The notes below the pieces were generated by a model that did not search any database, was not told the origin of the DNA, and saw only the letters and a list, made by a program, of their open reading frames with translations. Positions 1 to 64,000 of a stretch of DNA of 64,000 nt are shown in pieces; position 1 is the first letter of the stretch, and the number at the start of each line of letters is the position of its first letter. A program made the translations under genes and the position numbers. Source of the DNA: Hyphomicrobiales bacterium (GTDB lineage: Bacteria; Pseudomonadota; Alphaproteobacteria; Rhizobiales; Rhizobiaceae); assembly GCA_900469965.1 (NCBI GenBank), contig UBZP01000006.1, positions 1 to 64,000 of the forward strand, read 5' to 3'.

Positions 1-501
1 CCGCCGTTCTGGGCGTTCGCCTGGGCGGGCGGGCAGGGGCTCGCCCGCTACGTGCTGGACCAGCCCGAGATCGTGCGCGGGCGCAGCGTCCTCGATTTCG
101 CCAGCGGCTCCGGCCTCGTCGCGATCGCGGCGAAGCTAGCGGGTGCCGCGCGCGTGCTGGCGGCCGACATCGACCCCTGGACGGAGACGGCCGTGCGGCT
201 GAATACGGCGCTGAACGGGGTGGAGGTGGAGTTCAGGGGCGAGGATCTGATCGGCTCGGACGAAGGCTGGGACGTGGTGCTGGCCGGCGACGTCTTCTAC
301 GACAGCGCCTTCGCAGGAGCACTAATCCCCTGGTTTCGCAGGCTCGCCGAACGCGGCGCGGCGGTGGTCGTGGGGGATCCGGGGCGGTCCTACTGCCCGA
401 AGGACAGGATGGCTCCGCTCGCGACCTACGCGGTGCCGGTGACGCGCGCGCTGGAAGACAGCGAGGTCAAGCGGACGACGGTCTGGCGTTTCCTTCCATG
501 A
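1..501 (+). CDS. Class I SAM-dependent methyltransferase, C-terminal part (5' end outside window)
   Basis: The reading frame is open from base 1, so the start lies upstream; 166 residues are visible. It begins with PPFWAFAWAGGQGLARY, typical of the small Rossmann methyltransferases related to electron-transfer-flavoprotein and ribosomal-protein lysine methyltransferases. The SAM-binding motif I is VLDFASGSG, followed by an acidic post-I motif, AADIDP, and by LAGDVFYD, which matches the acidic strand-4 region. The family transfers a methyl group from SAM to protein or small-molecule targets in the cytoplasm; the substrate cannot be told from sequence. The stop is TGA at 499-501. The next gene on this strand starts about 390 bp downstream, so it is probably not in the same operon. 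Confidence 0.8.
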   Translation, partial: PPFWAFAWAGGQGLARYVLDQPEIVRGRSVLDFASGSGLVAIAAKLAGAARVLAADIDPWTETAVRLNTALNGVEVEFRGEDLIGSDEGWDVVLAGDVFYDSAFAGALIPWFRRLAERGAAVVVGDPGRSYCPKDRMAPLATYAVPVTRALEDSEVKRTTVWRFLP

Positions 502-890
502 TCCCCGTGGTGGTCCGTTGTCGCAGTGCGGGCTGAGGTGAAAAAGAATCTTAACCATATTTCGTCGCGGGGCTTTACAGCGTTTTGGCGCCCGGTTGTG
601 GCGCGGGCCGCAAGACTCGGCCAGCTTGTGGCCGAGATTCAGCATGTGGTGGGGCAAGGTATTGGAAATTCAACATCTTGTAGGGAACAAAACCTGAATC
701 CGAACGAGTCTTCGTTTCGTCTCCGATTCGTTCGCAAGGTGTTCCAGGCCGCTTCGCCATGCCCGGAAATCCGGGTGAATCGACCGCCAATTCGGGGGGC
801 GCACTTGCCATTGCGCGCGGCGATGGGCATTTGTGTTGCCGGCGCGGGCGAACACCGGCGCTGCACGATCGATACACTCCGAGGCATGCC
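502..890. other. Intergenic region upstream of the helicase gene
   Basis: No convincing gene is visible in these 389 bases. There is a perfect 8-bp stem with a 5-base loop at 616-636 (CTCGGCCA / TGGCCGAG), with no T-run after it. Base composition is more AT-rich around 540-580 and 655-690 than in the coding DNA, as expected for a promoter or leader. I could not pick a confident -35/-10 pair. Short open frames on both strands lack ribosome binding sites and look like chance. Confidence 0.5.
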
Positions 891-3800
891 TTGAATGCTG
901 CAGCGATGATATTGAGCGGCCGCGGGGTCACCGCGGTGCTCGGGCCGACCAATACCGGCAAGACCCATTACGCAATCGAACGCATGGTGGCGCATGAGAC
1001 GGGCGTGATCGGACTGCCGCTTCGGCTCCTGGCGCGCGAGGTCTATACGCGCCTGGTCGAGAAGGTCGGGCATCACAACGTTGCGCTGATCACCGGCGAG
1101 GAGAAGATCACCCCGCACATGGCGCGCTACTCGGTCTGCACCGTGGAGGCGATGCCGCGCGAGACCCGGGCCGCCTTCGTGGCGATCGACGAGGTGCAGC
1201 TGGCCGGCGACCTGGAGCGCGGGCACATCTTCACCGACCGGATCCTGCACCTGCGCGGCCGCGACGAGACGCTGCTTCTGGGGGCGGCGACGATGAAGCC
1301 GATCCTGGAGCATCTGCTTCCGGGCATCACCGTGGTCGAGCGGCCGCGCCTGTCGCAGCTCTTCTATGCCGGCTCGAAGAAGATCACCCGCCTGCCGCAG
1401 CGCACGGCGATCGTCGCGTTCTCGGCCGACGAGGTCTATGCCATCGCCGAACTGATCCGCCGCCAGCGCGGCGGCGCGGCGGTCGTGCTCGGCGCGCTCT
1501 CGCCGCGCACGCGCAACGCGCAGGTGGGGCTCTATCAGGAGGGCGACGTCGAGTATCTCGTCGCCACCGACGCGATCGGCATGGGGCTCAACCTCGACGT
1601 CGACCACGTCGCCTTCGCCCAGGACCGCAAGTTCGACGGCTACCAGTTCCGCAATCTCAATCCCGGCGAGCTCGGCCAGATCGCCGGCCGTGCCGGCCGG
1701 CATATGCGTGACGGCACCTTCGGGGTGACGGGTCGGGTCGACCCGTTCGAGCCGGAGCTCGTGGAACGCATCGAGGCGCACGAATTCGATCCCGTGCGTG
1801 TGCTGCAGTGGCGCTCCAAGCGGCTCGACTTCTCCTCCATCGCCAGCCTGAAGGCGAGCCTCGATGCGCCGCCTTCGATTTCCGGGCTGGCACGCGCCCT
1901 TCCGGCCGTGGACCAGCAGGCGCTCGAGCACCTGGCGCGCTATCCCGATATCCGGGACATGGCGACGGTGCCGGAGCGCGTCGAGAAGCTGTGGGAGGCC
2001 TGCGCCCTGCCGGATTATCGCCGGATCACGCCGGCGCAGCACGCCGACCTGATCTCCACCCTCTATGCCGATCTGGTCCGGCGGGGTACGGTGAACGAGG
2101 ACTTCCTCGCCGAGCAGGTACGGCGGGCCGATCGCACCGATGGCGAGATCGACACGCTTTCGGCACGAATCGCCCAGATAAGGACCTGGACCTATGTATC
2201 GAATCGGCCGGACTGGTTGGCCGATCCGACACACTGGCAGGAAAAGACGCGGGAAATCGAAGACCGATTGTCCGACGCGTTACATGAAAGGTTGACGAAA
2301 CGCTTTGTTGATCGCAGGACATCTGTGCTCATGAAGCGCCTGAGAGAGAATGCGATGCTGGAAGCCGAAATCAGTGTGAATGGTGATGTCTTTGTCGAGG
2401 GGCATCATGTGGGGCAGTTGGCCGGATTCCGGTTCACGCTTGCTTCGGGCACCGAAGGTCCCGATGCGAAGGCGGTGCAGGGTGCGGCCCAGAAGGCGCT
2501 TGCGCTCGAGTTCGAGGCGCGCGCCGCCCGGCTTCATGCGGCCGGCAACAGCGATCTCGCCGTCGGCTCCGATGGCACCGTGCGTTGGCTCGGCGAGCCC
2601 GTCGCGCGCCTTGCCGCGAGCGAGCACGTCATGCGCCCGCGCGTCATCCTGCTTGCCGACGAGCAGTTGACCGGAAATGCGCGCGACCACGTCGCCGCCC
2701 GTATCGAGCGCTTCGTCAATCATCATATCGCGACCGTCCTGAAGCCGCTCGACGACCTGTCGCGTGCCGAGGACCTGCAGGGACTGGCCAAGGGGCTGGC
2801 GTTCCAGCTGGTCGAGGCGCTCGGCGTCCTGTTCCGCCGCGATGTCGCAGACGACGTCAAGTCGCTCGACCAGGAGGCCCGCTCGTCGATCCGCAAGCAC
2901 GGGATCCGCTTCGGCGCCTACCACATCTTCATGCCGGCCTTGCTGAAGCCGGCCCCGGCGGAGCTGATCACGCTGCTCTGGGCGCTCAAGAACGACGGCC
3001 TGGACAAGCCCGGCTATGGCGAATTGATCCCGGCGCTGGCGGCAGGGCGGACCTCGATCGTCACCGATCCCGGCTTCGAGCGGATGTTCTACAAGCTCGC
3101 GGGCTTCCGGTTCCTGGGCAAGCGCGCCGTGCGCATCGATATCCTCGAGCGCCTGGCGGACCTGATCCGTCCGTTGCTGCAGTGGAAGCCGGGCACGGCA
3201 CCGCGTCCGGACGGGGCCTATGACGGCCGCCGGTTCACCGCCACGACGTCGATGCTCTCCATTCTCGGCGCCACGCCGGACGACATGGAAGAAATCCTCA
3301 AGGGGCTCGGCTACCGCGCCGACAGCGTGAAGGCCGAGGACGCCGCAGCGTTCCTCGCCGCCGAAGATGCCAAGCTGGCCCCGAAGACGGAGGGCGATGC
3401 CCCTGTAGCCGAAAGCGCCGATCAGGCCGCTTCCGCCGACGAAGGCGAGGCGGATGGCGACGCCGAAACGGCGGCCGTCGAAACGCCGGCTGCAGCCGAG
3501 GCGACGCCGGCTGGCGAAACGGCCGGCGCCGAACCGGAGGCGGCCGCCGCCGAGACGGCTGTGGCCGATGCGCAGGGCGAAGCGACCACGGAAGTGGCTG
3601 CATCGGAAGGCGAGGCGCAGGTGGAAGTCCGTCCGGTCCTTCTCTGGCGCCCGGGCGGCCGCAACGACAATGCCCGCCAGGGCCAGCGCGGTCATGCCGA
3701 GCGCGGACAGGGTGAGCGTCGCGGCGAGCGGGGCCACAAGCCCGGCGGCCGCAACGACGGCGACAGGCGTGACGGCGACCGGCGCGACGGTCCCCGGCAG

Positions 3801-4010
3801 GGCGGGCGCCCCGACTTCGCCAAGGGCCGCGACGGAAAGTCGCAGGGCGGCCGACCGGACCGGAACGAGCGCAACGACCGTCCGCAGCGCGACGATCGTG
3901 GCGGCAAGCCGGCCAAGTTCGAGGCGCGTCCGCCCCGCAAGGAGAAGCCGATCGATCCGGATTCGCCCTTCGCCAAACTGGCCGCTCTCAAGGAGCAGAT
4001 GAAGAAGTAG
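891..4010 (+). CDS. SUV3/MgpS-like ATP-dependent superfamily 2 helicase with a disordered Arg/Gly-rich tail
   Basis: About 1039 residues from a TTG at 891, which has GAGG six bases upstream; ATG at 906 is the alternative. The N-terminal half is a superfamily 2 helicase of the mitochondrial SUV3 type: Walker A GPTNTGKT, motif II IDEVQ in place of DEAD/DEXH, and motif VI IAGRAGR. SUV3 relatives unwind RNA or DNA using ATP; a bacterial RNA-metabolism role is an inference. The last roughly 220 residues are low complexity: an Ala/Glu-rich acidic stretch (about 3340-3620), then an Arg/Gly/Asp-rich basic stretch with repeated RDGDRRDG units (about 3640-3945), ending in DPDSPFAKLAALKEQMKK. The S4 gene follows after four bases, so the two are almost certainly co-transcribed. 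Some relatives are annotated mgpS. Confidence 0.88.
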   Translation: MNAAAMILSGRGVTAVLGPTNTGKTHYAIERMVAHETGVIGLPLRLLAREVYTRLVEKVGHHNVALITGEEKITPHMARYSVCTVEAMPRETRAAFVAIDEVQLAGDLERGHIFTDRILHLRGRDETLLLGAATMKPILEHLLPGITVVERPRLSQLFYAGSKKITRLPQRTAIVAFSADEVYAIAELIRRQRGGAAVVLGALSPRTRNAQVGLYQEGDVEYLVATDAIGMGLNLDVDHVAFAQDRKFDGYQFRNLNPGELGQIAGRAGRHMRDGTFGVTGRVDPFEPELVERIEAHEFDPVRVLQWRSKRLDFSSIASLKASLDAPPSISGLARALPAVDQQALEHLARYPDIRDMATVPERVEKLWEACALPDYRRITPAQHADLISTLYADLVRRGTVNEDFLAEQVRRADRTDGEIDTLSARIAQIRTWTYVSNRPDWLADPTHWQEKTREIEDRLSDALHERLTKRFVDRRTSVLMKRLRENAMLEAEISVNGDVFVEGHHVGQLAGFRFTLASGTEGPDAKAVQGAAQKALALEFEARAARLHAAGNSDLAVGSDGTVRWLGEPVARLAASEHVMRPRVILLADEQLTGNARDHVAARIERFVNHHIATVLKPLDDLSRAEDLQGLAKGLAFQLVEALGVLFRRDVADDVKSLDQEARSSIRKHGIRFGAYHIFMPALLKPAPAELITLLWALKNDGLDKPGYGELIPALAAGRTSIVTDPGFERMFYKLAGFRFLGKRAVRIDILERLADLIRPLLQWKPGTAPRPDGAYDGRRFTATTSMLSILGATPDDMEEILKGLGYRADSVKAEDAAAFLAAEDAKLAPKTEGDAPVAESADQAASADEGEADGDAETAAVETPAAAEATPAGETAGAEPEAAAAETAVADAQGEATTEVAASEGEAQVEVRPVLLWRPGGRNDNARQGQRGHAERGQGERRGERGHKPGGRNDGDRRDGDRRDGPRQGGRPDFAKGRDGKSQGGRPDRNERNDRPQRDDRGGKPAKFEARPPRKEKPIDPDSPFAKLAALKEQMKK

Positions 4011-4014
4011 GGAC

Positions 4015-4449
4015 ATGAGCGACGGACGGGACCAGCCACAAAGCGAGCGCGAGCCGGGTCAGGGACGCCAGCGCATCGACAAGTGGCTGTTCTTCGCCCG
4101 GCTGCGAAAGTCCCGAACACTCGCCGCCAAGTCCGTCGAGCAGGGCGATGTCACGATCAACGGCCAGCCGATCCGGCAACCCTCGTTCAACGTGAAGCCC
4201 GGCGACACGGTCGTCCTGTCGCTCGACCGGCACGATCTCGTCGTGAAGGTGCTGCTTCCGGGCGTCCGGCGCGGGCCGTTCGAAGAAGCCCGCACGCTCT
4301 ACGAGGACCTGACGCCGCCGGCCCCGGCGCGCGACGAGCGCCGGCTTTTCGAGCAGGTCACGCGCGAGCGCGGCACCGGCCGACCGACCAAGAGAGAGCG
4401 GCGGGAAACGGATGCCCTTCGGGGCCGTTTCGATCCGCCTGACGAGTAG
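4015..4449 (+). CDS. S4-domain RNA-binding protein (Hsp15/HslR-like)
   Basis: 144 residues. An S4 RNA-binding fold occupies about residues 20-85: QRIDKWLFFARLRKSR, then DVTINGQPIRQPS and KPGDTVVLSL. This is the layout of Hsp15/HslR, which binds 50S subunits carrying stalled nascent chains. The C-terminus is charged and rich in Arg and Glu, as in the family. It starts four bases after the helicase stop, with GGGAC just before ATG, so translation may be coupled. A role in ribosome rescue under stress is inferred from the family, and fits the neighbouring rpoH2. Confidence 0.88.
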   Translation: MSDGRDQPQSEREPGQGRQRIDKWLFFARLRKSRTLAAKSVEQGDVTINGQPIRQPSFNVKPGDTVVLSLDRHDLVVKVLLPGVRRGPFEEARTLYEDLTPPAPARDERRLFEQVTRERGTGRPTKRERRETDALRGRFDPPDE

Positions 4450-4641
4450 AAAACTGTCCCTCTCCGCGTTGATTTTGCGCATGGTTTATCCTTGCAAACA
4501 GGGATCAAAGCCGCTACGTCGAACCCATGGGCGGGGCGCGAACCGAGCCGTTTGCATGGCGCTTTCCTCCGCCTGCGCCGGTCTGTCCGGGGGAAGTGGC
4601 GGTCGACCGTCCCTCGGACTGGAATTTCGCTGGAGTACTTC

Positions 4642-4980
4642 ATGACGTACGTCGTGACCGACAATTGCATTCGCTGCAAATATACGGACTGTGTCGAGGT
4701 CTGCCCGGTGGACTGCTTCTACGAGGGCGAGAACTTCCTGGTCATCCATCCCGACGAATGCATCGATTGCGGCGTCTGCGAGCCCGAATGTCCCGCCGAG
4801 GCGATCAAGCCGGACACGGAACCGGGGCTGGACAAGTGGTTGAAGATCAACGCCGAATTTGCCCAGGTCTGGCCGAACATCACGGTCAAGAAGGACGCGA
4901 TGCCGGACGCCAAGGCCTATGACGGCGAAGAGGGCAAGTACGACAAGTACTTCTCGCCCGAACCCGGACAGGGCGACTGA
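4642..4980 (+). CDS. fdxA: Seven-iron ferredoxin FdxA
   Basis: 112 residues beginning [17 protein letters not shown]. The start is ATG 4642, with TGGAG upstream; the frame is open further 5' but those residues do not resemble ferredoxin. Two cysteine clusters, [17 protein letters not shown] and [12 protein letters not shown], fit one [3Fe-4S] and one [4Fe-4S] centre of the Azotobacter FdI type. The C-terminal half after the clusters has the long FdxA tail. It is a cytoplasmic low-potential electron carrier; its partner is not evident here. It lies between the S4 gene and CarD, a neighbourhood common in Rhizobiales. Confidence 0.95.
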
Positions 4981-5356
4981 CGCCTTCGCGGCCGAGACGC
5001 TCGAATTGGGGAAAACCGATCCGGTCTGCCTGAAAGGGGATAGGGCAGGCTTGATGACCCATGCGAAGCAAATTATTGATTTCGGCACTTTTTTGTGGTA
5101 GGGTCAATACACTGATCCACGTTGAGGCACTTGGTGTGCCCGAACACCACCACGAAAGCAAACGATCCCAAAGGCGCCGCTCACTTCCATAGGCAACGTC
5201 ATCGTTGCTGTTTCGTGATGTGCCATCCCATTCGTTTGTGCCTTGTTGGACGGACCAGGAATGGTGCCACCCAGACGGTGTCTCCGTCTTTCCCGGGCCT
5301 TCTTGACCCGGCCCCGGCCGTGCTGCCGGGAGCGTTACAGGGAGTATTTGAATAGA
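4981..5356 (+). promoter_or_regulatory. Long leader/promoter region of the CarD gene
   Basis: 376 bases with no convincing gene. AT-rich tracts at about 5068-5100 suggest a promoter, for example TTGATT at 5076-5081, but no convincing -10 follows at the usual spacing. A short dyad, GGCAC-TTGGT-GTGCC, lies near 5124-5138. The 3' end carries GGGAG about 12 bases before the CarD ATG. The length suggests a leader of more than 200 nt if transcription starts near 5100. Basis: reading only; the promoter assignment is weak. Confidence 0.35.
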
Positions 5357-5926
5357 ATGACGACCCAGCAGAAGAAGTCTTCCACGCGTCACGGTTTCAA
5401 GACCGGTGAATCGATCGTCTATCCGGCTCATGGTGTCGGCCAGATCGTCGCCATCGAGGAACAGGAAGTCGCCGGCATGAAGCTCGAGCTTTTTGTCATC
5501 GATTTCGAGAAGGACAAAATGCGCCTGAAGGTTCCGGTCGCCAAGGCTGTTTCCATCGGCATGCGCAAGCTTTCCGAGACCGATTTCGTCGATCGCGCGT
5601 TGAAGGTTGTTCAGGGCAAGGCTCGCGTCAAGCGCACCATGTGGTCGCGCCGTGCGCAGGAATATGACGCCAAGATCAATTCCGGTGACCTGATTTCGAT
5701 CGCCGAGGTGGTCCGCGATCTCTATCGCGCCGAGAACCAGCCGGAGCAGTCCTATTCCGAGCGCCAGCTCTACGAGGCCGCGCTCGACCGCATGGCCCGC
5801 GAGATCGCCGCCGTGAACAAGATGTCCGAGACCGAGGCCGTGCGCCTCGTCGAGACCAACCTGAACAAGGGTCCGAAGCGCGGCAAGGCCATCGAAGAGG
5901 ACGACGCCCAGGACGAGGCAGCCTGA
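5357..5926 (+). CDS. CarD family transcriptional regulator
   Basis: 189 residues from ATG 5357 (MTTQQKKSSTRHGFKTGE). The N-terminal CarD/TRCF RNA-polymerase-interacting domain is clear: GESIVYPAHGVGQI, then the beta-rich stretch to about residue 75. A helical C-terminal domain follows and the protein ends in an acidic tail. In other bacteria CarD binds the RNA polymerase beta subunit and stabilises open complexes, especially at rRNA promoters; the same is inferred here. The gene is monocistronic by layout: a 376-base leader before it and a strong terminator 30 bases after it. Confidence 0.93.
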   Translation: MTTQQKKSSTRHGFKTGESIVYPAHGVGQIVAIEEQEVAGMKLELFVIDFEKDKMRLKVPVAKAVSIGMRKLSETDFVDRALKVVQGKARVKRTMWSRRAQEYDAKINSGDLISIAEVVRDLYRAENQPEQSYSERQLYEAALDRMAREIAAVNKMSETEAVRLVETNLNKGPKRGKAIEEDDAQDEAA

Positions 5927-5955
5927 AGAGCTATCCGCCTCCCAGGAAAATTCAA

Positions 5956-5982
5956 CCCGGCTGGTCCCCAGCCGGGTTTTTT
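5956..5982 (+). terminator. Rho-independent terminator of the CarD gene
   Basis: Perfect 9-bp stem CCCGGCTGG / CCAGCCGGG with a 3-base loop TCC, followed at once by six T residues. It lies 30 bases after the CarD stop and only four bases before the stress-type promoter of rpoH2. Confidence 0.95.
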
Positions 5983-5985
5983 ATT

Positions 5986-6010
5986 GGAACTTTCATCCGG
6001 CCGACACGTT
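5986..6010 (+). promoter_or_regulatory. EcfG/RpoE2-type promoter upstream of rpoH2
   Basis: GGAAC at 5986-5990 and CGTT at 6007-6010 are separated by exactly 16 bases. This matches the GGAAC-N16/17-CGTT pattern recognised by the general stress sigma factor EcfG (RpoE2 in Sinorhizobium). In rhizobia rpoH2 is a known target of that sigma factor. The predicted start near 6017 gives an untranslated leader of about 280 bases. Confidence 0.75.
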
Positions 6011-6296
6011 CAGGTCGAATGACAGTCCATGCTGGCGCGTCTGCTTCTTGGCGATGCGCACAAAAGAGGGTTCGAAAGAAGGACACCCGTCCGCGCCGCC
6101 GACCATCGCCATGAAGATTGCCCCTCGCTCGCGGGTCTCGAGCAGTATAGCATGTCCTCGTGCGGCCGACCGGGGCTCTGTCTGACCGACCCCGGGCCAG
6201 CCGCCGCGAAGATCTCGCAGACGCATGCATTGTCAGGTGAATACCCTGGTCAGGTTGACCGGGGATCCTTTCAATCCCGGCTCAGGGGAGACGCCC
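6011..6296 (+). other. 5' leader of rpoH2
   Basis: About 286 bases between the candidate promoter and the rpoH2 start, with no supported gene. Near its 3' end there is a dyad GGTCA-GGT-TGACC (about 6249-6261) and an imperfect one, CCGGGGAT / ATCCCGG (about 6260-6281), directly before the AGGGGAG Shine-Dalgarno at 6284-6290. These could fold in the mRNA near the ribosome binding site, as in thermosensor leaders of rpoH genes, but this is speculation from position. Confidence 0.35.
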
Positions 6297-7151
6297 ATGG
6301 CTACCACCGCCGCAGACCGTCGCATGATCAAGATCGCAATGTCCGCTCCCTATCTCGAGCGCGACGAGGAACAGGCGCTCGCTTTTGCATGGCGCAAGGA
6401 TCATGACCAGGAAGCGCGCAACCGCATCGCCATGGCCCATATGCGCCTGGTGATATCGCTGGCCGCCCGTTTCCGCAATTTCGGCCTGCCGTTCAACGAC
6501 CTGCTGCAGGAAGGCTATATCGGTCTGCTGGAGGCCGCCGCCCGCTTCGAGCCGGAGCGCGAGGTTCGCTTCTCCACCTATGCGACCTGGTGGATCCGCG
6601 CCTCCATCCAGGATTACGTCCTGCGCAACTGGTCGATCGTGCGTGGTGGCACGAGTTCGGCGCAGAAGGCGCTTTTCTTCAATCTGCGCCGGCTGCGGGC
6701 CCGCATCGCGCGGGGCGACGCCCATCTCACCTCCGAAGCCGTCTATCGCGAGATCGCCACGGCGCTGAAGGTCAGCCCGGCCGACGTGCGCAACATGGAT
6801 GCGCGGCTTGCAGCCTCCGACGTCTCGCTGCAGGCCCCGGTCTCGGGGAGCGAGGAGAACGGCGCCAGCCATATCGACTTTCTCGCAAGCGACGCCCCGT
6901 TGCCGGACGAGGAGGTGACGGAGATGATCGACGGCGAGCGCCGCCGCCAATGGCTGCACCGGGCACTGGAACGGCTGAACGAGCGTGAAATGAAGATCAT
7001 CCGCGCCCGGCGGCTCGCCGACAGCAGCTCGACGCTGGAGGAACTGGGGGCCGACCTCGGGATCTCCAAGGAGCGCGTTCGCCAGATCGAGAACAGGGCG
7101 ATGGAGAAGCTGCGCATCGCCTTGTGCGAGGCGTCGCCCGCATTCGCATGA
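6297..7151 (+). CDS. rpoH2: RNA polymerase sigma factor RpoH2 (sigma-32 family)
   Basis: 284 residues from ATG 6297, with a strong AGGGGAG six bases upstream. Region 2 is intact, including FNDLLQEGYIGLLEAAARF and TYATWWIRASIQDYVLRNW (the -10 recognition helix and the RpoH-type segment). Region 4 ends with GISKERVRQIENRAMEKLR. The N-terminal MIKIAMSAPYLERDEE is typical of the RpoH2 branch rather than RpoH1. It directs RNA polymerase to stress promoters; in rhizobia RpoH2 acts downstream of the general stress sigma factor. The upstream GGAAC-N16-CGTT motif supports that regulation here. Confidence 0.92.
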   Translation: MATTAADRRMIKIAMSAPYLERDEEQALAFAWRKDHDQEARNRIAMAHMRLVISLAARFRNFGLPFNDLLQEGYIGLLEAAARFEPEREVRFSTYATWWIRASIQDYVLRNWSIVRGGTSSAQKALFFNLRRLRARIARGDAHLTSEAVYREIATALKVSPADVRNMDARLAASDVSLQAPVSGSEENGASHIDFLASDAPLPDEEVTEMIDGERRRQWLHRALERLNEREMKIIRARRLADSSSTLEELGADLGISKERVRQIENRAMEKLRIALCEASPAFA

Positions 7152-7203
7152 GGCCTGCTGACGGGGCTGGCTGACCGGTCCCGGCTGCCTGGCCCGGCTG
7201 GCT

Positions 7204-7224
7204 GGCCGGCAGATGGGGCCGGCC
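7204..7224. terminator. Possible hairpin between convergent rpoH2 and the channel gene
   Basis: A 7-bp stem GGCCGGC / GCCGGCC with a 7-base loop lies between two convergent genes. There is no T-run on either strand, so it could only be a weak or Rho-assisted terminator. The surrounding 7152-7358 is GC-rich with repeated GGCTGGCTG-like words and shows no gene. Confidence 0.3.
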
Positions 7225-7358
7225 GGATGCTGACCTGAGCGGGCCGGCGCCCTCACGTCATCTCACATGGGAGCCGAATCGACTGCGGCCGCCCCGGGCA
7301 GCGACCACGATCCCGGCATGTCCCGGCCTCGGGCGGGCTGCAGCCCTTGCACCGGCAA

Positions 7359-9431
7359 TCAGGATGTCGATCCGCCGCCGCCCTCGGCTGCCGCCGCGGC
7401 CTGGGCGGCGGCATCGGCCTGCCGCTTGTAGAGGGCGGCGGCTGCGGCCTCCTTCTCCTCGCCGCCCACCTGGAACGTCGGCTGGGCGAAGGAGATGTCG
7501 TTCTCAGCGAAGGCCTGGGTGATCATCGTATAGGCGCGCCTGCGAATGGCGGTCTGCTCGCCGGTGGGCCGCGCGGTGAAGCCGAAGCTGATCTCGATGC
7601 CGAACTCGCCGATCTGCTCCACGCCCTTCATCTTCAGCGTCTTGATGATGTGCGGCCCGAGCTCCGGATCCTCCTGCAGCCGCTTGCCGATTTCCTTGGC
7701 GAGCTTGCCGACCTTGCTGATGTCGGTCTTGAAGGGGACGCGGATGCGGAACTTGTCGACGGTCCAGTCGCGGCTGCCGTTGCGGATCGCACCCAGTTCG
7801 CCGAAGGGCACGGTGAACACCGACCCGCGGTGGTGCCTCAGCCGGATCGAGCGCAGGCTGAAGGATTCGACGACGCCGTTGTAGCTGCCGCTCTCGATCC
7901 ATTCGCCGACGCGGAAGGCGTCGTCCATCAGGTAGAAGACGCCGCTGACAATGTCCTTGACGAGGGTCTGCGAGCCGAAGCCGATGGCGACGCCGAAGAT
8001 GCCGGCGCCGGCGATGAGCGGGCCGATCTGCACGCCCATCTCCGCCAGGATCGTCATGGCGGCGACGCAGATCAGGACCGCCGCCAGCGCGTTGCGGAAG
8101 ATCGGCAGCAGCGTGCGCAGCCGGGCGCGCCGGGCCGCTTCCTCGGGTGGAATGGAGAGTTCGTTCTCCGCCGGTGTCAGGCGTCCGTCGATGTAGGCCT
8201 TTGCCAGTTGCCAGGCGAGATCGGCGATCAGCAGAATGATGACGCTCTTGAACGCGCCGTAGACGAACGTCAGGAGCCATGGATTGTCCCTGGCGATCGC
8301 GTTCGGGTTGTAGTGCCAGGTGAAGCCGAGCCAGGCCAGCGCCAGCAGGATGACGATGGCGCGCACGCCCCTGACGAGCAGCACCATCCGGGGCGTGTTC
8401 GTGTTCTCCTCGTTCCAACGCGTCAGGGCGAAGGCCCTGGTGACGCGATCGGCGCCGGACAGCATCCGGGGCAGGATGACGGCGTAGATGCCGATCCAGA
8501 AGAGGCCAGTGAAGTTGATGCACCACAGCAGCCAGAGCAGCACCAGATAGAGCGAGGCCAGGATGTTGGCCGTCCGCGTCGGGGGATTGCCCTTGCCGTC
8601 GACCGGACGCCTCCAGATGGCTTCCAGCACGATCGCGAACAGCACCAGGGAGACGATATAGACGATGTCCGCCCTGACGTCGGGGCTGACCCCGAGCGGC
8701 CGGCACATCGCCCAGAGGGCGAAGCCGAAGGTGAACACCGCCGCGAAGTTCCGGATCCTGACATACTGGAACCGGCTCATGCCGCCGGTGTCGATGGCGA
8801 GGCGGCAAAGGCCCATGAAGAGGCGATAGCCGATGACGGCCAGCAGCGCGTAGAGGACGACGACGCGGACGAGCGGCGGCCAGTCGATGGCGAGGAAGAT
8901 CAGGGCCGATATGACCGTGAAGACGATCAGCGGGCCGAACTCCACATAGACCCGGGTCAGGACGGCGCTCTGGAACTTTGCCCTATACGCGGTCCTGCGA
9001 AACAGCCACTCGATCGCCGCGCCGACGCAGATGATGCCGAGCAGAAGCACGAGTGCGGGGGCAAAACCGCTTTCGCTCGCCTGCTGCCTCACCCTGGCTG
9101 CGGCCGTTGCGATTTCGGTCGGGATCCTGGGAACGGCGGCGCGAAGCGCCTGGAAGCGCGACCGCGCCTGCGCCTCCAGGTTCTCGACTTCCAGTGCGGC
9201 TTCCCGCGAGACATCAGGGTTGGCACCCGCGGCCGGCCGGCTCTGGAGCCAGCTTCTGATCTCCGGATCGTCCAGGAGCTTGATCAGTTCGTTGATCTTC
9301 TCGGGCGGCGCGGCGTTCTGCTGTGCGGGGCTGGCCGCCGTCGATGGCGTCTGCGCTGTCGCCAAGGGAGCAAGGGTCAGCAGAAACAGCAGGACGATGA
9401 ACGAAAAAATCGATGCGGGAAACTTCTGCAT
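7359..9431 (-). CDS. MscS family mechanosensitive channel (large, multi-TM type)
   Basis: 690 residues from ATG 9431 (MQKFPASIFSF). The N-terminus is a signal peptide ending near ATAQ, then a periplasmic stretch of about 130 residues. About ten hydrophobic segments follow, then the MscS core: a pore helix with IAGAGIFGVAIGFGSQ and LVKDIVSGVFYL, the beta domain (DDAFRVGEWI, GVVESFSLRSIRLR) and a cytoplasmic alpha/beta domain. The C-terminus is an Ala-rich, disordered-looking tail. The protein is expected in the inner membrane, releasing solutes on hypo-osmotic shock. It is convergent with rpoH2. About 145 bases separate it from the upstream M48 protease gene, so a shared transcript is possible but not shown. 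Confidence 0.9.
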   Translation of the reverse strand: MQKFPASIFSFIVLLFLLTLAPLATAQTPSTAASPAQQNAAPPEKINELIKLLDDPEIRSWLQSRPAAGANPDVSREAALEVENLEAQARSRFQALRAAVPRIPTEIATAAARVRQQASESGFAPALVLLLGIICVGAAIEWLFRRTAYRAKFQSAVLTRVYVEFGPLIVFTVISALIFLAIDWPPLVRVVVLYALLAVIGYRLFMGLCRLAIDTGGMSRFQYVRIRNFAAVFTFGFALWAMCRPLGVSPDVRADIVYIVSLVLFAIVLEAIWRRPVDGKGNPPTRTANILASLYLVLLWLLWCINFTGLFWIGIYAVILPRMLSGADRVTRAFALTRWNEENTNTPRMVLLVRGVRAIVILLALAWLGFTWHYNPNAIARDNPWLLTFVYGAFKSVIILLIADLAWQLAKAYIDGRLTPAENELSIPPEEAARRARLRTLLPIFRNALAAVLICVAAMTILAEMGVQIGPLIAGAGIFGVAIGFGSQTLVKDIVSGVFYLMDDAFRVGEWIESGSYNGVVESFSLRSIRLRHHRGSVFTVPFGELGAIRNGSRDWTVDKFRIRVPFKTDISKVGKLAKEIGKRLQEDPELGPHIIKTLKMKGVEQIGEFGIEISFGFTARPTGEQTAIRRRAYTMITQAFAENDISFAQPTFQVGGEEKEAAAAALYKRQADAAAQAAAAAEGGGGSTS

Positions 9432-9577
9432 AGTACCCCAGCCAGTTTGCGGACTCACGATATGTCATTCCGCCTGCCGTTGCTTCAAAACGGTAGTATC
9501 TAACTAGCATTTACGGGGACAGGCCGAAAGATGGCGCAATCGTGGCGGGCAAGGACGCTGCCACGAACCCGGCGCGA

Positions 9578-11050
9578 CTATTCGGTGATGATCTTCACCT
9601 TGTCGCCGGGCTTGACCGTGCTCGTGGGCGTCATCGCATTGATCAGCCGGAACAGGTCCAGCTTCCGGTCGGTGCCCATCATGCGGCCGGCAAGCGAGGC
9701 CACGGTGTCGCCCGGGCGGGCGGTGACGACGCGAACCCGCAGCGGCTTCAGCGAAGCCACTTCCTGCGGCGTCAGCTGCCGGAACGATGTCTTCAGCACA
9801 TCGGCGGTCGGCTCGAGCGCCGGCGAACCCTGGGGAACCGCCGTCAGGAACCGGTAGATCTGGTTGCCGATGCGCACCACGGTGACGTCGAATTCCCAGC
9901 GGTCGGCCGCGGCACGCGCCGTGGCGGCCTCGAGGCCGTTGATCGTGGCGGGCCGGATCGTCTCCGTCTTCAAGCCCGTCACCCAGCCGCTGGAAATGTA
10001 GTTGACCAGGCTCTGACGCTGGTTGTCGGCGACCCCGTCGAAGCGGATGGCGATGTCGCCCGGGCCCGTCGCCAGCACCGCATCCGCCTTGTTGTCGATC
10101 TGGAAGCCCGCCGGCACGTCGAAGCGAATGCCGAGCTTGCCGTGCAGGAAGGTCTGCCCGCGGACATAACCTTCCTGCGGGCTGTCGCCGTAGAGCAGGC
10201 CATCGATGCCGGCGAGGTAGTAGTCGCGACCGCGGTCGCCCACGGTGCCTTCGGCCCCGAAGGCGCGGGCGTGGCGGCGGGCGAGCTCGACCCGCTGCGG
10301 CGCGTTCGGATGGCTGGAGAGGAAGTCCAGGCTCTGGTCGGCCTCCGGGTCGACCGCATTGAACTGTCCGTAGGCGGCCATGCTGTCGAGGAAGCGCGCG
10401 GCGGCATAGGGATCGTAGCCCGCCTCGCCCAGCATCCGCACGCCGATCACGTCGGCCTGCAGTTCCTGGTTGCGCGAAAACGCCGCCAGCCGCAGCTTGC
10501 CGCGGGCGAGCGCCTGCTTGCCGGCGATGTTGCTGGAAAGGACCTCGGCGACGACGCGGCTGGCGATCACCTCCGCCTCTTCTTTCTTCTGGCGCTCGAT
10601 GCCGTGGTTGGCGGTCACGTGGGCCATCTCGTGCGACAGCACGGCTGCGACTTCGGAGGCGTCGTTGGCCAGCGCCAAAAGTCCGCGGGTGACGTAGAGA
10701 TAGCCGCCGGGAAGGGCGAAGGCGTTGATCGCCGGCGAATTCAGGATGGTGATGCGATAGGACTGGTTGGGGTTTTCCGACACGGCCGTCAGAGCGCCGG
10801 CGATGCGGGCGACAAGGCGCTCCGTCTTGGCGTCCTTGTACTGTCCGCCGTAGCTGGCGACGATGCGCGGATGCTCGCGCGCGCCCATGGCCGCGCGCGG
10901 ATCGTTCTTCTGCACCTCATCGACGATCTGCGGATTGGAGGAGGGCGCTACAGTCGGCTCGTAGGTCTGCTCGAGCGCGGACTGGCAGGAGGCGAGCAGG
11001 CCCGCGAGCACAAGCGCCAGCGCGGCGCGCCCGCCAACCGTCCCGCGCAT
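9578..11050 (-). CDS. M48 family zinc metalloprotease lipoprotein with a LysM-like C-terminus
   Basis: 490 residues from ATG 11050; longer starts are in frame, but this one puts a lipoprotein signal at the N-terminus. The lipobox is LLASC, so the mature protein should be lipid-anchored in the envelope. The M48 zinc motif HEMAHVTANHG is intact, preceded by AINAFALPGGYLYVTRGLL, as in BepA/YfgC-type proteases. The C-terminal 55 residues (VRVVTARPGDTVASLAGRMM to KPGDKVKIITE) resemble a LysM peptidoglycan-binding repeat. In E. coli the BepA relative acts in outer-membrane protein quality control; a similar envelope role is inferred. Confidence 0.9.
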   Translation of the reverse strand: MRGTVGGRAALALVLAGLLASCQSALEQTYEPTVAPSSNPQIVDEVQKNDPRAAMGAREHPRIVASYGGQYKDAKTERLVARIAGALTAVSENPNQSYRITILNSPAINAFALPGGYLYVTRGLLALANDASEVAAVLSHEMAHVTANHGIERQKKEEAEVIASRVVAEVLSSNIAGKQALARGKLRLAAFSRNQELQADVIGVRMLGEAGYDPYAAARFLDSMAAYGQFNAVDPEADQSLDFLSSHPNAPQRVELARRHARAFGAEGTVGDRGRDYYLAGIDGLLYGDSPQEGYVRGQTFLHGKLGIRFDVPAGFQIDNKADAVLATGPGDIAIRFDGVADNQRQSLVNYISSGWVTGLKTETIRPATINGLEAATARAAADRWEFDVTVVRIGNQIYRFLTAVPQGSPALEPTADVLKTSFRQLTPQEVASLKPLRVRVVTARPGDTVASLAGRMMGTDRKLDLFRLINAMTPTSTVKPGDKVKIITE

Positions 11051-11369
11051 CCTGCTCACACCCCCATGCTGAAGCCTCTCCAGCATCCGCCCCATGCCCT
11101 TTCGCAGACCTTGTCGCATGCCCGCAAGGCAAGCGCATTCTCGACTTTCGGACCGTAGCCGATTCGAAGTCCAAGAACCTCGTTAGTTCGAATTGTTCAA
11201 CGGCTGTCCGACATATCGCGCACTGCTCGATCGGTCCTGTCCGGACCCGTGGTCGAGAGATAGTCGTACCGTCCCTGGCCGACAACTCCCGATTCCAGAA
11301 TCGGCTTCCGATGTGGCTGCGGTGACACAGTGGGGCGTCCAAAATATGGCAGGACGCGTCCGAAAAGTA

Positions 11370-12110
11370 TTATCTATCAATGCCAAGGAACTCCGCCAAT
11401 GCCGGCAGTTTCCGGTTTTCGAGAAACGTTCCGAGCGGTTCCATCAGGGCGACCGCCCCGTCGTCCACGAACATTGCCCGGTCGGCGAGCCGCCGGACGT
11501 CCTCCAACTGATGGGTGATGAACAGGAGCGTGCTGCCGGTTTCGGCGCGCAGCTCGCGCAGGAGCTCGGCCATGCCGGCGCGCATGGCGGGATCGAGCGC
11601 GGCAAAGGGCTCGTCGAGGAGCAGGATCGGGCGACGGCGGACGAACGCGCGGGCCAGCGCGACCCTTTGTCGCTCCCCGCCGGACAGAAGTGCCGGTTTG
11701 CGCCGGCCGTATCCTTCCAGTCCGACCCGGGCCAGCGCGTCGTCCACCCGCCGGCGCTCGACTGCGCCGAGGCGAAGCGCGGGATCGACGCCAAGGCCGA
11801 CATTCTGCTCCACTGTCAGATGGGCGAAGAGGTTGTTCTCCTGGAAGATGATCGAAACCGGCCTTTCGGCAGGCTCCCGCCCCGTCATGTCCTTGCCGAA
11901 GATCGCGACGGTTCCCGCACGTATCGGCTGGAACCCGGCGATGACGTTGAAGAGGGTCGATTTGCCCGCGCCCGACGGGCCGGTGACGGCGACGCACGCG
12001 CCGGTCGGCACTTCGCACGAGAAGACGAGGCGCTTGTCTTCGAACTGCACCGTGGCCTCGTCGAGGCGGATGGCGGCAGCGCCGGCTTCGGGGCTGGAGC
12101 GATCAGGCAT
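11370..12110 (-). CDS. thiQ: Thiamine ABC transporter ATP-binding protein ThiQ
   Basis: 246 residues from ATG 12110, whose start overlaps the thiP stop by eight bases. All ABC motifs are present: Walker A GPSGAGKST, Q-loop IIFQENNLF, signature LSGGERQR, Walker B ILLLDEPFAALDP and switch His in FITHQ. The small size, without a C-terminal regulatory domain, fits ThiQ. It energises thiamine/TPP uptake with ThiP and ThiB. An in-frame ATG at 12122 would overlap thiP further and is less likely. It is the last gene of the riboswitch-controlled thiBPQ operon. Confidence 0.93.
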   Translation of the reverse strand: MPDRSSPEAGAAAIRLDEATVQFEDKRLVFSCEVPTGACVAVTGPSGAGKSTLFNVIAGFQPIRAGTVAIFGKDMTGREPAERPVSIIFQENNLFAHLTVEQNVGLGVDPALRLGAVERRRVDDALARVGLEGYGRRKPALLSGGERQRVALARAFVRRRPILLLDEPFAALDPAMRAGMAELLRELRAETGSTLLFITHQLEDVRRLADRAMFVDDGAVALMEPLGTFLENRKLPALAEFLGIDR

Positions 12111-13716
12111 CGTTTCTCGCATTCTTCACGGCGGCGGTGGAGGGAAGCGTCAGGAGCAGGCAGAGGATCCCGAGCAGCATTGCAATGCCGGCCGCGTCCG
12201 CGATGCGGTAGCTGCCCATGCGGCTGAACAGGAGCCACGGCAGCGTGACCAGGCCGTCCGCGCCGAAGATGGCGACCGCGCCGAGATCGCCGAGGGAAAG
12301 GGCCATGGCGAAGGCGAAGGCCGTCAGGAGCGGTCGCTTCAGCGCCGGCAGGTCGATCCATCGCAGCCGGTGCAGGCCGGTGACGCCAAGGCTGACGGCG
12401 AGCCTGCCGGTGCGGGCGATGTGGGTGCGATAGGCCGGCTCCAGCACCCGCATGACGAAGGGGAGCGCCATCAGCGCGTTGATGACGATGATGACATAGG
12501 GCGCGAAACGTGCGACCTGGCCGAAATTGCGCAGCATCAGGAACCAGCCGGTCGCGACCACGACCGGGGGAACGAGCAGGATCAGCGCGCTTGCGGCCTG
12601 CAGGCCGCCGGAGAGAGACCGCAGCGGCGCCGGGGCGCGGTCGGCGGCGGCGAGCGGGGCGATCGCGATGGCCGGCATGGCGATTGCGAGGCAGAGGGTC
12701 GCCGAGGCGAGCGCGATGGCAAGGCTCGTGGCAAGCGCCCTGTGCAGCTGCGGGTCGGCGGCGAGCCGCGGCAGGTCGGAGGCAAGGCCGGCGGAGACGA
12801 CGGCCAGCAACGGTGCGGCGGTGAACAGGGTGAAGGCGAGGATGACGAGGCCGTCGGACAGCCGTCCGCTTCTGCCGTCGAAGCGGCGGGCGGCGCGGCC
12901 GGCGGTCGGCGCCTCCTCGGCGGGCGTGCCCAGCAGCCGCATGACGTAGAGCAGAGCGCCGGTCAGCAGGATCTGGAGGACGGACAGGATCACGGCGCGC
13001 GGCGGATCGAAGTCGAAGCGCAGCGCCTGATAGATCGCGACCTCGATCGTCGTGGCCGCGGGACCGCCGCCGAGCGTCAGCACGATCGTGAAGCTGGTGG
13101 CGCAGAGCATGAAGACGAGACCGGCGATCCCCGGCAGGAGACCGCGGATCACCGGCCATTCGATCAGCCGGAACGTCGCGCCGGATCCCATGCCGAGATT
13201 GGCGGAGGTCAGCCAGTATTCGGCCGGAATGCGTTCCAGCCCCGCCATCAGCAGCCTGGCGGCGAGCGGCAGGTTGAAGAAGACGTGGGCGATCAGGATG
13301 CCGATGAGACCGTAGATGCTGACGGGATTGTCGAGGCCGAGCGCGGCCAGCGCCTGGTTGACGACCCCGCGGCGGCCCCAGACCTCGACGATGCCGAGCG
13401 TCGCCACGAGCGCCGGCAGGCCGATCGGCAGCGCCGACAGCCGGACGATCCAGCTGCGCAGGGGAAAGTCCCGCCGCCGCGCGAGCGCGCGGGCGACGGG
13501 GATGGCGAGCGCCACCGAAAGCAGGGTGGAAAGGCCTGCCTGCAGCAGCGTGAAGCGGGCAACGCCGAAGAGGTAGGCGTCGAATAGCGCACCGCCGGCG
13601 CCGCCTTCGGCATGGAAGATGAGGGTGATCGTCGACAGACCGGCAAACAGCAGGATCGAGGCCAGCACGATGCCGCCGGCCCTGACGATCGCTGATGCTT
13701 CGCTCGTCGTGTACAT
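12103..13716 (-). CDS. thiP: Thiamine ABC transporter permease ThiP
   Basis: 537 residues, a fused double permease with about twelve hydrophobic segments. Two binding-protein-dependent transport domains are visible; the first has the EAA-like loop AARLLMAGLERIPAEYW and the second RLAVSLGVTGLHRLRWIDLP. This internal duplication and length are typical of ThiP. It forms the inner-membrane channel for thiamine and TPP. The start is ATG 13716, 62 bases after thiB, and the 3' end overlaps thiQ, so coupling is likely. Confidence 0.93.
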   Translation of the reverse strand: MYTTSEASAIVRAGGIVLASILLFAGLSTITLIFHAEGGAGGALFDAYLFGVARFTLLQAGLSTLLSVALAIPVARALARRRDFPLRSWIVRLSALPIGLPALVATLGIVEVWGRRGVVNQALAALGLDNPVSIYGLIGILIAHVFFNLPLAARLLMAGLERIPAEYWLTSANLGMGSGATFRLIEWPVIRGLLPGIAGLVFMLCATSFTIVLTLGGGPAATTIEVAIYQALRFDFDPPRAVILSVLQILLTGALLYVMRLLGTPAEEAPTAGRAARRFDGRSGRLSDGLVILAFTLFTAAPLLAVVSAGLASDLPRLAADPQLHRALATSLAIALASATLCLAIAMPAIAIAPLAAADRAPAPLRSLSGGLQAASALILLVPPVVVATGWFLMLRNFGQVARFAPYVIIVINALMALPFVMRVLEPAYRTHIARTGRLAVSLGVTGLHRLRWIDLPALKRPLLTAFAFAMALSLGDLGAVAIFGADGLVTLPWLLFSRMGSYRIADAAGIAMLLGILCLLLTLPSTAAVKNARNDA

Positions 13717-13778
13717 TCCTCTGCCCCGTCAGCAGGCTTCGCCCGTGCCGCCCGACGTCTCCGCCGGCAATGCGGCGC

Positions 13779-14801
13779 CTATTTCGCGCTCATGGCCGAG
13801 AGCCACTCGTCGATCCAGGCCTTGCGGTTCGCCGCGACCTCGTCGGCGGAAAAAAGGAAGGTGTGCTCCGGTTTGACCAGCCGGTCGAAGGCTGCCGGCA
13901 GCGGCGTTCCGGTTGCGGCGGCCGGCATCATCCAGTTCGTCTCCGGAATGATCGACTGGAACTGCGGGCCGGTCATGAAGGAGAGGAACGTCCGCGCCAG
14001 TTCGGGATCGTCGGCGGCCCTGGTCATGCCGGCAACCTCGATCTGCACGTAGTGGCCTTCTGAAAAGGCGGCCGCCTGGTAGCGCTCGGTGTTTTCGGCC
14101 ACCATGTGGTAGGCGGGGGAGGTGGTGTAGGAGAGTACCATCGGCGCCTCGCCCTTGGTGAAGAGCCCGTAGGCCTCCGACCAGCCGGGGGTCACGGTCA
14201 GGACGCGGTCCTTCAGTTTCGCCCAGGCCTCGCCGGCCTTGTCGCCATAGACGGACCTGACCCAGAGCAGCAGGCCGAGGCCCGGCGTCGAGGTGCGCGG
14301 ATCCTCGATGACGATCTTCTCGTCGGGATCGCCCTCCACCAGCTCCTTCAGGCTTTTGGGCGGGCTCTTCAGCGTCTCGGTGTCGTAGACGACGGCGAAA
14401 TGGCCGTAGTCGTAGGGAAGGAAGGTGTCGTCCGAGAACCCGCCCGGAACCGTCACGCCCTTCGGGGCGAGCTCATGGGGAACGAACAGGCCGGTCGCCT
14501 TGGCTTCGGCGATGAGATTGGTGTCGAGGCCGAGGACGATATCGGCCTTGGTTCCCTCGCCCTCCAGCTTCAGGCGCGTCAGCAGCTCGACGCCGTCGGC
14601 GACACCCACCCATTCGACCTTGCAGTCGCAGGTCTCCTCGAAGGCCGCCGCCACCTTGGCGCCGGGGCCCCATTCGGCGATGAAGCTTTCATAGGTGTAA
14701 ATGGTCAGCGTCTTGTCCGCCGCTTGTGCGGGCAGGGTCATGGCCACTGTCATGGTCGCTGCGGAAAGTAGTGCCAGGGCGGATAGTAGCGTCTTGCGCA
14801 T
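13779..14801 (-). CDS. thiB: Thiamine ABC transporter substrate-binding protein ThiB
   Basis: 340 residues with a clear signal peptide ending in PAQAADK, so it is periplasmic. The mature part starts [17 protein letters not shown], characteristic of ThiB/TbpA, which binds thiamine and its phosphates. The start is ATG 14801 with GGAGG at 14807-14811. It is the first gene of thiBPQ, and a TPP riboswitch lies about 50 bases upstream on the same strand, which independently supports the thiamine assignment. Confidence 0.95.
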
Positions 14802-14852
14802 CGGTGCCTCCTTATAAATCCAAAAACGGGAATAGGGCGCCGAATGTGCCGT

Positions 14853-14947
14853 CTAATCCCTCCGCCGGTACAAACCGGATCAGGTTCTTCGGGTTGGCCT
14901 CGGCCTCTCAGCCCGGTCCATCCTGCGATGGTCGGGCACCCCGTTAG
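14853..14947 (-). promoter_or_regulatory. TPP riboswitch (THI element) controlling thiBPQ
   Basis: Read on the minus strand, the conserved THI-box blocks occur in order: CTAACGGGGTGCCC, then GGCTGAGAGG, then ACCCGAAGAACCTGATCCGG, then TACCGGCGGAGGGATTAG. These form P1 (CTAA / TTAG side), the P2/P3 arm and the TPP pyrophosphate-binding P4/P5 arm. The element ends about 50 bases before the thiB start. Binding of TPP is expected to reduce thiBPQ expression, most probably by occluding initiation since no clear terminator follows. Confidence 0.97.
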
Positions 14948-15048
14948 AGCAAGGCAAGCATTAGTCCGGCCCGGGCCGGCTTGCAAGCGGGTTGGCGCGG
15001 CGGAAAGGCGTTTCCATTCGCGGGCGACATGCGCTAGACGGTGTGCCC

Positions 15049-15708
15049 ATGACGAACGCCGCCGACCAGCTCTTTGTCGTCCTTCTCGGAGGAACGCTCG
15101 AACCGACCGCGCGGTTCAGGGCGGCGATCGCCGGCGCCCGCTTCATCGCCGCCGACGGCGGCATGCGCCACGCCGCGACGCTCGGGGTCACGCCGGAGGT
15201 CTGGGTCGGCGACTTCGATTCCGCATCACCGGAGGACCTGGCGCTCTGGGCGCACGTGCCGCAGGAGCCCTATCCGGCCGCGAAGAATGCGACCGACGGC
15301 GAGATCGCCGTCGCGGCAGCGCTGGAGCGCGGGGCGCGACGGCTGATCCTCGCCGGCGCGCTGGGCGGCGAGCGCAGCGACCATGCGCTGGCGCACCTGC
15401 TCCAGGCGGTGGCGTTACAGGAGAGCGGGCTCGACGTCACGCTGACCTCCGGCCTCGAGGAGGCATCTCCCCTGCTTGCCGGCCGCACCACGATCGACCT
15501 GCCGGACAGCAGTCTGTTTTCGGTTCTCGGCCTGTCGGCGCTGTCCGGCCTGTCGATCGACAACGTCCGCTACCCCTTGACCGCGTTCGACCTGCCGTTC
15601 GGCTCTGCGCGCACGGTTTCCAACGTCGCGCTGGGACCGGTCACCTTCACCCTTGCCGCCGGGCGGGCCGTCGTGCTCGCCCGCCCCTATGATCTTTCAG
15701 GAGCCTGA
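15049..15708 (+). CDS. Thiamine pyrophosphokinase (thiamine diphosphokinase)
   Basis: 219 residues from ATG 15049; the frame is open further upstream but that part lacks the family sequence. Family motifs are present: ADGGMRHA, VGDFDSAS, NATDGEIAVAAAL and GALGGERSDHALAHLLQA. The enzyme converts thiamine plus ATP to TPP and AMP in the cytoplasm. It is divergent from thiBPQ, so import and activation genes sit side by side. The riboswitch faces thiB, not this gene. GGERSDH differs slightly from the more usual GGRxDH. It is followed after three bases by the ABC-F gene. Confidence 0.9.
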   Translation: MTNAADQLFVVLLGGTLEPTARFRAAIAGARFIAADGGMRHAATLGVTPEVWVGDFDSASPEDLALWAHVPQEPYPAAKNATDGEIAVAAALERGARRLILAGALGGERSDHALAHLLQAVALQESGLDVTLTSGLEEASPLLAGRTTIDLPDSSLFSVLGLSALSGLSIDNVRYPLTAFDLPFGSARTVSNVALGPVTFTLAAGRAVVLARPYDLSGA

Positions 15709-15711
15709 CGC

Positions 15712-17538
15712 TTGGCACCGCCCATTCTGAAACTCGACGACATCTTCCTGAGCTTCGGCGGCACGCCGCTGCTCGCAGGCGCCAACCTGCAGGTGGAGCC
15801 GGGTGACCGCATCTGCCTGGTCGGCCGCAACGGCTCCGGCAAGTCGACGCTCCTGAAGATCGCCGCAGGCATGGTCGAGGCGCAGTCCGGCGAGGTGTTC
15901 CGCCATCCCTCGGCGACCGTCCGCTATCTCGAGCAGGCCCCGGATTTCGAAGGCTTTGACACGGTCGCCGCCTATGCGGAGGCCGGGCTCGGCCCGGGCG
16001 ACGATCCCTATCGCGTCACCTACCTCCTGTCGCATCTCGGCCTGACCGGCGCGGAGGATCCCGGCACGCTGTCGGGCGGCGAGGCGCGGCGGGCGGCGCT
16101 GGCGCGGGTGCTGGCGCCGGAGCCGGATATCCTTCTGCTCGACGAGCCGACCAACCATCTCGACCTGCCGACCATCGAATGGCTGGAAGACGAGCTGACG
16201 CGGAGCCGCTCGGCGCTCGTCGTCATCTCGCACGACCGCCGGTTCCTGGAGAAGGTCTCCAATGCCACGGTCTGGCTCGACCGCGGCACCTCGCGCCGGC
16301 TCGATCGCGGCTTTGCCCATTTCGAGGCCTGGCGGGACGAGGTGCTGGAGGCGGAAGAGCTGGAGCAGCACAAGCTCGGCAAGGCCATCCAGCGCGAGGA
16401 GCACTGGCTGCGCTACGGCGTGACGGCGCGGCGCAAGCGCAACATGCGCCGCCTCGGCGAGCTGCAGGCCATGCGGTCGCGCCACCGCGGCCACAAGGGG
16501 CCGCAGGGGACGGTGCAGGCGAGCGCATCGGAGGCGCAGGAATCCGGCAAGCTGGTGATCGAGGCCGACAAGGTCACCAAGAGCTATGGCGAGCGGGCGA
16601 TCGTGGCACCCTTCTCGATCCGGGTGCACCGCGGCGACTGCATCGGCCTCGTCGGCCCCAACGGCGCCGGCAAGACGACGCTTCTGAAGATCCTGACCGG
16701 ACAGCTCGCACCCGACAGCGGCACCGTCAAGCTCGGCACCAACCTGGAGATCGCCACGCTCGACCAGCGCCGCGAGGATCTGAACCCCGACGATACGCTG
16801 GCGCACTACCTCACCGACGGGCGCGGCGAGAGCCTGATCGTCAACGGCGAGCAGCGGCACGTGACGGGCTACATGAAGGAATTCCTGTTCCAGCCGGAGC
16901 AGGCCCGCACGCCGATCCGCAACCTTTCCGGCGGCGAGCGCGCGCGGTTGATGCTGGCCCGCATCCTGTCGCGGCCGACCAACCTCCTGATCCTCGACGA
17001 GCCGACCAACGATCTGGACATCGAGACGCTGGACCTCCTGCAGGAGATCGTCGCCGGCTTTGCCGGCACCGTCATCCTCGTCAGCCACGACCGCGACTTT
17101 CTCGACCGCACCGTCTCCTCGACGATCGCCCCGGCCAATCCGGAGGCGCCGGACGGGCGATGGATCGAGTATGCCGGCGGCTATTCCGACATGCTGGCAC
17201 AGCGGCGCGGCGCGATCGAAGAGCGGCGCAGGACGGAGAAGGCGGAGAAGGCCACGTCCGGCGACGGCGCGCCGGTGGAGAAGCCGAGCGAGAAGGGCCG
17301 GGGCAAGCTGTCCTACAAGCAGAAATTCGCGCTCGAAAGCCTGCCGAAGGAGATGGAGAAGATCCAGTCCGAAATCGCCAAGCGCGAGGAGAAGATGGCC
17401 GATCCGATGCTGTTTTCCAAGGACCAGGCTGCCTTCAATCGTCTCGCTTCGGAATTGGAGACGCTGCGGGCCGACCTGACGCGCATGGAAGAGGAATGGC
17501 TCGAGCTGGAGATGCTGCGCGAGGAACTGGAAGGCTGA
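15712..17538 (+). CDS. ABC-F family ATPase, Uup type
   Basis: 608 residues from a TTG at 15712, with AGGAG at 15699-15703 giving normal spacing. Two nucleotide-binding domains in tandem and no membrane segments: the first has GRNGSGKST, LSGGEARR and LLLDEPTNHLDL; the second has GPNGAGKTT, LSGGERAR and LILDEPTNDLDI. After an acidic/basic linker, the last 75 residues form a charged coiled coil (LPKEMEKIQSEIAKREEKM onward), the Uup C-terminal domain that binds branched DNA in E. coli. ABC-F proteins act on the ribosome. It starts three bases after the thiamine pyrophosphokinase stop and is probably co-transcribed with it. Confidence 0.92.
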   Translation: MAPPILKLDDIFLSFGGTPLLAGANLQVEPGDRICLVGRNGSGKSTLLKIAAGMVEAQSGEVFRHPSATVRYLEQAPDFEGFDTVAAYAEAGLGPGDDPYRVTYLLSHLGLTGAEDPGTLSGGEARRAALARVLAPEPDILLLDEPTNHLDLPTIEWLEDELTRSRSALVVISHDRRFLEKVSNATVWLDRGTSRRLDRGFAHFEAWRDEVLEAEELEQHKLGKAIQREEHWLRYGVTARRKRNMRRLGELQAMRSRHRGHKGPQGTVQASASEAQESGKLVIEADKVTKSYGERAIVAPFSIRVHRGDCIGLVGPNGAGKTTLLKILTGQLAPDSGTVKLGTNLEIATLDQRREDLNPDDTLAHYLTDGRGESLIVNGEQRHVTGYMKEFLFQPEQARTPIRNLSGGERARLMLARILSRPTNLLILDEPTNDLDIETLDLLQEIVAGFAGTVILVSHDRDFLDRTVSSTIAPANPEAPDGRWIEYAGGYSDMLAQRRGAIEERRRTEKAEKATSGDGAPVEKPSEKGRGKLSYKQKFALESLPKEMEKIQSEIAKREEKMADPMLFSKDQAAFNRLASELETLRADLTRMEEEWLELEMLREELEG

Positions 17539-17640
17539 AGCGGCTCCCGGTCCGCGCCTTCGCGTGCGACGTCACGAAGCGAGGCCCGGCGATCGCCTGC
17601 AGTGGGAACGGCCGTCCCCGACTGCCGATCGTTCCGGCCG

Positions 17641-18327
17641 TTATGGGCGAATGACGCAGACGCCGGCTTCCCAGCTGCAGCTTGCGGCCCCGGTCTCGGG
17701 CGTCACGACAATGACCTTGGCGCCGTATTGCGGCCGGACCGCCGGGAAGCTGCCGCCGCCGTCGCCATATTCACCGTCGAGATAGAAATAGTTGCCGTTG
17801 CCGGGATCCTCGTAGGCGGAGATCGAGCCGCCGTAGAAATTGTTGCCGAGGCCGGTGCGGTCTTCGCTTCCGCCTCCGGCATAGTAAGGTCTTACCGCGC
17901 CCTCATAGTAGGGGCGGCGCGGGCCCTCGAAGCGCCAGTCCCAGCCCGCCTGTCGGCTGCGGTCCCAGTTGCGATTCCAGTCCCGGTTCCAGTTTCCACG
18001 GTCCCAGCGGGCCCGGTCCCAGTTTCCGGCGTTCCAGCCCCAATGATCCCAGCGGTCGGCGCGGCGCAGCGTCCAGGCCCGGGTGCGCGTGCTCGGCGAG
18101 CGGCGGATGACGTCGCGCGCATCGTCGCGGTCGCGGTGCACATGGTGCCGGCGCCGCCAGTCGTCGTCGCGGCTCCGGTCCGCTCTGCTGGTGCTGTGGG
18201 AGGAAAAACTGCGGTGGCTTGCGCCGTCGTTGCGGTCGCGTGCCTCGGCGATCGGCGAGACGACGAGCGGAAGGGACAGGGCGGCGAGCGCGATTGCAGT
18301 CATGCGGGCTCGGGAAAACAGACTCAT
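17641..18327 (-). CDS. Secreted Trp/Arg/Asn-rich protein of unknown function
   Basis: 228 residues from ATG 18327 with GGAGG upstream. A signal peptide (MSLFSRARMTAIALAALSL to EARD) predicts export. The middle, about residues 30-150, is strongly biased: Arg/Asp/His-rich, then repeated WDR/NWD/NWNR words. The C-terminal 80 residues are ordinary, Gly/Tyr-rich, with two cysteines (ASCSWEAGVCVIRP) that may form a disulfide. I do not recognise a domain. Related low-complexity exported proteins occur in rhizobia, but function is unknown. It is convergent with the ABC-F gene and divergent from sdhC. A 12-bp palindrome lies 17 bases before its start. Confidence 0.7.
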   Translation of the reverse strand: MSLFSRARMTAIALAALSLPLVVSPIAEARDRNDGASHRSFSSHSTSRADRSRDDDWRRRHHVHRDRDDARDVIRRSPSTRTRAWTLRRADRWDHWGWNAGNWDRARWDRGNWNRDWNRNWDRSRQAGWDWRFEGPRRPYYEGAVRPYYAGGGSEDRTGLGNNFYGGSISAYEDPGNGNYFYLDGEYGDGGGSFPAVRPQYGAKVIVVTPETGAASCSWEAGVCVIRP

Positions 18328-18636
18328 TCTGTTTCGCCTCCAGGTTACGCGTAACGGTTCCTGACAATCACTCTGGTTCAAATCGGCTGGAAAGTCACTG
18401 GTTTGGTTAAGAAACCGGTAAGAAATGTTAACAATGGTTAACGTTTTCGGAGGTCCCTCATCATCATACTTTTGTCTTAATCGATTAAATTGATTTTGCC
18501 CGACGATGACACTTGTGGTTCCGCATTCCGGCGATTAAACGTCGCAGGCATTGCATTGCACACAAACGACGTGCAATTCCGGAGCGAAAATGTCCAGATA
18601 TCGGGGCCATTCTCCGGGATTTCCGTGAGGGTTCTG
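18328..18636. promoter_or_regulatory. Divergent control region between the Trp/Arg-rich gene and sdhC
   Basis: 309 AT-richer bases without a gene. Four symmetric elements are visible: GTTACGCGTAAC at 18344-18355; two copies of GTTAAC separated by AATG at 18427-18442; TTAATCGATTAA at 18477-18488; and TTGCAC-N9-GTGCAA at 18556-18576. Any of these may be operators for the sdh operon or the divergent gene. The TTAA-N6-TTAA spacing in the second is one base short of the CtrA consensus. No confident -35/-10 pair was chosen. Confidence 0.5.
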
Positions 18637-19029
18637 ATGACGAACGTCACAAAAGGCCGGCCGCTCTCGCCGCATCTCCAGATTTACAAGCCAATTCCCA
18701 CCATGGTCATGTCGATCGTCCATCGCATCACCGGCGGCGCGCTCTATTTCGGCACGGTGCTCGTGGCCTGGTGGCTGATCGCGGCATCGATGGGCGAGGC
18801 CTATTTCAATTGGGTCAGCTGGTTCTTCGGCACCTGGATCGGCATGCTGATCCTGCTCGGCTACACCTGGGTGCTGTTCCACCACATGGTCGGCGGCTTC
18901 CGACACTTCGCATGGGATACGGGACACGGCTACGAGAAGCACTTCGCCACGAAGGTCGCGAAGGCGTCGCTGGTCATATCGCTTGCATTGACGGTGCTGG
19001 TCTGGGCGATCGGCTTTCTGGTGCGCTGA
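18637..19029 (+). CDS. sdhC: Succinate dehydrogenase cytochrome b556 subunit
   Basis: 130 residues from ATG 18637. Family signatures are RPLSPHLQIYKP and MSIVHRITG near the N-terminus and the heme-ligand region HHMVGGFRHFAWDTGHG. Three transmembrane helices are visible. It anchors complex II and carries part of the quinone site and heme b. First gene of sdhCDAB; sdhD starts 12 bases later. In-frame sequence 5' of ATG 18637 does not resemble SdhC. Confidence 0.96.
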   Translation: MTNVTKGRPLSPHLQIYKPIPTMVMSIVHRITGGALYFGTVLVAWWLIAASMGEAYFNWVSWFFGTWIGMLILLGYTWVLFHHMVGGFRHFAWDTGHGYEKHFATKVAKASLVISLALTVLVWAIGFLVR

Positions 19030-19041
19030 GGAACAACTGAC

Positions 19042-19422
19042 ATGGATATGCGTACACCTCTCGGCCGCGTTCGCGGCCTTGGCTCGGCCAAGGAAGGAAC
19101 GGAGCACTTCTGGCGCCAGCGGCTGACGGCGGTCTCCAACGTGCCGCTGATGCTCTTCTTCGTGGGCTTCCTCGTCTGTTACGCCGGCGCGCCCTATGCA
19201 GAGGTCCGGGCGGCGCTGTCACACCCGATCGTCGCCGTGCTGATGGTCCTGGTCGTGCTGTCCGCGCTCTATCACATGAAGCTCGGCATGCAGGTCATCA
19301 TCGAGGACTATGTTCACGCTGAAGGCGTCAAGATCGCCCTCCTCATGCTCAATACCTTCTTTGCGGTCCTGGTCGGCGGGCTCTGTCTTTTCGCCGTCCT
19401 GAAGATCGCCTTCGCAGGATAA
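19042..19422 (+). CDS. sdhD: Succinate dehydrogenase membrane anchor subunit
   Basis: 126 residues. The N-terminus [19 protein letters not shown] is the typical alphaproteobacterial SdhD start, and [17 protein letters not shown] contains the conserved heme His and quinone-site Asp-Tyr. Three transmembrane helices. With SdhC it holds the catalytic SdhAB dimer at the inner membrane and passes electrons to ubiquinone. Six bases separate it from sdhA. Confidence 0.96.
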
Positions 19423-19428
19423 TTCACC

Positions 19429-21270
19429 ATGGCACCGAATTCCTCGCCGGCGACAAACGGCAAAGCCTACCAGTATGTGGATCACGCCTTCGATGTGGTC
19501 GTCGTCGGCGCGGGCGGCGCGGGCTTGCGCGCGACCCTCGGCATGGCCGAGCAGGGCCTGAAGACGGCCTGCATCACCAAGGTGTTCCCGACCCGCTCGC
19601 ACACCGTCGCAGCCCAGGGCGGCATCGCCGCCTCGCTGCAGAACATGACGCCGGACAGCTGGCAGTGGCACCTCTACGACACCGTCAAGGGCTCGGACTG
19701 GCTCGGCGACGTCGACGCCATGCAGTATCTCGCCATGGAAGCGCCGAAGGCGGTCTATGAGCTCGAGCACTACGGCGTGCCGTTCTCGCGCAACGAGGAA
19801 GGCAAGATCTACCAGCGCCCGTTCGGCGGCCACATGCAGAACTACGGCGAGGGGCCGCCGGTGCAGCGCACCTGCGCGGTCGCCGACCGCACCGGCCACG
19901 CCATCCTGCACACGCTCTACGGCCAGTCGCTGCGCAACAATGCCGAATTCTTCATCGAGTACTTCGCGCTCGACCTGATCATGTCGGCCGACGGCCGCTG
20001 CACCGGCGTCGTCGCCTGGAACCTGGACGACGGCACGATCCACCGCTTCTCCGCCAAGATGGTGGTGCTGGCGACCGGCGGCTATGGCCGCGCCTACTTC
20101 TCGGCGACCTCGGCGCACACCTGCACCGGCGACGGCGGCGGCATGATCGCGCGCGCCGGCCTGCCGCTGCAGGACATGGAGTTCGTGCAGTTCCACCCGA
20201 CCGGCATCTACGGCTCCGGCTGCCTGATCACCGAGGGCGCCCGCGGCGAGGGCGGCTATCTCGTCAATTCCGAGGGCGAGCGCTTCATGGAGCGCTATGC
20301 GCCGTCGGCGAAGGACCTTGCCTCGCGCGACGTGGTCTCTCGCTGCATGACGCTGGAGATCCGCGAGGGCCGCGGCGTCGGCAAGAACAAGGATCACATC
20401 TTCCTGCATCTCGACCACCTGGACCCGGCGGTGCTGCACGAGCGCCTGCCCGGTATTTCGGAAAGCGCGAAGATCTTCGCCGGCGTCGACGTCACCCGCG
20501 AGCCGATCCCGGTCCTGCCCACCGTCCACTACAACATGGGCGGCATTCCGACGAACTTCTGGGGCGAGGTGCTCAACGCCGACAGCGCCAATCCGGAGCG
20601 CATCGCGCCCGGCCTGATGGCGGTCGGCGAGGCCGGCTGCGCCTCGGTGCACGGCGCCAACCGGCTGGGCTCCAACTCTTTGATCGACCTCGTGGTCTTC
20701 GGCCGCGCCGCGGCGATCCGGGCCGGTGAAGTCATCGACCGGTCCGAGCCGATCCCCGCGCTCGACAAGGCGGCCTGCGACAGGATCATGGAGCGCTTCG
20801 ACCGGCTGCGCTTTGCCAACGGCAGCACGCCGACGGCGGTGCTGCGCGACAAGATGCAGCGCACCATGCAGGACGACGCGGCCGTGTTCCGCACCCAGGA
20901 ATCGCTGGAGAACGGCTGCCGCCGCATGAAGGAGATCTGGGGCGAGATGGCCGACATCAAGGTCTCCGACCGGTCGCTGATCTGGAATTCCGATCTGGTC
21001 GAAACGCTGGAACTGGAAAACCTCATGGCCAACGCGATCACGACGGTCGTCGGCGCCGAGGCACGCAAGGAGAGCCGCGGCTCCCACGCGCGCGAGGACT
21101 ACACGTCCGGCCCCTTCGGCGGCCGCGACGACGTCAACTGGCGCAAGCACACGCTCGCCTGGGTCGATGCGGACGGCAACGTCAAGCTCGACTACCGGCC
21201 GGTCCATACCGACCTCATCGCCGAAGGGATCGATCCGAAGAAGATCGAGCCCAAGGCCCGCGTCTACTGA
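19429..21270 (+). CDS. sdhA: Succinate dehydrogenase flavoprotein subunit
   Basis: 613 residues. The FAD-binding GAGGAGLRA is at about 27-35, and [11 protein letters not shown] contains His58, the residue expected to bind FAD covalently. Substrate-site segments [11 protein letters not shown] and [14 protein letters not shown] are present. It oxidises succinate to fumarate at the cytoplasmic face of complex II, linking the TCA cycle to the quinone pool. Third gene of the sdh operon; sdhB follows after 18 bases. Confidence 0.97.
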
Positions 21271-21288
21271 TCGTAAGGCAAGCTGGAC

Positions 21289-22068
21289 ATGGTTGAACTC
21301 GCTCTTCCCAAGAACTCGCAGATCACCGAAGGCAAGGTCTGGCCGAAGCCGGCCGGCGCCACCAACACCCGCGAGTTCCGCGTCTACCGCTGGAGCCCGG
21401 ACGACGGCAAGAACCCGTCGATCGACACCTTCTATGTCGATATCGACGACTGCGGCCCGATGGTGCTGGACGCGCTGCTCTACATCAAGAACAAGATCGA
21501 TCCGACGCTGACCTTGCGCCGCTCCTGCCGCGAGGGCATCTGCGGTTCCTGCGCGATGAACATCGACGGCACCAACACGCTCGCCTGCACCAAGGGCATG
21601 GACGAGGTGAAGGGCGCGGTGAAGATCTACCCGCTGCCGCACATGCCCGTCGTCAAGGACCTGGTGCCGGACCTGACGCACTTCTACGCCCAGCACCGCT
21701 CGATCGAGCCCTGGCTGAAGACGGTGTCGCCGACGCCGGCCAAGGAATGGAAGCAGAGCCACGAGGACCGCCAGAAGCTCGACGGCCTCTACGAGTGCAT
21801 CCTGTGCGCCTGCTGCTCGACTTCCTGTCCGAGCTACTGGTGGAACGGCGACCGCTATCTCGGCCCCGCCGTGCTGCTGCAGGCCTATCGCTGGCTGATC
21901 GACAGCAGAGACGAGGCCACCGGCGAGCGCCTCGACAACCTCGAGGACCCCTTCCGCCTCTATCGCTGCCATACGATCATGAACTGCGCCCAGGCCTGCC
22001 CGAAGGGTCTGAACCCGGCCAAGGCGATCGGCGAGATCAAGAAGATGCTGGTCGAGCGGCGGCTCTGA
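21289..22068 (+). CDS. sdhB: Succinate dehydrogenase iron-sulfur subunit
   Basis: 259 residues. The [2Fe-2S] site is [16 protein letters not shown] plus the downstream TLAC. The C-terminal domain has [12 protein letters not shown] for [4Fe-4S] and [17 protein letters not shown] for [3Fe-4S]. It carries electrons from SdhA flavin to the membrane quinone site. Last sdh gene; the unrelated nucleotidyltransferase gene begins only four bases after its stop. Confidence 0.97.
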
Positions 22069-22072
22069 CCCA

Positions 22073-22876
22073 ATGTTGGACGGCTTTGCTCCGGACGCAG
22101 TCAGGGAGATACGTCGTCGACTGGACAGCGTGCGCAACCAGGGCATTCGGATCGGCTTTGCGGTGGAGAGCGGCAGTCGCGCGTGGGGCTTCCCATCGCC
22201 GGACAGCGACTACGACTGCCGTTTTGTCTACATCCGTCCAGTCGTCGATCACCTGCGGCTCGATGCCGTTCGCGATGTGATCGAGTTTCCTATAGTCGGT
22301 CTCATCGACACGGGTGGTTGGGATCTGCGCAAGGCGCTGCAACTGGCGCTGGCGGGCAATGCAGTGATCGTCGAGTGGCTGAAATCTCCCCTCATCTACG
22401 AAGAGGAGCCCGGCTTCAGGGCGAGGATGACCTCCCTGCTTGATGAGGTCATGGACCCCCGCAGGGTCGCCAGGCACTACATAGGACTGCTTCAGAAGCA
22501 TGCGGGCGATCGGCTCGAGACAGCCAGGCTCAAGAAATTCCTTTATGCGTTGCGGCCGGCAATAGCTCTCAATTGGATGGCCGCTAACGAGTACCGTTCT
22601 TTGCCGCCCATGAGGATGCAAGATTGCATGGAGGGCGCGGGCCTTTCAGATGCCGTGTATCAGGAGACGCTGTCGCTGATCGAAACCAAGATGCGCACCC
22701 GCGAGATGGGCGAGGGTCTGCCGCATCCCATCCTGCAGGCCTTTGTAGCTGATACGCTTGCCCAGTTCGCTGGTCCTTCTCAACGAGAGTGGCGTACGGA
22801 GCCAGACGAGGAGGCTCGCAAGGCGAAGGTGGAGGCATTTTACCGCGGGGAAGTCCTTGGACGGGCGCCGCAATAA
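22073..22876 (+). CDS. RlaP/YcgL-like nucleotidyltransferase
   Basis: 267 residues. The nucleotidyltransferase core has the helical-turn motif GSRAWGFPSPDSDYD with the DxD metal ligands, the pattern of the family Pfam calls RlaP (RNA-ligase-associated or YcgL-like). Family members are predicted to transfer nucleotides to RNA or protein; the substrate is unknown, and no RNA ligase gene is next to it. Third codon positions look richer in A and T than in the sdh genes. It starts four bases after sdhB with no good Shine-Dalgarno of its own, so it may be read from the sdh transcript. Acquisition by transfer is possible but not shown. Confidence 0.78.
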   Translation: MLDGFAPDAVREIRRRLDSVRNQGIRIGFAVESGSRAWGFPSPDSDYDCRFVYIRPVVDHLRLDAVRDVIEFPIVGLIDTGGWDLRKALQLALAGNAVIVEWLKSPLIYEEEPGFRARMTSLLDEVMDPRRVARHYIGLLQKHAGDRLETARLKKFLYALRPAIALNWMAANEYRSLPPMRMQDCMEGAGLSDAVYQETLSLIETKMRTREMGEGLPHPILQAFVADTLAQFAGPSQREWRTEPDEEARKAKVEAFYRGEVLGRAPQ

Positions 22877-23035
22877 GGCCCAGTCGGTCGCGTGGCGATC
22901 AGCTGCAGCCTCTTCGTCAAGAGCGGCTCGGGCGCGAAACATGATGGCTAACACTTGATTTAAACCGTCGATTCACGGTAATCCGCCATGATTGTCGCGT
23001 ATCCACAGCATCGACGAAGGGGCAGGAGTTTCGAC

Positions 23036-23587
23036 ATGCGGATTGTACAGGTGGCAGGCGGACTGATGATGGCGCTTGCGCTGGCAGGCTGCCAGCGGAC
23101 TTCGATGGGCGGCATCGACACGCAGCCGGCGGCACCGCTGCAGCCCGCACCGGTCGGCACCGTCTCGTCCAGCCAGCTTCCCGATCCCTCCACCAGCACC
23201 ACCGGCGCTTCGCAGTTCCCCGCCGCCCCGACCACCGACACCGCCATGGCGACGCCCGGCGCGGGCGGCGTTCCGGGAGCCGATGCCGGCGCGTCGGCCG
23301 CGGCGATGGACGTCAAGAAGGAGGCGATGGTCGGCAACTGGCGCGTCAGCAACGGTCCGACCTCCTGCGACATGTTCCTGACCCTGACCAATCTCGGCTC
23401 CGGCTCGCGCGGCGGCACCCGCGGCTGCGCCGGCGAACTGACGCAGATGGGCTCCTGGGAAGTGGCCGGCAAGCAGGTCGTCCTGAAGAACCGCGACGGC
23501 AACGAGATCGCCCGTCTCTACCGGACCGCCGACTCGCGCTTCGACGGCTCCACCAGCGGCGGCCAGCCGATCAGCCTGTCGCGCTGA
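23036..23587 (+). CDS. Omp19/Inh-like outer-membrane lipoprotein (AprI/Inh domain)
   Basis: 183 residues from ATG 23036 with GGCAGGAG upstream. The signal peptide ends in a lipobox, LALAGC, so it should be a lipoprotein. A Pro/Ala/Thr/Ser-rich linker of about 70 residues follows, then a C-terminal domain beginning [20 protein letters not shown], with a Cys pair (SCDMF, GCAGEL). This matches the AprI/Inh protease-inhibitor fold of Brucella Omp19. A role as surface lipoprotein or protease inhibitor is inferred from that similarity. It is followed after 36 bases by zapE. Confidence 0.8.
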
Positions 23588-23623
23588 TCCGACGAAAACC
23601 ATCCCTCACGGAGATCGTCTGTC

Positions 23624-24811
23624 GTGCCCATGAAGCAGGATTGGGACAAGGTCTCCGCCTATCCGGAACACGGCGTCACCGACAAGCTGATGGCGAAGGT
23701 GGCCGCAGGCGAGATGCAGCCCGATCCGCTGCAGGCGGCGATGGCGCAGCGGTTCGACGTGCTGCTCGAGGCCATCCAGGCGCAGCGGCCGGCGCGCAAG
23801 TCGAGCGCGCTCGGCTGGCTGTTCGCGACGCGCAAGCCCGAGAAATCCGCAGTTCCGCGCGGCCTCTACATCCATGGCGGGGTCGGGCGCGGCAAGACCA
23901 TGCTGATGGACCTGTTCTTCTCACTCGTGCCGATCAAGCGCAAGCGGCGGGCGCATTTCCATGAGTTCATGGCCGATGTGCACGACCGCATCCACCAGCA
24001 TCGCCTGAAACTGAAGAACGGCGAAACCAAGCAGGCCGATCCGGTGCCGCCGGTGGCCGAGGCGCTGATCGCCGAGGCGCGGCTTCTGTGCTTCGACGAG
24101 TTTTCGGTGACGGACATCGCCGATGCGATGATCCTGTCGCGGCTGTTTTCGGAGCTGTTCGCGCGCGGCTGCATCCTGGTCGCGACCTCGAATGTCGAGC
24201 CCGACAATCTCTATAAGGACGGCCTCAACCGCGGCCTGTTCCTGCCTTTCGTCGATCTTCTCAAGAAGCACGTCGACATCGTCGCGCTGGATTCGGGGAC
24301 GGACTACCGGCTGGAGAAGGACGAGGGCCTGCCGGTCTTCCGGCATCCGCTCGGTGCGGAGGCGGACCGGGCCATGGACAAGGCCTGGGAGCGGGAGACG
24401 GCAGGGGCCGAAGCGGCGCCGGCGACGATCGGCTTCCGGGGGCGCAAGATCGCCGTGCCTGCGGCGGCCGGACGCGCGGCGCGCTTCTCCTTCGCAGACC
24501 TCTGCGAGAAGCCCATGGGGGCGGCCGACTATCTTGCGGTCCTTCAGCGCTACGACACGATCTTCCTCGACCACATCCCCCTTCTCGGCCCGGATCGGCG
24601 CAACGAAACGAAGCGCTTCATCAACCTGGTCGACACGATCTACGATCACGGCGCCCGCCTGTTCGCCTCCGCCGCCGCGGCGCCGGAGAGCCTGCTCGTC
24701 GCCAAGAAGGGGACGGAGGGCTTCGAGTTCGACCGGACGGTTTCCAGGCTGATCGAGATCAGGAGCGTCGAGTACGCGGAGAACCATCGGCGCAATGCTG
24801 CCGAATTATGA
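23624..24811 (+). CDS. zapE: Cell division protein ZapE (AFG1-like ATPase)
   Basis: 395 residues from GTG 23624 (GGAG upstream); ATG 23630 two codons later is equally possible. Walker A is GGVGRGKTMLMD and Walker B LLCFDEFSVTDIAD; sensor-like ILVATSNVEPDNLY follows. This is the AFG1/ZapE family: in E. coli ZapE interacts with FtsZ at the constricting septum, and the mitochondrial homologue acts in protein quality control. The C-terminal half has FLDHIPLLGPDRRNETKRF, a family hallmark. It lies immediately upstream of mdh, separated by a region with a large palindrome. Confidence 0.92.
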   Translation: MPMKQDWDKVSAYPEHGVTDKLMAKVAAGEMQPDPLQAAMAQRFDVLLEAIQAQRPARKSSALGWLFATRKPEKSAVPRGLYIHGGVGRGKTMLMDLFFSLVPIKRKRRAHFHEFMADVHDRIHQHRLKLKNGETKQADPVPPVAEALIAEARLLCFDEFSVTDIADAMILSRLFSELFARGCILVATSNVEPDNLYKDGLNRGLFLPFVDLLKKHVDIVALDSGTDYRLEKDEGLPVFRHPLGAEADRAMDKAWERETAGAEAAPATIGFRGRKIAVPAAAGRAARFSFADLCEKPMGAADYLAVLQRYDTIFLDHIPLLGPDRRNETKRFINLVDTIYDHGARLFASAAAAPESLLVAKKGTEGFEFDRTVSRLIEIRSVEYAENHRRNAAEL

Positions 24812-24825
24812 CGATCTAGCGACGG

Positions 24826-24851
24826 AAATTCTTACGTTTACGTAAGAATTT
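24826..24851. repeat. Perfect 26-bp palindrome between zapE and mdh
   Basis: Two 12-base arms, 24826-24837 and 24840-24851, are exact reverse complements around a 2-base centre (left arm AAATTCTTACGT). It is AT-rich and is followed by TGAG rather than a T-run, so it is poor as a terminator and better as a protein-binding site. It starts 15 bases after the zapE stop and ends about 140 bases before mdh. Confidence 0.7.
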
Positions 24852-24865
24852 TGAGTTCTAACCGA

Positions 24866-24893
24866 TTGAAATACCTGGGTCGGAAAGTATTAG
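24866..24893 (+). promoter_or_regulatory. Candidate promoter of mdh-sucCDAB
   Basis: TTGAAA (24866-24871) and TATTAG (24888-24893) with a 16-base spacer lie just downstream of the 26-bp palindrome. Both boxes are partial matches, so this is only a plausible housekeeping promoter. It would give a leader of roughly 90 bases before the mdh ATG. Confidence 0.3.
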
Positions 24894-24919
24894 TTGATAT
24901 TTAAGGCTTTGGGCGCTAA

Positions 24920-25954
<1,035 letters not shown>

Positions 25955-25984
25955 TCGCTTCGGCCAAGAGAGAGGGATTTTTCC

Positions 25985-27178
<1,194 letters not shown>

Positions 27179-27196
27179 TCCGGAAGGACCGAAAGA

Positions 27197-28102
<906 letters not shown>

Positions 28103-28116
28103 GACTGACGATCGAA

Positions 28117-28141
28117 GGCGGTCGGCCGATGGCCGGCCGCC
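28117..28141 (+). other. GC-rich hairpin between sucD and sucA
   Basis: Imperfect stem GGCGGTCGGCC / GGCCGGCCGCC with a 3-base loop. No T-run follows. It might stabilise the sucCD message or attenuate read-through into sucA; its effect cannot be judged from sequence alone. Confidence 0.4.
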
Positions 28142-28226
28142 TGTTCCTGCCGCCTCACCCGTCAACGAGGACGGGATGTCGGGCGGGCGTTTCTCCCGGG
28201 CGCTTCTTCCGGGGCGGATTACAGTC

Positions 28227-28256
28227 AGGAGGCGGGCGCGGCGCCCGCGAGCGACC
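28227..28256 (+). promoter_or_regulatory. Unusual sucA ribosome-binding region: distant Shine-Dalgarno plus hairpin
   Basis: AGGAGG at 28227-28232 is the only strong Shine-Dalgarno but lies 24 bases from the sucA ATG. A perfect 7-bp stem, GCGGGCG / CGCCCGC with a 3-base loop, fills 28232-28248. If it folds, the effective distance from the Shine-Dalgarno to ATG is about 8 bases, which is normal. No in-frame start codon lies closer to AGGAGG. Confidence 0.5.
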
Positions 28257-31253
28257 ATGGCAAGACAAGACGCCAACGAACAGTTTCAGGTGACGTCGTT
28301 CCTCGACGGTGCGAACGCTGCCTATATCGAGCAGCTCTACGCGCGCTACGAGCAGGATCCCTCCTCGGTGGCGCCCGAATGGCAGGGGTTCTTCAAGTCG
28401 CTCGACGACCGGCCGGCCGATATCCTCAAGGCGGCCCAGGGCGCGTCCTGGAAGAAGAAGAACTGGCCGATCGCCGCCAATGGCGAGCTCGTATCGGCGC
28501 TCGACGGCGACTGGGGCACGGTCGAAAAGGCCGTCGAGAAGAAGATCGTCGCCAAGGCGGAGGCCGCAGCGGTTGCGACCGGGGTGCCGGTGAACGCCAG
28601 CGACGTCCAGCAGGCGAGCCGCGACAGTGTGCGCGCCATCATGATGATCCGCGCCTACCGCATGCGCGGCCACCTGCATGCCAAGCTCGATCCGCTCGGG
28701 CTCGCCGATCCGGTGGAGGACTATGACGAGCTGTCGCCGAAGTCCTATGGCTTCACGGAGGCCGACTACAGCCGCCCGATCTTCCTCGACAACGTGCTCG
28801 GTCTGGAATACGCGACCATTCCGCAGATGATCGAGATCCTCGAGCGCACCTATTGTTCGACGCTCGGCGTCGAGTTCATGCATATCTCCGATCCCGAGAT
28901 CAAGGCGTGGATCCAGGAGCGCATCGAGGGTCCGGACAAGGGCGTCGACTTCACGCCGGAAGGCAAGAAGGCGATCCTGCAGAAGCTGATCGAGGCGGAA
29001 GGCTTCGAGCAGTTCATCGACGTCAAGTACAAGGGCACCAAGCGCTTCGGCCTCGACGGCGGTGAATCGCTGATCCCGGCGCTGGAGCAGATCATCAAGC
29101 GCGGCGGCCAGGAAGGCCTGAAGGAAATCGTACTCGGCATGGCCCACCGCGGCCGCCTGAACGTGCTGTCGCAGGTGATGGCGAAGCCGCACCGGGCGAT
29201 CTTCCATGAGTTCAAGGGCGGCTCCTATGCGCCCGACGACGTCGAAGGCTCGGGCGACGTGAAGTACCACCTCGGCGCGTCCTCCGACCGCGAATTCGAC
29301 AACAACAAGGTCCACCTGTCGCTGACGGCGAACCCGTCGCACCTGGAGATCGTCAACCCGGTCGTCATGGGCAAGGCCCGCGCCAAGCAGGACCAGATGG
29401 CGACGGTCTTCGAAGGCGACATCATTCCGCTGCGCGAGCGCGTGAAGGTGATGCCGCTTCTCATCCACGGCGATGCGGCCTTTGCCGGCCAGGGCGTGAT
29501 CTCGGAGATCCTCGGACTGTCCGGCCTGCGCGGCTACCGCGTCGCCGGAACGATGCACGTCATCATCAACAACCAGATCGGCTTCACCACCAACCCGGCC
29601 TTCTCGCGCTCGTCGCCGTACCCGTCCGACGTCGCCAAGATGATCGAGGCGCCGATCTTCCACGTCAACGGTGACGATCCGGAAGCGGTCGTCTATGCCG
29701 CCAAGATCGCCACCGAATACCGGATGAAGTTCCACAAGCCGGTCGTGATCGACATGTTCTGCTACCGCCGCTTCGGCCACAACGAAGGCGACGAGCCGGC
29801 GTTCACGCAGCCGAAGATGTACAAGGCGATCCGTGCCCACAAGACGGTCGTGCAGATCTACGGCCAGCGCCTGATCGACGAAGGCCTGATCACCGAGGGC
29901 GAACTGGAGAAGATGAAGGCCGACTGGCGCGCGAACCTGGAGCAGGAGTTCGACGCCGGCCAGTCCTACAAGCCGAACAAGGCCGACTGGCTGGATGGCG
30001 TCTGGTCGGGCCTGCGCACGGCCGACAATGCCGACGAGCAGCGTCGTGGCAAGACCTCGGTGCCGATGAAGCAGCTGAAGGAAATCGGCCGCAAGCTCTC
30101 CACCATTCCGGAGGGCTTCAAGGCGCACCGGACGATCCAGCGCTTCATGGACAACCGCGCCCAGATGATCGAGACCGGCGAAGGCCTCGACTGGGCGATG
30201 GGCGAGGCGCTCGCCTTCGGTTCGCTCGCCGTCGAAGGCACGAAGATCCGCCTCTCCGGCCAGGATTGCGAGCGCGGCACGTTCTCGCAGCGCCATTCGG
30301 TGCTCTACGACCAGGAGACCGAGGAGCGCTACATTCCGCTGGCGAACCTCTCGCCCACCCAGGCGCGCTACGAGGTCATCAACTCGATGCTCTCGGAAGA
30401 AGCGGTGCTCGGCTACGAATACGGCTACTCGCTGGCGCGGCCGAACGCGCTGACGCTGTGGGAAGCCCAGTTCGGCGACTTCGCCAACGGTGCGCAGGTC
30501 GTGTTCGACCAGTTCATCTCGTCGGGCGAACGCAAGTGGCTGCGCATGTCCGGTCTCGTCTGCCTCCTGCCGCACGGCTATGAAGGCCAGGGGCCGGAGC
30601 ATTCGTCGGCTCGCCTCGAGCGCTTCCTGCAGCTCTGCGCGGAAGACAACATGCAGGTCGCCAACGTCACGACGCCGGCGAACTACTTCCATATCCTGCG
30701 CCGGCAGATCAAGCGCGACTTCCGCAAGCCGCTGATCATCATGACGCCCAAGTCGCTGCTGCGCCACAAGCGGGCGGTGTCGAGCCTGTCGGAACTCGCC
30801 GGCGAAAGCTCGTTCCACCGTCTCCTGTGGGACGACGCCGAGGTGATCAAGGACGGCCCGATCAAGCTGCAGAAGGATGCCAAGATCCGTCGCGTCGTCA
30901 TGTGCTCGGGCAAGGTCTACTACGACCTGCTCGAGGAGCGCGAGAAGCGCGGCATCGACGACGTCTACCTGCTGCGTCTCGAACAGCTCTACCCGTTCCC
31001 GGCCAAGGCGCTCATCAACGAGCTGTCGCGCTTCCGCCATGCGGAGATGGTCTGGTGCCAGGAAGAGCCGAAGAACATGGGCGCCTGGTCGTTCATCGAC
31101 CCGTATCTGGAGTGGGTGCTGGCCCATATCGACGCCAAGCACCAGCGCGTCCGCTATACCGGCCGGCCGGCGGCGGCCTCGCCGGCGACGGGTCTGATGT
31201 CCAAGCATCTGGCCCAGCTGGCGGCGTTCCTCGAGGATGCGCTCGGCGGCTAA
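28257..31253 (+). CDS. sucA: 2-oxoglutarate dehydrogenase E1 component
   Basis: 998 residues from ATG 28257 (MARQDANEQFQVTSFLDGAN). The N-terminal segment with YIEQLYARYEQDPSSV is the E1o subunit-binding region. The ThDP domain has GMAHRGRLNVL, GDAAFAGQG and INNQIGFTT. The C-terminal half has GQDCERGTFSQRH and LPHGYEGQGPEHSSARLERF. It decarboxylates 2-oxoglutarate using thiamine diphosphate and passes succinyl to the SucB lipoyl domain. Interestingly the same window holds TPP uptake and synthesis genes, though not in the same operon. See the ribosome-binding-site entry for its start. Confidence 0.97.
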   Translation: MARQDANEQFQVTSFLDGANAAYIEQLYARYEQDPSSVAPEWQGFFKSLDDRPADILKAAQGASWKKKNWPIAANGELVSALDGDWGTVEKAVEKKIVAKAEAAAVATGVPVNASDVQQASRDSVRAIMMIRAYRMRGHLHAKLDPLGLADPVEDYDELSPKSYGFTEADYSRPIFLDNVLGLEYATIPQMIEILERTYCSTLGVEFMHISDPEIKAWIQERIEGPDKGVDFTPEGKKAILQKLIEAEGFEQFIDVKYKGTKRFGLDGGESLIPALEQIIKRGGQEGLKEIVLGMAHRGRLNVLSQVMAKPHRAIFHEFKGGSYAPDDVEGSGDVKYHLGASSDREFDNNKVHLSLTANPSHLEIVNPVVMGKARAKQDQMATVFEGDIIPLRERVKVMPLLIHGDAAFAGQGVISEILGLSGLRGYRVAGTMHVIINNQIGFTTNPAFSRSSPYPSDVAKMIEAPIFHVNGDDPEAVVYAAKIATEYRMKFHKPVVIDMFCYRRFGHNEGDEPAFTQPKMYKAIRAHKTVVQIYGQRLIDEGLITEGELEKMKADWRANLEQEFDAGQSYKPNKADWLDGVWSGLRTADNADEQRRGKTSVPMKQLKEIGRKLSTIPEGFKAHRTIQRFMDNRAQMIETGEGLDWAMGEALAFGSLAVEGTKIRLSGQDCERGTFSQRHSVLYDQETEERYIPLANLSPTQARYEVINSMLSEEAVLGYEYGYSLARPNALTLWEAQFGDFANGAQVVFDQFISSGERKWLRMSGLVCLLPHGYEGQGPEHSSARLERFLQLCAEDNMQVANVTTPANYFHILRRQIKRDFRKPLIIMTPKSLLRHKRAVSSLSELAGESSFHRLLWDDAEVIKDGPIKLQKDAKIRRVVMCSGKVYYDLLEEREKRGIDDVYLLRLEQLYPFPAKALINELSRFRHAEMVWCQEEPKNMGAWSFIDPYLEWVLAHIDAKHQRVRYTGRPAAASPATGLMSKHLAQLAAFLEDALGG

Positions 31254-31268
31254 GGGGAGGGTGGCGCG

Positions 31269-31568
31269 ATGGCATATTTTCACCTGAGACTCGTGCCGCC
31301 GCGCCCCAGCTTCCCGCATGATGCGACGGAGCCGGAGATGAAGGCCATGGACCGTCATGCAGACTACTGGCGCGAGAAGGCTGCGGCCGGCACGGCAATC
31401 GCCGTCGGCCCGGTCTTCGAGGGCGAAGGCGCCTGGGGGATGGCCGTCGTCGAGGTGGGCGACGCCGAGGCGGCCCGCTCGCTCGCCGACGCCGATCCGG
31501 TGATCCTTGCCGACATCGGCTTCCGGTTCGATATTGCGCCGATGCCGACCCTGATTCTCCGGTCGTAA
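31269..31568 (+). CDS. YciI-like protein between sucA and sucB
   Basis: 99 residues beginning MAYFHLRLVPPRPSFPHDA. The length and the pattern MDRHADYWREKAAAGTAIAVGPVF fit the YCII-related ferredoxin-like fold, with the His-Asp pair often seen in that family (HADYW). Biochemical function of most YciI proteins is unknown. It starts 15 bases after sucA with GGGAGGG upstream and ends 52 bases before sucB, so it is within the 2-oxoglutarate dehydrogenase operon. Confidence 0.75.
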   Translation: MAYFHLRLVPPRPSFPHDATEPEMKAMDRHADYWREKAAAGTAIAVGPVFEGEGAWGMAVVEVGDAEAARSLADADPVILADIGFRFDIAPMPTLILRS

Positions 31569-31620
31569 CACGCCGGTTCCGCAACAGAATTCAACCATTC
31601 AACATTTCAGGACTTGAACA

Positions 31621-32868
31621 ATGGCTACTGAAATCCGCGTACCGACCCTCGGCGAATCCGTCAGCGAAGCGACCGTCGGCACCTGGTTCAAGAAGGTCGG
31701 CGACACCGTCAAGGCGGACGAGCCGCTCGTGGAACTGGAAACCGACAAGGTGACCGTCGAAGTGCCGGCACCGGCGTCGGGCGTCCTGTCGGAGATCGTC
31801 GCGCCGAACGGCGAGACGGTCGGCCTCGGGGCACTGCTCGGCCAGATCGCCGAGGGCGCCTCGGCAGGTGCTGCTGCCCCCGCCGCAAAGGCTGCCGAGC
31901 CGGCGCCTGCGCCCGCGCCCGCGGCAGCCGCCGCACCGGCCGCCGCTGCGGCACCGGCAGCTTCCTCCTCCATGCCACCGGCGCCGGCGGCCGCCAAGAT
32001 GCTCGCCGAGAACAACCTTTCGGCAGACCAGGTCGACGGCTCCGGCAAGCGCGGCCAGGTGCTGAAGGGCGACGTGCTCGCCGCTGTCGCCAAGGGCATT
32101 TCCGCGCCGGCAGCCCCGGCGGCCCCGATCCAGATCCAGGCGCGTGCGCCGTCCTCCGAGGCGGATGCGCCGCGCGAGGAGCGGGTGAAGATGACGCGCC
32201 TGCGCCAGACGATCGCCAAGCGCCTGAAGGATGCCCAGAACACGGCCGCCATGCTCACCACCTACAACGAGGTGGACATGAAGGCGGTCATGGACCTGCG
32301 CGCCAAGTACAAGGACATCTTCGAGAAGAAGCACGGTGTGAAGCTCGGCTTCATGGGCTTCTTCACCAAGGCCGTGACGCATGCGCTGAAGGAACTGCCG
32401 GCGGTCAACGCCGAGATCGACGGCACCGACATCATCTACAAGAACTTCTGCCACATCGGCATGGCCGTCGGTACCGACAAGGGCCTCGTCGTTCCGGTCA
32501 TCCGCGACGCCGATCAGATGTCGATCGCCGAGATCGAGAAGGAACTGGCACGTTTGGCCAAGGCTGCCCGCGACGGTTCGCTGTCGATGGCCGACATGCA
32601 GGGCGGCACCTTCACCATCACCAACGGCGGTGTCTACGGCTCGCTGATGTCTTCGCCGATCCTGAACGCGCCGCAGTCGGGCATCCTCGGTATGCACAAG
32701 ATCCAGGAGCGCCCGGTGGCGATCGGCGGCCAGGTCGTCATCCGCCCGATGATGTATCTGGCGCTCTCCTACGACCACCGCATCGTCGACGGCAAGGAAG
32801 CCGTAACGTTCCTGGTCCGGGTCAAGGAAAGCCTGGAAGATCCGGAACGCCTCGTCCTGGACCTGTAA
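31621..32868 (+). CDS. sucB: 2-oxoglutarate dehydrogenase E2 component (dihydrolipoyl succinyltransferase)
   Basis: 415 residues with the standard order: lipoyl domain (residues 1-80, lipoylated Lys in [12 protein letters not shown]), a long Ala/Pro linker, a peripheral-subunit-binding domain ([17 protein letters not shown]), a second Ala/Pro linker, and the catalytic domain from [16 protein letters not shown]. The active site is [12 protein letters not shown]. It transfers succinyl from lipoamide to CoA and forms the complex core. MAPEG follows after 12 bases. Confidence 0.97.
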
Positions 32869-32880
32869 GGATCGCCCGGG

Positions 32881-33294
32881 ATGGACGCCGCAGCGCTTGC
32901 CGCCTCACCGTTTCTCACGCTCATGGCGTGGAGTGCGGCGCTGCTCGTCGTCCAGGTCATGCTGCAGGGGGCGCTGGCCACCCATGAACGCGGGGCGGAC
33001 TGGAACGCCGGCCCGCGCGACGGCGAGGCCAAGCCGCTCGGCAAGCTCGCCGGGCGGGTGGAGCGGGCCTCGGCCAACCTGCGCGAGACCTATCCGGCCT
33101 TCGTCGGCCTGGCGCTGGCGCTCGCCCTTGCCGGCGATCCTTCCGGCTGGGGCTACAACGGCGCGCTCCTGTGGTTCGCGTGCCGCCTGCTCTACATACC
33201 GCTCTATCTCGCGGGCATCGCCTATGTCCGCTCGCTGATCTGGCTCGGCTCGCTGGCCGGGCTCTTCATGATGTTCGCTGCCCTCGTATTGTGA
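32881..33294 (+). CDS. MAPEG family membrane protein
   Basis: 137 residues with four hydrophobic segments. The pattern RVERASANLRETYPAFVGLALAL is a MAPEG signature; the family includes glutathione transferases and eicosanoid enzymes, but bacterial members are mostly uncharacterised. The C-terminal CRLLYIPLYLAGIAYVRSL also fits. It is expected in the inner membrane. It follows sucB closely, so it is likely expressed with the suc genes although no TCA role is known. Confidence 0.85.
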   Translation: MDAAALAASPFLTLMAWSAALLVVQVMLQGALATHERGADWNAGPRDGEAKPLGKLAGRVERASANLRETYPAFVGLALALALAGDPSGWGYNGALLWFACRLLYIPLYLAGIAYVRSLIWLGSLAGLFMMFAALVL

Positions 33295-33336
33295 TCGACG
33301 CGCCGCGCCCGCCGATCGGGCGCACCGGAGACTGGG

Positions 33337-33978
33337 ATGCACACCTATCTGATCGAGCTCGCTTCCTTGATGGCGATCTTCGCCTTCGCCATTGTTTCCC
33401 CCGGCGCCGACCTCGCCATGGTCATGCGCCAGTCGATCGTGCACGGCAGGCGGTCGGCGATCATCACCTCGTTCGGCATCGGCGCCTCGCTGATGTTCCA
33501 CGTCAGCTACACGATCCTCGGCCTCGGCCTTTTGATCTCCCAGTCGATTTACCTCTTCAACATCGTCAAGTGGTGCGGCGTCGCCTATCTCGTCTATATC
33601 GGCGTGAAGGCCCTGCGCGCCGGCCGGACGGAGATCGATGCCCCGGCGGTGTCCGGCGCTGCCGACGGCAAACGGCAATCGGCGCTGCGGGCCTTCGGCT
33701 TGGGTTTCATGGCGAACGCGCTGAACCCCAAGGCGGTGTTCTTCTTCCTGTCGATCTTCTCCAGCGTCGTCAGCGTGCATACGCCGATGACCGTGAAGCT
33801 CGGCTACGGGCTGGTGATGGCGACGTGCCTGATCGCCTGGTTCATCGGCGTGTCCCTGTTCATGACGACGCCTCGGATGCGAGCGGCGTTCTCGCGCGCC
33901 AGCAAGTGGATCGACCGCACGAGCGGGGTGGTCTTCATCGCGCTCGGCATCAAGCTTGCGACGGAACGGGCCGGTTGA
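33337..33978 (+). CDS. LysE/RhtB family exporter
   Basis: 213 residues with about six transmembrane segments. The N-terminal SPGADLAMVMRQSIVHGRR is the family's conserved segment (PGP/PGA type), and GLGFMANALNPKAVFFFLSIF matches the second conserved region. The family exports amino acids such as lysine, homoserine or threonine; the substrate here is not known. It is followed by the next gene after three bases. Confidence 0.88.
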   Translation: MHTYLIELASLMAIFAFAIVSPGADLAMVMRQSIVHGRRSAIITSFGIGASLMFHVSYTILGLGLLISQSIYLFNIVKWCGVAYLVYIGVKALRAGRTEIDAPAVSGAADGKRQSALRAFGLGFMANALNPKAVFFFLSIFSSVVSVHTPMTVKLGYGLVMATCLIAWFIGVSLFMTTPRMRAAFSRASKWIDRTSGVVFIALGIKLATERAG

Positions 33979-33981
33979 TCC

Positions 33982-34491
33982 ATGCGCGTCCGCGGCCCTT
34001 TCCTGATGGCATCGGTCCTGTCGCTCTCGGTTTCGGGCACAGCCCTGGCTGCGAAGTGCCCGCAGGCGCAGGCGATCTATGCGGATCGGGACGGGGTCTA
34101 CGAACTCGCCTTCGAGCCGGTCGGTTCCGAGGCGGCCGTGGTCAGCCACCTCTTCAAGATCCGGCTGGCGAAGGGCGATCTCATCCTGAACGGCCACATC
34201 ATGCCGGGCGACGAGGTGGTCCGGTCGAACGGCATGATCATGCACAACTGCCCGACGGGTGACGTGACCGGCGAGGAGATCGCCGCCTGCACCGTCTGGG
34301 AAGGGGTGATCTATCCGCTCGGCGCGGACGGCGAAATCGGCGAGGCGGTGCCGGCGGCAGACGCGGAGGCGGCAGAACGCCTGCTGCTCGCGGGCTTCGG
34401 TCCGGCGCTGCGCTATTCCAATGCCTGGGAAGAGAAGAAGCTCACCACCGTTCCCTGGGACGTTCTGGCCTACAAGGAGTGTGCGCAATGA
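33982..34491 (+). CDS. Secreted protein of unknown function
   Basis: 169 residues. A signal peptide ends near ALAAKC, so the mature protein is probably periplasmic. Cysteines occur near the N-terminus (AKCPQ), in the middle (HNCPTG, AACTVW) and at the C-terminus (KECAQ), which may form disulfides. I do not recognise a domain. Its stop codon overlaps the start of the SDR gene (ATGA), and it begins three bases after the LysE-like gene, so the three genes form one tight unit. Confidence 0.65.
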   Translation: MRVRGPFLMASVLSLSVSGTALAAKCPQAQAIYADRDGVYELAFEPVGSEAAVVSHLFKIRLAKGDLILNGHIMPGDEVVRSNGMIMHNCPTGDVTGEEIAACTVWEGVIYPLGADGEIGEAVPAADAEAAERLLLAGFGPALRYSNAWEEKKLTTVPWDVLAYKECAQ

Positions 34492-35240
34492 TCGACAGTC
34501 CCGTGCTGCTCGTCACCGGCGGAAGCCGCGGCATCGGCGCCAGCGTCTGCCGGCTGGCGGCGGCGGCCGGCTGGCAGGTCGCGGTCAACTATGCCTCCAA
34601 TGCCGAGGCGGCCGAAGCAGTGGTCGACGACATCCGCAAGGCCGGCGGGTCGGCGATCGCGGTGGAAGGCGATGTCGGCAGCGAAGCCGGGCTCGCCTCC
34701 ATCTTCTCGGCGGTGGACGGGACGTTCTCGCGCCTCGACGGGCTCGTCAACAATGCCGGGATCGTGGGCCTTCCCGCGCGCGTCGACGAAATCAGCGTCG
34801 AGCGCCTCGACCGCATGTTCGCGGTCAACGTCATCGGCTCCATCCGCTGCGCGCAGGAAGCCATCCGCAGGATGTCGACGCGCCATGGCGGCCGCGGCGG
34901 CGCGATCGTCAACATATCGTCCATGGCCGCCGTGCTCGGCTCGGCGGGGCAGTATGTCGACTATGCCGCGAGCAAGGGGGCAATCGAGAGCTTCACGATC
35001 GGGCTTGCACGCGAGGTCGCGGCCGAAGGCATCCGCGTCAACCTGGTGCGACCCGGCATCATCGACACCGACATCCACGCCTCCGGCGGGCTGCCGGACC
35101 GGGCGCGCGAGATGGCGCCGGCCATACCCATGCAGAGACCCGGAACGCCCGACGAGGTGGCGCAGTCCGTTCTCTATCTACTCTCCGACGCGGCATCCTA
35201 TGTCACGGGTGCCGCCCTCAACGTCAGCGGCGGCCGGTAG
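34488..35240 (+). CDS. Short-chain dehydrogenase/reductase
   Basis: 250 residues from ATG 34488, which overlaps the preceding stop as ATGA; AAGGAG lies upstream. The classical SDR motifs are present: TGGSRGIG for NAD(P), NNAG, and the Ser/Tyr-x3-Lys active site (ISS, YAASK). It ends with GAALNVSGG, common in FabG-like SDRs. Substrate unknown; glucose 1-dehydrogenase/FabG-like annotation would be usual. It sits directly upstream of lpdA. Confidence 0.9.
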   Translation: MIDSPVLLVTGGSRGIGASVCRLAAAAGWQVAVNYASNAEAAEAVVDDIRKAGGSAIAVEGDVGSEAGLASIFSAVDGTFSRLDGLVNNAGIVGLPARVDEISVERLDRMFAVNVIGSIRCAQEAIRRMSTRHGGRGGAIVNISSMAAVLGSAGQYVDYAASKGAIESFTIGLAREVAAEGIRVNLVRPGIIDTDIHASGGLPDRAREMAPAIPMQRPGTPDEVAQSVLYLLSDAASYVTGAALNVSGGR

Positions 35241-35267
35241 GCCGTCCGCGCTCAGGAAGGATATTCA

Positions 35268-36674
35268 ATGGCATATGATCTCGTTGTTATCGGGTCCGGC
35301 CCCGGCGGCTACGTCTGCGCCGTCAAGGCGGCCCAACTCGGCCTGAAGGTCGCCGTCGTCGAGAAGCGCGCGACCTATGGCGGCACCTGCCTCAACATCG
35401 GCTGCATTCCGTCCAAGGCGCTGCTGCACGCCTCGGAGATGTACAGCCACGCCGCCCACGGCATGGACAGCCTCGGCATCGAGGGACTGGCGCCGAAGCT
35501 GAACCTTGCCAAGATGCTCGGCCACAAGGACGCGACGGTCAAGTCGAACGTCGACGGCGTCGCCTTCCTGTTCAAGAAGAACAAGATCGACGGCTTCCAG
35601 GGCACCGGCAAGGTGCTCGGCGCCGGCAAGGTCGCCGTGACCAGCGACAAGGGCGAGGAACAGGTGCTGGAGACCAAGGCGATCGTGATCGCCACCGGTT
35701 CGGACGTCGCCGGCATTCCGGGCGTCAAGGTCGATTTCGACGAGAAGGTGATCGTCTCCTCCACCGGCGCGATCGCGCTTGAGAAGGTGCCGGAAAATCT
35801 GATCGTCGTCGGCGGCGGCGTCATCGGGCTCGAGCTCGGCTCGGTCTGGATGCGCCTCGGCTCGAAGGTCACGGTCGTCGAATATCTCGACACGATCCTC
35901 GGCGGCATGGACGGCGAGGTCTCCAAGCAGTTCCAGCGGATGCTCGCCAAGCAGGGCATGGACATCCGCGTCGGCGCCAAGGTGACCGGCGTCGAGAAGA
36001 CCAAGTCCGGCGCGAAGGTGACGTTCGAGCCGGTCAAGGGCGGCGAGGCGACGACGCTGGAGGCAAACGTCGTCCTGGTCGCCACCGGCCGCCGTCCCTA
36101 CACCGACGGGCTGGGGCTCGCCGAGGCTGGCGTGGCGCTCGACAACCGCGGCCGCGTCGAGATCGACGGCCACTTCCAGACCAACGTGCCGGGCATCTAC
36201 GCGCTCGGCGACGTCGTGCGCGGGCCGATGCTGGCGCACAAGGCCGAGGACGAGGGCGTGGCGCTGGCCGAAATCCTCGCCGGCCAGGCCGGACACGTGA
36301 ACTACGACGTCATCCCGAGCGTGGTCTACACCCAGCCGGAGGTCGCATCCGTCGGCAAGACAGAAGAAGAGCTGAAGGCGGCGGGTGTGGCCTACAAGGT
36401 CGGCAAGTTCCCGTTCTCGGCCAACGGCCGGGCGCGCGCCATGCTGGCGACCGACGGCTTCGTGAAGATCCTCGCCGACAAGGAGACCGACCGGGTGCTC
36501 GGCGGCCACATCGTCGGCTTCGGCGCCGGCGAGATGATCCACGAGATCACCGTGCTGATGGAGTTCGGCGGCTCGGCGGAAGATCTCGGCCGCACCTGCC
36601 ACGCACACCCGACCATGTCGGAAGCGGTCAAGGAGGCTGCGCTCGGCGCCTTCTTCAAGCCGATCCACATGTGA
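35268..36674 (+). CDS. lpdA: Dihydrolipoyl dehydrogenase (E3)
   Basis: 468 residues. FAD motif GSGPGGYVCAVKAAQLG; redox-active disulfide Cys41/Cys46 in GGTCLNIGCIPSK; NAD motif GGGVIGLELGSVW; C-terminal interface His-Glu in HAHPTMSEA. It reoxidises the dihydrolipoyl groups of SucB, giving NADH. The position after sucAB indicates it serves 2-oxoglutarate dehydrogenase, though it could also serve other lipoyl enzymes. The end is convergent with the TraB/GumN-like gene. Confidence 0.97.
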   Translation: MAYDLVVIGSGPGGYVCAVKAAQLGLKVAVVEKRATYGGTCLNIGCIPSKALLHASEMYSHAAHGMDSLGIEGLAPKLNLAKMLGHKDATVKSNVDGVAFLFKKNKIDGFQGTGKVLGAGKVAVTSDKGEEQVLETKAIVIATGSDVAGIPGVKVDFDEKVIVSSTGAIALEKVPENLIVVGGGVIGLELGSVWMRLGSKVTVVEYLDTILGGMDGEVSKQFQRMLAKQGMDIRVGAKVTGVEKTKSGAKVTFEPVKGGEATTLEANVVLVATGRRPYTDGLGLAEAGVALDNRGRVEIDGHFQTNVPGIYALGDVVRGPMLAHKAEDEGVALAEILAGQAGHVNYDVIPSVVYTQPEVASVGKTEEELKAAGVAYKVGKFPFSANGRARAMLATDGFVKILADKETDRVLGGHIVGFGAGEMIHEITVLMEFGGSAEDLGRTCHAHPTMSEAVKEAALGAFFKPIHM

Positions 36675-36695
36675 TCCGGCCAGGATCGGAACAGA

Positions 36696-36725
36696 AAAAG
36701 CCCCGGTCGGCAGGCGCGGACCGGG
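36696..36725 (-). terminator. Terminator between convergent lpdA and the TraB/GumN gene
   Basis: Stem CCCGGTC (36702-36708) / GACCGGG (36719-36725). Read on the minus strand the stem is followed by CTTTTT, a good intrinsic terminator for the TraB/GumN gene. On the plus strand the tail is CCTCTTCTT, so it may also end lpdA transcripts less efficiently. Confidence 0.75.
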
Positions 36726-36748
36726 CCTCTTCTTGTCGTGCGTGCGGC

Positions 36749-37831
36749 CTACCGCACCGGCGTCAAAGTGAACCCTTGCGCGCGCAGCAATTCCACCACG
36801 CCTTCCTTTCCGGGCAGGTGCAGCGCGCCGACGGCGATGAAGACGTTGCCTTCGGCGAGGATCGGCGCGGCGCGCTCGGCCATGCGGTGGTTGCGATCGA
36901 TGATGATCCGCTGTTCGAAATCGGCGTAGGCGTTGTCGTCGCTTTCGACGCCCGGCGGCGGCATGCGCATCAACGGCATGATCATCCCGGTCTGTCCGGA
37001 GAGATAGAGCTGGCTCATCGTCTCGATGACGTCCTTCACGCCGTCGCCGAGCTGGACCACCTGCAGAAGGCCCGCCAGTTGCGGCTCGAGCGGCAGGCCG
37101 TCGAGCGCGCTGATCTGCTCGATCATCGTCTCCAGCCCCTTCAGCGTCTTGCCGTCGGCGAGCGCATCCTGGGCGAGCTTCTGGTCGAGGAAGGCCAGGC
37201 CGGCCTGCTTGCGGGCCATTTCGCAGGCGGGAAGGGCGACGAAGCTCATGATCATCCAGGGCTTCATGCGCGCGACCGCCGTCAGCGAGAGGCCGCGCGC
37301 CTTCAGCCCTTCGGCGAGGATGGCCGCATCCTTCTCACCCAGCAGCCCGGGTATCGTCCGGCCGTCGGTGAACATGGTCAGGTCGGGACGGGTCAGGATC
37401 GTGGCGCTGGCCTTCCTGACGTCGGCGATTTCATCGGATTCGACGACGACCGTCTGCGCCTCCTCGTAGGCCGCCTGCGCCGCATCCGGCATCGCGACCA
37501 CGCGCGGATCGGTCACGTGCATCGTGCCGAGGAGATAGGAGGGGGACGTGCCGGGCTTCTCGATCTTCCAGAAGATGCCTTCGCCGTTCGTTGCCGTCTT
37601 CGCTTCGCCGACCAGCTTCGCATAGGCCGCCGGATCGCTCGCCTGCAAATCGGGAAGCAGGTTCTTGCCGGTGCAGGCCGGCGGCTCGGCCGCGCTCGCA
37701 GGCGAGAGCGAAAGCAGGACGAAAAGGAGCGATGCGGCAACGAGAGCATGAAGCGTCGCGAGGACCCCCAGGGCCGTGTCGGCGATGCGGTCGGCGAGGT
37801 GGGCGCGTGGCTGGAGCGGCAATCGTTTCAT
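36749..37831 (-). CDS. TraB/GumN family protein
   Basis: 360 residues with an N-terminal hydrophobic export signal (about residues 20-48, ending SASAAEPP). The TraB/TIKI-type motifs are present: YLLGTMHVTD, a Glu-rich VVVESDE, then IDRNHRMAERAAPIL and FIAVGALHLPGKEGVVELL. The animal relatives (TIKI) are metalloproteases; in bacteria the family is poorly known, some members being named GumN. Location is probably periplasm or envelope. About 118 bases separate it from xerC on the same strand. Confidence 0.87.
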   Translation of the reverse strand: MKRLPLQPRAHLADRIADTALGVLATLHALVAASLLFVLLSLSPASAAEPPACTGKNLLPDLQASDPAAYAKLVGEAKTATNGEGIFWKIEKPGTSPSYLLGTMHVTDPRVVAMPDAAQAAYEEAQTVVVESDEIADVRKASATILTRPDLTMFTDGRTIPGLLGEKDAAILAEGLKARGLSLTAVARMKPWMIMSFVALPACEMARKQAGLAFLDQKLAQDALADGKTLKGLETMIEQISALDGLPLEPQLAGLLQVVQLGDGVKDVIETMSQLYLSGQTGMIMPLMRMPPPGVESDDNAYADFEQRIIIDRNHRMAERAAPILAEGNVFIAVGALHLPGKEGVVELLRAQGFTLTPVR

Positions 37832-37949
37832 GGAGTATGTTTTCCCTGCGATTTTGGTTCGACCCTAGCTGTCCAGCCCCTCACAATCCCTTAACGCCCG
37901 GGGCGTCGCCAATTTATGGCGCACCGGCCTGGCAGCCATGCGTGCGCCG

Positions 37950-38885
37950 TCAGGCGCGGGGGTGGGCGCGGTCGTAAATTTCCAGCAGCCGGGCCGAATC
38001 GACGCCGGTATAGACTTGGGTCGTGGACAGGCTGGCGTGCCCCAGAAGTTCCTGGATCGTGCGCAGGTCGCCGCCGCCTGCGAGCAGATGGGTGGCGAAG
38101 GAATGGCGGAGCGCGTGCGGGGTGGCGCTGTCGGGCAAACCCAGCGCGCCGCGCAGCTTCTGCATCTCGCGCTGGATGATCGCCGGCTGCAGCGGGCCCC
38201 CGCGGGCGCCGCGAAAGAGCGGCCCGTCCTTGGCAAGCGGGAAGGGGCAAAGGCGCAGATAGTCCTCGACGCCTGTGCGTGCGGCCGCAAGCAGCGGGAC
38301 GATGCGGGTCTTGCCGCCCTTGCCGGTGATGCGCAGCGCGCCGGAGGTGCTTGCGAAATCATCCGGTGTCAAGGCCAGCGCCTCCGAGATGCGCAGGCCG
38401 CAGCCGTAGAGAAGCGTCAGGACGGCCGCGTTGCGCACGCTGATCCAGGGCTCCTCGGACAGCTGCACCCCGGTGTCGACGACGGCGAGCGCCTGGCTGT
38501 CGGTCAGGGGCTTGGGCAGGGATTTCGGCTGCTTGGGCGATCGGATCGCGGCGGCGCCGGCGGCGTTGACGAGACCCTTCCGCTCCAGATGCCGCAGGAA
38601 GGAGCGCAGGCCGGCCAGGCCGCGGCCGAGCGTGCGTGCGCCCGCCCCGTCCCGGCGGCGCGCGGCGAGAAAGCCGCGCAGGTCCGCCGGCCGCAGGTTG
38701 CCGATGTCCTTCAGGCGGGCGGGGGCGGCGAGATGGCCGGTGAGGAAGGCCAGGAACTGGCGCGTGTCGCGCTCGTAGGCCTCCAGCGTATTGCCGGAAA
38801 GCCGGCGTTCCTCGGCCAGCGCCGAAAGCCAGGCGGCGCGCTCGGAAAGCAGGGCCGGGTCGGCAATGATAAGCAGTTGATCCAT
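37950..38885 (-). CDS. xerC: Tyrosine recombinase XerC
   Basis: 311 residues. The N-terminal SAM-like core-binding domain covers about 1-100 (EERRLSGNTLEAYERDTRQF). The catalytic domain has Arg in YGCGLRISEAL, Lys in GKGGKTRIVPL, His-x2-Arg in HALRHSFATHLL, His in ELLGHASLSTTQVY, with the nucleophile Tyr at the end. It resolves chromosome dimers at dif with XerD. The start has weak ribosome-binding signals. No attachment site or phage gene lies nearby, so I read it as the housekeeping enzyme rather than an integrase. Confidence 0.93.
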   Translation of the reverse strand: MDQLLIIADPALLSERAAWLSALAEERRLSGNTLEAYERDTRQFLAFLTGHLAAPARLKDIGNLRPADLRGFLAARRRDGAGARTLGRGLAGLRSFLRHLERKGLVNAAGAAAIRSPKQPKSLPKPLTDSQALAVVDTGVQLSEEPWISVRNAAVLTLLYGCGLRISEALALTPDDFASTSGALRITGKGGKTRIVPLLAAARTGVEDYLRLCPFPLAKDGPLFRGARGGPLQPAIIQREMQKLRGALGLPDSATPHALRHSFATHLLAGGGDLRTIQELLGHASLSTTQVYTGVDSARLLEIYDRAHPRA

Positions 38886-38940
38886 GTTCGCCTCGATCCG
38901 GACAGAGACTAGACCGTCCGGAGTTAGACATTTGTTAACA

Positions 38941-38968
38941 TTGACTTCGCGGTTGTCACGCTTAGATC
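38941..38968 (+). promoter_or_regulatory. Candidate promoter of the acyltransferase gene
   Basis: TTGACT (38941-38946) and TAGATC (38963-38968) with a 16-base spacer lie about 45 bases before the acyltransferase ATG. The -35 is good, the -10 is weak. The 126-base divergent gap also contains GTTAAC. Confidence 0.35.
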
Positions 38969-39011
38969 ATATGGAACTGCGATACGGTGCTGGACTCGAG
39001 CAGGCGGACCC

Positions 39012-39914
39012 ATGGCAAGACGTGATTCGGGAACAGCGTTCGCACATCTCGCGGAGACGGTGGCGCTCGTCTCGCACGGGCAGCCCGGCCATATCGTCGA
39101 CACGCTGATCGCCGAGCGGGGCACGCGCATCGTCGAGCATCCGCTCTGGCCGGTGATGCGGCCGTTCCTCTACACCATACTCAACTATCGCCGGGCGATC
39201 GAATTTGCCGATGCGGTCGCCAACATGCCGGGCTTCCAGGCATTCGAGTTCCTGAGTTCGGCCCTCAAGCTGGACGTGGCGGTGCGGCATGAGGAACGGA
39301 TCCCGGAGAAGGGCGGCTTCCTGCTCGTCAGCAACCATCCGACCGGGATCGCCGACGGGGTCGCCGTCTTCGATCTCATGAAGAACCGCCGGCCCGACAT
39401 GATGTTCTTCGCCAACCGCGACGCCATCCGCGTCAATCCGCGTTTCGTCGAGATGATCATCCCGGTCGAATGGCGGGAGGAGCACAAGAGCAAGCTGAAG
39501 ACGCGCGAGACGCTGCAGATCACCAACCGGGCGATCGCCGAGGGCAAGGCCGCGGTCCTGTTTCCCTCCGGCCGCATCGCCTACTGGGCGGACGGGCGGC
39601 TGAACGAGCGGCCGTGGAAGATCTCGGCCGTGTCGCTTGCGCGCAAGTACGAGCTGCCGATCCTGCCGGTACACATGAAGGCGCGCAATTCCGGGCTGTT
39701 CTACTGGCTGGCCAAATGGTCGACCGAACTGCGCGACATGACGGTGTTCCATGAACTCCTGAACAAGAAGAGCAATCGCTTCGAGTTCACCGTCGGCAAC
39801 ATGATCCAGCCCGACCAGCTGGCCGGCGATCCGATCGACGTCACCAAGGCGCTGGAACGCCATTGCGTCTTTTCGCTCGGCGACGACCCGGACGCACGGT
39901 TTGCCCCCCGCTGA
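39012..39914 (+). CDS. Lysophospholipid acyltransferase family protein (PlsC-like)
   Basis: 300 residues. The acyltransferase motif is NHPTGIADG: His is followed by five residues before Asp (HX5D), not the classical HX4D, as in some OlsB/hemolysin-like branches. A second motif, LFPSGRIAYWADGRL, corresponds to the FPEGTRS block. No strong transmembrane segment except perhaps near FLYTILNY. It probably acylates a lysophospholipid or related lipid at the membrane; the acceptor is unknown. It is divergent from xerC and followed after 56 bases by an AAA ATPase gene. Confidence 0.82.
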   Translation: MARRDSGTAFAHLAETVALVSHGQPGHIVDTLIAERGTRIVEHPLWPVMRPFLYTILNYRRAIEFADAVANMPGFQAFEFLSSALKLDVAVRHEERIPEKGGFLLVSNHPTGIADGVAVFDLMKNRRPDMMFFANRDAIRVNPRFVEMIIPVEWREEHKSKLKTRETLQITNRAIAEGKAAVLFPSGRIAYWADGRLNERPWKISAVSLARKYELPILPVHMKARNSGLFYWLAKWSTELRDMTVFHELLNKKSNRFEFTVGNMIQPDQLAGDPIDVTKALERHCVFSLGDDPDARFAPR

Positions 39915-39970
39915 CCGCGGGTGCTGCTTTTTCGCTTTTCTCCCATGGCCGGAATCGCTTAGTTGAAGCG

Positions 39971-41104
39971 ATGATGCTGCGCTCCATGCTTGCCGAAAAC
40001 TACCGTTCGTTGCGGTCGATCCGCATGGATCTCGGCCAGGTGAACCTGTTCGTCGGCGAAAACGGCACGGGAAAGTCGAACCTCTACCGGTCGCTGCAGC
40101 TCGTGCAGGCGGCGGCGCGCGGGACGCTCGCAAGCGAGATCGCGGCGGAAGGCGGCATGGCCTCGGCGCTCTGGACCGGGCGTCGCCGGCCGAACGAGCC
40201 CGTCCGCATCCGGCTGGAGGCCGAACTCCTCGATGCGGAAAGGGCGATCACGTTCCGCTATCTGATCGAGGCGGGGCTCCGCCCGCCGGCGGCCGCAGGT
40301 TTCGTGTTCGAGCCGCAGATCAAGACCGAGGAGCTTTCGATCGAGACCGGGCGGCGCCCGGTGACCGTCCTGAAGCGGGCCGGGCCGGGGATCATGGTGC
40401 GCGGTGAGACGGGACGGATGCAGGAACATCCCGAACAGGCGCTCGCCTCGGAGACGGCGCTCGCCCTCCTCGGCGATGCGGGGCACTATCCGGAGATCGG
40501 CGCCTTCCGGCGCGCGGTGCTGCAATGGCGCTTCTTCCACGGATTCAGGACCGATCGCTCCTCGCCGCTGCGCCAGCCCTGCCTTTCCGTCACCAGCCCG
40601 ATGCTGGACGAGGACGGCGGCAACCTCGCCGCCGTGTTCGCGACGCTTTCCCATATCCGCCAGGACACGACGGATCTCGACCGCTCGATCGCCGACGCCT
40701 TCGAGGGTGCGCGCCTTTCCGTGCCGGAGCCCGGCGAATTCGCCTCCTTCGGGCTCGTCTTTCAGCAGTTTCCGCAGCGGCTGTTCCAGCCGCGCGAGCT
40801 CTCCGACGGCCAGATCCGCTTTCTGGCGCTGGCGGCAGCGCTCCTGTCCTACCGCTGCCCGCCGCTGGTGGCGCTGAACGAGCCGGAGGCGAGCCTGCAT
40901 CCCTCGATGCTGCCGCCGCTCGCGGCGATGATCGCCAGGGCCTCGCTCTCCAGCCAGGTGTGGCTCGTCACCCATTCGGAGCTTCTGGCGCGCGAGGTGG
41001 AAAGCCGCTGCGGCGTACGGGCGAAGCGGGTGATCCGCAACGACGGCGCCACGTGGATCGAGGGGATGCGGCTGACCGGCGAGATCGCGGAGGACGACGG
41101 ATGA
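39971..41104 (+). CDS. AAA family ATPase (RecF/OLD-like ABC ATPase domain)
   Basis: 377 residues from ATG 39971 (or 39974); the frame is open into the acyltransferase end but those residues look random. The N-terminus is of SMC/RecF type, SMLAENYRSLRSIRMDLG with Walker A GENGTGKSNLYR. The C-terminus has signature-like LSDGQIRFLALAAALL, Walker B PLVALNEPEASLHP and HSELLAREV, as in AAA_21 proteins. No TOPRIM nuclease domain is seen, unlike OLD nucleases. Function is unknown. It precedes priA by about 60 bases. No Shine-Dalgarno is obvious. Confidence 0.8.
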   Translation: MMLRSMLAENYRSLRSIRMDLGQVNLFVGENGTGKSNLYRSLQLVQAAARGTLASEIAAEGGMASALWTGRRRPNEPVRIRLEAELLDAERAITFRYLIEAGLRPPAAAGFVFEPQIKTEELSIETGRRPVTVLKRAGPGIMVRGETGRMQEHPEQALASETALALLGDAGHYPEIGAFRRAVLQWRFFHGFRTDRSSPLRQPCLSVTSPMLDEDGGNLAAVFATLSHIRQDTTDLDRSIADAFEGARLSVPEPGEFASFGLVFQQFPQRLFQPRELSDGQIRFLALAAALLSYRCPPLVALNEPEASLHPSMLPPLAAMIARASLSSQVWLVTHSELLAREVESRCGVRAKRVIRNDGATWIEGMRLTGEIAEDDG

Positions 41105-41165
41105 CCGGTGGCGTCTTCCCCGTGCGCCGTTCGTCCGCCGGCGTCCACGGCAGGAGCGGCTGGCG

Positions 41166-43370
41166 ATGAACCGGCTGACCGACGATCTCTTCGGCGGCCC
41201 GCCCAGGCTTCGGACCGTGCCGGTGCTGGTGCCGATGCCGGCGCCGCGGCCCTATTCCTATTCGGTGCCCGAGGGCATGGCGGTCGAGCCCGGCTCGATC
41301 GTGCAGGTGCCGCTCGGTTCGCGCCTGGTCGCCGGCGTCGTCTGGGAACGGCTGGGCGAGGACGACGTCGATCCGAAGAAGCTGCGGCCGATCGAGAAGG
41401 TGTTCGACTGCCCGCCGCTGACGAAGGAGATGCGCGCCTTCGTCGACTGGGTCTCCGCCTATACGCTGACGCCGCCGGGCCTGGTTGCGCGCATGGCGCT
41501 GCGGGCGCCCGCCGCCTTCGACCCCGAGCCGATGGTCGAGGGGTTGCGCTTCACCGGCACCCGCCCGGAGCGGATGACGGCGGCGCGCGAGCGGGTGCTG
41601 GCGCTGGCCGAAGAGGGCATCCCCTGGACGCGGTCCGGGCTCGCGCATGCAGCCGGCACGTCTTCCAGCGTCATCGACGGGCTGACGGCGCAGGGCAGTT
41701 TCGAGACGATCTTCCTGCCGCCGCCGCCGGTGGTGGCCAGGCCCGATCCCGGCTATGCCGCGCCGCGGCTGGAGGGTCCGCAGACGGATGCGGCGGCCGA
41801 TCTCGTCGAGCAGGTTCGCGACGGCCGGTTCGCCGTGGCGCTGATCGACGGCATCACCGGCTCCGGCAAGACGGAGGTCTATTTCGAGGCGATCGCCGAG
41901 ACGCTGCGGCAGGGGCGGCAGGTGCTGATCCTTTTGCCGGAGATCGCGCTGACGGCGAGCTTCCTCGAGCGCTTCCAGGACCGGTTCGGCGCCAAGCCGG
42001 CGGAGTGGCATTCGGACCTCGCGCCCCGGACGCGCGAGAAGGTCTGGCGGCAGGTCGCGACCGGCGAGGTCCGGGTCGTCGCCGGCGCGCGCTCGGCGCT
42101 GTTCCTGCCTTTCGAGGATCTCGGCCTCGTCATCGTCGACGAGGAGCACGACCCGGCCTACAAGCAGGAGGATCGGGTCTTCTACAACGCCCGCGACATG
42201 GCGGTGGTGCGGGCCCGGATCGGCGATTTCCCGGCCGTGCTCGTCTCGGCAACGCCGTCTGTCGAAAGCCGCGTCAATGCCGACAGCGGGCGCTACCGGG
42301 CGCTGCACCTGCCGACCCGCTTCGGCGAGGCGGCGCTGCCCGACCTGCATCTCGTCGACCTGCGCCGGCATCCGCCGCAGCGCGGCGGCTTCCTGTCGCC
42401 GGTGATGCTGCGCGCCATCGGCAAGACCGTCGAGAAGGGCGAGCAGGCGTTGCTGTTCCTCAATCGCCGCGGCTATGCGCCGCTGACGCTCTGCCGCGTC
42501 TGCGGCCACCGCTTCCAGTGCCCGCAATGCTCGAGCTGGCTAGTCGAGCATCGTTTCCGCGGCCAGATCCAGTGCCATCATTGCGGCTATGCCGAGCGCA
42601 CGCCGGAGGCCTGCCCCGAATGCGGCACCTTCGACCATCTGGCAGCCTGCGGTCCCGGGGTGGAACGAATTGCCGAGGAGGTGGAGCGGCATTTCCCCGA
42701 GGCGCGCACCATCGTGCTGTCGTCGGACCTGATGGGGGTGAAGCGGCTGCGGCTGGAACTGGAGGCGATCGCCAAGGGCGAGGCGGACATCGTCATCGGC
42801 ACGCAGCTCGTCGCCAAGGGCCATAACTTCCCGCTGATGACGCTGGTCGGCATCGTCGACGCGGACCTCGGCCTCTCCAACGGCGACCCGCGGGCGGCGG
42901 AGCGGACCTTCCAGCTTTTGTCGCAGGTGACGGGCCGCGCCGGGCGAACGGGCCTGAAGAGCCACGGGCTGATCCAGACTTACCAGCCGCTGCATCCCGT
43001 CATGCAGGCGATCGTCTCCGGCGATGCCCGCGACTTCTACGAGCGCGAGATCGGCGAGCGGGAGAAGGCGCTGCTGCCGCCGTTCGGCCGGCTCGCCTCG
43101 GTGATCGTGTCCGCCGACAGCCGGGCGGAGGCGGAAGGCCATGCCCGCGGCCTGCGGCAGTCGGCGCCCGCTGTCTCGGGCGTGGCGATCCTCGGGCCGG
43201 CGGAAGCGCCGCTCGCGCTGGTGCGCGGCCGGCACCGGTTCCGGCTTCTCGTCCACGGGCAGCGTTCGAGCGACATGCAGGCCTATCTCCGGACGATGCT
43301 CTCGAACGGCCCGAAGGAGCGCGGCTCCGTGCTCGTGCAGGTGGACATCGATCCGCAGAGCTTTCTGTAG
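41166..43370 (+). CDS. priA: Primosomal protein N' (replication restart helicase PriA)
   Basis: 734 residues from ATG 41166. The N-terminal DNA-binding domain starts VPVLVPMPAPRPYSYSVPEG. The helicase core has Walker A GITGSGKTEVYFEAI and DEEHD. A zinc-binding region has paired cysteines (CRVCGHRFQCPQCSSW, CHHCGYAERTPEACPECG), and the C-terminal helicase lobe has QVTGRAGR. It reassembles the replisome at stalled forks. Usual length and motif order. Confidence 0.96.
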   Translation: MNRLTDDLFGGPPRLRTVPVLVPMPAPRPYSYSVPEGMAVEPGSIVQVPLGSRLVAGVVWERLGEDDVDPKKLRPIEKVFDCPPLTKEMRAFVDWVSAYTLTPPGLVARMALRAPAAFDPEPMVEGLRFTGTRPERMTAARERVLALAEEGIPWTRSGLAHAAGTSSSVIDGLTAQGSFETIFLPPPPVVARPDPGYAAPRLEGPQTDAAADLVEQVRDGRFAVALIDGITGSGKTEVYFEAIAETLRQGRQVLILLPEIALTASFLERFQDRFGAKPAEWHSDLAPRTREKVWRQVATGEVRVVAGARSALFLPFEDLGLVIVDEEHDPAYKQEDRVFYNARDMAVVRARIGDFPAVLVSATPSVESRVNADSGRYRALHLPTRFGEAALPDLHLVDLRRHPPQRGGFLSPVMLRAIGKTVEKGEQALLFLNRRGYAPLTLCRVCGHRFQCPQCSSWLVEHRFRGQIQCHHCGYAERTPEACPECGTFDHLAACGPGVERIAEEVERHFPEARTIVLSSDLMGVKRLRLELEAIAKGEADIVIGTQLVAKGHNFPLMTLVGIVDADLGLSNGDPRAAERTFQLLSQVTGRAGRTGLKSHGLIQTYQPLHPVMQAIVSGDARDFYEREIGEREKALLPPFGRLASVIVSADSRAEAEGHARGLRQSAPAVSGVAILGPAEAPLALVRGRHRFRLLVHGQRSSDMQAYLRTMLSNGPKERGSVLVQVDIDPQSFL

Positions 43371-43558
43371 GGCGTGTCGAATGCCGGGATAGGGAATGTG
43401 CCTCGGTGTCACTTTGTCGCAGGTGCCCGCCGGACGGGTCGCGGCTTTCCCCCGCTACCCATGTTCGCCCGGGCCGTGCAAAACCGGCGCCGGTGGATTC
43501 CGTGCGGCGTGCGAGTGTGCCATAAGGCGGACGGATCAGGACAGCCCGGGGAGCGCAC

Positions 43559-43942
43559 ATGGAGTTCTACATTCCGACCGATACGGGCGAGCTTCTGGCC
43601 TTCTGCGCCGCACTCGCCGCCTGCCTCTTGGGGCTCGTCGGGCTGTTCGCCCCGCGGTTGTCTTTGCGGTTGAACGGTCTGCAGCTGCGCGACGGCAGCA
43701 ACGAAGGCTACGCCGCGGCCCGTTCGCTGGGCGGCTTCCATGCGGGGCTTGCGCTCTGCGCGGTGATGGTGGCGCAGGACTGGGCCTATCTCGCGGTCGG
43801 ATCCGCCTTCGCACTCGCTTCGTTCGGCCGGATCCTGTCGATGATGTCGGATGCCTCGTTCACGCTCAGGAACCTGGCGCTGCTCCTCGTGCAGTTCGTC
43901 CTGTCGCTACTGCCGCTCGCCTATGTTTTCGGATTTGTCTGA
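43559..43942 (+). CDS. Small four-helix membrane protein of unknown function
   Basis: 127 residues from ATG 43559 with GGGAGC upstream. Four hydrophobic segments cover most of the protein, connected by RLNGLQLRDGSNEGYAAARS and a short Arg/Ser loop. It resembles small conserved rhizobial membrane proteins, but I do not recognise a named family with confidence. It lies between priA and the ATP synthase operon, with 188 bases before and 261 bases after, so probably a single-gene unit. Confidence 0.65.
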   Translation: MEFYIPTDTGELLAFCAALAACLLGLVGLFAPRLSLRLNGLQLRDGSNEGYAAARSLGGFHAGLALCAVMVAQDWAYLAVGSAFALASFGRILSMMSDASFTLRNLALLLVQFVLSLLPLAYVFGFV

Positions 43943-44203
43943 GGCTTTTTTCGCTGGCGGACACGGCTTTTATCCCGGCGAATCTAATTTTGCCGGAATT
44001 CCTGCCAAAGGTGCCCCACTTATCAAGGATTCCTGTGCTGCCGCGTGTTGCGAGTCCGAAGTTCCTATGCTAGACGAACCGCGAATTTCAGAAAAAGCGG
44101 GCGTCCCAGCTTGCGAGAACTGAAGATAATCGCAACGAATTCAGGGTGTTAGGTTTACGGGCAATCCGCAAGCTGCTGCTCTGGATGAAAATAAGAGAAG
44201 CTT

Positions 44204-44770
44204 GTGCCCGTGGCAGACACATCCCAGCTTATTTCCGGTGTTGCAGAAAGATACGCGTCCTCGCTTTTCGAGCTGGCGCTCGAAGCCAAGAGCGTCGATG
44301 CGGTGGGTTCCGATCTCGCCCGTTTCCAGGCGATGATCGATGAGAGCGCCGACCTCAAGCGCCTGATCCAGAGCCCGGTCTTCTCCGCCGAAGAGCAGAC
44401 GAAGGCCATTGCCGCAATCGTCGCCAAGGCAGGCATCTCCGGCCTCGTCGCAAACTTCCTCAAGGTCGTGGCGTCCAACCGTCGGCTCTTCGCCGTGCCG
44501 GGGATGGTCAAGGCCTACCGCGTGATCGCTGCCCGCCAGCGCGGCGAGATCACCGCAGAAATCACCTCCGCGCATGCGCTTTCCGCCGCGCAGGAAACCG
44601 AATTGAAGGCGGCGCTCAAGAGCGTCACCGGCAAAGACGTGGCGATCGCCGTCACCGTCGACCCGTCCATTCTCGGTGGTCTGATCGTCAAGGTCGGGTC
44701 CCGCCAGATCGACACTTCGCTTCGCACCAAACTCTCTACCCTTAAGCTTGCACTGAAAGAGGTCGGCTGA
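44204..44770 (+). CDS. atpH: ATP synthase F1 subunit delta
   Basis: 188 residues from GTG 44204 ([19 protein letters not shown]); a second in-frame GTG at 44210 is possible. The N-terminal helical domain and the C-terminal [32 protein letters not shown] are family features. It connects F1 to the peripheral stalk. First gene of atpHAGDC; only F1 genes are present, as usual in alphaproteobacteria where F0 genes are elsewhere. Stop and atpA start overlap by one base. Confidence 0.95.
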
Positions 44771-46299
44771 TGGATATCCGCGCCGCGGAAATCTCCGCAA
44801 TTCTCAAAGATCAGATCAAAAACTTCGGCAAAGAGGCGGAAGTCTCGGAAGTCGGCCAGGTGCTTTCCGTCGGTGACGGTATCGCCCGCGTCTACGGCCT
44901 CGACAACGTCCAGGCCGGCGAAATGGTCGAGTTCCCGGGCGGAATTCGCGGCATGGCGCTGAACCTCGAAAGCGACAACGTCGGTGTCGTTATCTTCGGT
45001 TCGGACCGTGACATCAAGGAAGGCGACACCGTCAAGCGGACCGGCGCCATCGTGGACGTCCCGGTCGGTCCGGAGCTGCTCGGCCGCGTCGTAGACGCGC
45101 TCGGCAACCCGATCGACGGCAAGGGCCCGATCAATGCCAAGAAGCGCGCCCGCGTGGACATCAAGGCTCCGGGCATCATTCCGCGCAAGTCGGTGCACGA
45201 GCCGATGTCGACCGGCCTCAAGGCCATCGACGCGCTCATCCCGGTCGGCCGCGGCCAGCGCGAGCTCGTCATCGGCGACCGCCAGACCGGCAAGACCGCG
45301 ATCATCCTCGACACGTTCCTGAACCAGAAGCCGATCCACGACAACGGCCCGGACCAGGACAAGCTGTACTGCGTCTACGTCGCCATCGGCCAGAAGCGTT
45401 CGACGGTTGCCCAGTTCGTGAAGGTGCTCGAAGAGCGCGGCGCGCTGCAGTACTCGATCATCGTCGCTGCGACCGCTTCCGACCCGGCGCCGATGCAGTA
45501 CCTCGCCCCGTTCGCCGGCTGCGCGATGGGTGAATACTTCCGCGACAACGGCAAGCATGCGCTGATCGGCTACGACGACCTCTCCAAGCAGGCCGTCGCC
45601 TACCGCCAGATGTCGCTGCTGCTGCGCCGCCCGCCGGGCCGCGAAGCCTATCCGGGCGACGTCTTCTACCTGCACTCCCGTCTGCTCGAGCGCGCTGCAA
45701 AGCTGAACGACGAGATGGGCGCAGGCTCGCTGACGGCGCTGCCGGTCATCGAGACCCAGGGCAACGACGTTTCGGCGTTCATCCCGACCAACGTGATCTC
45801 GATCACCGACGGCCAGATCTTCCTCGAAACCGACCTGTTCTACCAGGGCATCCGTCCGGCCGTGAACGTCGGCCTGTCGGTTTCCCGCGTCGGCTCGTCC
45901 GCGCAGATCAAGGCGATGAAGCAGGTCGCAGGCTCGATCAAGGGCGAACTCGCCCAGTATCGCGAAATGGCCGCCTTCGCCCAGTTCGGTTCGGACCTCG
46001 ACGCTGCGACCCAGCGCCTGCTGAACCGCGGTGCACGCCTGACCGAGCTTCTGAAGCAGCCGCAGTTCTCGCCGCTGAAGACGGAAGAGCAGGTCGCGGT
46101 GATCTTCGCCGGCGTCAACGGCTACCTCGACAAGCTGCCGGTCAACCAGGTCGGCAAGTTCGAGCAGGGCCTGCTTTCCTACATGCGTACGGAAGGCAAG
46201 GGCGTCCTCGAGTCGATCCGCACGGAGAAGGCCATCAGCGACGACACCAAGGGCAAGCTCAAGGCCGCTCTTGACGCCTTCGCCAAATCCTTCGCCTGA
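44770..46299 (+). CDS. atpA: ATP synthase F1 subunit alpha
   Basis: 509 residues. Starts [19 protein letters not shown]. Non-catalytic nucleotide site GDRQTGKTA, and the ATP synthase alpha/beta signature P[16 protein letters not shown]. Three copies alternate with beta in the F1 head. ATG overlaps the atpH stop by one base, implying translational coupling. Confidence 0.98.
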
Positions 46300-46327
46300 T
46301 CGGGCTCCATTCTAGGACGGAAAACGG

Positions 46328-48756
<2,429 letters not shown>

Positions 48757-48768
48757 TCCCGACAGTCC

Positions 48769-48795
48769 GGATGCCTGCCTGCCCGGCGGGCATCC
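48769..48795 (+). other. Intercistronic hairpin between atpD and atpC
   Basis: An 11-bp stem, GGATGCCTGCC / GGCGGGCATCC with one G-T wobble, and a 5-base loop, starts 12 bases after the atpD stop and ends about 37 bases before atpC. No T-run follows. It may protect the atpD 3' end or lower atpC yield. Confidence 0.6.
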
Positions 48796-48832
48796 GTTCC
48801 TGACCTGATGAAATCAGCAGAAGTGAATGGTC

Positions 48833-49240
48833 ATGGCCGACAGTTTCAACTTTGAACTCGTTTCTCCCGAGCGGCTGCTGCTCTCCGGCAGCGTGACCGC
48901 GGTCGTCATTCCGGCCTCGGAAGGCGAGATGACCGTCATGGCCAACCACGCCCCGACGATGACGACGATCCAGCCCGGCGTCGTGACGGTCTCGTTCGCC
49001 GACGGCCAGACGGACCGCTACGTGGTGTTCGGCGGCTTCGCCGACATCCTGCCGACCGGCTGCACGCTCCTGGCGGAATCGGCCGTCCATATCGACGAGA
49101 TCAGCCGCGACGACATCGCCAAGCGGATCGAGGTCGCCCGCGGCGAGCTCGATGCGGCCCCGAACGACGAGCATCGCGCCAGCATTGAGCGCTATATCGC
49201 CCAGCTCGGCACCGTGCAGGGCACGATCCTGCCCGCCTGA
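48833..49240 (+). CDS. atpC: ATP synthase F1 subunit epsilon
   Basis: 135 residues from ATG 48833 (MADSFNFELVSPERLLLSG); ATG 48827 two codons earlier is possible. The N-terminal beta sandwich has PASEGEMTVMANHAP, and the C-terminal helices follow SRDDIAKRIEVARGEL. It regulates F1 rotation and hydrolysis. Last gene of the operon, followed by a clear terminator. Confidence 0.96.
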   Translation: MADSFNFELVSPERLLLSGSVTAVVIPASEGEMTVMANHAPTMTTIQPGVVTVSFADGQTDRYVVFGGFADILPTGCTLLAESAVHIDEISRDDIAKRIEVARGELDAAPNDEHRASIERYIAQLGTVQGTILPA

Positions 49241-49261
49241 AAGGCTGAATAGCTCCATTCA

Positions 49262-49285
49262 AACCCCGCTTCGGCGGGGTTTTTT
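49262..49285 (+). terminator. Rho-independent terminator of the atpHAGDC operon
   Basis: Stem AACCCCGC / GCGGGGTT with the stable TTCG tetraloop, followed by a run of T residues (49280-49285). It starts 21 bases after the atpC stop. Confidence 0.96.
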
Positions 49286-49443
49286 GTTGAAATGATGGAA
49301 CCCTCGCGGCCGGACCTGCTTTAACTACATGGCAAAGTCGACCGCTGCGGCGGGACTATTTGCTTTGAAAACGCGGCGGTTTGCTGCTTGAATGGCGCCG
49401 GTGCCAGCGCGCCGGGCTTTTATACGTATTGGAATGAGGATCG

Positions 49444-50871
49444 ATGTCTCAGAAAATCATCCCCGTCGTGATGGCGGGCGGGAAGGGCACGCGGCTGTGG
49501 CCTCTCTCACGTTCGACGGCTCCGAAGCAGTTCATGGATCTCTTGGGCAAGAAGACGCTGTTCCAGCGCACCCTCGAGCGGGTCGGAAACGATGAACTCT
49601 ACGAGGCGCCGATCATCCTGACCAATGCGGAATTCCGCTTTCTCGTCGCCGAGCAGGCACGCCTGATCGACCGGCCGCTCGCCAAGATCCTGCTGGAGCC
49701 GGTGGCGCGCAACACCGCGCCGGCGCTGGCGGTCGCGGCCTTGGTCGTGGCGCGGGAATCCGGCGAGGACGCGATCATGCAGGTCCTGGCATCGGACCAC
49801 GAGATCGTCGAGAACGAGGCCTATTTCGATGCCGTGGCGCGCGCGCGCGCAGCCGCTGCCAAGGGACGGCTCGTGACCTTCGGCATCACACCGACGGAGC
49901 CGGCGACCGGCTACGGCTACATCGAGAAGGGTGATGACCTCGGCGGCGGCGCCTACGCGGTCAAGCGCTTCATCGAAAAGCCGGATCAGGAGAAGGCCGA
50001 GCGGTTGCTCGCCGATGGCGGCTACCTGTGGAATTCCGGCATGTTCATGCTGCCTGTCGGCCTGTTCCTGCAGGAGTTGCGGCAACTTGCGCCCGAGGTC
50101 ATGGACGCCGCCGCGCAGGCGGTCTCGGCGTCCAAGGACGATCTCGATTTCGTGCGGCTGGACGAGGACGCCTTTTCCAAAGCGCCGGACATCTCGATCG
50201 ACTACGCGATCTTCGAGAAGACGCCGATGGCGGCCGTCGTGCCCTCGCCGATCGAGTGGTCCGACCTCGGCAGCTGGGATTCGGTCTGGAAGCTCGGCGC
50301 ACAGGACGACGACGGCAACGTCGCCGACGGCCGCACGACGCTGCTCGACACCCGCAACTCGCTGGTGCTGTCCAAGGACATCCATGTGGCCGTGCAGGGG
50401 CTTTCCGACATCGCCGTCATCGCCAGCGAGGACGCCGTCTATGTCGGGCGGATGGAGGACAGCCAGAACGTCGGCAAGCTGGTGAAGTTCCTCGCCTCGA
50501 AGAAGGCGACCGCGCCGCTGACCGAAACCCATCGCACCTCCTATCGCCCCTGGGGCGGCTACACGTCGGTGCTGAGCGGCGACCGCTTCCAGGTGAAGCG
50601 GCTGTTCGTCAAGCCGGGGCGCAGGCTGTCGCTGCAGAAGCACCACCACCGCTCCGAGCACTGGATCGTCGTGCGCGGCACGGCGGAGGTGACCGTGGGC
50701 GAGCGCGTGATCCCGCTGCGCGAGAACGAATCCGTCTATATCCCGCAGGGCGAACTGCATCGGCTGGCCAATCCCGGCAAGATCCTGCTCGAACTGATCG
50801 AGGTGCAGACCGGATCCTATCTCGGCGAGGACGACATCATCCGCATCGAGGACGAGTTCGGGCGGCAATAG
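49444..50871 (+). CDS. Mannose-1-phosphate guanylyltransferase/mannose-6-phosphate isomerase
   Basis: 475 residues with two domains. The N-terminal nucleotidyltransferase has GGKGTRLWPLSR, PVARNTAPALA and FIEKPD. The C-terminal cupin (RPWGGYTSVLSGDRFQVK, KHHHRSEHWIVVRGTAEV, YIPQGELHRL) is the type II phosphomannose isomerase part. It makes GDP-mannose for polysaccharide or LPS synthesis, and is of ManC/XanB/CpsB type. SD GAGG precedes ATG. No other sugar-nucleotide gene is adjacent. Confidence 0.93.
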   Translation: MSQKIIPVVMAGGKGTRLWPLSRSTAPKQFMDLLGKKTLFQRTLERVGNDELYEAPIILTNAEFRFLVAEQARLIDRPLAKILLEPVARNTAPALAVAALVVARESGEDAIMQVLASDHEIVENEAYFDAVARARAAAAKGRLVTFGITPTEPATGYGYIEKGDDLGGGAYAVKRFIEKPDQEKAERLLADGGYLWNSGMFMLPVGLFLQELRQLAPEVMDAAAQAVSASKDDLDFVRLDEDAFSKAPDISIDYAIFEKTPMAAVVPSPIEWSDLGSWDSVWKLGAQDDDGNVADGRTTLLDTRNSLVLSKDIHVAVQGLSDIAVIASEDAVYVGRMEDSQNVGKLVKFLASKKATAPLTETHRTSYRPWGGYTSVLSGDRFQVKRLFVKPGRRLSLQKHHHRSEHWIVVRGTAEVTVGERVIPLRENESVYIPQGELHRLANPGKILLELIEVQTGSYLGEDDIIRIEDEFGRQ

Positions 50872-50889
50872 CGCGATTTCGGGGGCGGG

Positions 50890-51648
50890 TCAGACGAACC
50901 TTGCCCCCGTCCCGTCGACCCTCAGCACGGTCAATCGGCCGGTGGCGAAGCAACCCGTGTCGATGCCGATCCGGCCCGGTGCGAGGTCGGGCTCGGCGCT
51001 CGGCGTGTGGCCGTGCACCACGATCAGCGGCAGTCCGGGCCCGTCGGTCAGGAACGGCTCGCGGATCCAGATGAGATCCTCGTCCTCCTGGTCTTCGAGC
51101 GCGATCGCCGGCCTCACGCCGGCATGGACGAAGAGATAGTTCCCGACGTGCAGGAAGACCGGCAGCGCGGCGAGGAACGCCAGGTGCGCCTGCGGGACGG
51201 CGCGCACGAGCCCGGCCCCCTCCCGCCACAGGACCTCCTCCGGGTCGATGCCATAGGATTGCAGCGTCACGGCGCCGCCAAAGTTCGGCCCGAGCCAGTA
51301 CATGGAGCCGGCCGGGTCTTCCAGGAAATTCAGGAACGTGTCGTCGTGATTGCCGCAAAGGGCGATGCGGGCGAGGCCGTCGTCGTGCGGTTTCGTCAGG
51401 TGGTCCAGGACGGCGGCCGACTGCGGGCCGCGGTCGACATAGTCGCCGAGATATACGACCAGGGCCGCCCCACCCGATCGGCGCGCCGCATCCTGGCGGA
51501 TCCGTGCTTCAGCCGCGACGAGCTGGTCGTAGCAGCCGTGGACGTCGCCAACGGCATAGATGGCCGGCGGCGGCCCCTCCAGGCGCAGCCTGCGCCTGGC
51601 GCGATGGCGGACCGGGATTTCGACGAGGCGGTATGACGACGATTGCAT
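50890..51648 (-). CDS. Serine/threonine phosphatase-like metallophosphoesterase
   Basis: 252 residues from ATG 51648; a GTG two codons upstream is also in frame. PPP-family metal motifs are present in order: GDVHGCYDQL, GDYVDRGPQS, GNHDDTFLNFL, then HAGVRPA and VVHGHTP. It should hydrolyse phosphoproteins or diadenosine-type nucleotides in the cytoplasm; the substrate is not clear. It is convergent with the guanylyltransferase gene, with only 18 bases between them, and is downstream of the unknown membrane-anchored gene. Confidence 0.88.
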   Translation of the reverse strand: MQSSSYRLVEIPVRHRARRRLRLEGPPPAIYAVGDVHGCYDQLVAAEARIRQDAARRSGGAALVVYLGDYVDRGPQSAAVLDHLTKPHDDGLARIALCGNHDDTFLNFLEDPAGSMYWLGPNFGGAVTLQSYGIDPEEVLWREGAGLVRAVPQAHLAFLAALPVFLHVGNYLFVHAGVRPAIALEDQEDEDLIWIREPFLTDGPGLPLIVVHGHTPSAEPDLAPGRIGIDTGCFATGRLTVLRVDGTGARFV

Positions 51649-51693
51649 CGTCACAGCTTAGTTCATCATGCGCTTTGGGAGAACGCGTTTCCG

Positions 51694-52497
51694 TCACTTG
51701 CGGTCGGCCATCGGATGCTCGGGCATCGGCAGCCACTGGTCGCGGTTGAAGTAGTCCGGCAGGTAGGTGTTCTTCGGCCGGGTGCGGTCCGGCGTGATGG
51801 TGAAGTTGTAGCGCGGCGTCTCCCCGAACTCCCGCTTCAGCTGGAAGCGGTTGCCGAACACGACGATGTTGAAGTCCTTCAGCGCCCGGATGTTTTCCGC
51901 GACTTCCGGCACGTCGCTCCAGCGCAGTTCCTTGAAGAAGATGTCGATCGCGGCGATGGCGGCGTCGGTCAGGGCGGTACGGCTCCCGTCGTTTTCGAGG
52001 TTCAGCTTGATCCGGAAGGAGCTGAAGCGCTCCTCGTCGTTGCCGCGGATGGAGAGATAGGCCGATGTTTTCGGGCCGTCGCCGTCACCTTCGGCGGGAA
52101 ACTCCCGCAGGGAGGTGCATTCCCAGCCGCCGCCGGCCAGACCCTCCTGCCAGCCGCCGCTGGCGAAGCCTGCAGGCTCCATCGCCTCGCAAAGCTGCCT
52201 GGGATCGCGGCGCACCGGGCGGGTGAACTTCGTCTCCATCGGGGCGATGCGCGACACCAGCCTCTCGGGGATCTCCACCCGCGGCCGGGGGATCCGGTTG
52301 CCGCGGATCTCGTAGGAGCGCGGCTCCCTCGCCACCTGTTGCGAGCGAATGGCGGGATAGCCGAAATGCTGGAGCAGCCTGTTCAGGTTGCGATAGTCGT
52401 TGGCGAGCAGCACGGTCGCCGCGATGGCAGAGAGGATGCCCAGCGTCAGCAGCGCAAACAGGAACTTGCCGGATCTGCCCTTCTCACGGTCCGCCAT
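51694..52497 (-). CDS. Membrane-anchored protein of unknown function (possibly DUF6030)
   Basis: 267 residues from ATG 52497; upstream in-frame sequence is low complexity. After a short basic N-terminus there is one transmembrane helix (FLFALLTLGILSAIAATVLL), then an extracytoplasmic domain with two Cys (LCEAMEPAGF, WECTSL) and FKELRWSDVP, KDFNIVVFGNRFQLKREFG. The overall architecture recalls rhizobial proteins I remember as DUF6030, but this needs a search. Function unknown. It lies upstream of the phosphatase on the same strand (45-base gap). Confidence 0.65.
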   Translation of the reverse strand: MADREKGRSGKFLFALLTLGILSAIAATVLLANDYRNLNRLLQHFGYPAIRSQQVAREPRSYEIRGNRIPRPRVEIPERLVSRIAPMETKFTRPVRRDPRQLCEAMEPAGFASGGWQEGLAGGGWECTSLREFPAEGDGDGPKTSAYLSIRGNDEERFSSFRIKLNLENDGSRTALTDAAIAAIDIFFKELRWSDVPEVAENIRALKDFNIVVFGNRFQLKREFGETPRYNFTITPDRTRPKNTYLPDYFNRDQWLPMPEHPMADRK

Positions 52498-52530
52498 GCC
52501 GCCAATGACGTTGCCCGATCGCTGCGCGGT

Positions 52531-52561
52531 CACCGGACCGGTTCGGGCCGGTCGGCCGGTG
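52531..52561. terminator. Hairpin between the LysR gene and the unknown membrane gene
   Basis: CACCGG-ACCGG (52531-52541) pairs with CCGGT-CGG-CCGGTG (52548-52561), with a 3-base bulge and a 6-base loop. It lies after the LysR stop on the minus strand. No T-run is present, so this is only a possible terminator or mRNA structure. Confidence 0.3.
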
Positions 52562-52632
52562 GCGCCGGGATTGCCGGCGTCCGGTGATAGGGCACAACGG
52601 GGCATCCGGCAAGCGTCAGAAAGAGGGGGTGG

Positions 52633-53559
52633 TCAGGCCTCGGTCCCGGCTGCGGCCTCCTCCGGTGCGGCCAGCGCCGCGTGCAGGTCGAGGACGTCCT
52701 GCGGCGAGGTGCGGAAACGCGGCAGGCCGAGATAGTAGCCGTAGCCGGTCCTGAGGCTTCTGGAGCCGAGAGTGACCAGCCGTCCTTCGCCCAGCGCCTC
52801 CTGCAGGAGGCCGAGGCTGCCGAGCGCCACGCCGTCGCCGCGGACTGCGGCGTCCACCGCCATCAGATAGGTCGAGAAGGTGAAGCGCGGCCGCGCCGCC
52901 CTTGCCTCGGCCTGTGCGCCGAGCCGGTCGAACCATTGCCGGAACGAGACCCAATTGGCGTTGAAGCGGTCGTAGTCGATCAGGTCGAGCCTTGCGAGCT
53001 CCGGCAGCGTGAGCGCGGCCGGATCGTCGATGCCGCGGCTTCGCAGGTATTCGGGCGCTGCGACCGGCGCCAGCTCCTCGGCGAGAAGGGGGGTCAGCAG
53101 CCAGCGGGGATGCTCGCCGAGACAGTAGAGGATCACGAGGTCGTTGTTCTCCGAGGCGAGATCGGACGGACTGTCGGAGGTGAGCAGGCGGATCGACAGG
53201 CCGGCATTGGCCTTGCCGAATTCGCGCAGCCGCCGGCCGAGCCAGAGATGGGAGACCGAACCGCTGGCGGCGATGGCGATCGTCTGCCCGGAACTGCTGC
53301 GGAACGGCTCCAGGCTCTCCTCCAGATAGTCCAGCGTGGCGCGGATGCGCTGGAACAGCCGTTCGCCGCCCGGCGTCAGTTCCAGGTTCTTGCCGCGGCG
53401 GACGAACAGCTCGGCGTTCAGATGGCCCTCCAGCCCCTTGATGCGGCGGCTGACGGCGGCCTGGGTGATGTTCAGTTCGCGGCCGGCGCGCGAAAAGTTC
53501 ATGTGCCGGCAGGCTGCGTCGAAGACGCGGAAGGCTTCGAGCGGGATCTTGTCGAGCAT
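52633..53559 (-). CDS. LysR family transcriptional regulator
   Basis: 308 residues from ATG 53559. The winged-helix DNA-binding domain occupies about residues 1-60 (FRVFDAACRHMNFSRAGREL, ITQAAVSRRIKGLEGHL). The effector domain with IAIAASGSVSHLWLGRRL follows, of GcvA-like type. It is divergent from the alcohol dehydrogenase gene with 111 bases between them, containing an ATCGAA-N11-TTCGAT dyad. It is therefore the likely regulator of the adjacent dehydrogenase cluster. Confidence 0.92.
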   Translation of the reverse strand: MLDKIPLEAFRVFDAACRHMNFSRAGRELNITQAAVSRRIKGLEGHLNAELFVRRGKNLELTPGGERLFQRIRATLDYLEESLEPFRSSSGQTIAIAASGSVSHLWLGRRLREFGKANAGLSIRLLTSDSPSDLASENNDLVILYCLGEHPRWLLTPLLAEELAPVAAPEYLRSRGIDDPAALTLPELARLDLIDYDRFNANWVSFRQWFDRLGAQAEARAARPRFTFSTYLMAVDAAVRGDGVALGSLGLLQEALGEGRLVTLGSRSLRTGYGYYLGLPRFRTSPQDVLDLHAALAAPEEAAAGTEA

Positions 53560-53581
53560 GGCCTCATCATGACTTGAAGTT

Positions 53582-53604
53582 ATCGAAATTGCCGAAAATT
53601 CGAT
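53582..53604. promoter_or_regulatory. LysR-type binding site (perfect dyad, N11 spacer)
   Basis: ATCGAA at 53582-53587 and TTCGAT at 53599-53604 are exact reverse complements separated by 11 bases. This fits the LysR consensus T-N11-A within a dyad. It lies 22 bases from the LysR start and 66 bases from the dehydrogenase start, as expected for an autoregulated divergent promoter. Confidence 0.75.
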
Positions 53605-53670
53605 GGATTTGAAAATATCAGATCGTGATGCAGGGTAAAGCCCAGGAGTCACCGGCATCAGGAGCCGCCC

Positions 53671-54813
53671 GTGCAGTTCACCACGTCCTTCGTTCCCGAA
53701 ATCCGCTTCGGCAACAATCTCCACGAGACCGTCGGCAGGGCGGCCGCCGGGCTCGGCGCCAGGCGGGCGGCGATCGTGATCGATGGCTTCCTGGCGCAGG
53801 CCGGGCTCGCCGATGCGATCGCCGCGCAGCTCGCAAAAGAGGGGATCGACAGCCGGATATTCTCAAGTTTTTCGGGCGAGCCGAAGCTGAAGCACGTCCG
53901 CGAGGCGACGGCCGTCGTCACCGGATGCGACCTCGTGATCGGCGTGGGGGGCGGATCGGCGCTGGACATCGCCAAGATCGCGGCCTGCTGCGCGGCCTCC
54001 GGCAAGGATGCGATGCACTACGCGCTGGCCGCCAATCCGTTGCCGGAAAACCCGCTGAAGAAGATCCTCGTGCCGACGACCGCCGGAACCGGCTCGGAGA
54101 CCTCGGCCACGAACATCTTCGCAAGCGCGGAGGGCAAGAAGCTCTGGATCTGGGGGCGGGAGACGAAGGCGGATCTGGTGCTGCTCGATCCGGTGCTGAC
54201 GGCGACGCTGCCGTCGAACCTGACGGCCTGGTGCGGCCTCGACGCCTTCATCCATGCCTTCGAGGCGGCGACGAACAGGAACACCCATGCCGGCGGTCAG
54301 TTCTATGCGCACGCGGCGCTGAAGCTTCTCTCCGGGGCGCTGGAGACGGCGGTCAGGGAGCCGCAGAACCTTGAGGCGCGGGGGCAGGTGCTGCTCGGCT
54401 CCTGCCATGCCGGTGTGGCGATCGACAATTGCGGCACGGCCGTCGCCCACAACATCAGCCATGCGCTGGCGGGGCTCGCGCCGGTCCACCACGGGCTTGC
54501 GACCGCGCTCGGCTTCGAGGCCACGCTCGGCTGGCTGGTCGAGGCGGACACGCCGGAGCTGAATGCGGCCGCCCGCGCCTGCGGGCTTGGATCGGCATCC
54601 GAGCTGCCCGCCTTCGTTTCGAACCTGATGGACCGCACGGGGATCGAGCGCGCCTTGCCGAAAGCCTTTGCCGGCCACGATGCCGCCGCACTGGCCGGCG
54701 AGATGCGCGCGCCGGAGAACCAGCCGATGCGGCGCGCGACGGTCCGCGAGATTTCCGATGCCGACATCGATGCGTTCGCCCAGCGCATCATGGCGCTGCC
54801 GAAGACGCTCTGA
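53671..54813 (+). CDS. Iron-containing alcohol dehydrogenase
   Basis: 380 residues from GTG 53671, with CAGGAG at a good distance. The NAD-binding GVGGGSALDIAK, the PTTAGTGSE segment and the metal-site region DAFIHAFEAATNRNTHA, followed by HNISHALAGLAPVHHGLATA, identify the Fe-type ADH family (group III). It oxidises an alcohol or reduces an aldehyde; the substrate is unknown. First gene of an operon with aldehyde dehydrogenase 15 bases later and an enolase-superfamily gene. Confidence 0.92.
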   Translation: MQFTTSFVPEIRFGNNLHETVGRAAAGLGARRAAIVIDGFLAQAGLADAIAAQLAKEGIDSRIFSSFSGEPKLKHVREATAVVTGCDLVIGVGGGSALDIAKIAACCAASGKDAMHYALAANPLPENPLKKILVPTTAGTGSETSATNIFASAEGKKLWIWGRETKADLVLLDPVLTATLPSNLTAWCGLDAFIHAFEAATNRNTHAGGQFYAHAALKLLSGALETAVREPQNLEARGQVLLGSCHAGVAIDNCGTAVAHNISHALAGLAPVHHGLATALGFEATLGWLVEADTPELNAAARACGLGSASELPAFVSNLMDRTGIERALPKAFAGHDAAALAGEMRAPENQPMRRATVREISDADIDAFAQRIMALPKTL

Positions 54814-54828
54814 CATTCGAGGTGAGAC

Positions 54829-56328
54829 ATGACCACGCATTTGAGCCGTGACCACTGGGAGAAGCTGCTCGCCGGGCTGAGGCTGGAGGGGCGCCACTTC
54901 ATCGACGGCGAATTCCGGCCCTCTGTTTCCGGCGAGACCTTCACCCGCATCCGGCCGATGGACGGCAGGCCGGGCGGCACGCTCTCGCGCGGGAACGCCG
55001 CCGATGTCGATGCTGCCGTCGCCTCGGCGCGGGCCGCGTTCGCAAGCGGCGTCTGGCGCCACAAGGAGCCCGGCGAGAAGAAGAAGATCATGCTGGCGTG
55101 GGCGGAGCTGATCCGCGCCCATGGCGAGGAACTGGCGATGCTCGAGACGATCGACGTCGGCAAGCCGGTGATGGCCTCGCTCCATGTCGACGTGCGCCTC
55201 TGCGCCGACGGCATCCAGTACTACGGCGAGATGATCGACAAGATGTACGACGAGATCGCACCCACCGGGCCGAAGGCGCGGGCGCTGGTGCGGAAGGTGC
55301 CGCTCGGCGTCATCGGCGCGATCACGCCGTGGAACTATCCGATGATCATCGACGCCTGGAAGCTGGGACCGGCGATCGCCGCGGGCAATTCCGTGGTGCT
55401 GAAGCCGGCCGAGCAGTCGTCGCTGTCGGCGCTGCGGCTGGCGGCGCTTGGCCTCGAGGCGGGGCTGCCGGCCGGGGTGCTGAACGTCGTCACCGGCTAC
55501 GGCGAGGAGACCGGCAAGCCGCTGGCGCTGCACATGGACGTCGACATGATCGCGTTCACCGGCTCCACCGAGGTCGGCAAGCTGATCATGGGCTATGCGG
55601 CGCAGTCGAACGTCAAGCGGGTGGCGCTGGAACTCGGCGGCAAGTCGCCACTCGTCGTCTTCGCGGACGCCGATCTCGATGCGGCCGCCTCGGCCGCCGC
55701 CTGGGGCTGCTTCTACAATTCCGGCGAGACCTGCCACGCCTCGACGCGGCTTCTGGTCCAGCGTTCGGTCCAGGACGAGCTGATCGCGAGGATCAAGGAC
55801 GTCACCGAGCGCGAGATCGCGCTCAGGCATCCGCTCGATCCTTCCGCCCAGATCGGCGCGCTGATCGAGGAGGCGCACATGGAGAAGGTGCTTTCCATGA
55901 TCGCCGCCGGCGAACGGGAAGGCGCGCGCCGCGCCTTCGGCGCCGAGCGGGTCCTTTCGGAGACCGGCGGCTATTATGTCTCGCCGGGCGTCTTCGTCGA
56001 CATGACCAACGACATGAGCCTGGCGCGGCAGGAGATCTTCGGGCCGGTGCTGGCGGCCATCCCCTTCGACACGGAGGAGGAGGCGCTCGCCATCGCCAAC
56101 GACACGATCTACGGTCTCGCCGGCGCCGTATTCACCAGGGACATGGACCGGGCGCACCGCTTTTCGGAAGGCCTGCATGCGGGTACGGTCTGGATCAACA
56201 CCTACGACATGTCGACCTTCGCAACCCCCTTCGGCGGCTTCAAGCAATCCGGCTTCGGGCGCGACCGGTCGGTGCATGCGATCGACAAGTATTGCGACTA
56301 CAAGACGATCTGGCAGCAGTTCGGGTGA
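54829..56328 (+). CDS. Aldehyde dehydrogenase (NAD(P)-dependent)
   Basis: 499 residues. Motifs in order: GAITPWNYPMIIDAWKLGPA, FTGSTEVGKLI, catalytic Glu in ELGGKSPLVVF and catalytic Cys in YNSGETCHAS; the C-terminus has TPFGGFKQSGFGRD. It resembles betaine-aldehyde and gamma-aminobutyraldehyde dehydrogenases. It would oxidise the aldehyde made by the preceding alcohol dehydrogenase to the acid. Substrate not determined. Confidence 0.92.
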   Translation: MTTHLSRDHWEKLLAGLRLEGRHFIDGEFRPSVSGETFTRIRPMDGRPGGTLSRGNAADVDAAVASARAAFASGVWRHKEPGEKKKIMLAWAELIRAHGEELAMLETIDVGKPVMASLHVDVRLCADGIQYYGEMIDKMYDEIAPTGPKARALVRKVPLGVIGAITPWNYPMIIDAWKLGPAIAAGNSVVLKPAEQSSLSALRLAALGLEAGLPAGVLNVVTGYGEETGKPLALHMDVDMIAFTGSTEVGKLIMGYAAQSNVKRVALELGGKSPLVVFADADLDAAASAAAWGCFYNSGETCHASTRLLVQRSVQDELIARIKDVTEREIALRHPLDPSAQIGALIEEAHMEKVLSMIAAGEREGARRAFGAERVLSETGGYYVSPGVFVDMTNDMSLARQEIFGPVLAAIPFDTEEEALAIANDTIYGLAGAVFTRDMDRAHRFSEGLHAGTVWINTYDMSTFATPFGGFKQSGFGRDRSVHAIDKYCDYKTIWQQFG

Positions 56329-56356
56329 AACATGACTTGCCGTCGCACGGGCGCCT

Positions 56357-56494
56357 GCCCCTTACCCTAGCCCTCTCCCCGCAGGCGGGGAGAGGGGACG
56401 TGGCAAACCCCGGTTCTGGTGGGGATAGCAAGGGCGCGGTGGTCGCCCTTCTCCCCGTTCACGGGGAGAAGGTGCCGGCAGGCGGATGAGGGGC
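56357..56494. repeat. RIME-like palindromic intergenic element
   Basis: About 138 bases with two nested large inverted repeats: CCCTCTCCCCGC-AG-GCGGGGAGAGGG (56371-56396) and CCTTCTCCCCGT-TC-ACGGGGAGAAGG (56447-56472). Outer GCCCCT (56357-56362) and AGGGGC (56489-56494) also pair. The layout and words match the Rhizobium intergenic mosaic elements (RIME). It lies between the aldehyde dehydrogenase and enolase-family genes. Confidence 0.85.
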
Positions 56495-56525
56495 GCACAC
56501 CCCGGAGAGATAGGGAAGAGACAGC

Positions 56526-57647
56526 ATGAGCCGCATCGTTTCGATCGAGATCTCCCACCATCGCCTGCCGCTGGACCCGCCGTTCAAGGCGAGCTGGGAC
56601 GGCCGGCCGCGCCGGCATTTCGACGCCACGATCGTGCGCGTGCGCGACGACGAGGGGCGCGAGGGCATCGGCTCGGGCGACCTGATGAAGGGCTTCGAGG
56701 GGCACGAGGACCTGTTCGTCGGCCAGGACCCGCGCCATCTCGAGCGGCACTACGAGGTGCTGTCGCACATCAATTTCCACTATGGCCGCTGCTGGCCGCT
56801 GGATCTGGCGCTGTGGGACCTTTCCGGCAAGATCACCGGCGAGCCGGTCTGGCGCATGCTCGGCGGCCGCGCCGACCGGGTGCGGCTCTATGCGTCCTCC
56901 GGCGTGCTGCGCGAACCCGCCGCCATGGCCGACCAGGCGGAGCGCTACCTTTCGGAGGGTTTTCCGGCGATGAAGGTGCGCTTCTCCTCGTCCGCCGGCG
57001 GTCGCGACGGCTGGCACGACGACGTGAAGGCGCTGGAGGCGATCCGCGCCCGCGTCGGCGACCGGCTGGAGCTGATGGTCGACTGCAACCAGGGTTGGCG
57101 GATGCCCTGGGATACGACGCTGCCCTGGACCTTCAAGGACGCGCTGGCGGTGGCGAAGGAACTGGAGCGGCTCGGCATCTACTGGATGGAGGAGCCGCTG
57201 TTCCGCGCCGACCGCAAGGGCATGAAGGCGCTGAAGGAGGCGACCTCGGTGCGGATCGCCGGCGGCGAGATGACCCGCGAGCTCTACGAGTTCCGCGACA
57301 TCATCGAGGAGCGGGCCTTCGACGTGATCCAGCCGGACGTGGCGCTCGTCGGCGGCATCACCGGCTGCCGCAGGCTGGCCTACCAGGCGCGCGAGGCGGG
57401 CGTGACGTTCACGCCGCACAGCTGGACGAACGGCATCGGCGTGCTCGCCAATGCGCACCTGACCGCCGGCTGCGGCGACGCGCCGTTCCTCGAATATCCC
57501 TACGACAATCCCGAATGGAGCGAGGCCCGGCGCGACTATCCGATGGTCCGGCCGCTGCAGCACAAGGATGGCTGGCTGGAGCTCGGCGAGGCGCCCGGGC
57601 TCGGCGTCACCCTCGACGAGGATCGGCTCCGGGCGACGCGGATCTGA
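56526..57647 (+). CDS. Enolase-superfamily enzyme (mandelate racemase/muconate lactonizing type)
   Basis: 373 residues. A capping domain (residues 1-120) is followed by the barrel. The metal ligands are Asp in MVDCNQGW, Glu in WMEEPL and Glu in AGGEM; the base is in FTPHSWTNGIG (His) and on the other side the strand-2 motif is MKVRF (K-x-R rather than the K-x-K of mandelate racemase). It is probably an acid-sugar dehydratase or racemase, acting on the alpha proton of a carboxylate. It fits an ADH-ALDH-dehydratase pathway, but the substrate is unknown. A RIME-like repeat precedes it, so co-transcription is likely but not certain. Confidence 0.88.
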   Translation: MSRIVSIEISHHRLPLDPPFKASWDGRPRRHFDATIVRVRDDEGREGIGSGDLMKGFEGHEDLFVGQDPRHLERHYEVLSHINFHYGRCWPLDLALWDLSGKITGEPVWRMLGGRADRVRLYASSGVLREPAAMADQAERYLSEGFPAMKVRFSSSAGGRDGWHDDVKALEAIRARVGDRLELMVDCNQGWRMPWDTTLPWTFKDALAVAKELERLGIYWMEEPLFRADRKGMKALKEATSVRIAGGEMTRELYEFRDIIEERAFDVIQPDVALVGGITGCRRLAYQAREAGVTFTPHSWTNGIGVLANAHLTAGCGDAPFLEYPYDNPEWSEARRDYPMVRPLQHKDGWLELGEAPGLGVTLDEDRLRATRI

Positions 57648-57866
57648 GCGGCCGAGACATTCGCAAAATCGGCCCGATCCGGCGCCTGCCAGTATCGCCG
57701 GCGGCAGTCGCCGGCCGGTGGGGCGCATGCGGCGGTGTTCCTGGGTCCTGCGACTCGGTGCCTTCAATGTGACCGCACCGGACGCCACAATGTGCCGCCG
57801 CTGCAGATTCTATCCGAACCAGGACGTAGGCGCCGGTTCAGGATTTCACCGGACTTCGCTCAAACG
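57648..57866. other. Intergenic region between convergent operons
   Basis: About 220 bases without supported genes; short open frames here have no ribosome binding sites. The region ends in the terminator of the glycerol transporter operon. Confidence 0.5.
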
Positions 57867-57896
57867 AAAACCGCCCGGAAGCTTCCCTCCGGGCGG
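57867..57896 (-). terminator. Terminator of the glycerol transporter operon
   Basis: Stem CCGCCCGGA (57871-57879) / TCCGGGCGG (57888-57896). On the minus strand it is followed by TTTTCGTTTG, a good intrinsic terminator about 47 bases after the binding-protein gene. On the plus strand the tail is CGTGTTCG, so it is not effective there. Confidence 0.88.
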
Positions 57897-57943
57897 CGTG
57901 TTCGTCAGGGCTCAGGTCCGCGGTGAGCCCCGCCCTCGTCCGA

Positions 57944-59668
<1,725 letters not shown>

Positions 59669-59737
59669 AGTGTCCTCCCTGGGGTTTGCGAATGCGGGTT
59701 GAAGGATCGGAACCCCGGTCCTTCGAGCTTGGATGCG

Positions 59738-60160
59738 TCAGACGTAGCGGAACACGCCGATGGCGTAGACCACGCACAAGGCGAGTGCCCACCACAGGTT
59801 GGGGCCGACCAGCCCCAGCCATGCGAGATTGATGAATGCCGAGCCGAGCAGCGAGATGAACAGGCGGTCGCCGCGCGTCGTCTCGAAACGCAGGATGCCG
59901 ACGCGCGGATGTCCGCCCGGCCGCGCGTATTCCCAGACCGCCATCAGCGCCAGCAGCGTGAAGATGCTGAGAAAGAACATCGCGGTCGGAAACGACCAGG
60001 CCATCCAGCCGCCGGGGACGAGCGGGGCGAACCAGTCGCGGCCGCCGTCCTTGACCGGCAGCGACAGCACCAGCATTCCGGTCGCAAGCGCGTAGATGAG
60101 CAGGACGGCGAGCAGGGCCAGCGGCCAGCGGCTGTTGTTGTTCGTGGTTGCGGCCATCAT
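59738..60160 (-). CDS. DUF2160 small membrane protein of the glycerol transporter operon
   Basis: 140 residues from ATG 60160, which overlaps the glpQ stop as ATGA and has GGGAGGGT upstream. After MMAATTNNNSRWPL come four hydrophobic segments (LALLAVLLIYALATGMLVL, AMFFLSIFTLLALMAVW, LISL-type SLLGSAFINLAWLGLV, LWWALALCVVYAIGVF). Its place in the operon corresponds to glpU in rhizobia. The role in glycerol uptake is not known; an accessory membrane subunit is the obvious guess. Confidence 0.85.
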   Translation of the reverse strand: MMAATTNNNSRWPLALLAVLLIYALATGMLVLSLPVKDGGRDWFAPLVPGGWMAWSFPTAMFFLSIFTLLALMAVWEYARPGGHPRVGILRFETTRGDRLFISLLGSAFINLAWLGLVGPNLWWALALCVVYAIGVFRYV

Positions 60161-61053
60161 ACCCTCCCGAGCGCGAAGCCCTTGGCGATGTAGTTGCGGA
60201 CGAAGTAGATGACGAGCGCACCGGGGATGATGGTGAGCACGCCGGCTGCGGCCAGCACGCCCCAGTCCATGCCCGAGGCCGAGACCGTGCGCGTCATCGT
60301 GGCGGCGATCGGCTTGGCGTCCGTCGTCGTCAGCGTGCGGGCGATCAAAAGCTCGACCCAGGAGAACATGAAGCAGAAGAAGGCGGCGACGCCGATGCCG
60401 GAGGCGATCAGCGGCACGAAGATCTTGCCGAAGAATTTTGGGAACGAATAGCCGTCGATATAGGCGGTCTCGTCGATCTCCTTCGGCACGCCCGACATGA
60501 AGCCCTCGAGGATCCAGACGGCGAGCGGCACGTTGAACAGGCAGTGGGCGAGCGCGACGGCGATGTGCGTGTCGATCAGGCCGAAGGCCGAATAGAGCTG
60601 GAAGAAGGGCAGGGCGAAGACCGCCGGCGGCGCCATCCGGTTCGTCAAAAGCCAGAAGAACAGGTGCTTGTCGCCGAGGAAGCGGTAGCGCGAGAACGCG
60701 TAGGCCGCCGGCAGCGCGACGGCCACCGAGATCGCCGTGTTCATCACCACGTAGATGATCGAGTTGATGTAGCCGGAATACCAGGCGGGATCGGTGAAGA
60801 TCACCGCATAATTCCTGAGCGTCGGGCTCTGCGGCCACAGCGAGAAGGTGCCGGTGATCTCGGTGTTGGTCTTGAAGCTCATGTTGACGAGCCAGTAGAT
60901 CGGCAGCATCAAAAACACGATGTAGAGGGTCGGCACGATCCAGCCGAGGTTGCGGCGCGGGGCCTCTTCCAGCGCGATCGTGTGTGTCCGTGCGGGCGCC
61001 GCGGCCGTTGCGGTTGCGGGGGCGGATGTCTCTGTCTGAACGCGGGCGGTCAT
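60157..61053 (-). CDS. glpQ: Glycerol ABC transporter permease (GlpQ-like)
   Basis: 298 residues with about six transmembrane helices after an Ala/Thr-rich cytoplasmic N-terminus. The EAA loop is EIDETAYIDGYSFPKFFGKI, of the MalG type. It pairs with GlpP to form the inner-membrane pore. The stop overlaps the DUF2160 start; glpP ends 10 bases upstream. Confidence 0.9.
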   Translation of the reverse strand: MTARVQTETSAPATATAAAPARTHTIALEEAPRRNLGWIVPTLYIVFLMLPIYWLVNMSFKTNTEITGTFSLWPQSPTLRNYAVIFTDPAWYSGYINSIIYVVMNTAISVAVALPAAYAFSRYRFLGDKHLFFWLLTNRMAPPAVFALPFFQLYSAFGLIDTHIAVALAHCLFNVPLAVWILEGFMSGVPKEIDETAYIDGYSFPKFFGKIFVPLIASGIGVAAFFCFMFSWVELLIARTLTTTDAKPIAATMTRTVSASGMDWGVLAAAGVLTIIPGALVIYFVRNYIAKGFALGRV

Positions 61054-61063
61054 CGTTTCCTCC

Positions 61064-61930
61064 TCACGCCTGTTCGTCGCTGCTGGTCATGACCGTGTAG
61101 AAGATCCACGACAGCAGCAGGATGATGAGGAAATAGATGATCGACATGGCCGCGGCCGGGCCGAGGTCGAACTGGCCGATCGCCATCTTGACGAGGTCGA
61201 TCGACAGGAAGGTCGTCGAGTTGCCGGGACCGCCGCCGGTGACGACGAAGGGTTCGGTATAGATCATGAAACTGTCCATGAAGCGCAGCAGGAAGGCGAT
61301 CAGCAGCACGCGCTTCATCTTCGGCAGCTGGATGTAGCGGAAGACGGCCCAGCGCGAGGCGCCGTCGATCTTGGCGGCCTGGTAGTAGGCCTCGGGGATC
61401 GAGACGAGGCCGGCATAGCAGAGCAGCACGACGAGGCTCGTCCAGTGCCAGACGTCCATGACGATCAGCGTCATCCAGGCGTCGAAGACGTCGTTGACGT
61501 AGTTGTAGTCGAAGCCGAGCGCCTTCAGGGTGAAGCCGAGCAGGCCGATGTCGACGCGGCCGAAGACCTGCCAGATCGTGCCGACGACGTTCCACGGGAT
61601 CAGGAGCGGCAGCGCCATCAGCACGAGGCAGACCGGCACGCCAAGGCCCTTCTTCGGCATGTTCAGCGCGATCAGGATGCCGAGCGGGATCTCGATCGAC
61701 AGAATGATCGCCGAGAACAGCAGGTTGCGGCCGAGCGCCTCCCAGAAGCGGTCGGAATGCAGGATCTCGACGAACCAGTCGGTGCCGGCCCAGAAGAACT
61801 GGTTGTTGCCGAACGTGTCCTGGACCGAATAGTTCACCACCGTCATCAGCGGGATGACGGCCGAGAAGGCGACCAGCAACAGCACCGGCAGCACCATGAA
61901 CCAGGCCTTGTTGTTCCAGGTTCTCTCCAT
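61064..61930 (-). CDS. glpP: Glycerol ABC transporter permease (GlpP-like)
   Basis: 288 residues, about six transmembrane helices. The EAA loop is IPEAYYQAAKIDGASRWAVF, of the MalF type. The N-terminal MERTWNNKAWFMVLPVLLLV is standard for the family. The gene starts three bases after the glpT stop, so translation is probably coupled. Confidence 0.9.
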   Translation of the reverse strand: MERTWNNKAWFMVLPVLLLVAFSAVIPLMTVVNYSVQDTFGNNQFFWAGTDWFVEILHSDRFWEALGRNLLFSAIILSIEIPLGILIALNMPKKGLGVPVCLVLMALPLLIPWNVVGTIWQVFGRVDIGLLGFTLKALGFDYNYVNDVFDAWMTLIVMDVWHWTSLVVLLCYAGLVSIPEAYYQAAKIDGASRWAVFRYIQLPKMKRVLLIAFLLRFMDSFMIYTEPFVVTGGGPGNSTTFLSIDLVKMAIGQFDLGPAAAMSIIYFLIILLLSWIFYTVMTSSDEQA

Positions 61931-61933
61931 GGC

Positions 61934-63004
61934 TCAAGCCTCCCTGCCGACACGCCAGCTGTCGGCGTAGATGTTGACGGCGGACGGATCGAAGGTGACG
62001 CGCGGATCGGCGGGGATCTCGCCGTCTTCCGGGACGACGATCGCGATCGGCCGGCCGGCGAATTCGGCGCGGACGATCTTCTGCCGGCCGATGTCCTCGA
62101 CCTTGTTGACGCGGACATGCATGCCCTCGCGGCCGAGGCGGATGAACTCAGGTCGGATGCCGAGCTCGGTCTTGGCGCCGGCGGCGACCTTCGGGCTGTA
62201 GTCCAGCGCGATCGTGTCCGTGCCGAGCGACACCCGGCTGCCGTCGATCTGCGCCGGCAGCAGGTTCATGCCCGGGGAGCCGATGAAGTAGCCGACGAAG
62301 GTGTGGCTCGGCCGCTCGAACAGCTCTGCCGGCGTGCCGATCTGGACGATCTGGCCGTCATACATGACGACGACCTTGTCGGCGAAGGTCAGCGCCTCGG
62401 TCTGGTCGTGGGTGACGTAGACCATGGTGAAGCCGAACTGGCGGTGCAGCTTCTTCAGCTGCGAGCGCAGGATCCACTTCATGTGCGGATCGATGACCGT
62501 CAGGGGCTCGTCGAAGAGGATGGCGTTGACGTCGTTGCGCACCAGGCCGCGACCGAGCGAGATCTTCTGCTTCTGGTCGGCGGTCAGCCCGCGCGCCGTC
62601 TTTTTCGCCCAGCCGGAAAGACCGATCATTTCGATGATCTCGGTGACGCGCCGGTCGACCTCCGGTTCAGGGACGCGCCGGTTGCGTAAGGGGAAGGCCA
62701 GGTTGTCGTAGACGGTCATCGTGTCGTAGATCACCGGGAACTGGAACACTTGGGCGATGTTGCGCTGCTGGGTCGACAGCCGGGTCACGTCCCTGCCGTC
62801 GAACAGGATCTTGCCCTCGGAGGGCTGCAGCAGGCCGGAGATGATGTTCAGCAGCGTGGTCTTGCCGCAGCCGGAGGGGCCGAGCAGCGCATAGGCGCCG
62901 CCATCGTTCCATTCGTGATGGACCTCCTTCAGGGCGTAGTCGGCTTCCGACTTCGGCTTCTCGCCGTAGGCGTGGCGGATATGTTCGAGATTGATGCGTG
63001 CCAT
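61934..63004 (-). CDS. glpT: Glycerol ABC transporter ATP-binding protein (GlpT-like) with a degenerate signature motif
   Basis: 356 residues. Walker A GPSGCGKTT (residues 42-50), Walker B ILFDEP with the catalytic Glu166, and the switch His199 in VTHDQTEAL are all intact. The signature motif is LTADQ (residues 140-144, bases 62573-62587) where LSGGQ is expected. The C-terminal regulatory (TOBE-like) domain of MalK-type ATPases follows. It probably forms a heterodimer with GlpS. The complementary defect in GlpS is noted in the findings. Confidence 0.92.
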   Translation of the reverse strand: MARINLEHIRHAYGEKPKSEADYALKEVHHEWNDGGAYALLGPSGCGKTTLLNIISGLLQPSEGKILFDGRDVTRLSTQQRNIAQVFQFPVIYDTMTVYDNLAFPLRNRRVPEPEVDRRVTEIIEMIGLSGWAKKTARGLTADQKQKISLGRGLVRNDVNAILFDEPLTVIDPHMKWILRSQLKKLHRQFGFTMVYVTHDQTEALTFADKVVVMYDGQIVQIGTPAELFERPSHTFVGYFIGSPGMNLLPAQIDGSRVSLGTDTIALDYSPKVAAGAKTELGIRPEFIRLGREGMHVRVNKVEDIGRQKIVRAEFAGRPIAIVVPEDGEIPADPRVTFDPSAVNIYADSWRVGREA

Positions 63005-63014
63005 GGCTTTCTCC

Positions 63015-64000
63015 TCAGGCCGCCGCCGGGCCGGCGATCGCCCTGCCGTCCGGTGCGAACGCCATCAGGTGGCGCGTGTCGACATAGACGGTGATCGCGG
63101 CGTCCGGCTCGATGTCGTGGATGCCGGGCGCGAGCATGACCCAGCGCGTATCGGCGAACTCGACATGGACGAAGCTTTCGGATCCGGCGATCTCCGAGAT
63201 CGCCGTGCGGACCGTCACCGGGGCGGCGGACGCCGATTGCGGGCTCAGCGCCAGGTGATGCGGCTGGAACGCAACCGTGCAGGGGCCGTCCGGAATGCCG
63301 TGCAGATGGGCCGGGACCGACAGGACGCGCTCGCCTTCCAGCACGAAGTGCCCGTTCGCCTTGGTCAGCGCGAAGGTGTTCAGCGGCGGATCGGCGAAGG
63401 TCTCCGCCGTGATCAGGTCGACGGGGCGGCGATAGACGTCGATGGTGGGGGCGAACTGGGTGATGCGCCCCTCCGACAGCGTCGCGGTATTGCCGCCGAG
63501 CAACAGCGCCTCGGACGGCTCGGTCGTCGCGTAGACGAAGATCGCGCCGGAGGCGGCGAAGATCTTCGGCAGTTCCTCGCGCAACTCCTCGCGCAGCTTG
63601 TAGTCGAGGTTCGCCAGCGGCTCGTCGAGGAGGACGAGGCTGGCATTCTTGACGATGGCGCGCGCCAGTGCCGTGCGCTGCTGCTGGCCGCCGGACAGGT
63701 TCAGCGGCGTGCGGTCGAGATAGGGCGTGAGCTTGAGGAGGTCGGCGGCCTTGCGCACCTCGCGGTCGATCGTCGCCTGGTCGGCGCCCTTGATGCGCAT
63801 CGGCGAGGCGATGTTCTCGTAGACCGTCATCGCCGGATAGTTGATGAACTGCTGGTAGACCATGGCGACGCTGCGGTCCTGCACGCGCAGGCCGGTGACG
63901 TCCTTGCCGTCGAACCAGACCGAGCCGAAGGTCGGCTTGTCGAGGCCGGCCATCAGCCGCATCAGCGAGGTCTTGCCGGATAGCGTCGGGCCGAGCAGCA
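63015..64000 (-). CDS. glpS: Glycerol ABC transporter ATP-binding protein (GlpS-like), N-terminus outside window
   Basis: At least 327 residues visible; the start lies beyond base 64000. Walker A (GPTLSGKTS) is at the window edge, the signature is canonical LSGGQQQR (bases 63684-63698) and Walker B is LVLLDEP. The switch position, normally His, is Thr in YATTEPSEAL (codon at 63522-63524). A C-terminal TOBE-like domain follows. It is the first visible gene of glpSTPQ-DUF2160-glpV and ends 10 bases before glpT. Regulatory genes such as glpD or glpR, expected upstream in relatives, are outside the window. Confidence 0.9.
   Translation of the reverse strand, partial: LLGPTLSGKTSLMRLMAGLDKPTFGSVWFDGKDVTGLRVQDRSVAMVYQQFINYPAMTVYENIASPMRIKGADQATIDREVRKAADLLKLTPYLDRTPLNLSGGQQQRTALARAIVKNASLVLLDEPLANLDYKLREELREELPKIFAASGAIFVYATTEPSEALLLGGNTATLSEGRITQFAPTIDVYRRPVDLITAETFADPPLNTFALTKANGHFVLEGERVLSVPAHLHGIPDGPCTVAFQPHHLALSPQSASAAPVTVRTAISEIAGSESFVHVEFADTRWVMLAPGIHDIEPDAAITVYVDTRHLMAFAPDGRAIAGPAAA

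Follow-up and report, generated by a model that had tools for sequence, protein, structure and literature searches.

The window, that is, the whole 64,000-nucleotide stretch analysed here, ends in an ABC importer operon on the minus strand, ordered glpS-glpT-glpP-glpQ-glpU(DUF2160)-glpV. Two of its genes encode MalK-type ATPases. In the product of glpS (63015..64000 in the window), LSGGQ is present and the switch His absent; the 5′ end of this gene lies beyond the window, the complete gene spanning 64091-63015 of the contig (G000:C29), and a glpD-like frame, named by its start and position, lies directly upstream. The product of glpT (61934..63004) has a degenerate signature, keeps its own Walker A/B motifs and switch His, and matches ABC_tran and OB_MalK. 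Two permease genes with BPD_transp_1 matches follow, glpP (61064..61930) and glpQ (60157..61053), then glpU (59738..60157), which encodes a small DUF2160 membrane protein and served as our marker of the glycerol system, and glpV (57944..59668), which encodes a solute-binding protein with an SBP_bac_1 match.

Both the gene order (S-T-P-Q-DUF2160-V) and orthology agree with the GlpSTPQUV importer of R. leguminosarum, and the order is that of strain VF39, whose glpSTPQUV operon is described as a glycerol importer in passages of PMC7912956; such operons in VF39, and relatives in Cupriavidus and Ralstonia, are covered by passages of PMC7912956 and PMC11223650. GlpT is 84% identical to the copy on the R. 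leguminosarum plasmid pRLG204; the genes there run glpR-like regulator, glpD, S, T, P, Q, DUF2160, V, glpK. From this orthology we infer glycerol to be the substrate of the window importer. The passages of PMC7912956, PMC11223650 and PMC11505543 that deal with GlpSTPQUV-type importers make no mention of unequal ATP sites. Across loci the operon comes in two gene orders: the solute-binding gene may precede glpS (L069, L071, L074 and others), or it may follow the DUF2160 gene, which is the arrangement of the window.

Motifs and class of the two ATPases

According to passages of PMC7756269, one ATP site of an ABC dimer consists of the Walker A/B motifs and the A-, Q- and H-loops of one subunit together with the signature of its partner, and the head-to-tail geometry assumed in the sequence-only reading of this DNA agrees with that account. 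One composite site is consensus: GlpT has an intact Walker A (GPSGCGKTT, 62855..62881), catalytic Glu (62507..62509) and switch His (YVTHDQ, 62408..62410), and GlpS an intact LSGGQ (LSGGQQQR, 63684..63698; these and all following features on the minus strand). The other is degenerate. GlpS retains the Lys and Thr of Walker A (GPTLSGKTS, 63966..63992) and the catalytic Glu (LLDEPLANLD, 63621..63623), and carries Thr-Glu-Pro in place of the switch His-Asp-Gln (YATTEPSEA, 63516..63524), with the Thr codon, 63524-63522, at the position of His in MalK-type controls. The partner signature in GlpT is LTADQ (GLTADQKQKIS, 62573..62587) instead of LSGGQ; 42/42 controls have LSGGQ or MSGGQ. The motifs and coordinates given by the sequence-only reading were read directly from the DNA and are right. 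We take position 4 of the GlpT signature to be the position of the CFTR mutation G551D.

Two further oddities had been missed. At the A-loop, GlpS carries Val (codon 64061-64059 of the contig, outside the window), and this loss of the aromatic residue falls in the same composite site as the losses of the GlpS His and the GlpT signature. The GlpT D-loop reads LTVID (LFDEPLTVIDP, 62489..62503), the controls having SNLD (37/42) or SALD (3/42). In ABC dimers each D-loop lies opposite the Walker motifs of the other subunit, and TVID would face the degenerate site. Because passages of PMC7756269 place the D-loop at the centre of the dimer interface, without direct nucleotide contact in the closed dimer, TVID is a weaker marker of the weak site.

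Single-chain models were predicted with confidence, at a mean pLDDT of 91.4 for GlpT and, in a chain lacking the first 31 residues, 89.0 for GlpS. The GlpT model matched MalK 2awn_B with a TM score of 0.90, and the GlpS model matched 2it1_B (0.84) and MalK 4khz_B (0.83). In Pfam, ABC_tran alone scored above its cut-off for GlpS; the best NCBIfam model was UgpC, below its cut-off. GlpS and GlpT thus share fold and sequence with the MalK, UgpC and SugC ATPases (CUT1, type I), their best solved matches being MalK-type, and have the ABC domain, C-terminal regulatory domain and MalK fold of that class, without its canonical signature and switch His in both sites. MalK, UgpC and SugC ATPases are homodimers with two equal sites, unlike the pairing proposed for GlpS/GlpT. 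The CUT2 fused (RbsA-type) architecture has two nucleotide-binding domains (NBDs) per chain, whereas GlpS and GlpT each have a gene of their own and a single NBD. As in degenerate-site transporters, the losses are limited to one of the two composite sites and conserved family-wide.

Asymmetry across the glycerol importer family

Relatives were gathered through the DUF2160 gene next door, which kept the choice independent of the ATPase sequences. DUF2160 matches occurred in 41 of 289 genomes of the class and 106 of 397 genomes of the phylum; 120 places, a subset of the matches listed with about one or a few per genus, and the window's own gave 121 loci. GlpS and GlpT were both found at 110. At nine, a lone MalK-type ATPase accompanied a distant DUF2160-like gene; L106 lacked an ATPase in range, and L108 lacked all of the genes. 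Shorter, distant DUF2160-like genes occur at L096, L103, L104, L136, L140, L148 and L180-L182, each in an importer operon whose single MalK-type ATPase is canonical. We also scanned genome contigs for motifs, and the best 80 of 590 stretches yielded 67 GlpT and 13 other ATPases. These scan loci, the 110 DUF2160 pairs and two plasmid loci formed a full set of 178 GlpS and 179 GlpT from Pseudomonadota, Actinomycetota (Streptomyces, Nonomuraea) and Chloroflexota (a Limnocylindrales bin, L218), partly from metagenome bins. The 67 scan GlpT were found with the patterns [FM]DEPLTVI and YVTHDQ, and their D-loop and His are partly given by construction.

As controls we used 42 ordinary MalK-type ATPases, including 19 picked in the own genome by a pattern needing the Walker A Lys and DE[PA], and 13 from the same best 80 of 590 scan stretches; L244, L277 and L279, which are not MalK-type, were omitted. 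All 42 had SGG, His, Glu and an aromatic residue or His at the A-loop, partly by selection, since the Glu or His of the pattern-selected 19 and 13 is partly given by construction; the signatures are not.

In every one of the 110 DUF2160-found pairs, GlpS combined LSGGQQQR with a switch residue of Thr or Ser, and GlpT had the His and no LSGG; in the same GlpT, Glu and the D-loop TVID were present in 110/110 and Asp at signature position 4 in 108/110. A sequencing error or pseudogene was rejected because all 110 loci show this pattern. The placement of both losses in one composite site, with the other consensus, held for 110/110 pairs and for the full set with its best 80 of 590 scan stretches. 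The orthologue comparison proposed earlier, a search for GlpT with LSGG or GlpS with the switch His, returned 0/179 and 0/178 in that set.

Within the full set (best 80 of 590 scan stretches included), the GlpS switch residue was Thr in 157, Ser in 19, Ala in 2 and His in none of 178, followed by Glu or Asp in 178/178 and Pro in 177/178. GlpT signature position 4 was Asp in 172, Ala in 3, Gly in 3 and Glu in 1 of 179, and none of the three with Gly there has Gly at position 3 too. The A-loop of GlpS was Val in 160/178 and Tyr, Phe or His in 3. The GlpT D-loop was T-V-[IV]-D (T-V 179/179, Asp 178/179), that of GlpS [AVM]-N-L-D. The consensus site was invariant in the same set, with Lys, Glu, His and the A-loop Tyr in 179/179 GlpT and SGGQ in 178/178 GlpS. 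The weak site, too, kept the Walker A Lys and Thr, the Walker B Asp and the catalytic Glu of GlpS in 178/178. The sequence-only reading had called it dead, which is too strong: with Lys, Asp and Glu in place, ATP binding would be expected, with poor hydrolysis.

A GlpS open frame lay beside GlpT in 178/179 loci (best 80 of 590 scan stretches included). The exception, L278 (Mangrovicoccus ximenensis, ~5768-5977), has only the C-terminal end of GlpS upstream of GlpT, by deletion, rearrangement or misassembly. The GlpS and GlpT distance matrices of the 178 pairs correlated with r = 0.895, against 0.085 for the best of 500 permutations. Pairs of this type were also seen outside a recognised glycerol operon, on an Ensifer adhaerens plasmid (L189, unannotated) and on a plasmid of Streptomyces NBC_00271 (L191), with an alcohol dehydrogenase gene ahead of the pair and no DUF2160 gene among those listed. 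Given the L191 context, the GlpS/GlpT module may serve other substrates.

Other two-ATPase importers of the same genome

The genome encodes a second, different asymmetric two-ATPase importer (L192, G000:C8 ~37540-39700), probably for a sugar, beside Gfo/Idh/MocA and TIM-barrel genes. In this C8 family, subunit A has LSVN in 12/12 pairs; the His is kept. In 7/12 the catalytic Glu of subunit B is replaced by Asp, and these are exactly the pairs whose subunit A signature reads LSVNI rather than LSVNE (L192, L213, L214, L352-L355); the Glu is kept in the relatives L215, L298-L300 and L356. On the tree, the change may be a single event. L216 and L217, which matched the C8 query, were left out as they are canonical and have no partner in the stretch.

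A third two-ATPase importer (L193, G000:C34 ~149660-151760) has relatives L303-L331. Among the best 30 of 39 matches of this C34 family, the subunit A signature was LAGGD in 14, LSGGD in 10, LSSGD in 4 and LAAGD in 2, that is, other than LSGG in 20/30. Subunit B, read in 29 of these best 30 of 39, had LSGGE in 23 and LSGGQ in 6 and departed from LSGG in 0/29. Glu and His were kept wherever readable in the same sample; L329 has no visible subunit B and L316 ends before the switch. Asymmetry as a property of all two-gene MalK-type pairs was rejected, the C34 family being nearly symmetric.

In a quick tree, each of the six subunit groups formed one clade with support 100, and GlpS and GlpT grouped together with support of only ~40. 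Approximately unbiased (AU) tests did not reject clades of GlpS with C8B and C34B (p = 0.62), GlpS with C8B (0.57), GlpT with C8A and C34A (0.47) or GlpT with C8A (0.53). Across the GlpST, C8 and C34 families (with the best 30 of 39 and best 80 of 590), no pair combined a lost catalytic residue with an LSGG partner, which suggests that the signature went first and the catalytic residue second. The C8 and C34 states suggest earlier stages of such a course, in which the signature would erode first and the partner's Glu or other catalytic residue would be lost later from the same site.

A working model and its place among known transporters

We propose that GlpS and GlpT probably act as an obligate heterodimer, arranged head to tail beneath the permeases GlpP and GlpQ, with one complete, hydrolysing site and one reduced site that binds ATP and hydrolyses it slowly or not at all. 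The operon, orthology, gene pairing and the congruence of the distances indicate the pairing. In the complete site, predicted to hydrolyse ATP, the GlpS LSGGQ would meet the Walker A/B motifs, A-loop and switch His of GlpT. GlpS Walker A/B with the GlpT LTADx signature, a site without switch His, A-loop aromatic or signature, would most likely bind ATP as a structural or regulatory ligand. A point against the proposal is the weak-site Glu, kept in 178/178 GlpS (best 80 of 590 scan stretches included) and often lost in degenerate exporters according to passages of PMC7756269.

The most serious alternative, though an unlikely one in our judgement, is decay without benefit: one intact site suffices, the other was free to drift after GlpS and GlpT had taken on separate roles, and the asymmetry is fixed by a ratchet without serving a function. 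The sequence-only reading held that two losses in the same site argue against decay, but losses in both sites would stop the transporter, and co-location alone is thus expected from decay too and no proof of maintenance. Column entropy over the 178 pairs (scan pairs from the best 80 of 590; lower percentiles are more conserved) points both ways. GlpT signature positions 2 to 5 lay at percentiles 53, 36, 31 and 79; positions 2 and 5 thus show no conservation beyond that of the median column, the picture expected of relaxed constraint. The C34 and C8 families, moreover, resemble steps of a ratchet. Against decay, the GlpT D-loop lay at percentiles 0, 0, 23 and 17, and in GlpS the A-loop at 31, the switch position at 27 and the next two at 17 and 11. 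In the same set, the replacements are non-random (Asp in 172/179 at signature position 4, T-V in 179/179 D-loops, the latter partly by construction, Glu/Asp in 178/178 and Pro in 177/178 after the lost His), the weak-site Lys, Asp and Glu persist in 178/178, and the fixed replacements change almost only synonymously: signature position 4 is encoded by GAC in 107 and GAT in 64 of 178 read (best 80 of 590 included), and the D-loop Thr by four codons. Entropy and synonymous change together indicate relaxed constraint on one part of the weak site and selection on another. The earlier claim of a maintained asymmetry accordingly finds partial support in the conserved replacement residues and none in GlpT signature positions 2 and 5, which vary freely. 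Restoring a canonical weak site is reported to lower uptake or coupling for Pdr5 and TAP (passages of PMC7756269).

The retention of Lys, Asp and Glu in 178/178 GlpS (best 80 of 590 included) would also fit an arrangement in which both sites hydrolyse ATP, the GlpS Walker site still working through Thr and the changed signature. In its favour, single Glu-to-Gln mutants of E. coli DppDF each stay active, although both sites of DppDF are described as active (passages of PMC12136057). We nevertheless consider it improbable, more so than decay, since switch His, A-loop aromatic and signature are lost together from one site and are lacking in 0/42 controls. Least probable by a wide margin is that GlpS and GlpT are not paired at all, acting as homodimers or for other permeases, even though some type I importer ATPases serve several importers (PMC7658222): the genes are adjacent in 178/179 loci (best 80 of 590 included) with congruent distances, and homodimers would leave both sites without LSGGQ in the case of GlpT and without the switch His in that of GlpS. 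Given gene pairing and congruent distances, homodimers were rejected as unlikely.

Our preferred reading, one hydrolysing and one ATP-binding site, bears on the old question of why a degenerate site persists in ABC proteins. The textbook type I importer, that for maltose, has two equal sites; a widespread MalK relative in which one site is complete and the other reduced, together with same-genome intermediates, would open the question to simple tests, by mutating the subunits and by measuring the ATP spent on each substrate molecule. More speculatively, GlpST could be a one-engine type I importer that spends one ATP per glycerol instead of two and keeps the second as a lasting clamp, having arisen stepwise in MalK-type heterodimers (LSGG → LAGGD → LSVN → LTAD) and independently in RbsA-like ATPases, both ending in a like His-Asp to Thr/Ser-Glu replacement; we hold this broader idea only tentatively, and would sooner doubt than accept it.

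The 20 double-ATPase loci chosen from the same genome comprise 7 complete RbsA-like (a putative label, based on motifs and size), 4 complete Opp/Dpp-like and 9 partial, other or unparsed ones. In the 7/7 complete RbsA-like fused ATPases, the signature of the N-terminal NBD is not LSGG and its His is retained; the C-terminal NBD shows [LM]SGGN, Ser for the switch His, then Glu (5) or Asp (2), and Arg for the Walker A Lys (7/7). The replacement of the His, similar to that in GlpS, points to a common chemical solution. The fully read Opp/Dpp-like ATPases had SGGQ or SGGM and His in both halves (4/4). DppD and DppF are heterodimeric importer ATPases from two genes, like GlpS and GlpT, and both can hydrolyse ATP (passages of PMC12136057), unlike the proposed GlpST.

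The exporters TM287/288, TAP, CFTR, Pdr5 and ABCG5/G8 combine one consensus and one degenerate composite site, as GlpST does, and Pdr5 has lost signature and His in the same site; such exporters have often lost the Walker B Glu (passages of PMC7756269), whereas GlpS keeps it and GlpST is an importer. Among the literature matches listed, all open-licence papers, none dealt with an inequality of the ATP sites in GlpS/GlpT or any other CUT1 importer. The sequence-only reading had stated that type I importers related to MalK usually have two equal sites; among importers there is a known exception, RbsA and NupO, for which passages of PMC11466899 state one degenerate site and which they class as type II importers. 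Their crosswise loss is similar to that of GlpST, but they are single fused chains, whereas GlpS is a separate MalK-type gene product keeping its Lys. Since the degenerate RbsA/NupO site is published, asymmetric importers are known, and what is new, as far as the literature matches show, is the MalK-type two-gene case with its Glu kept. GlpST is thus a widespread variant of an asymmetry known in other ABC transporters.
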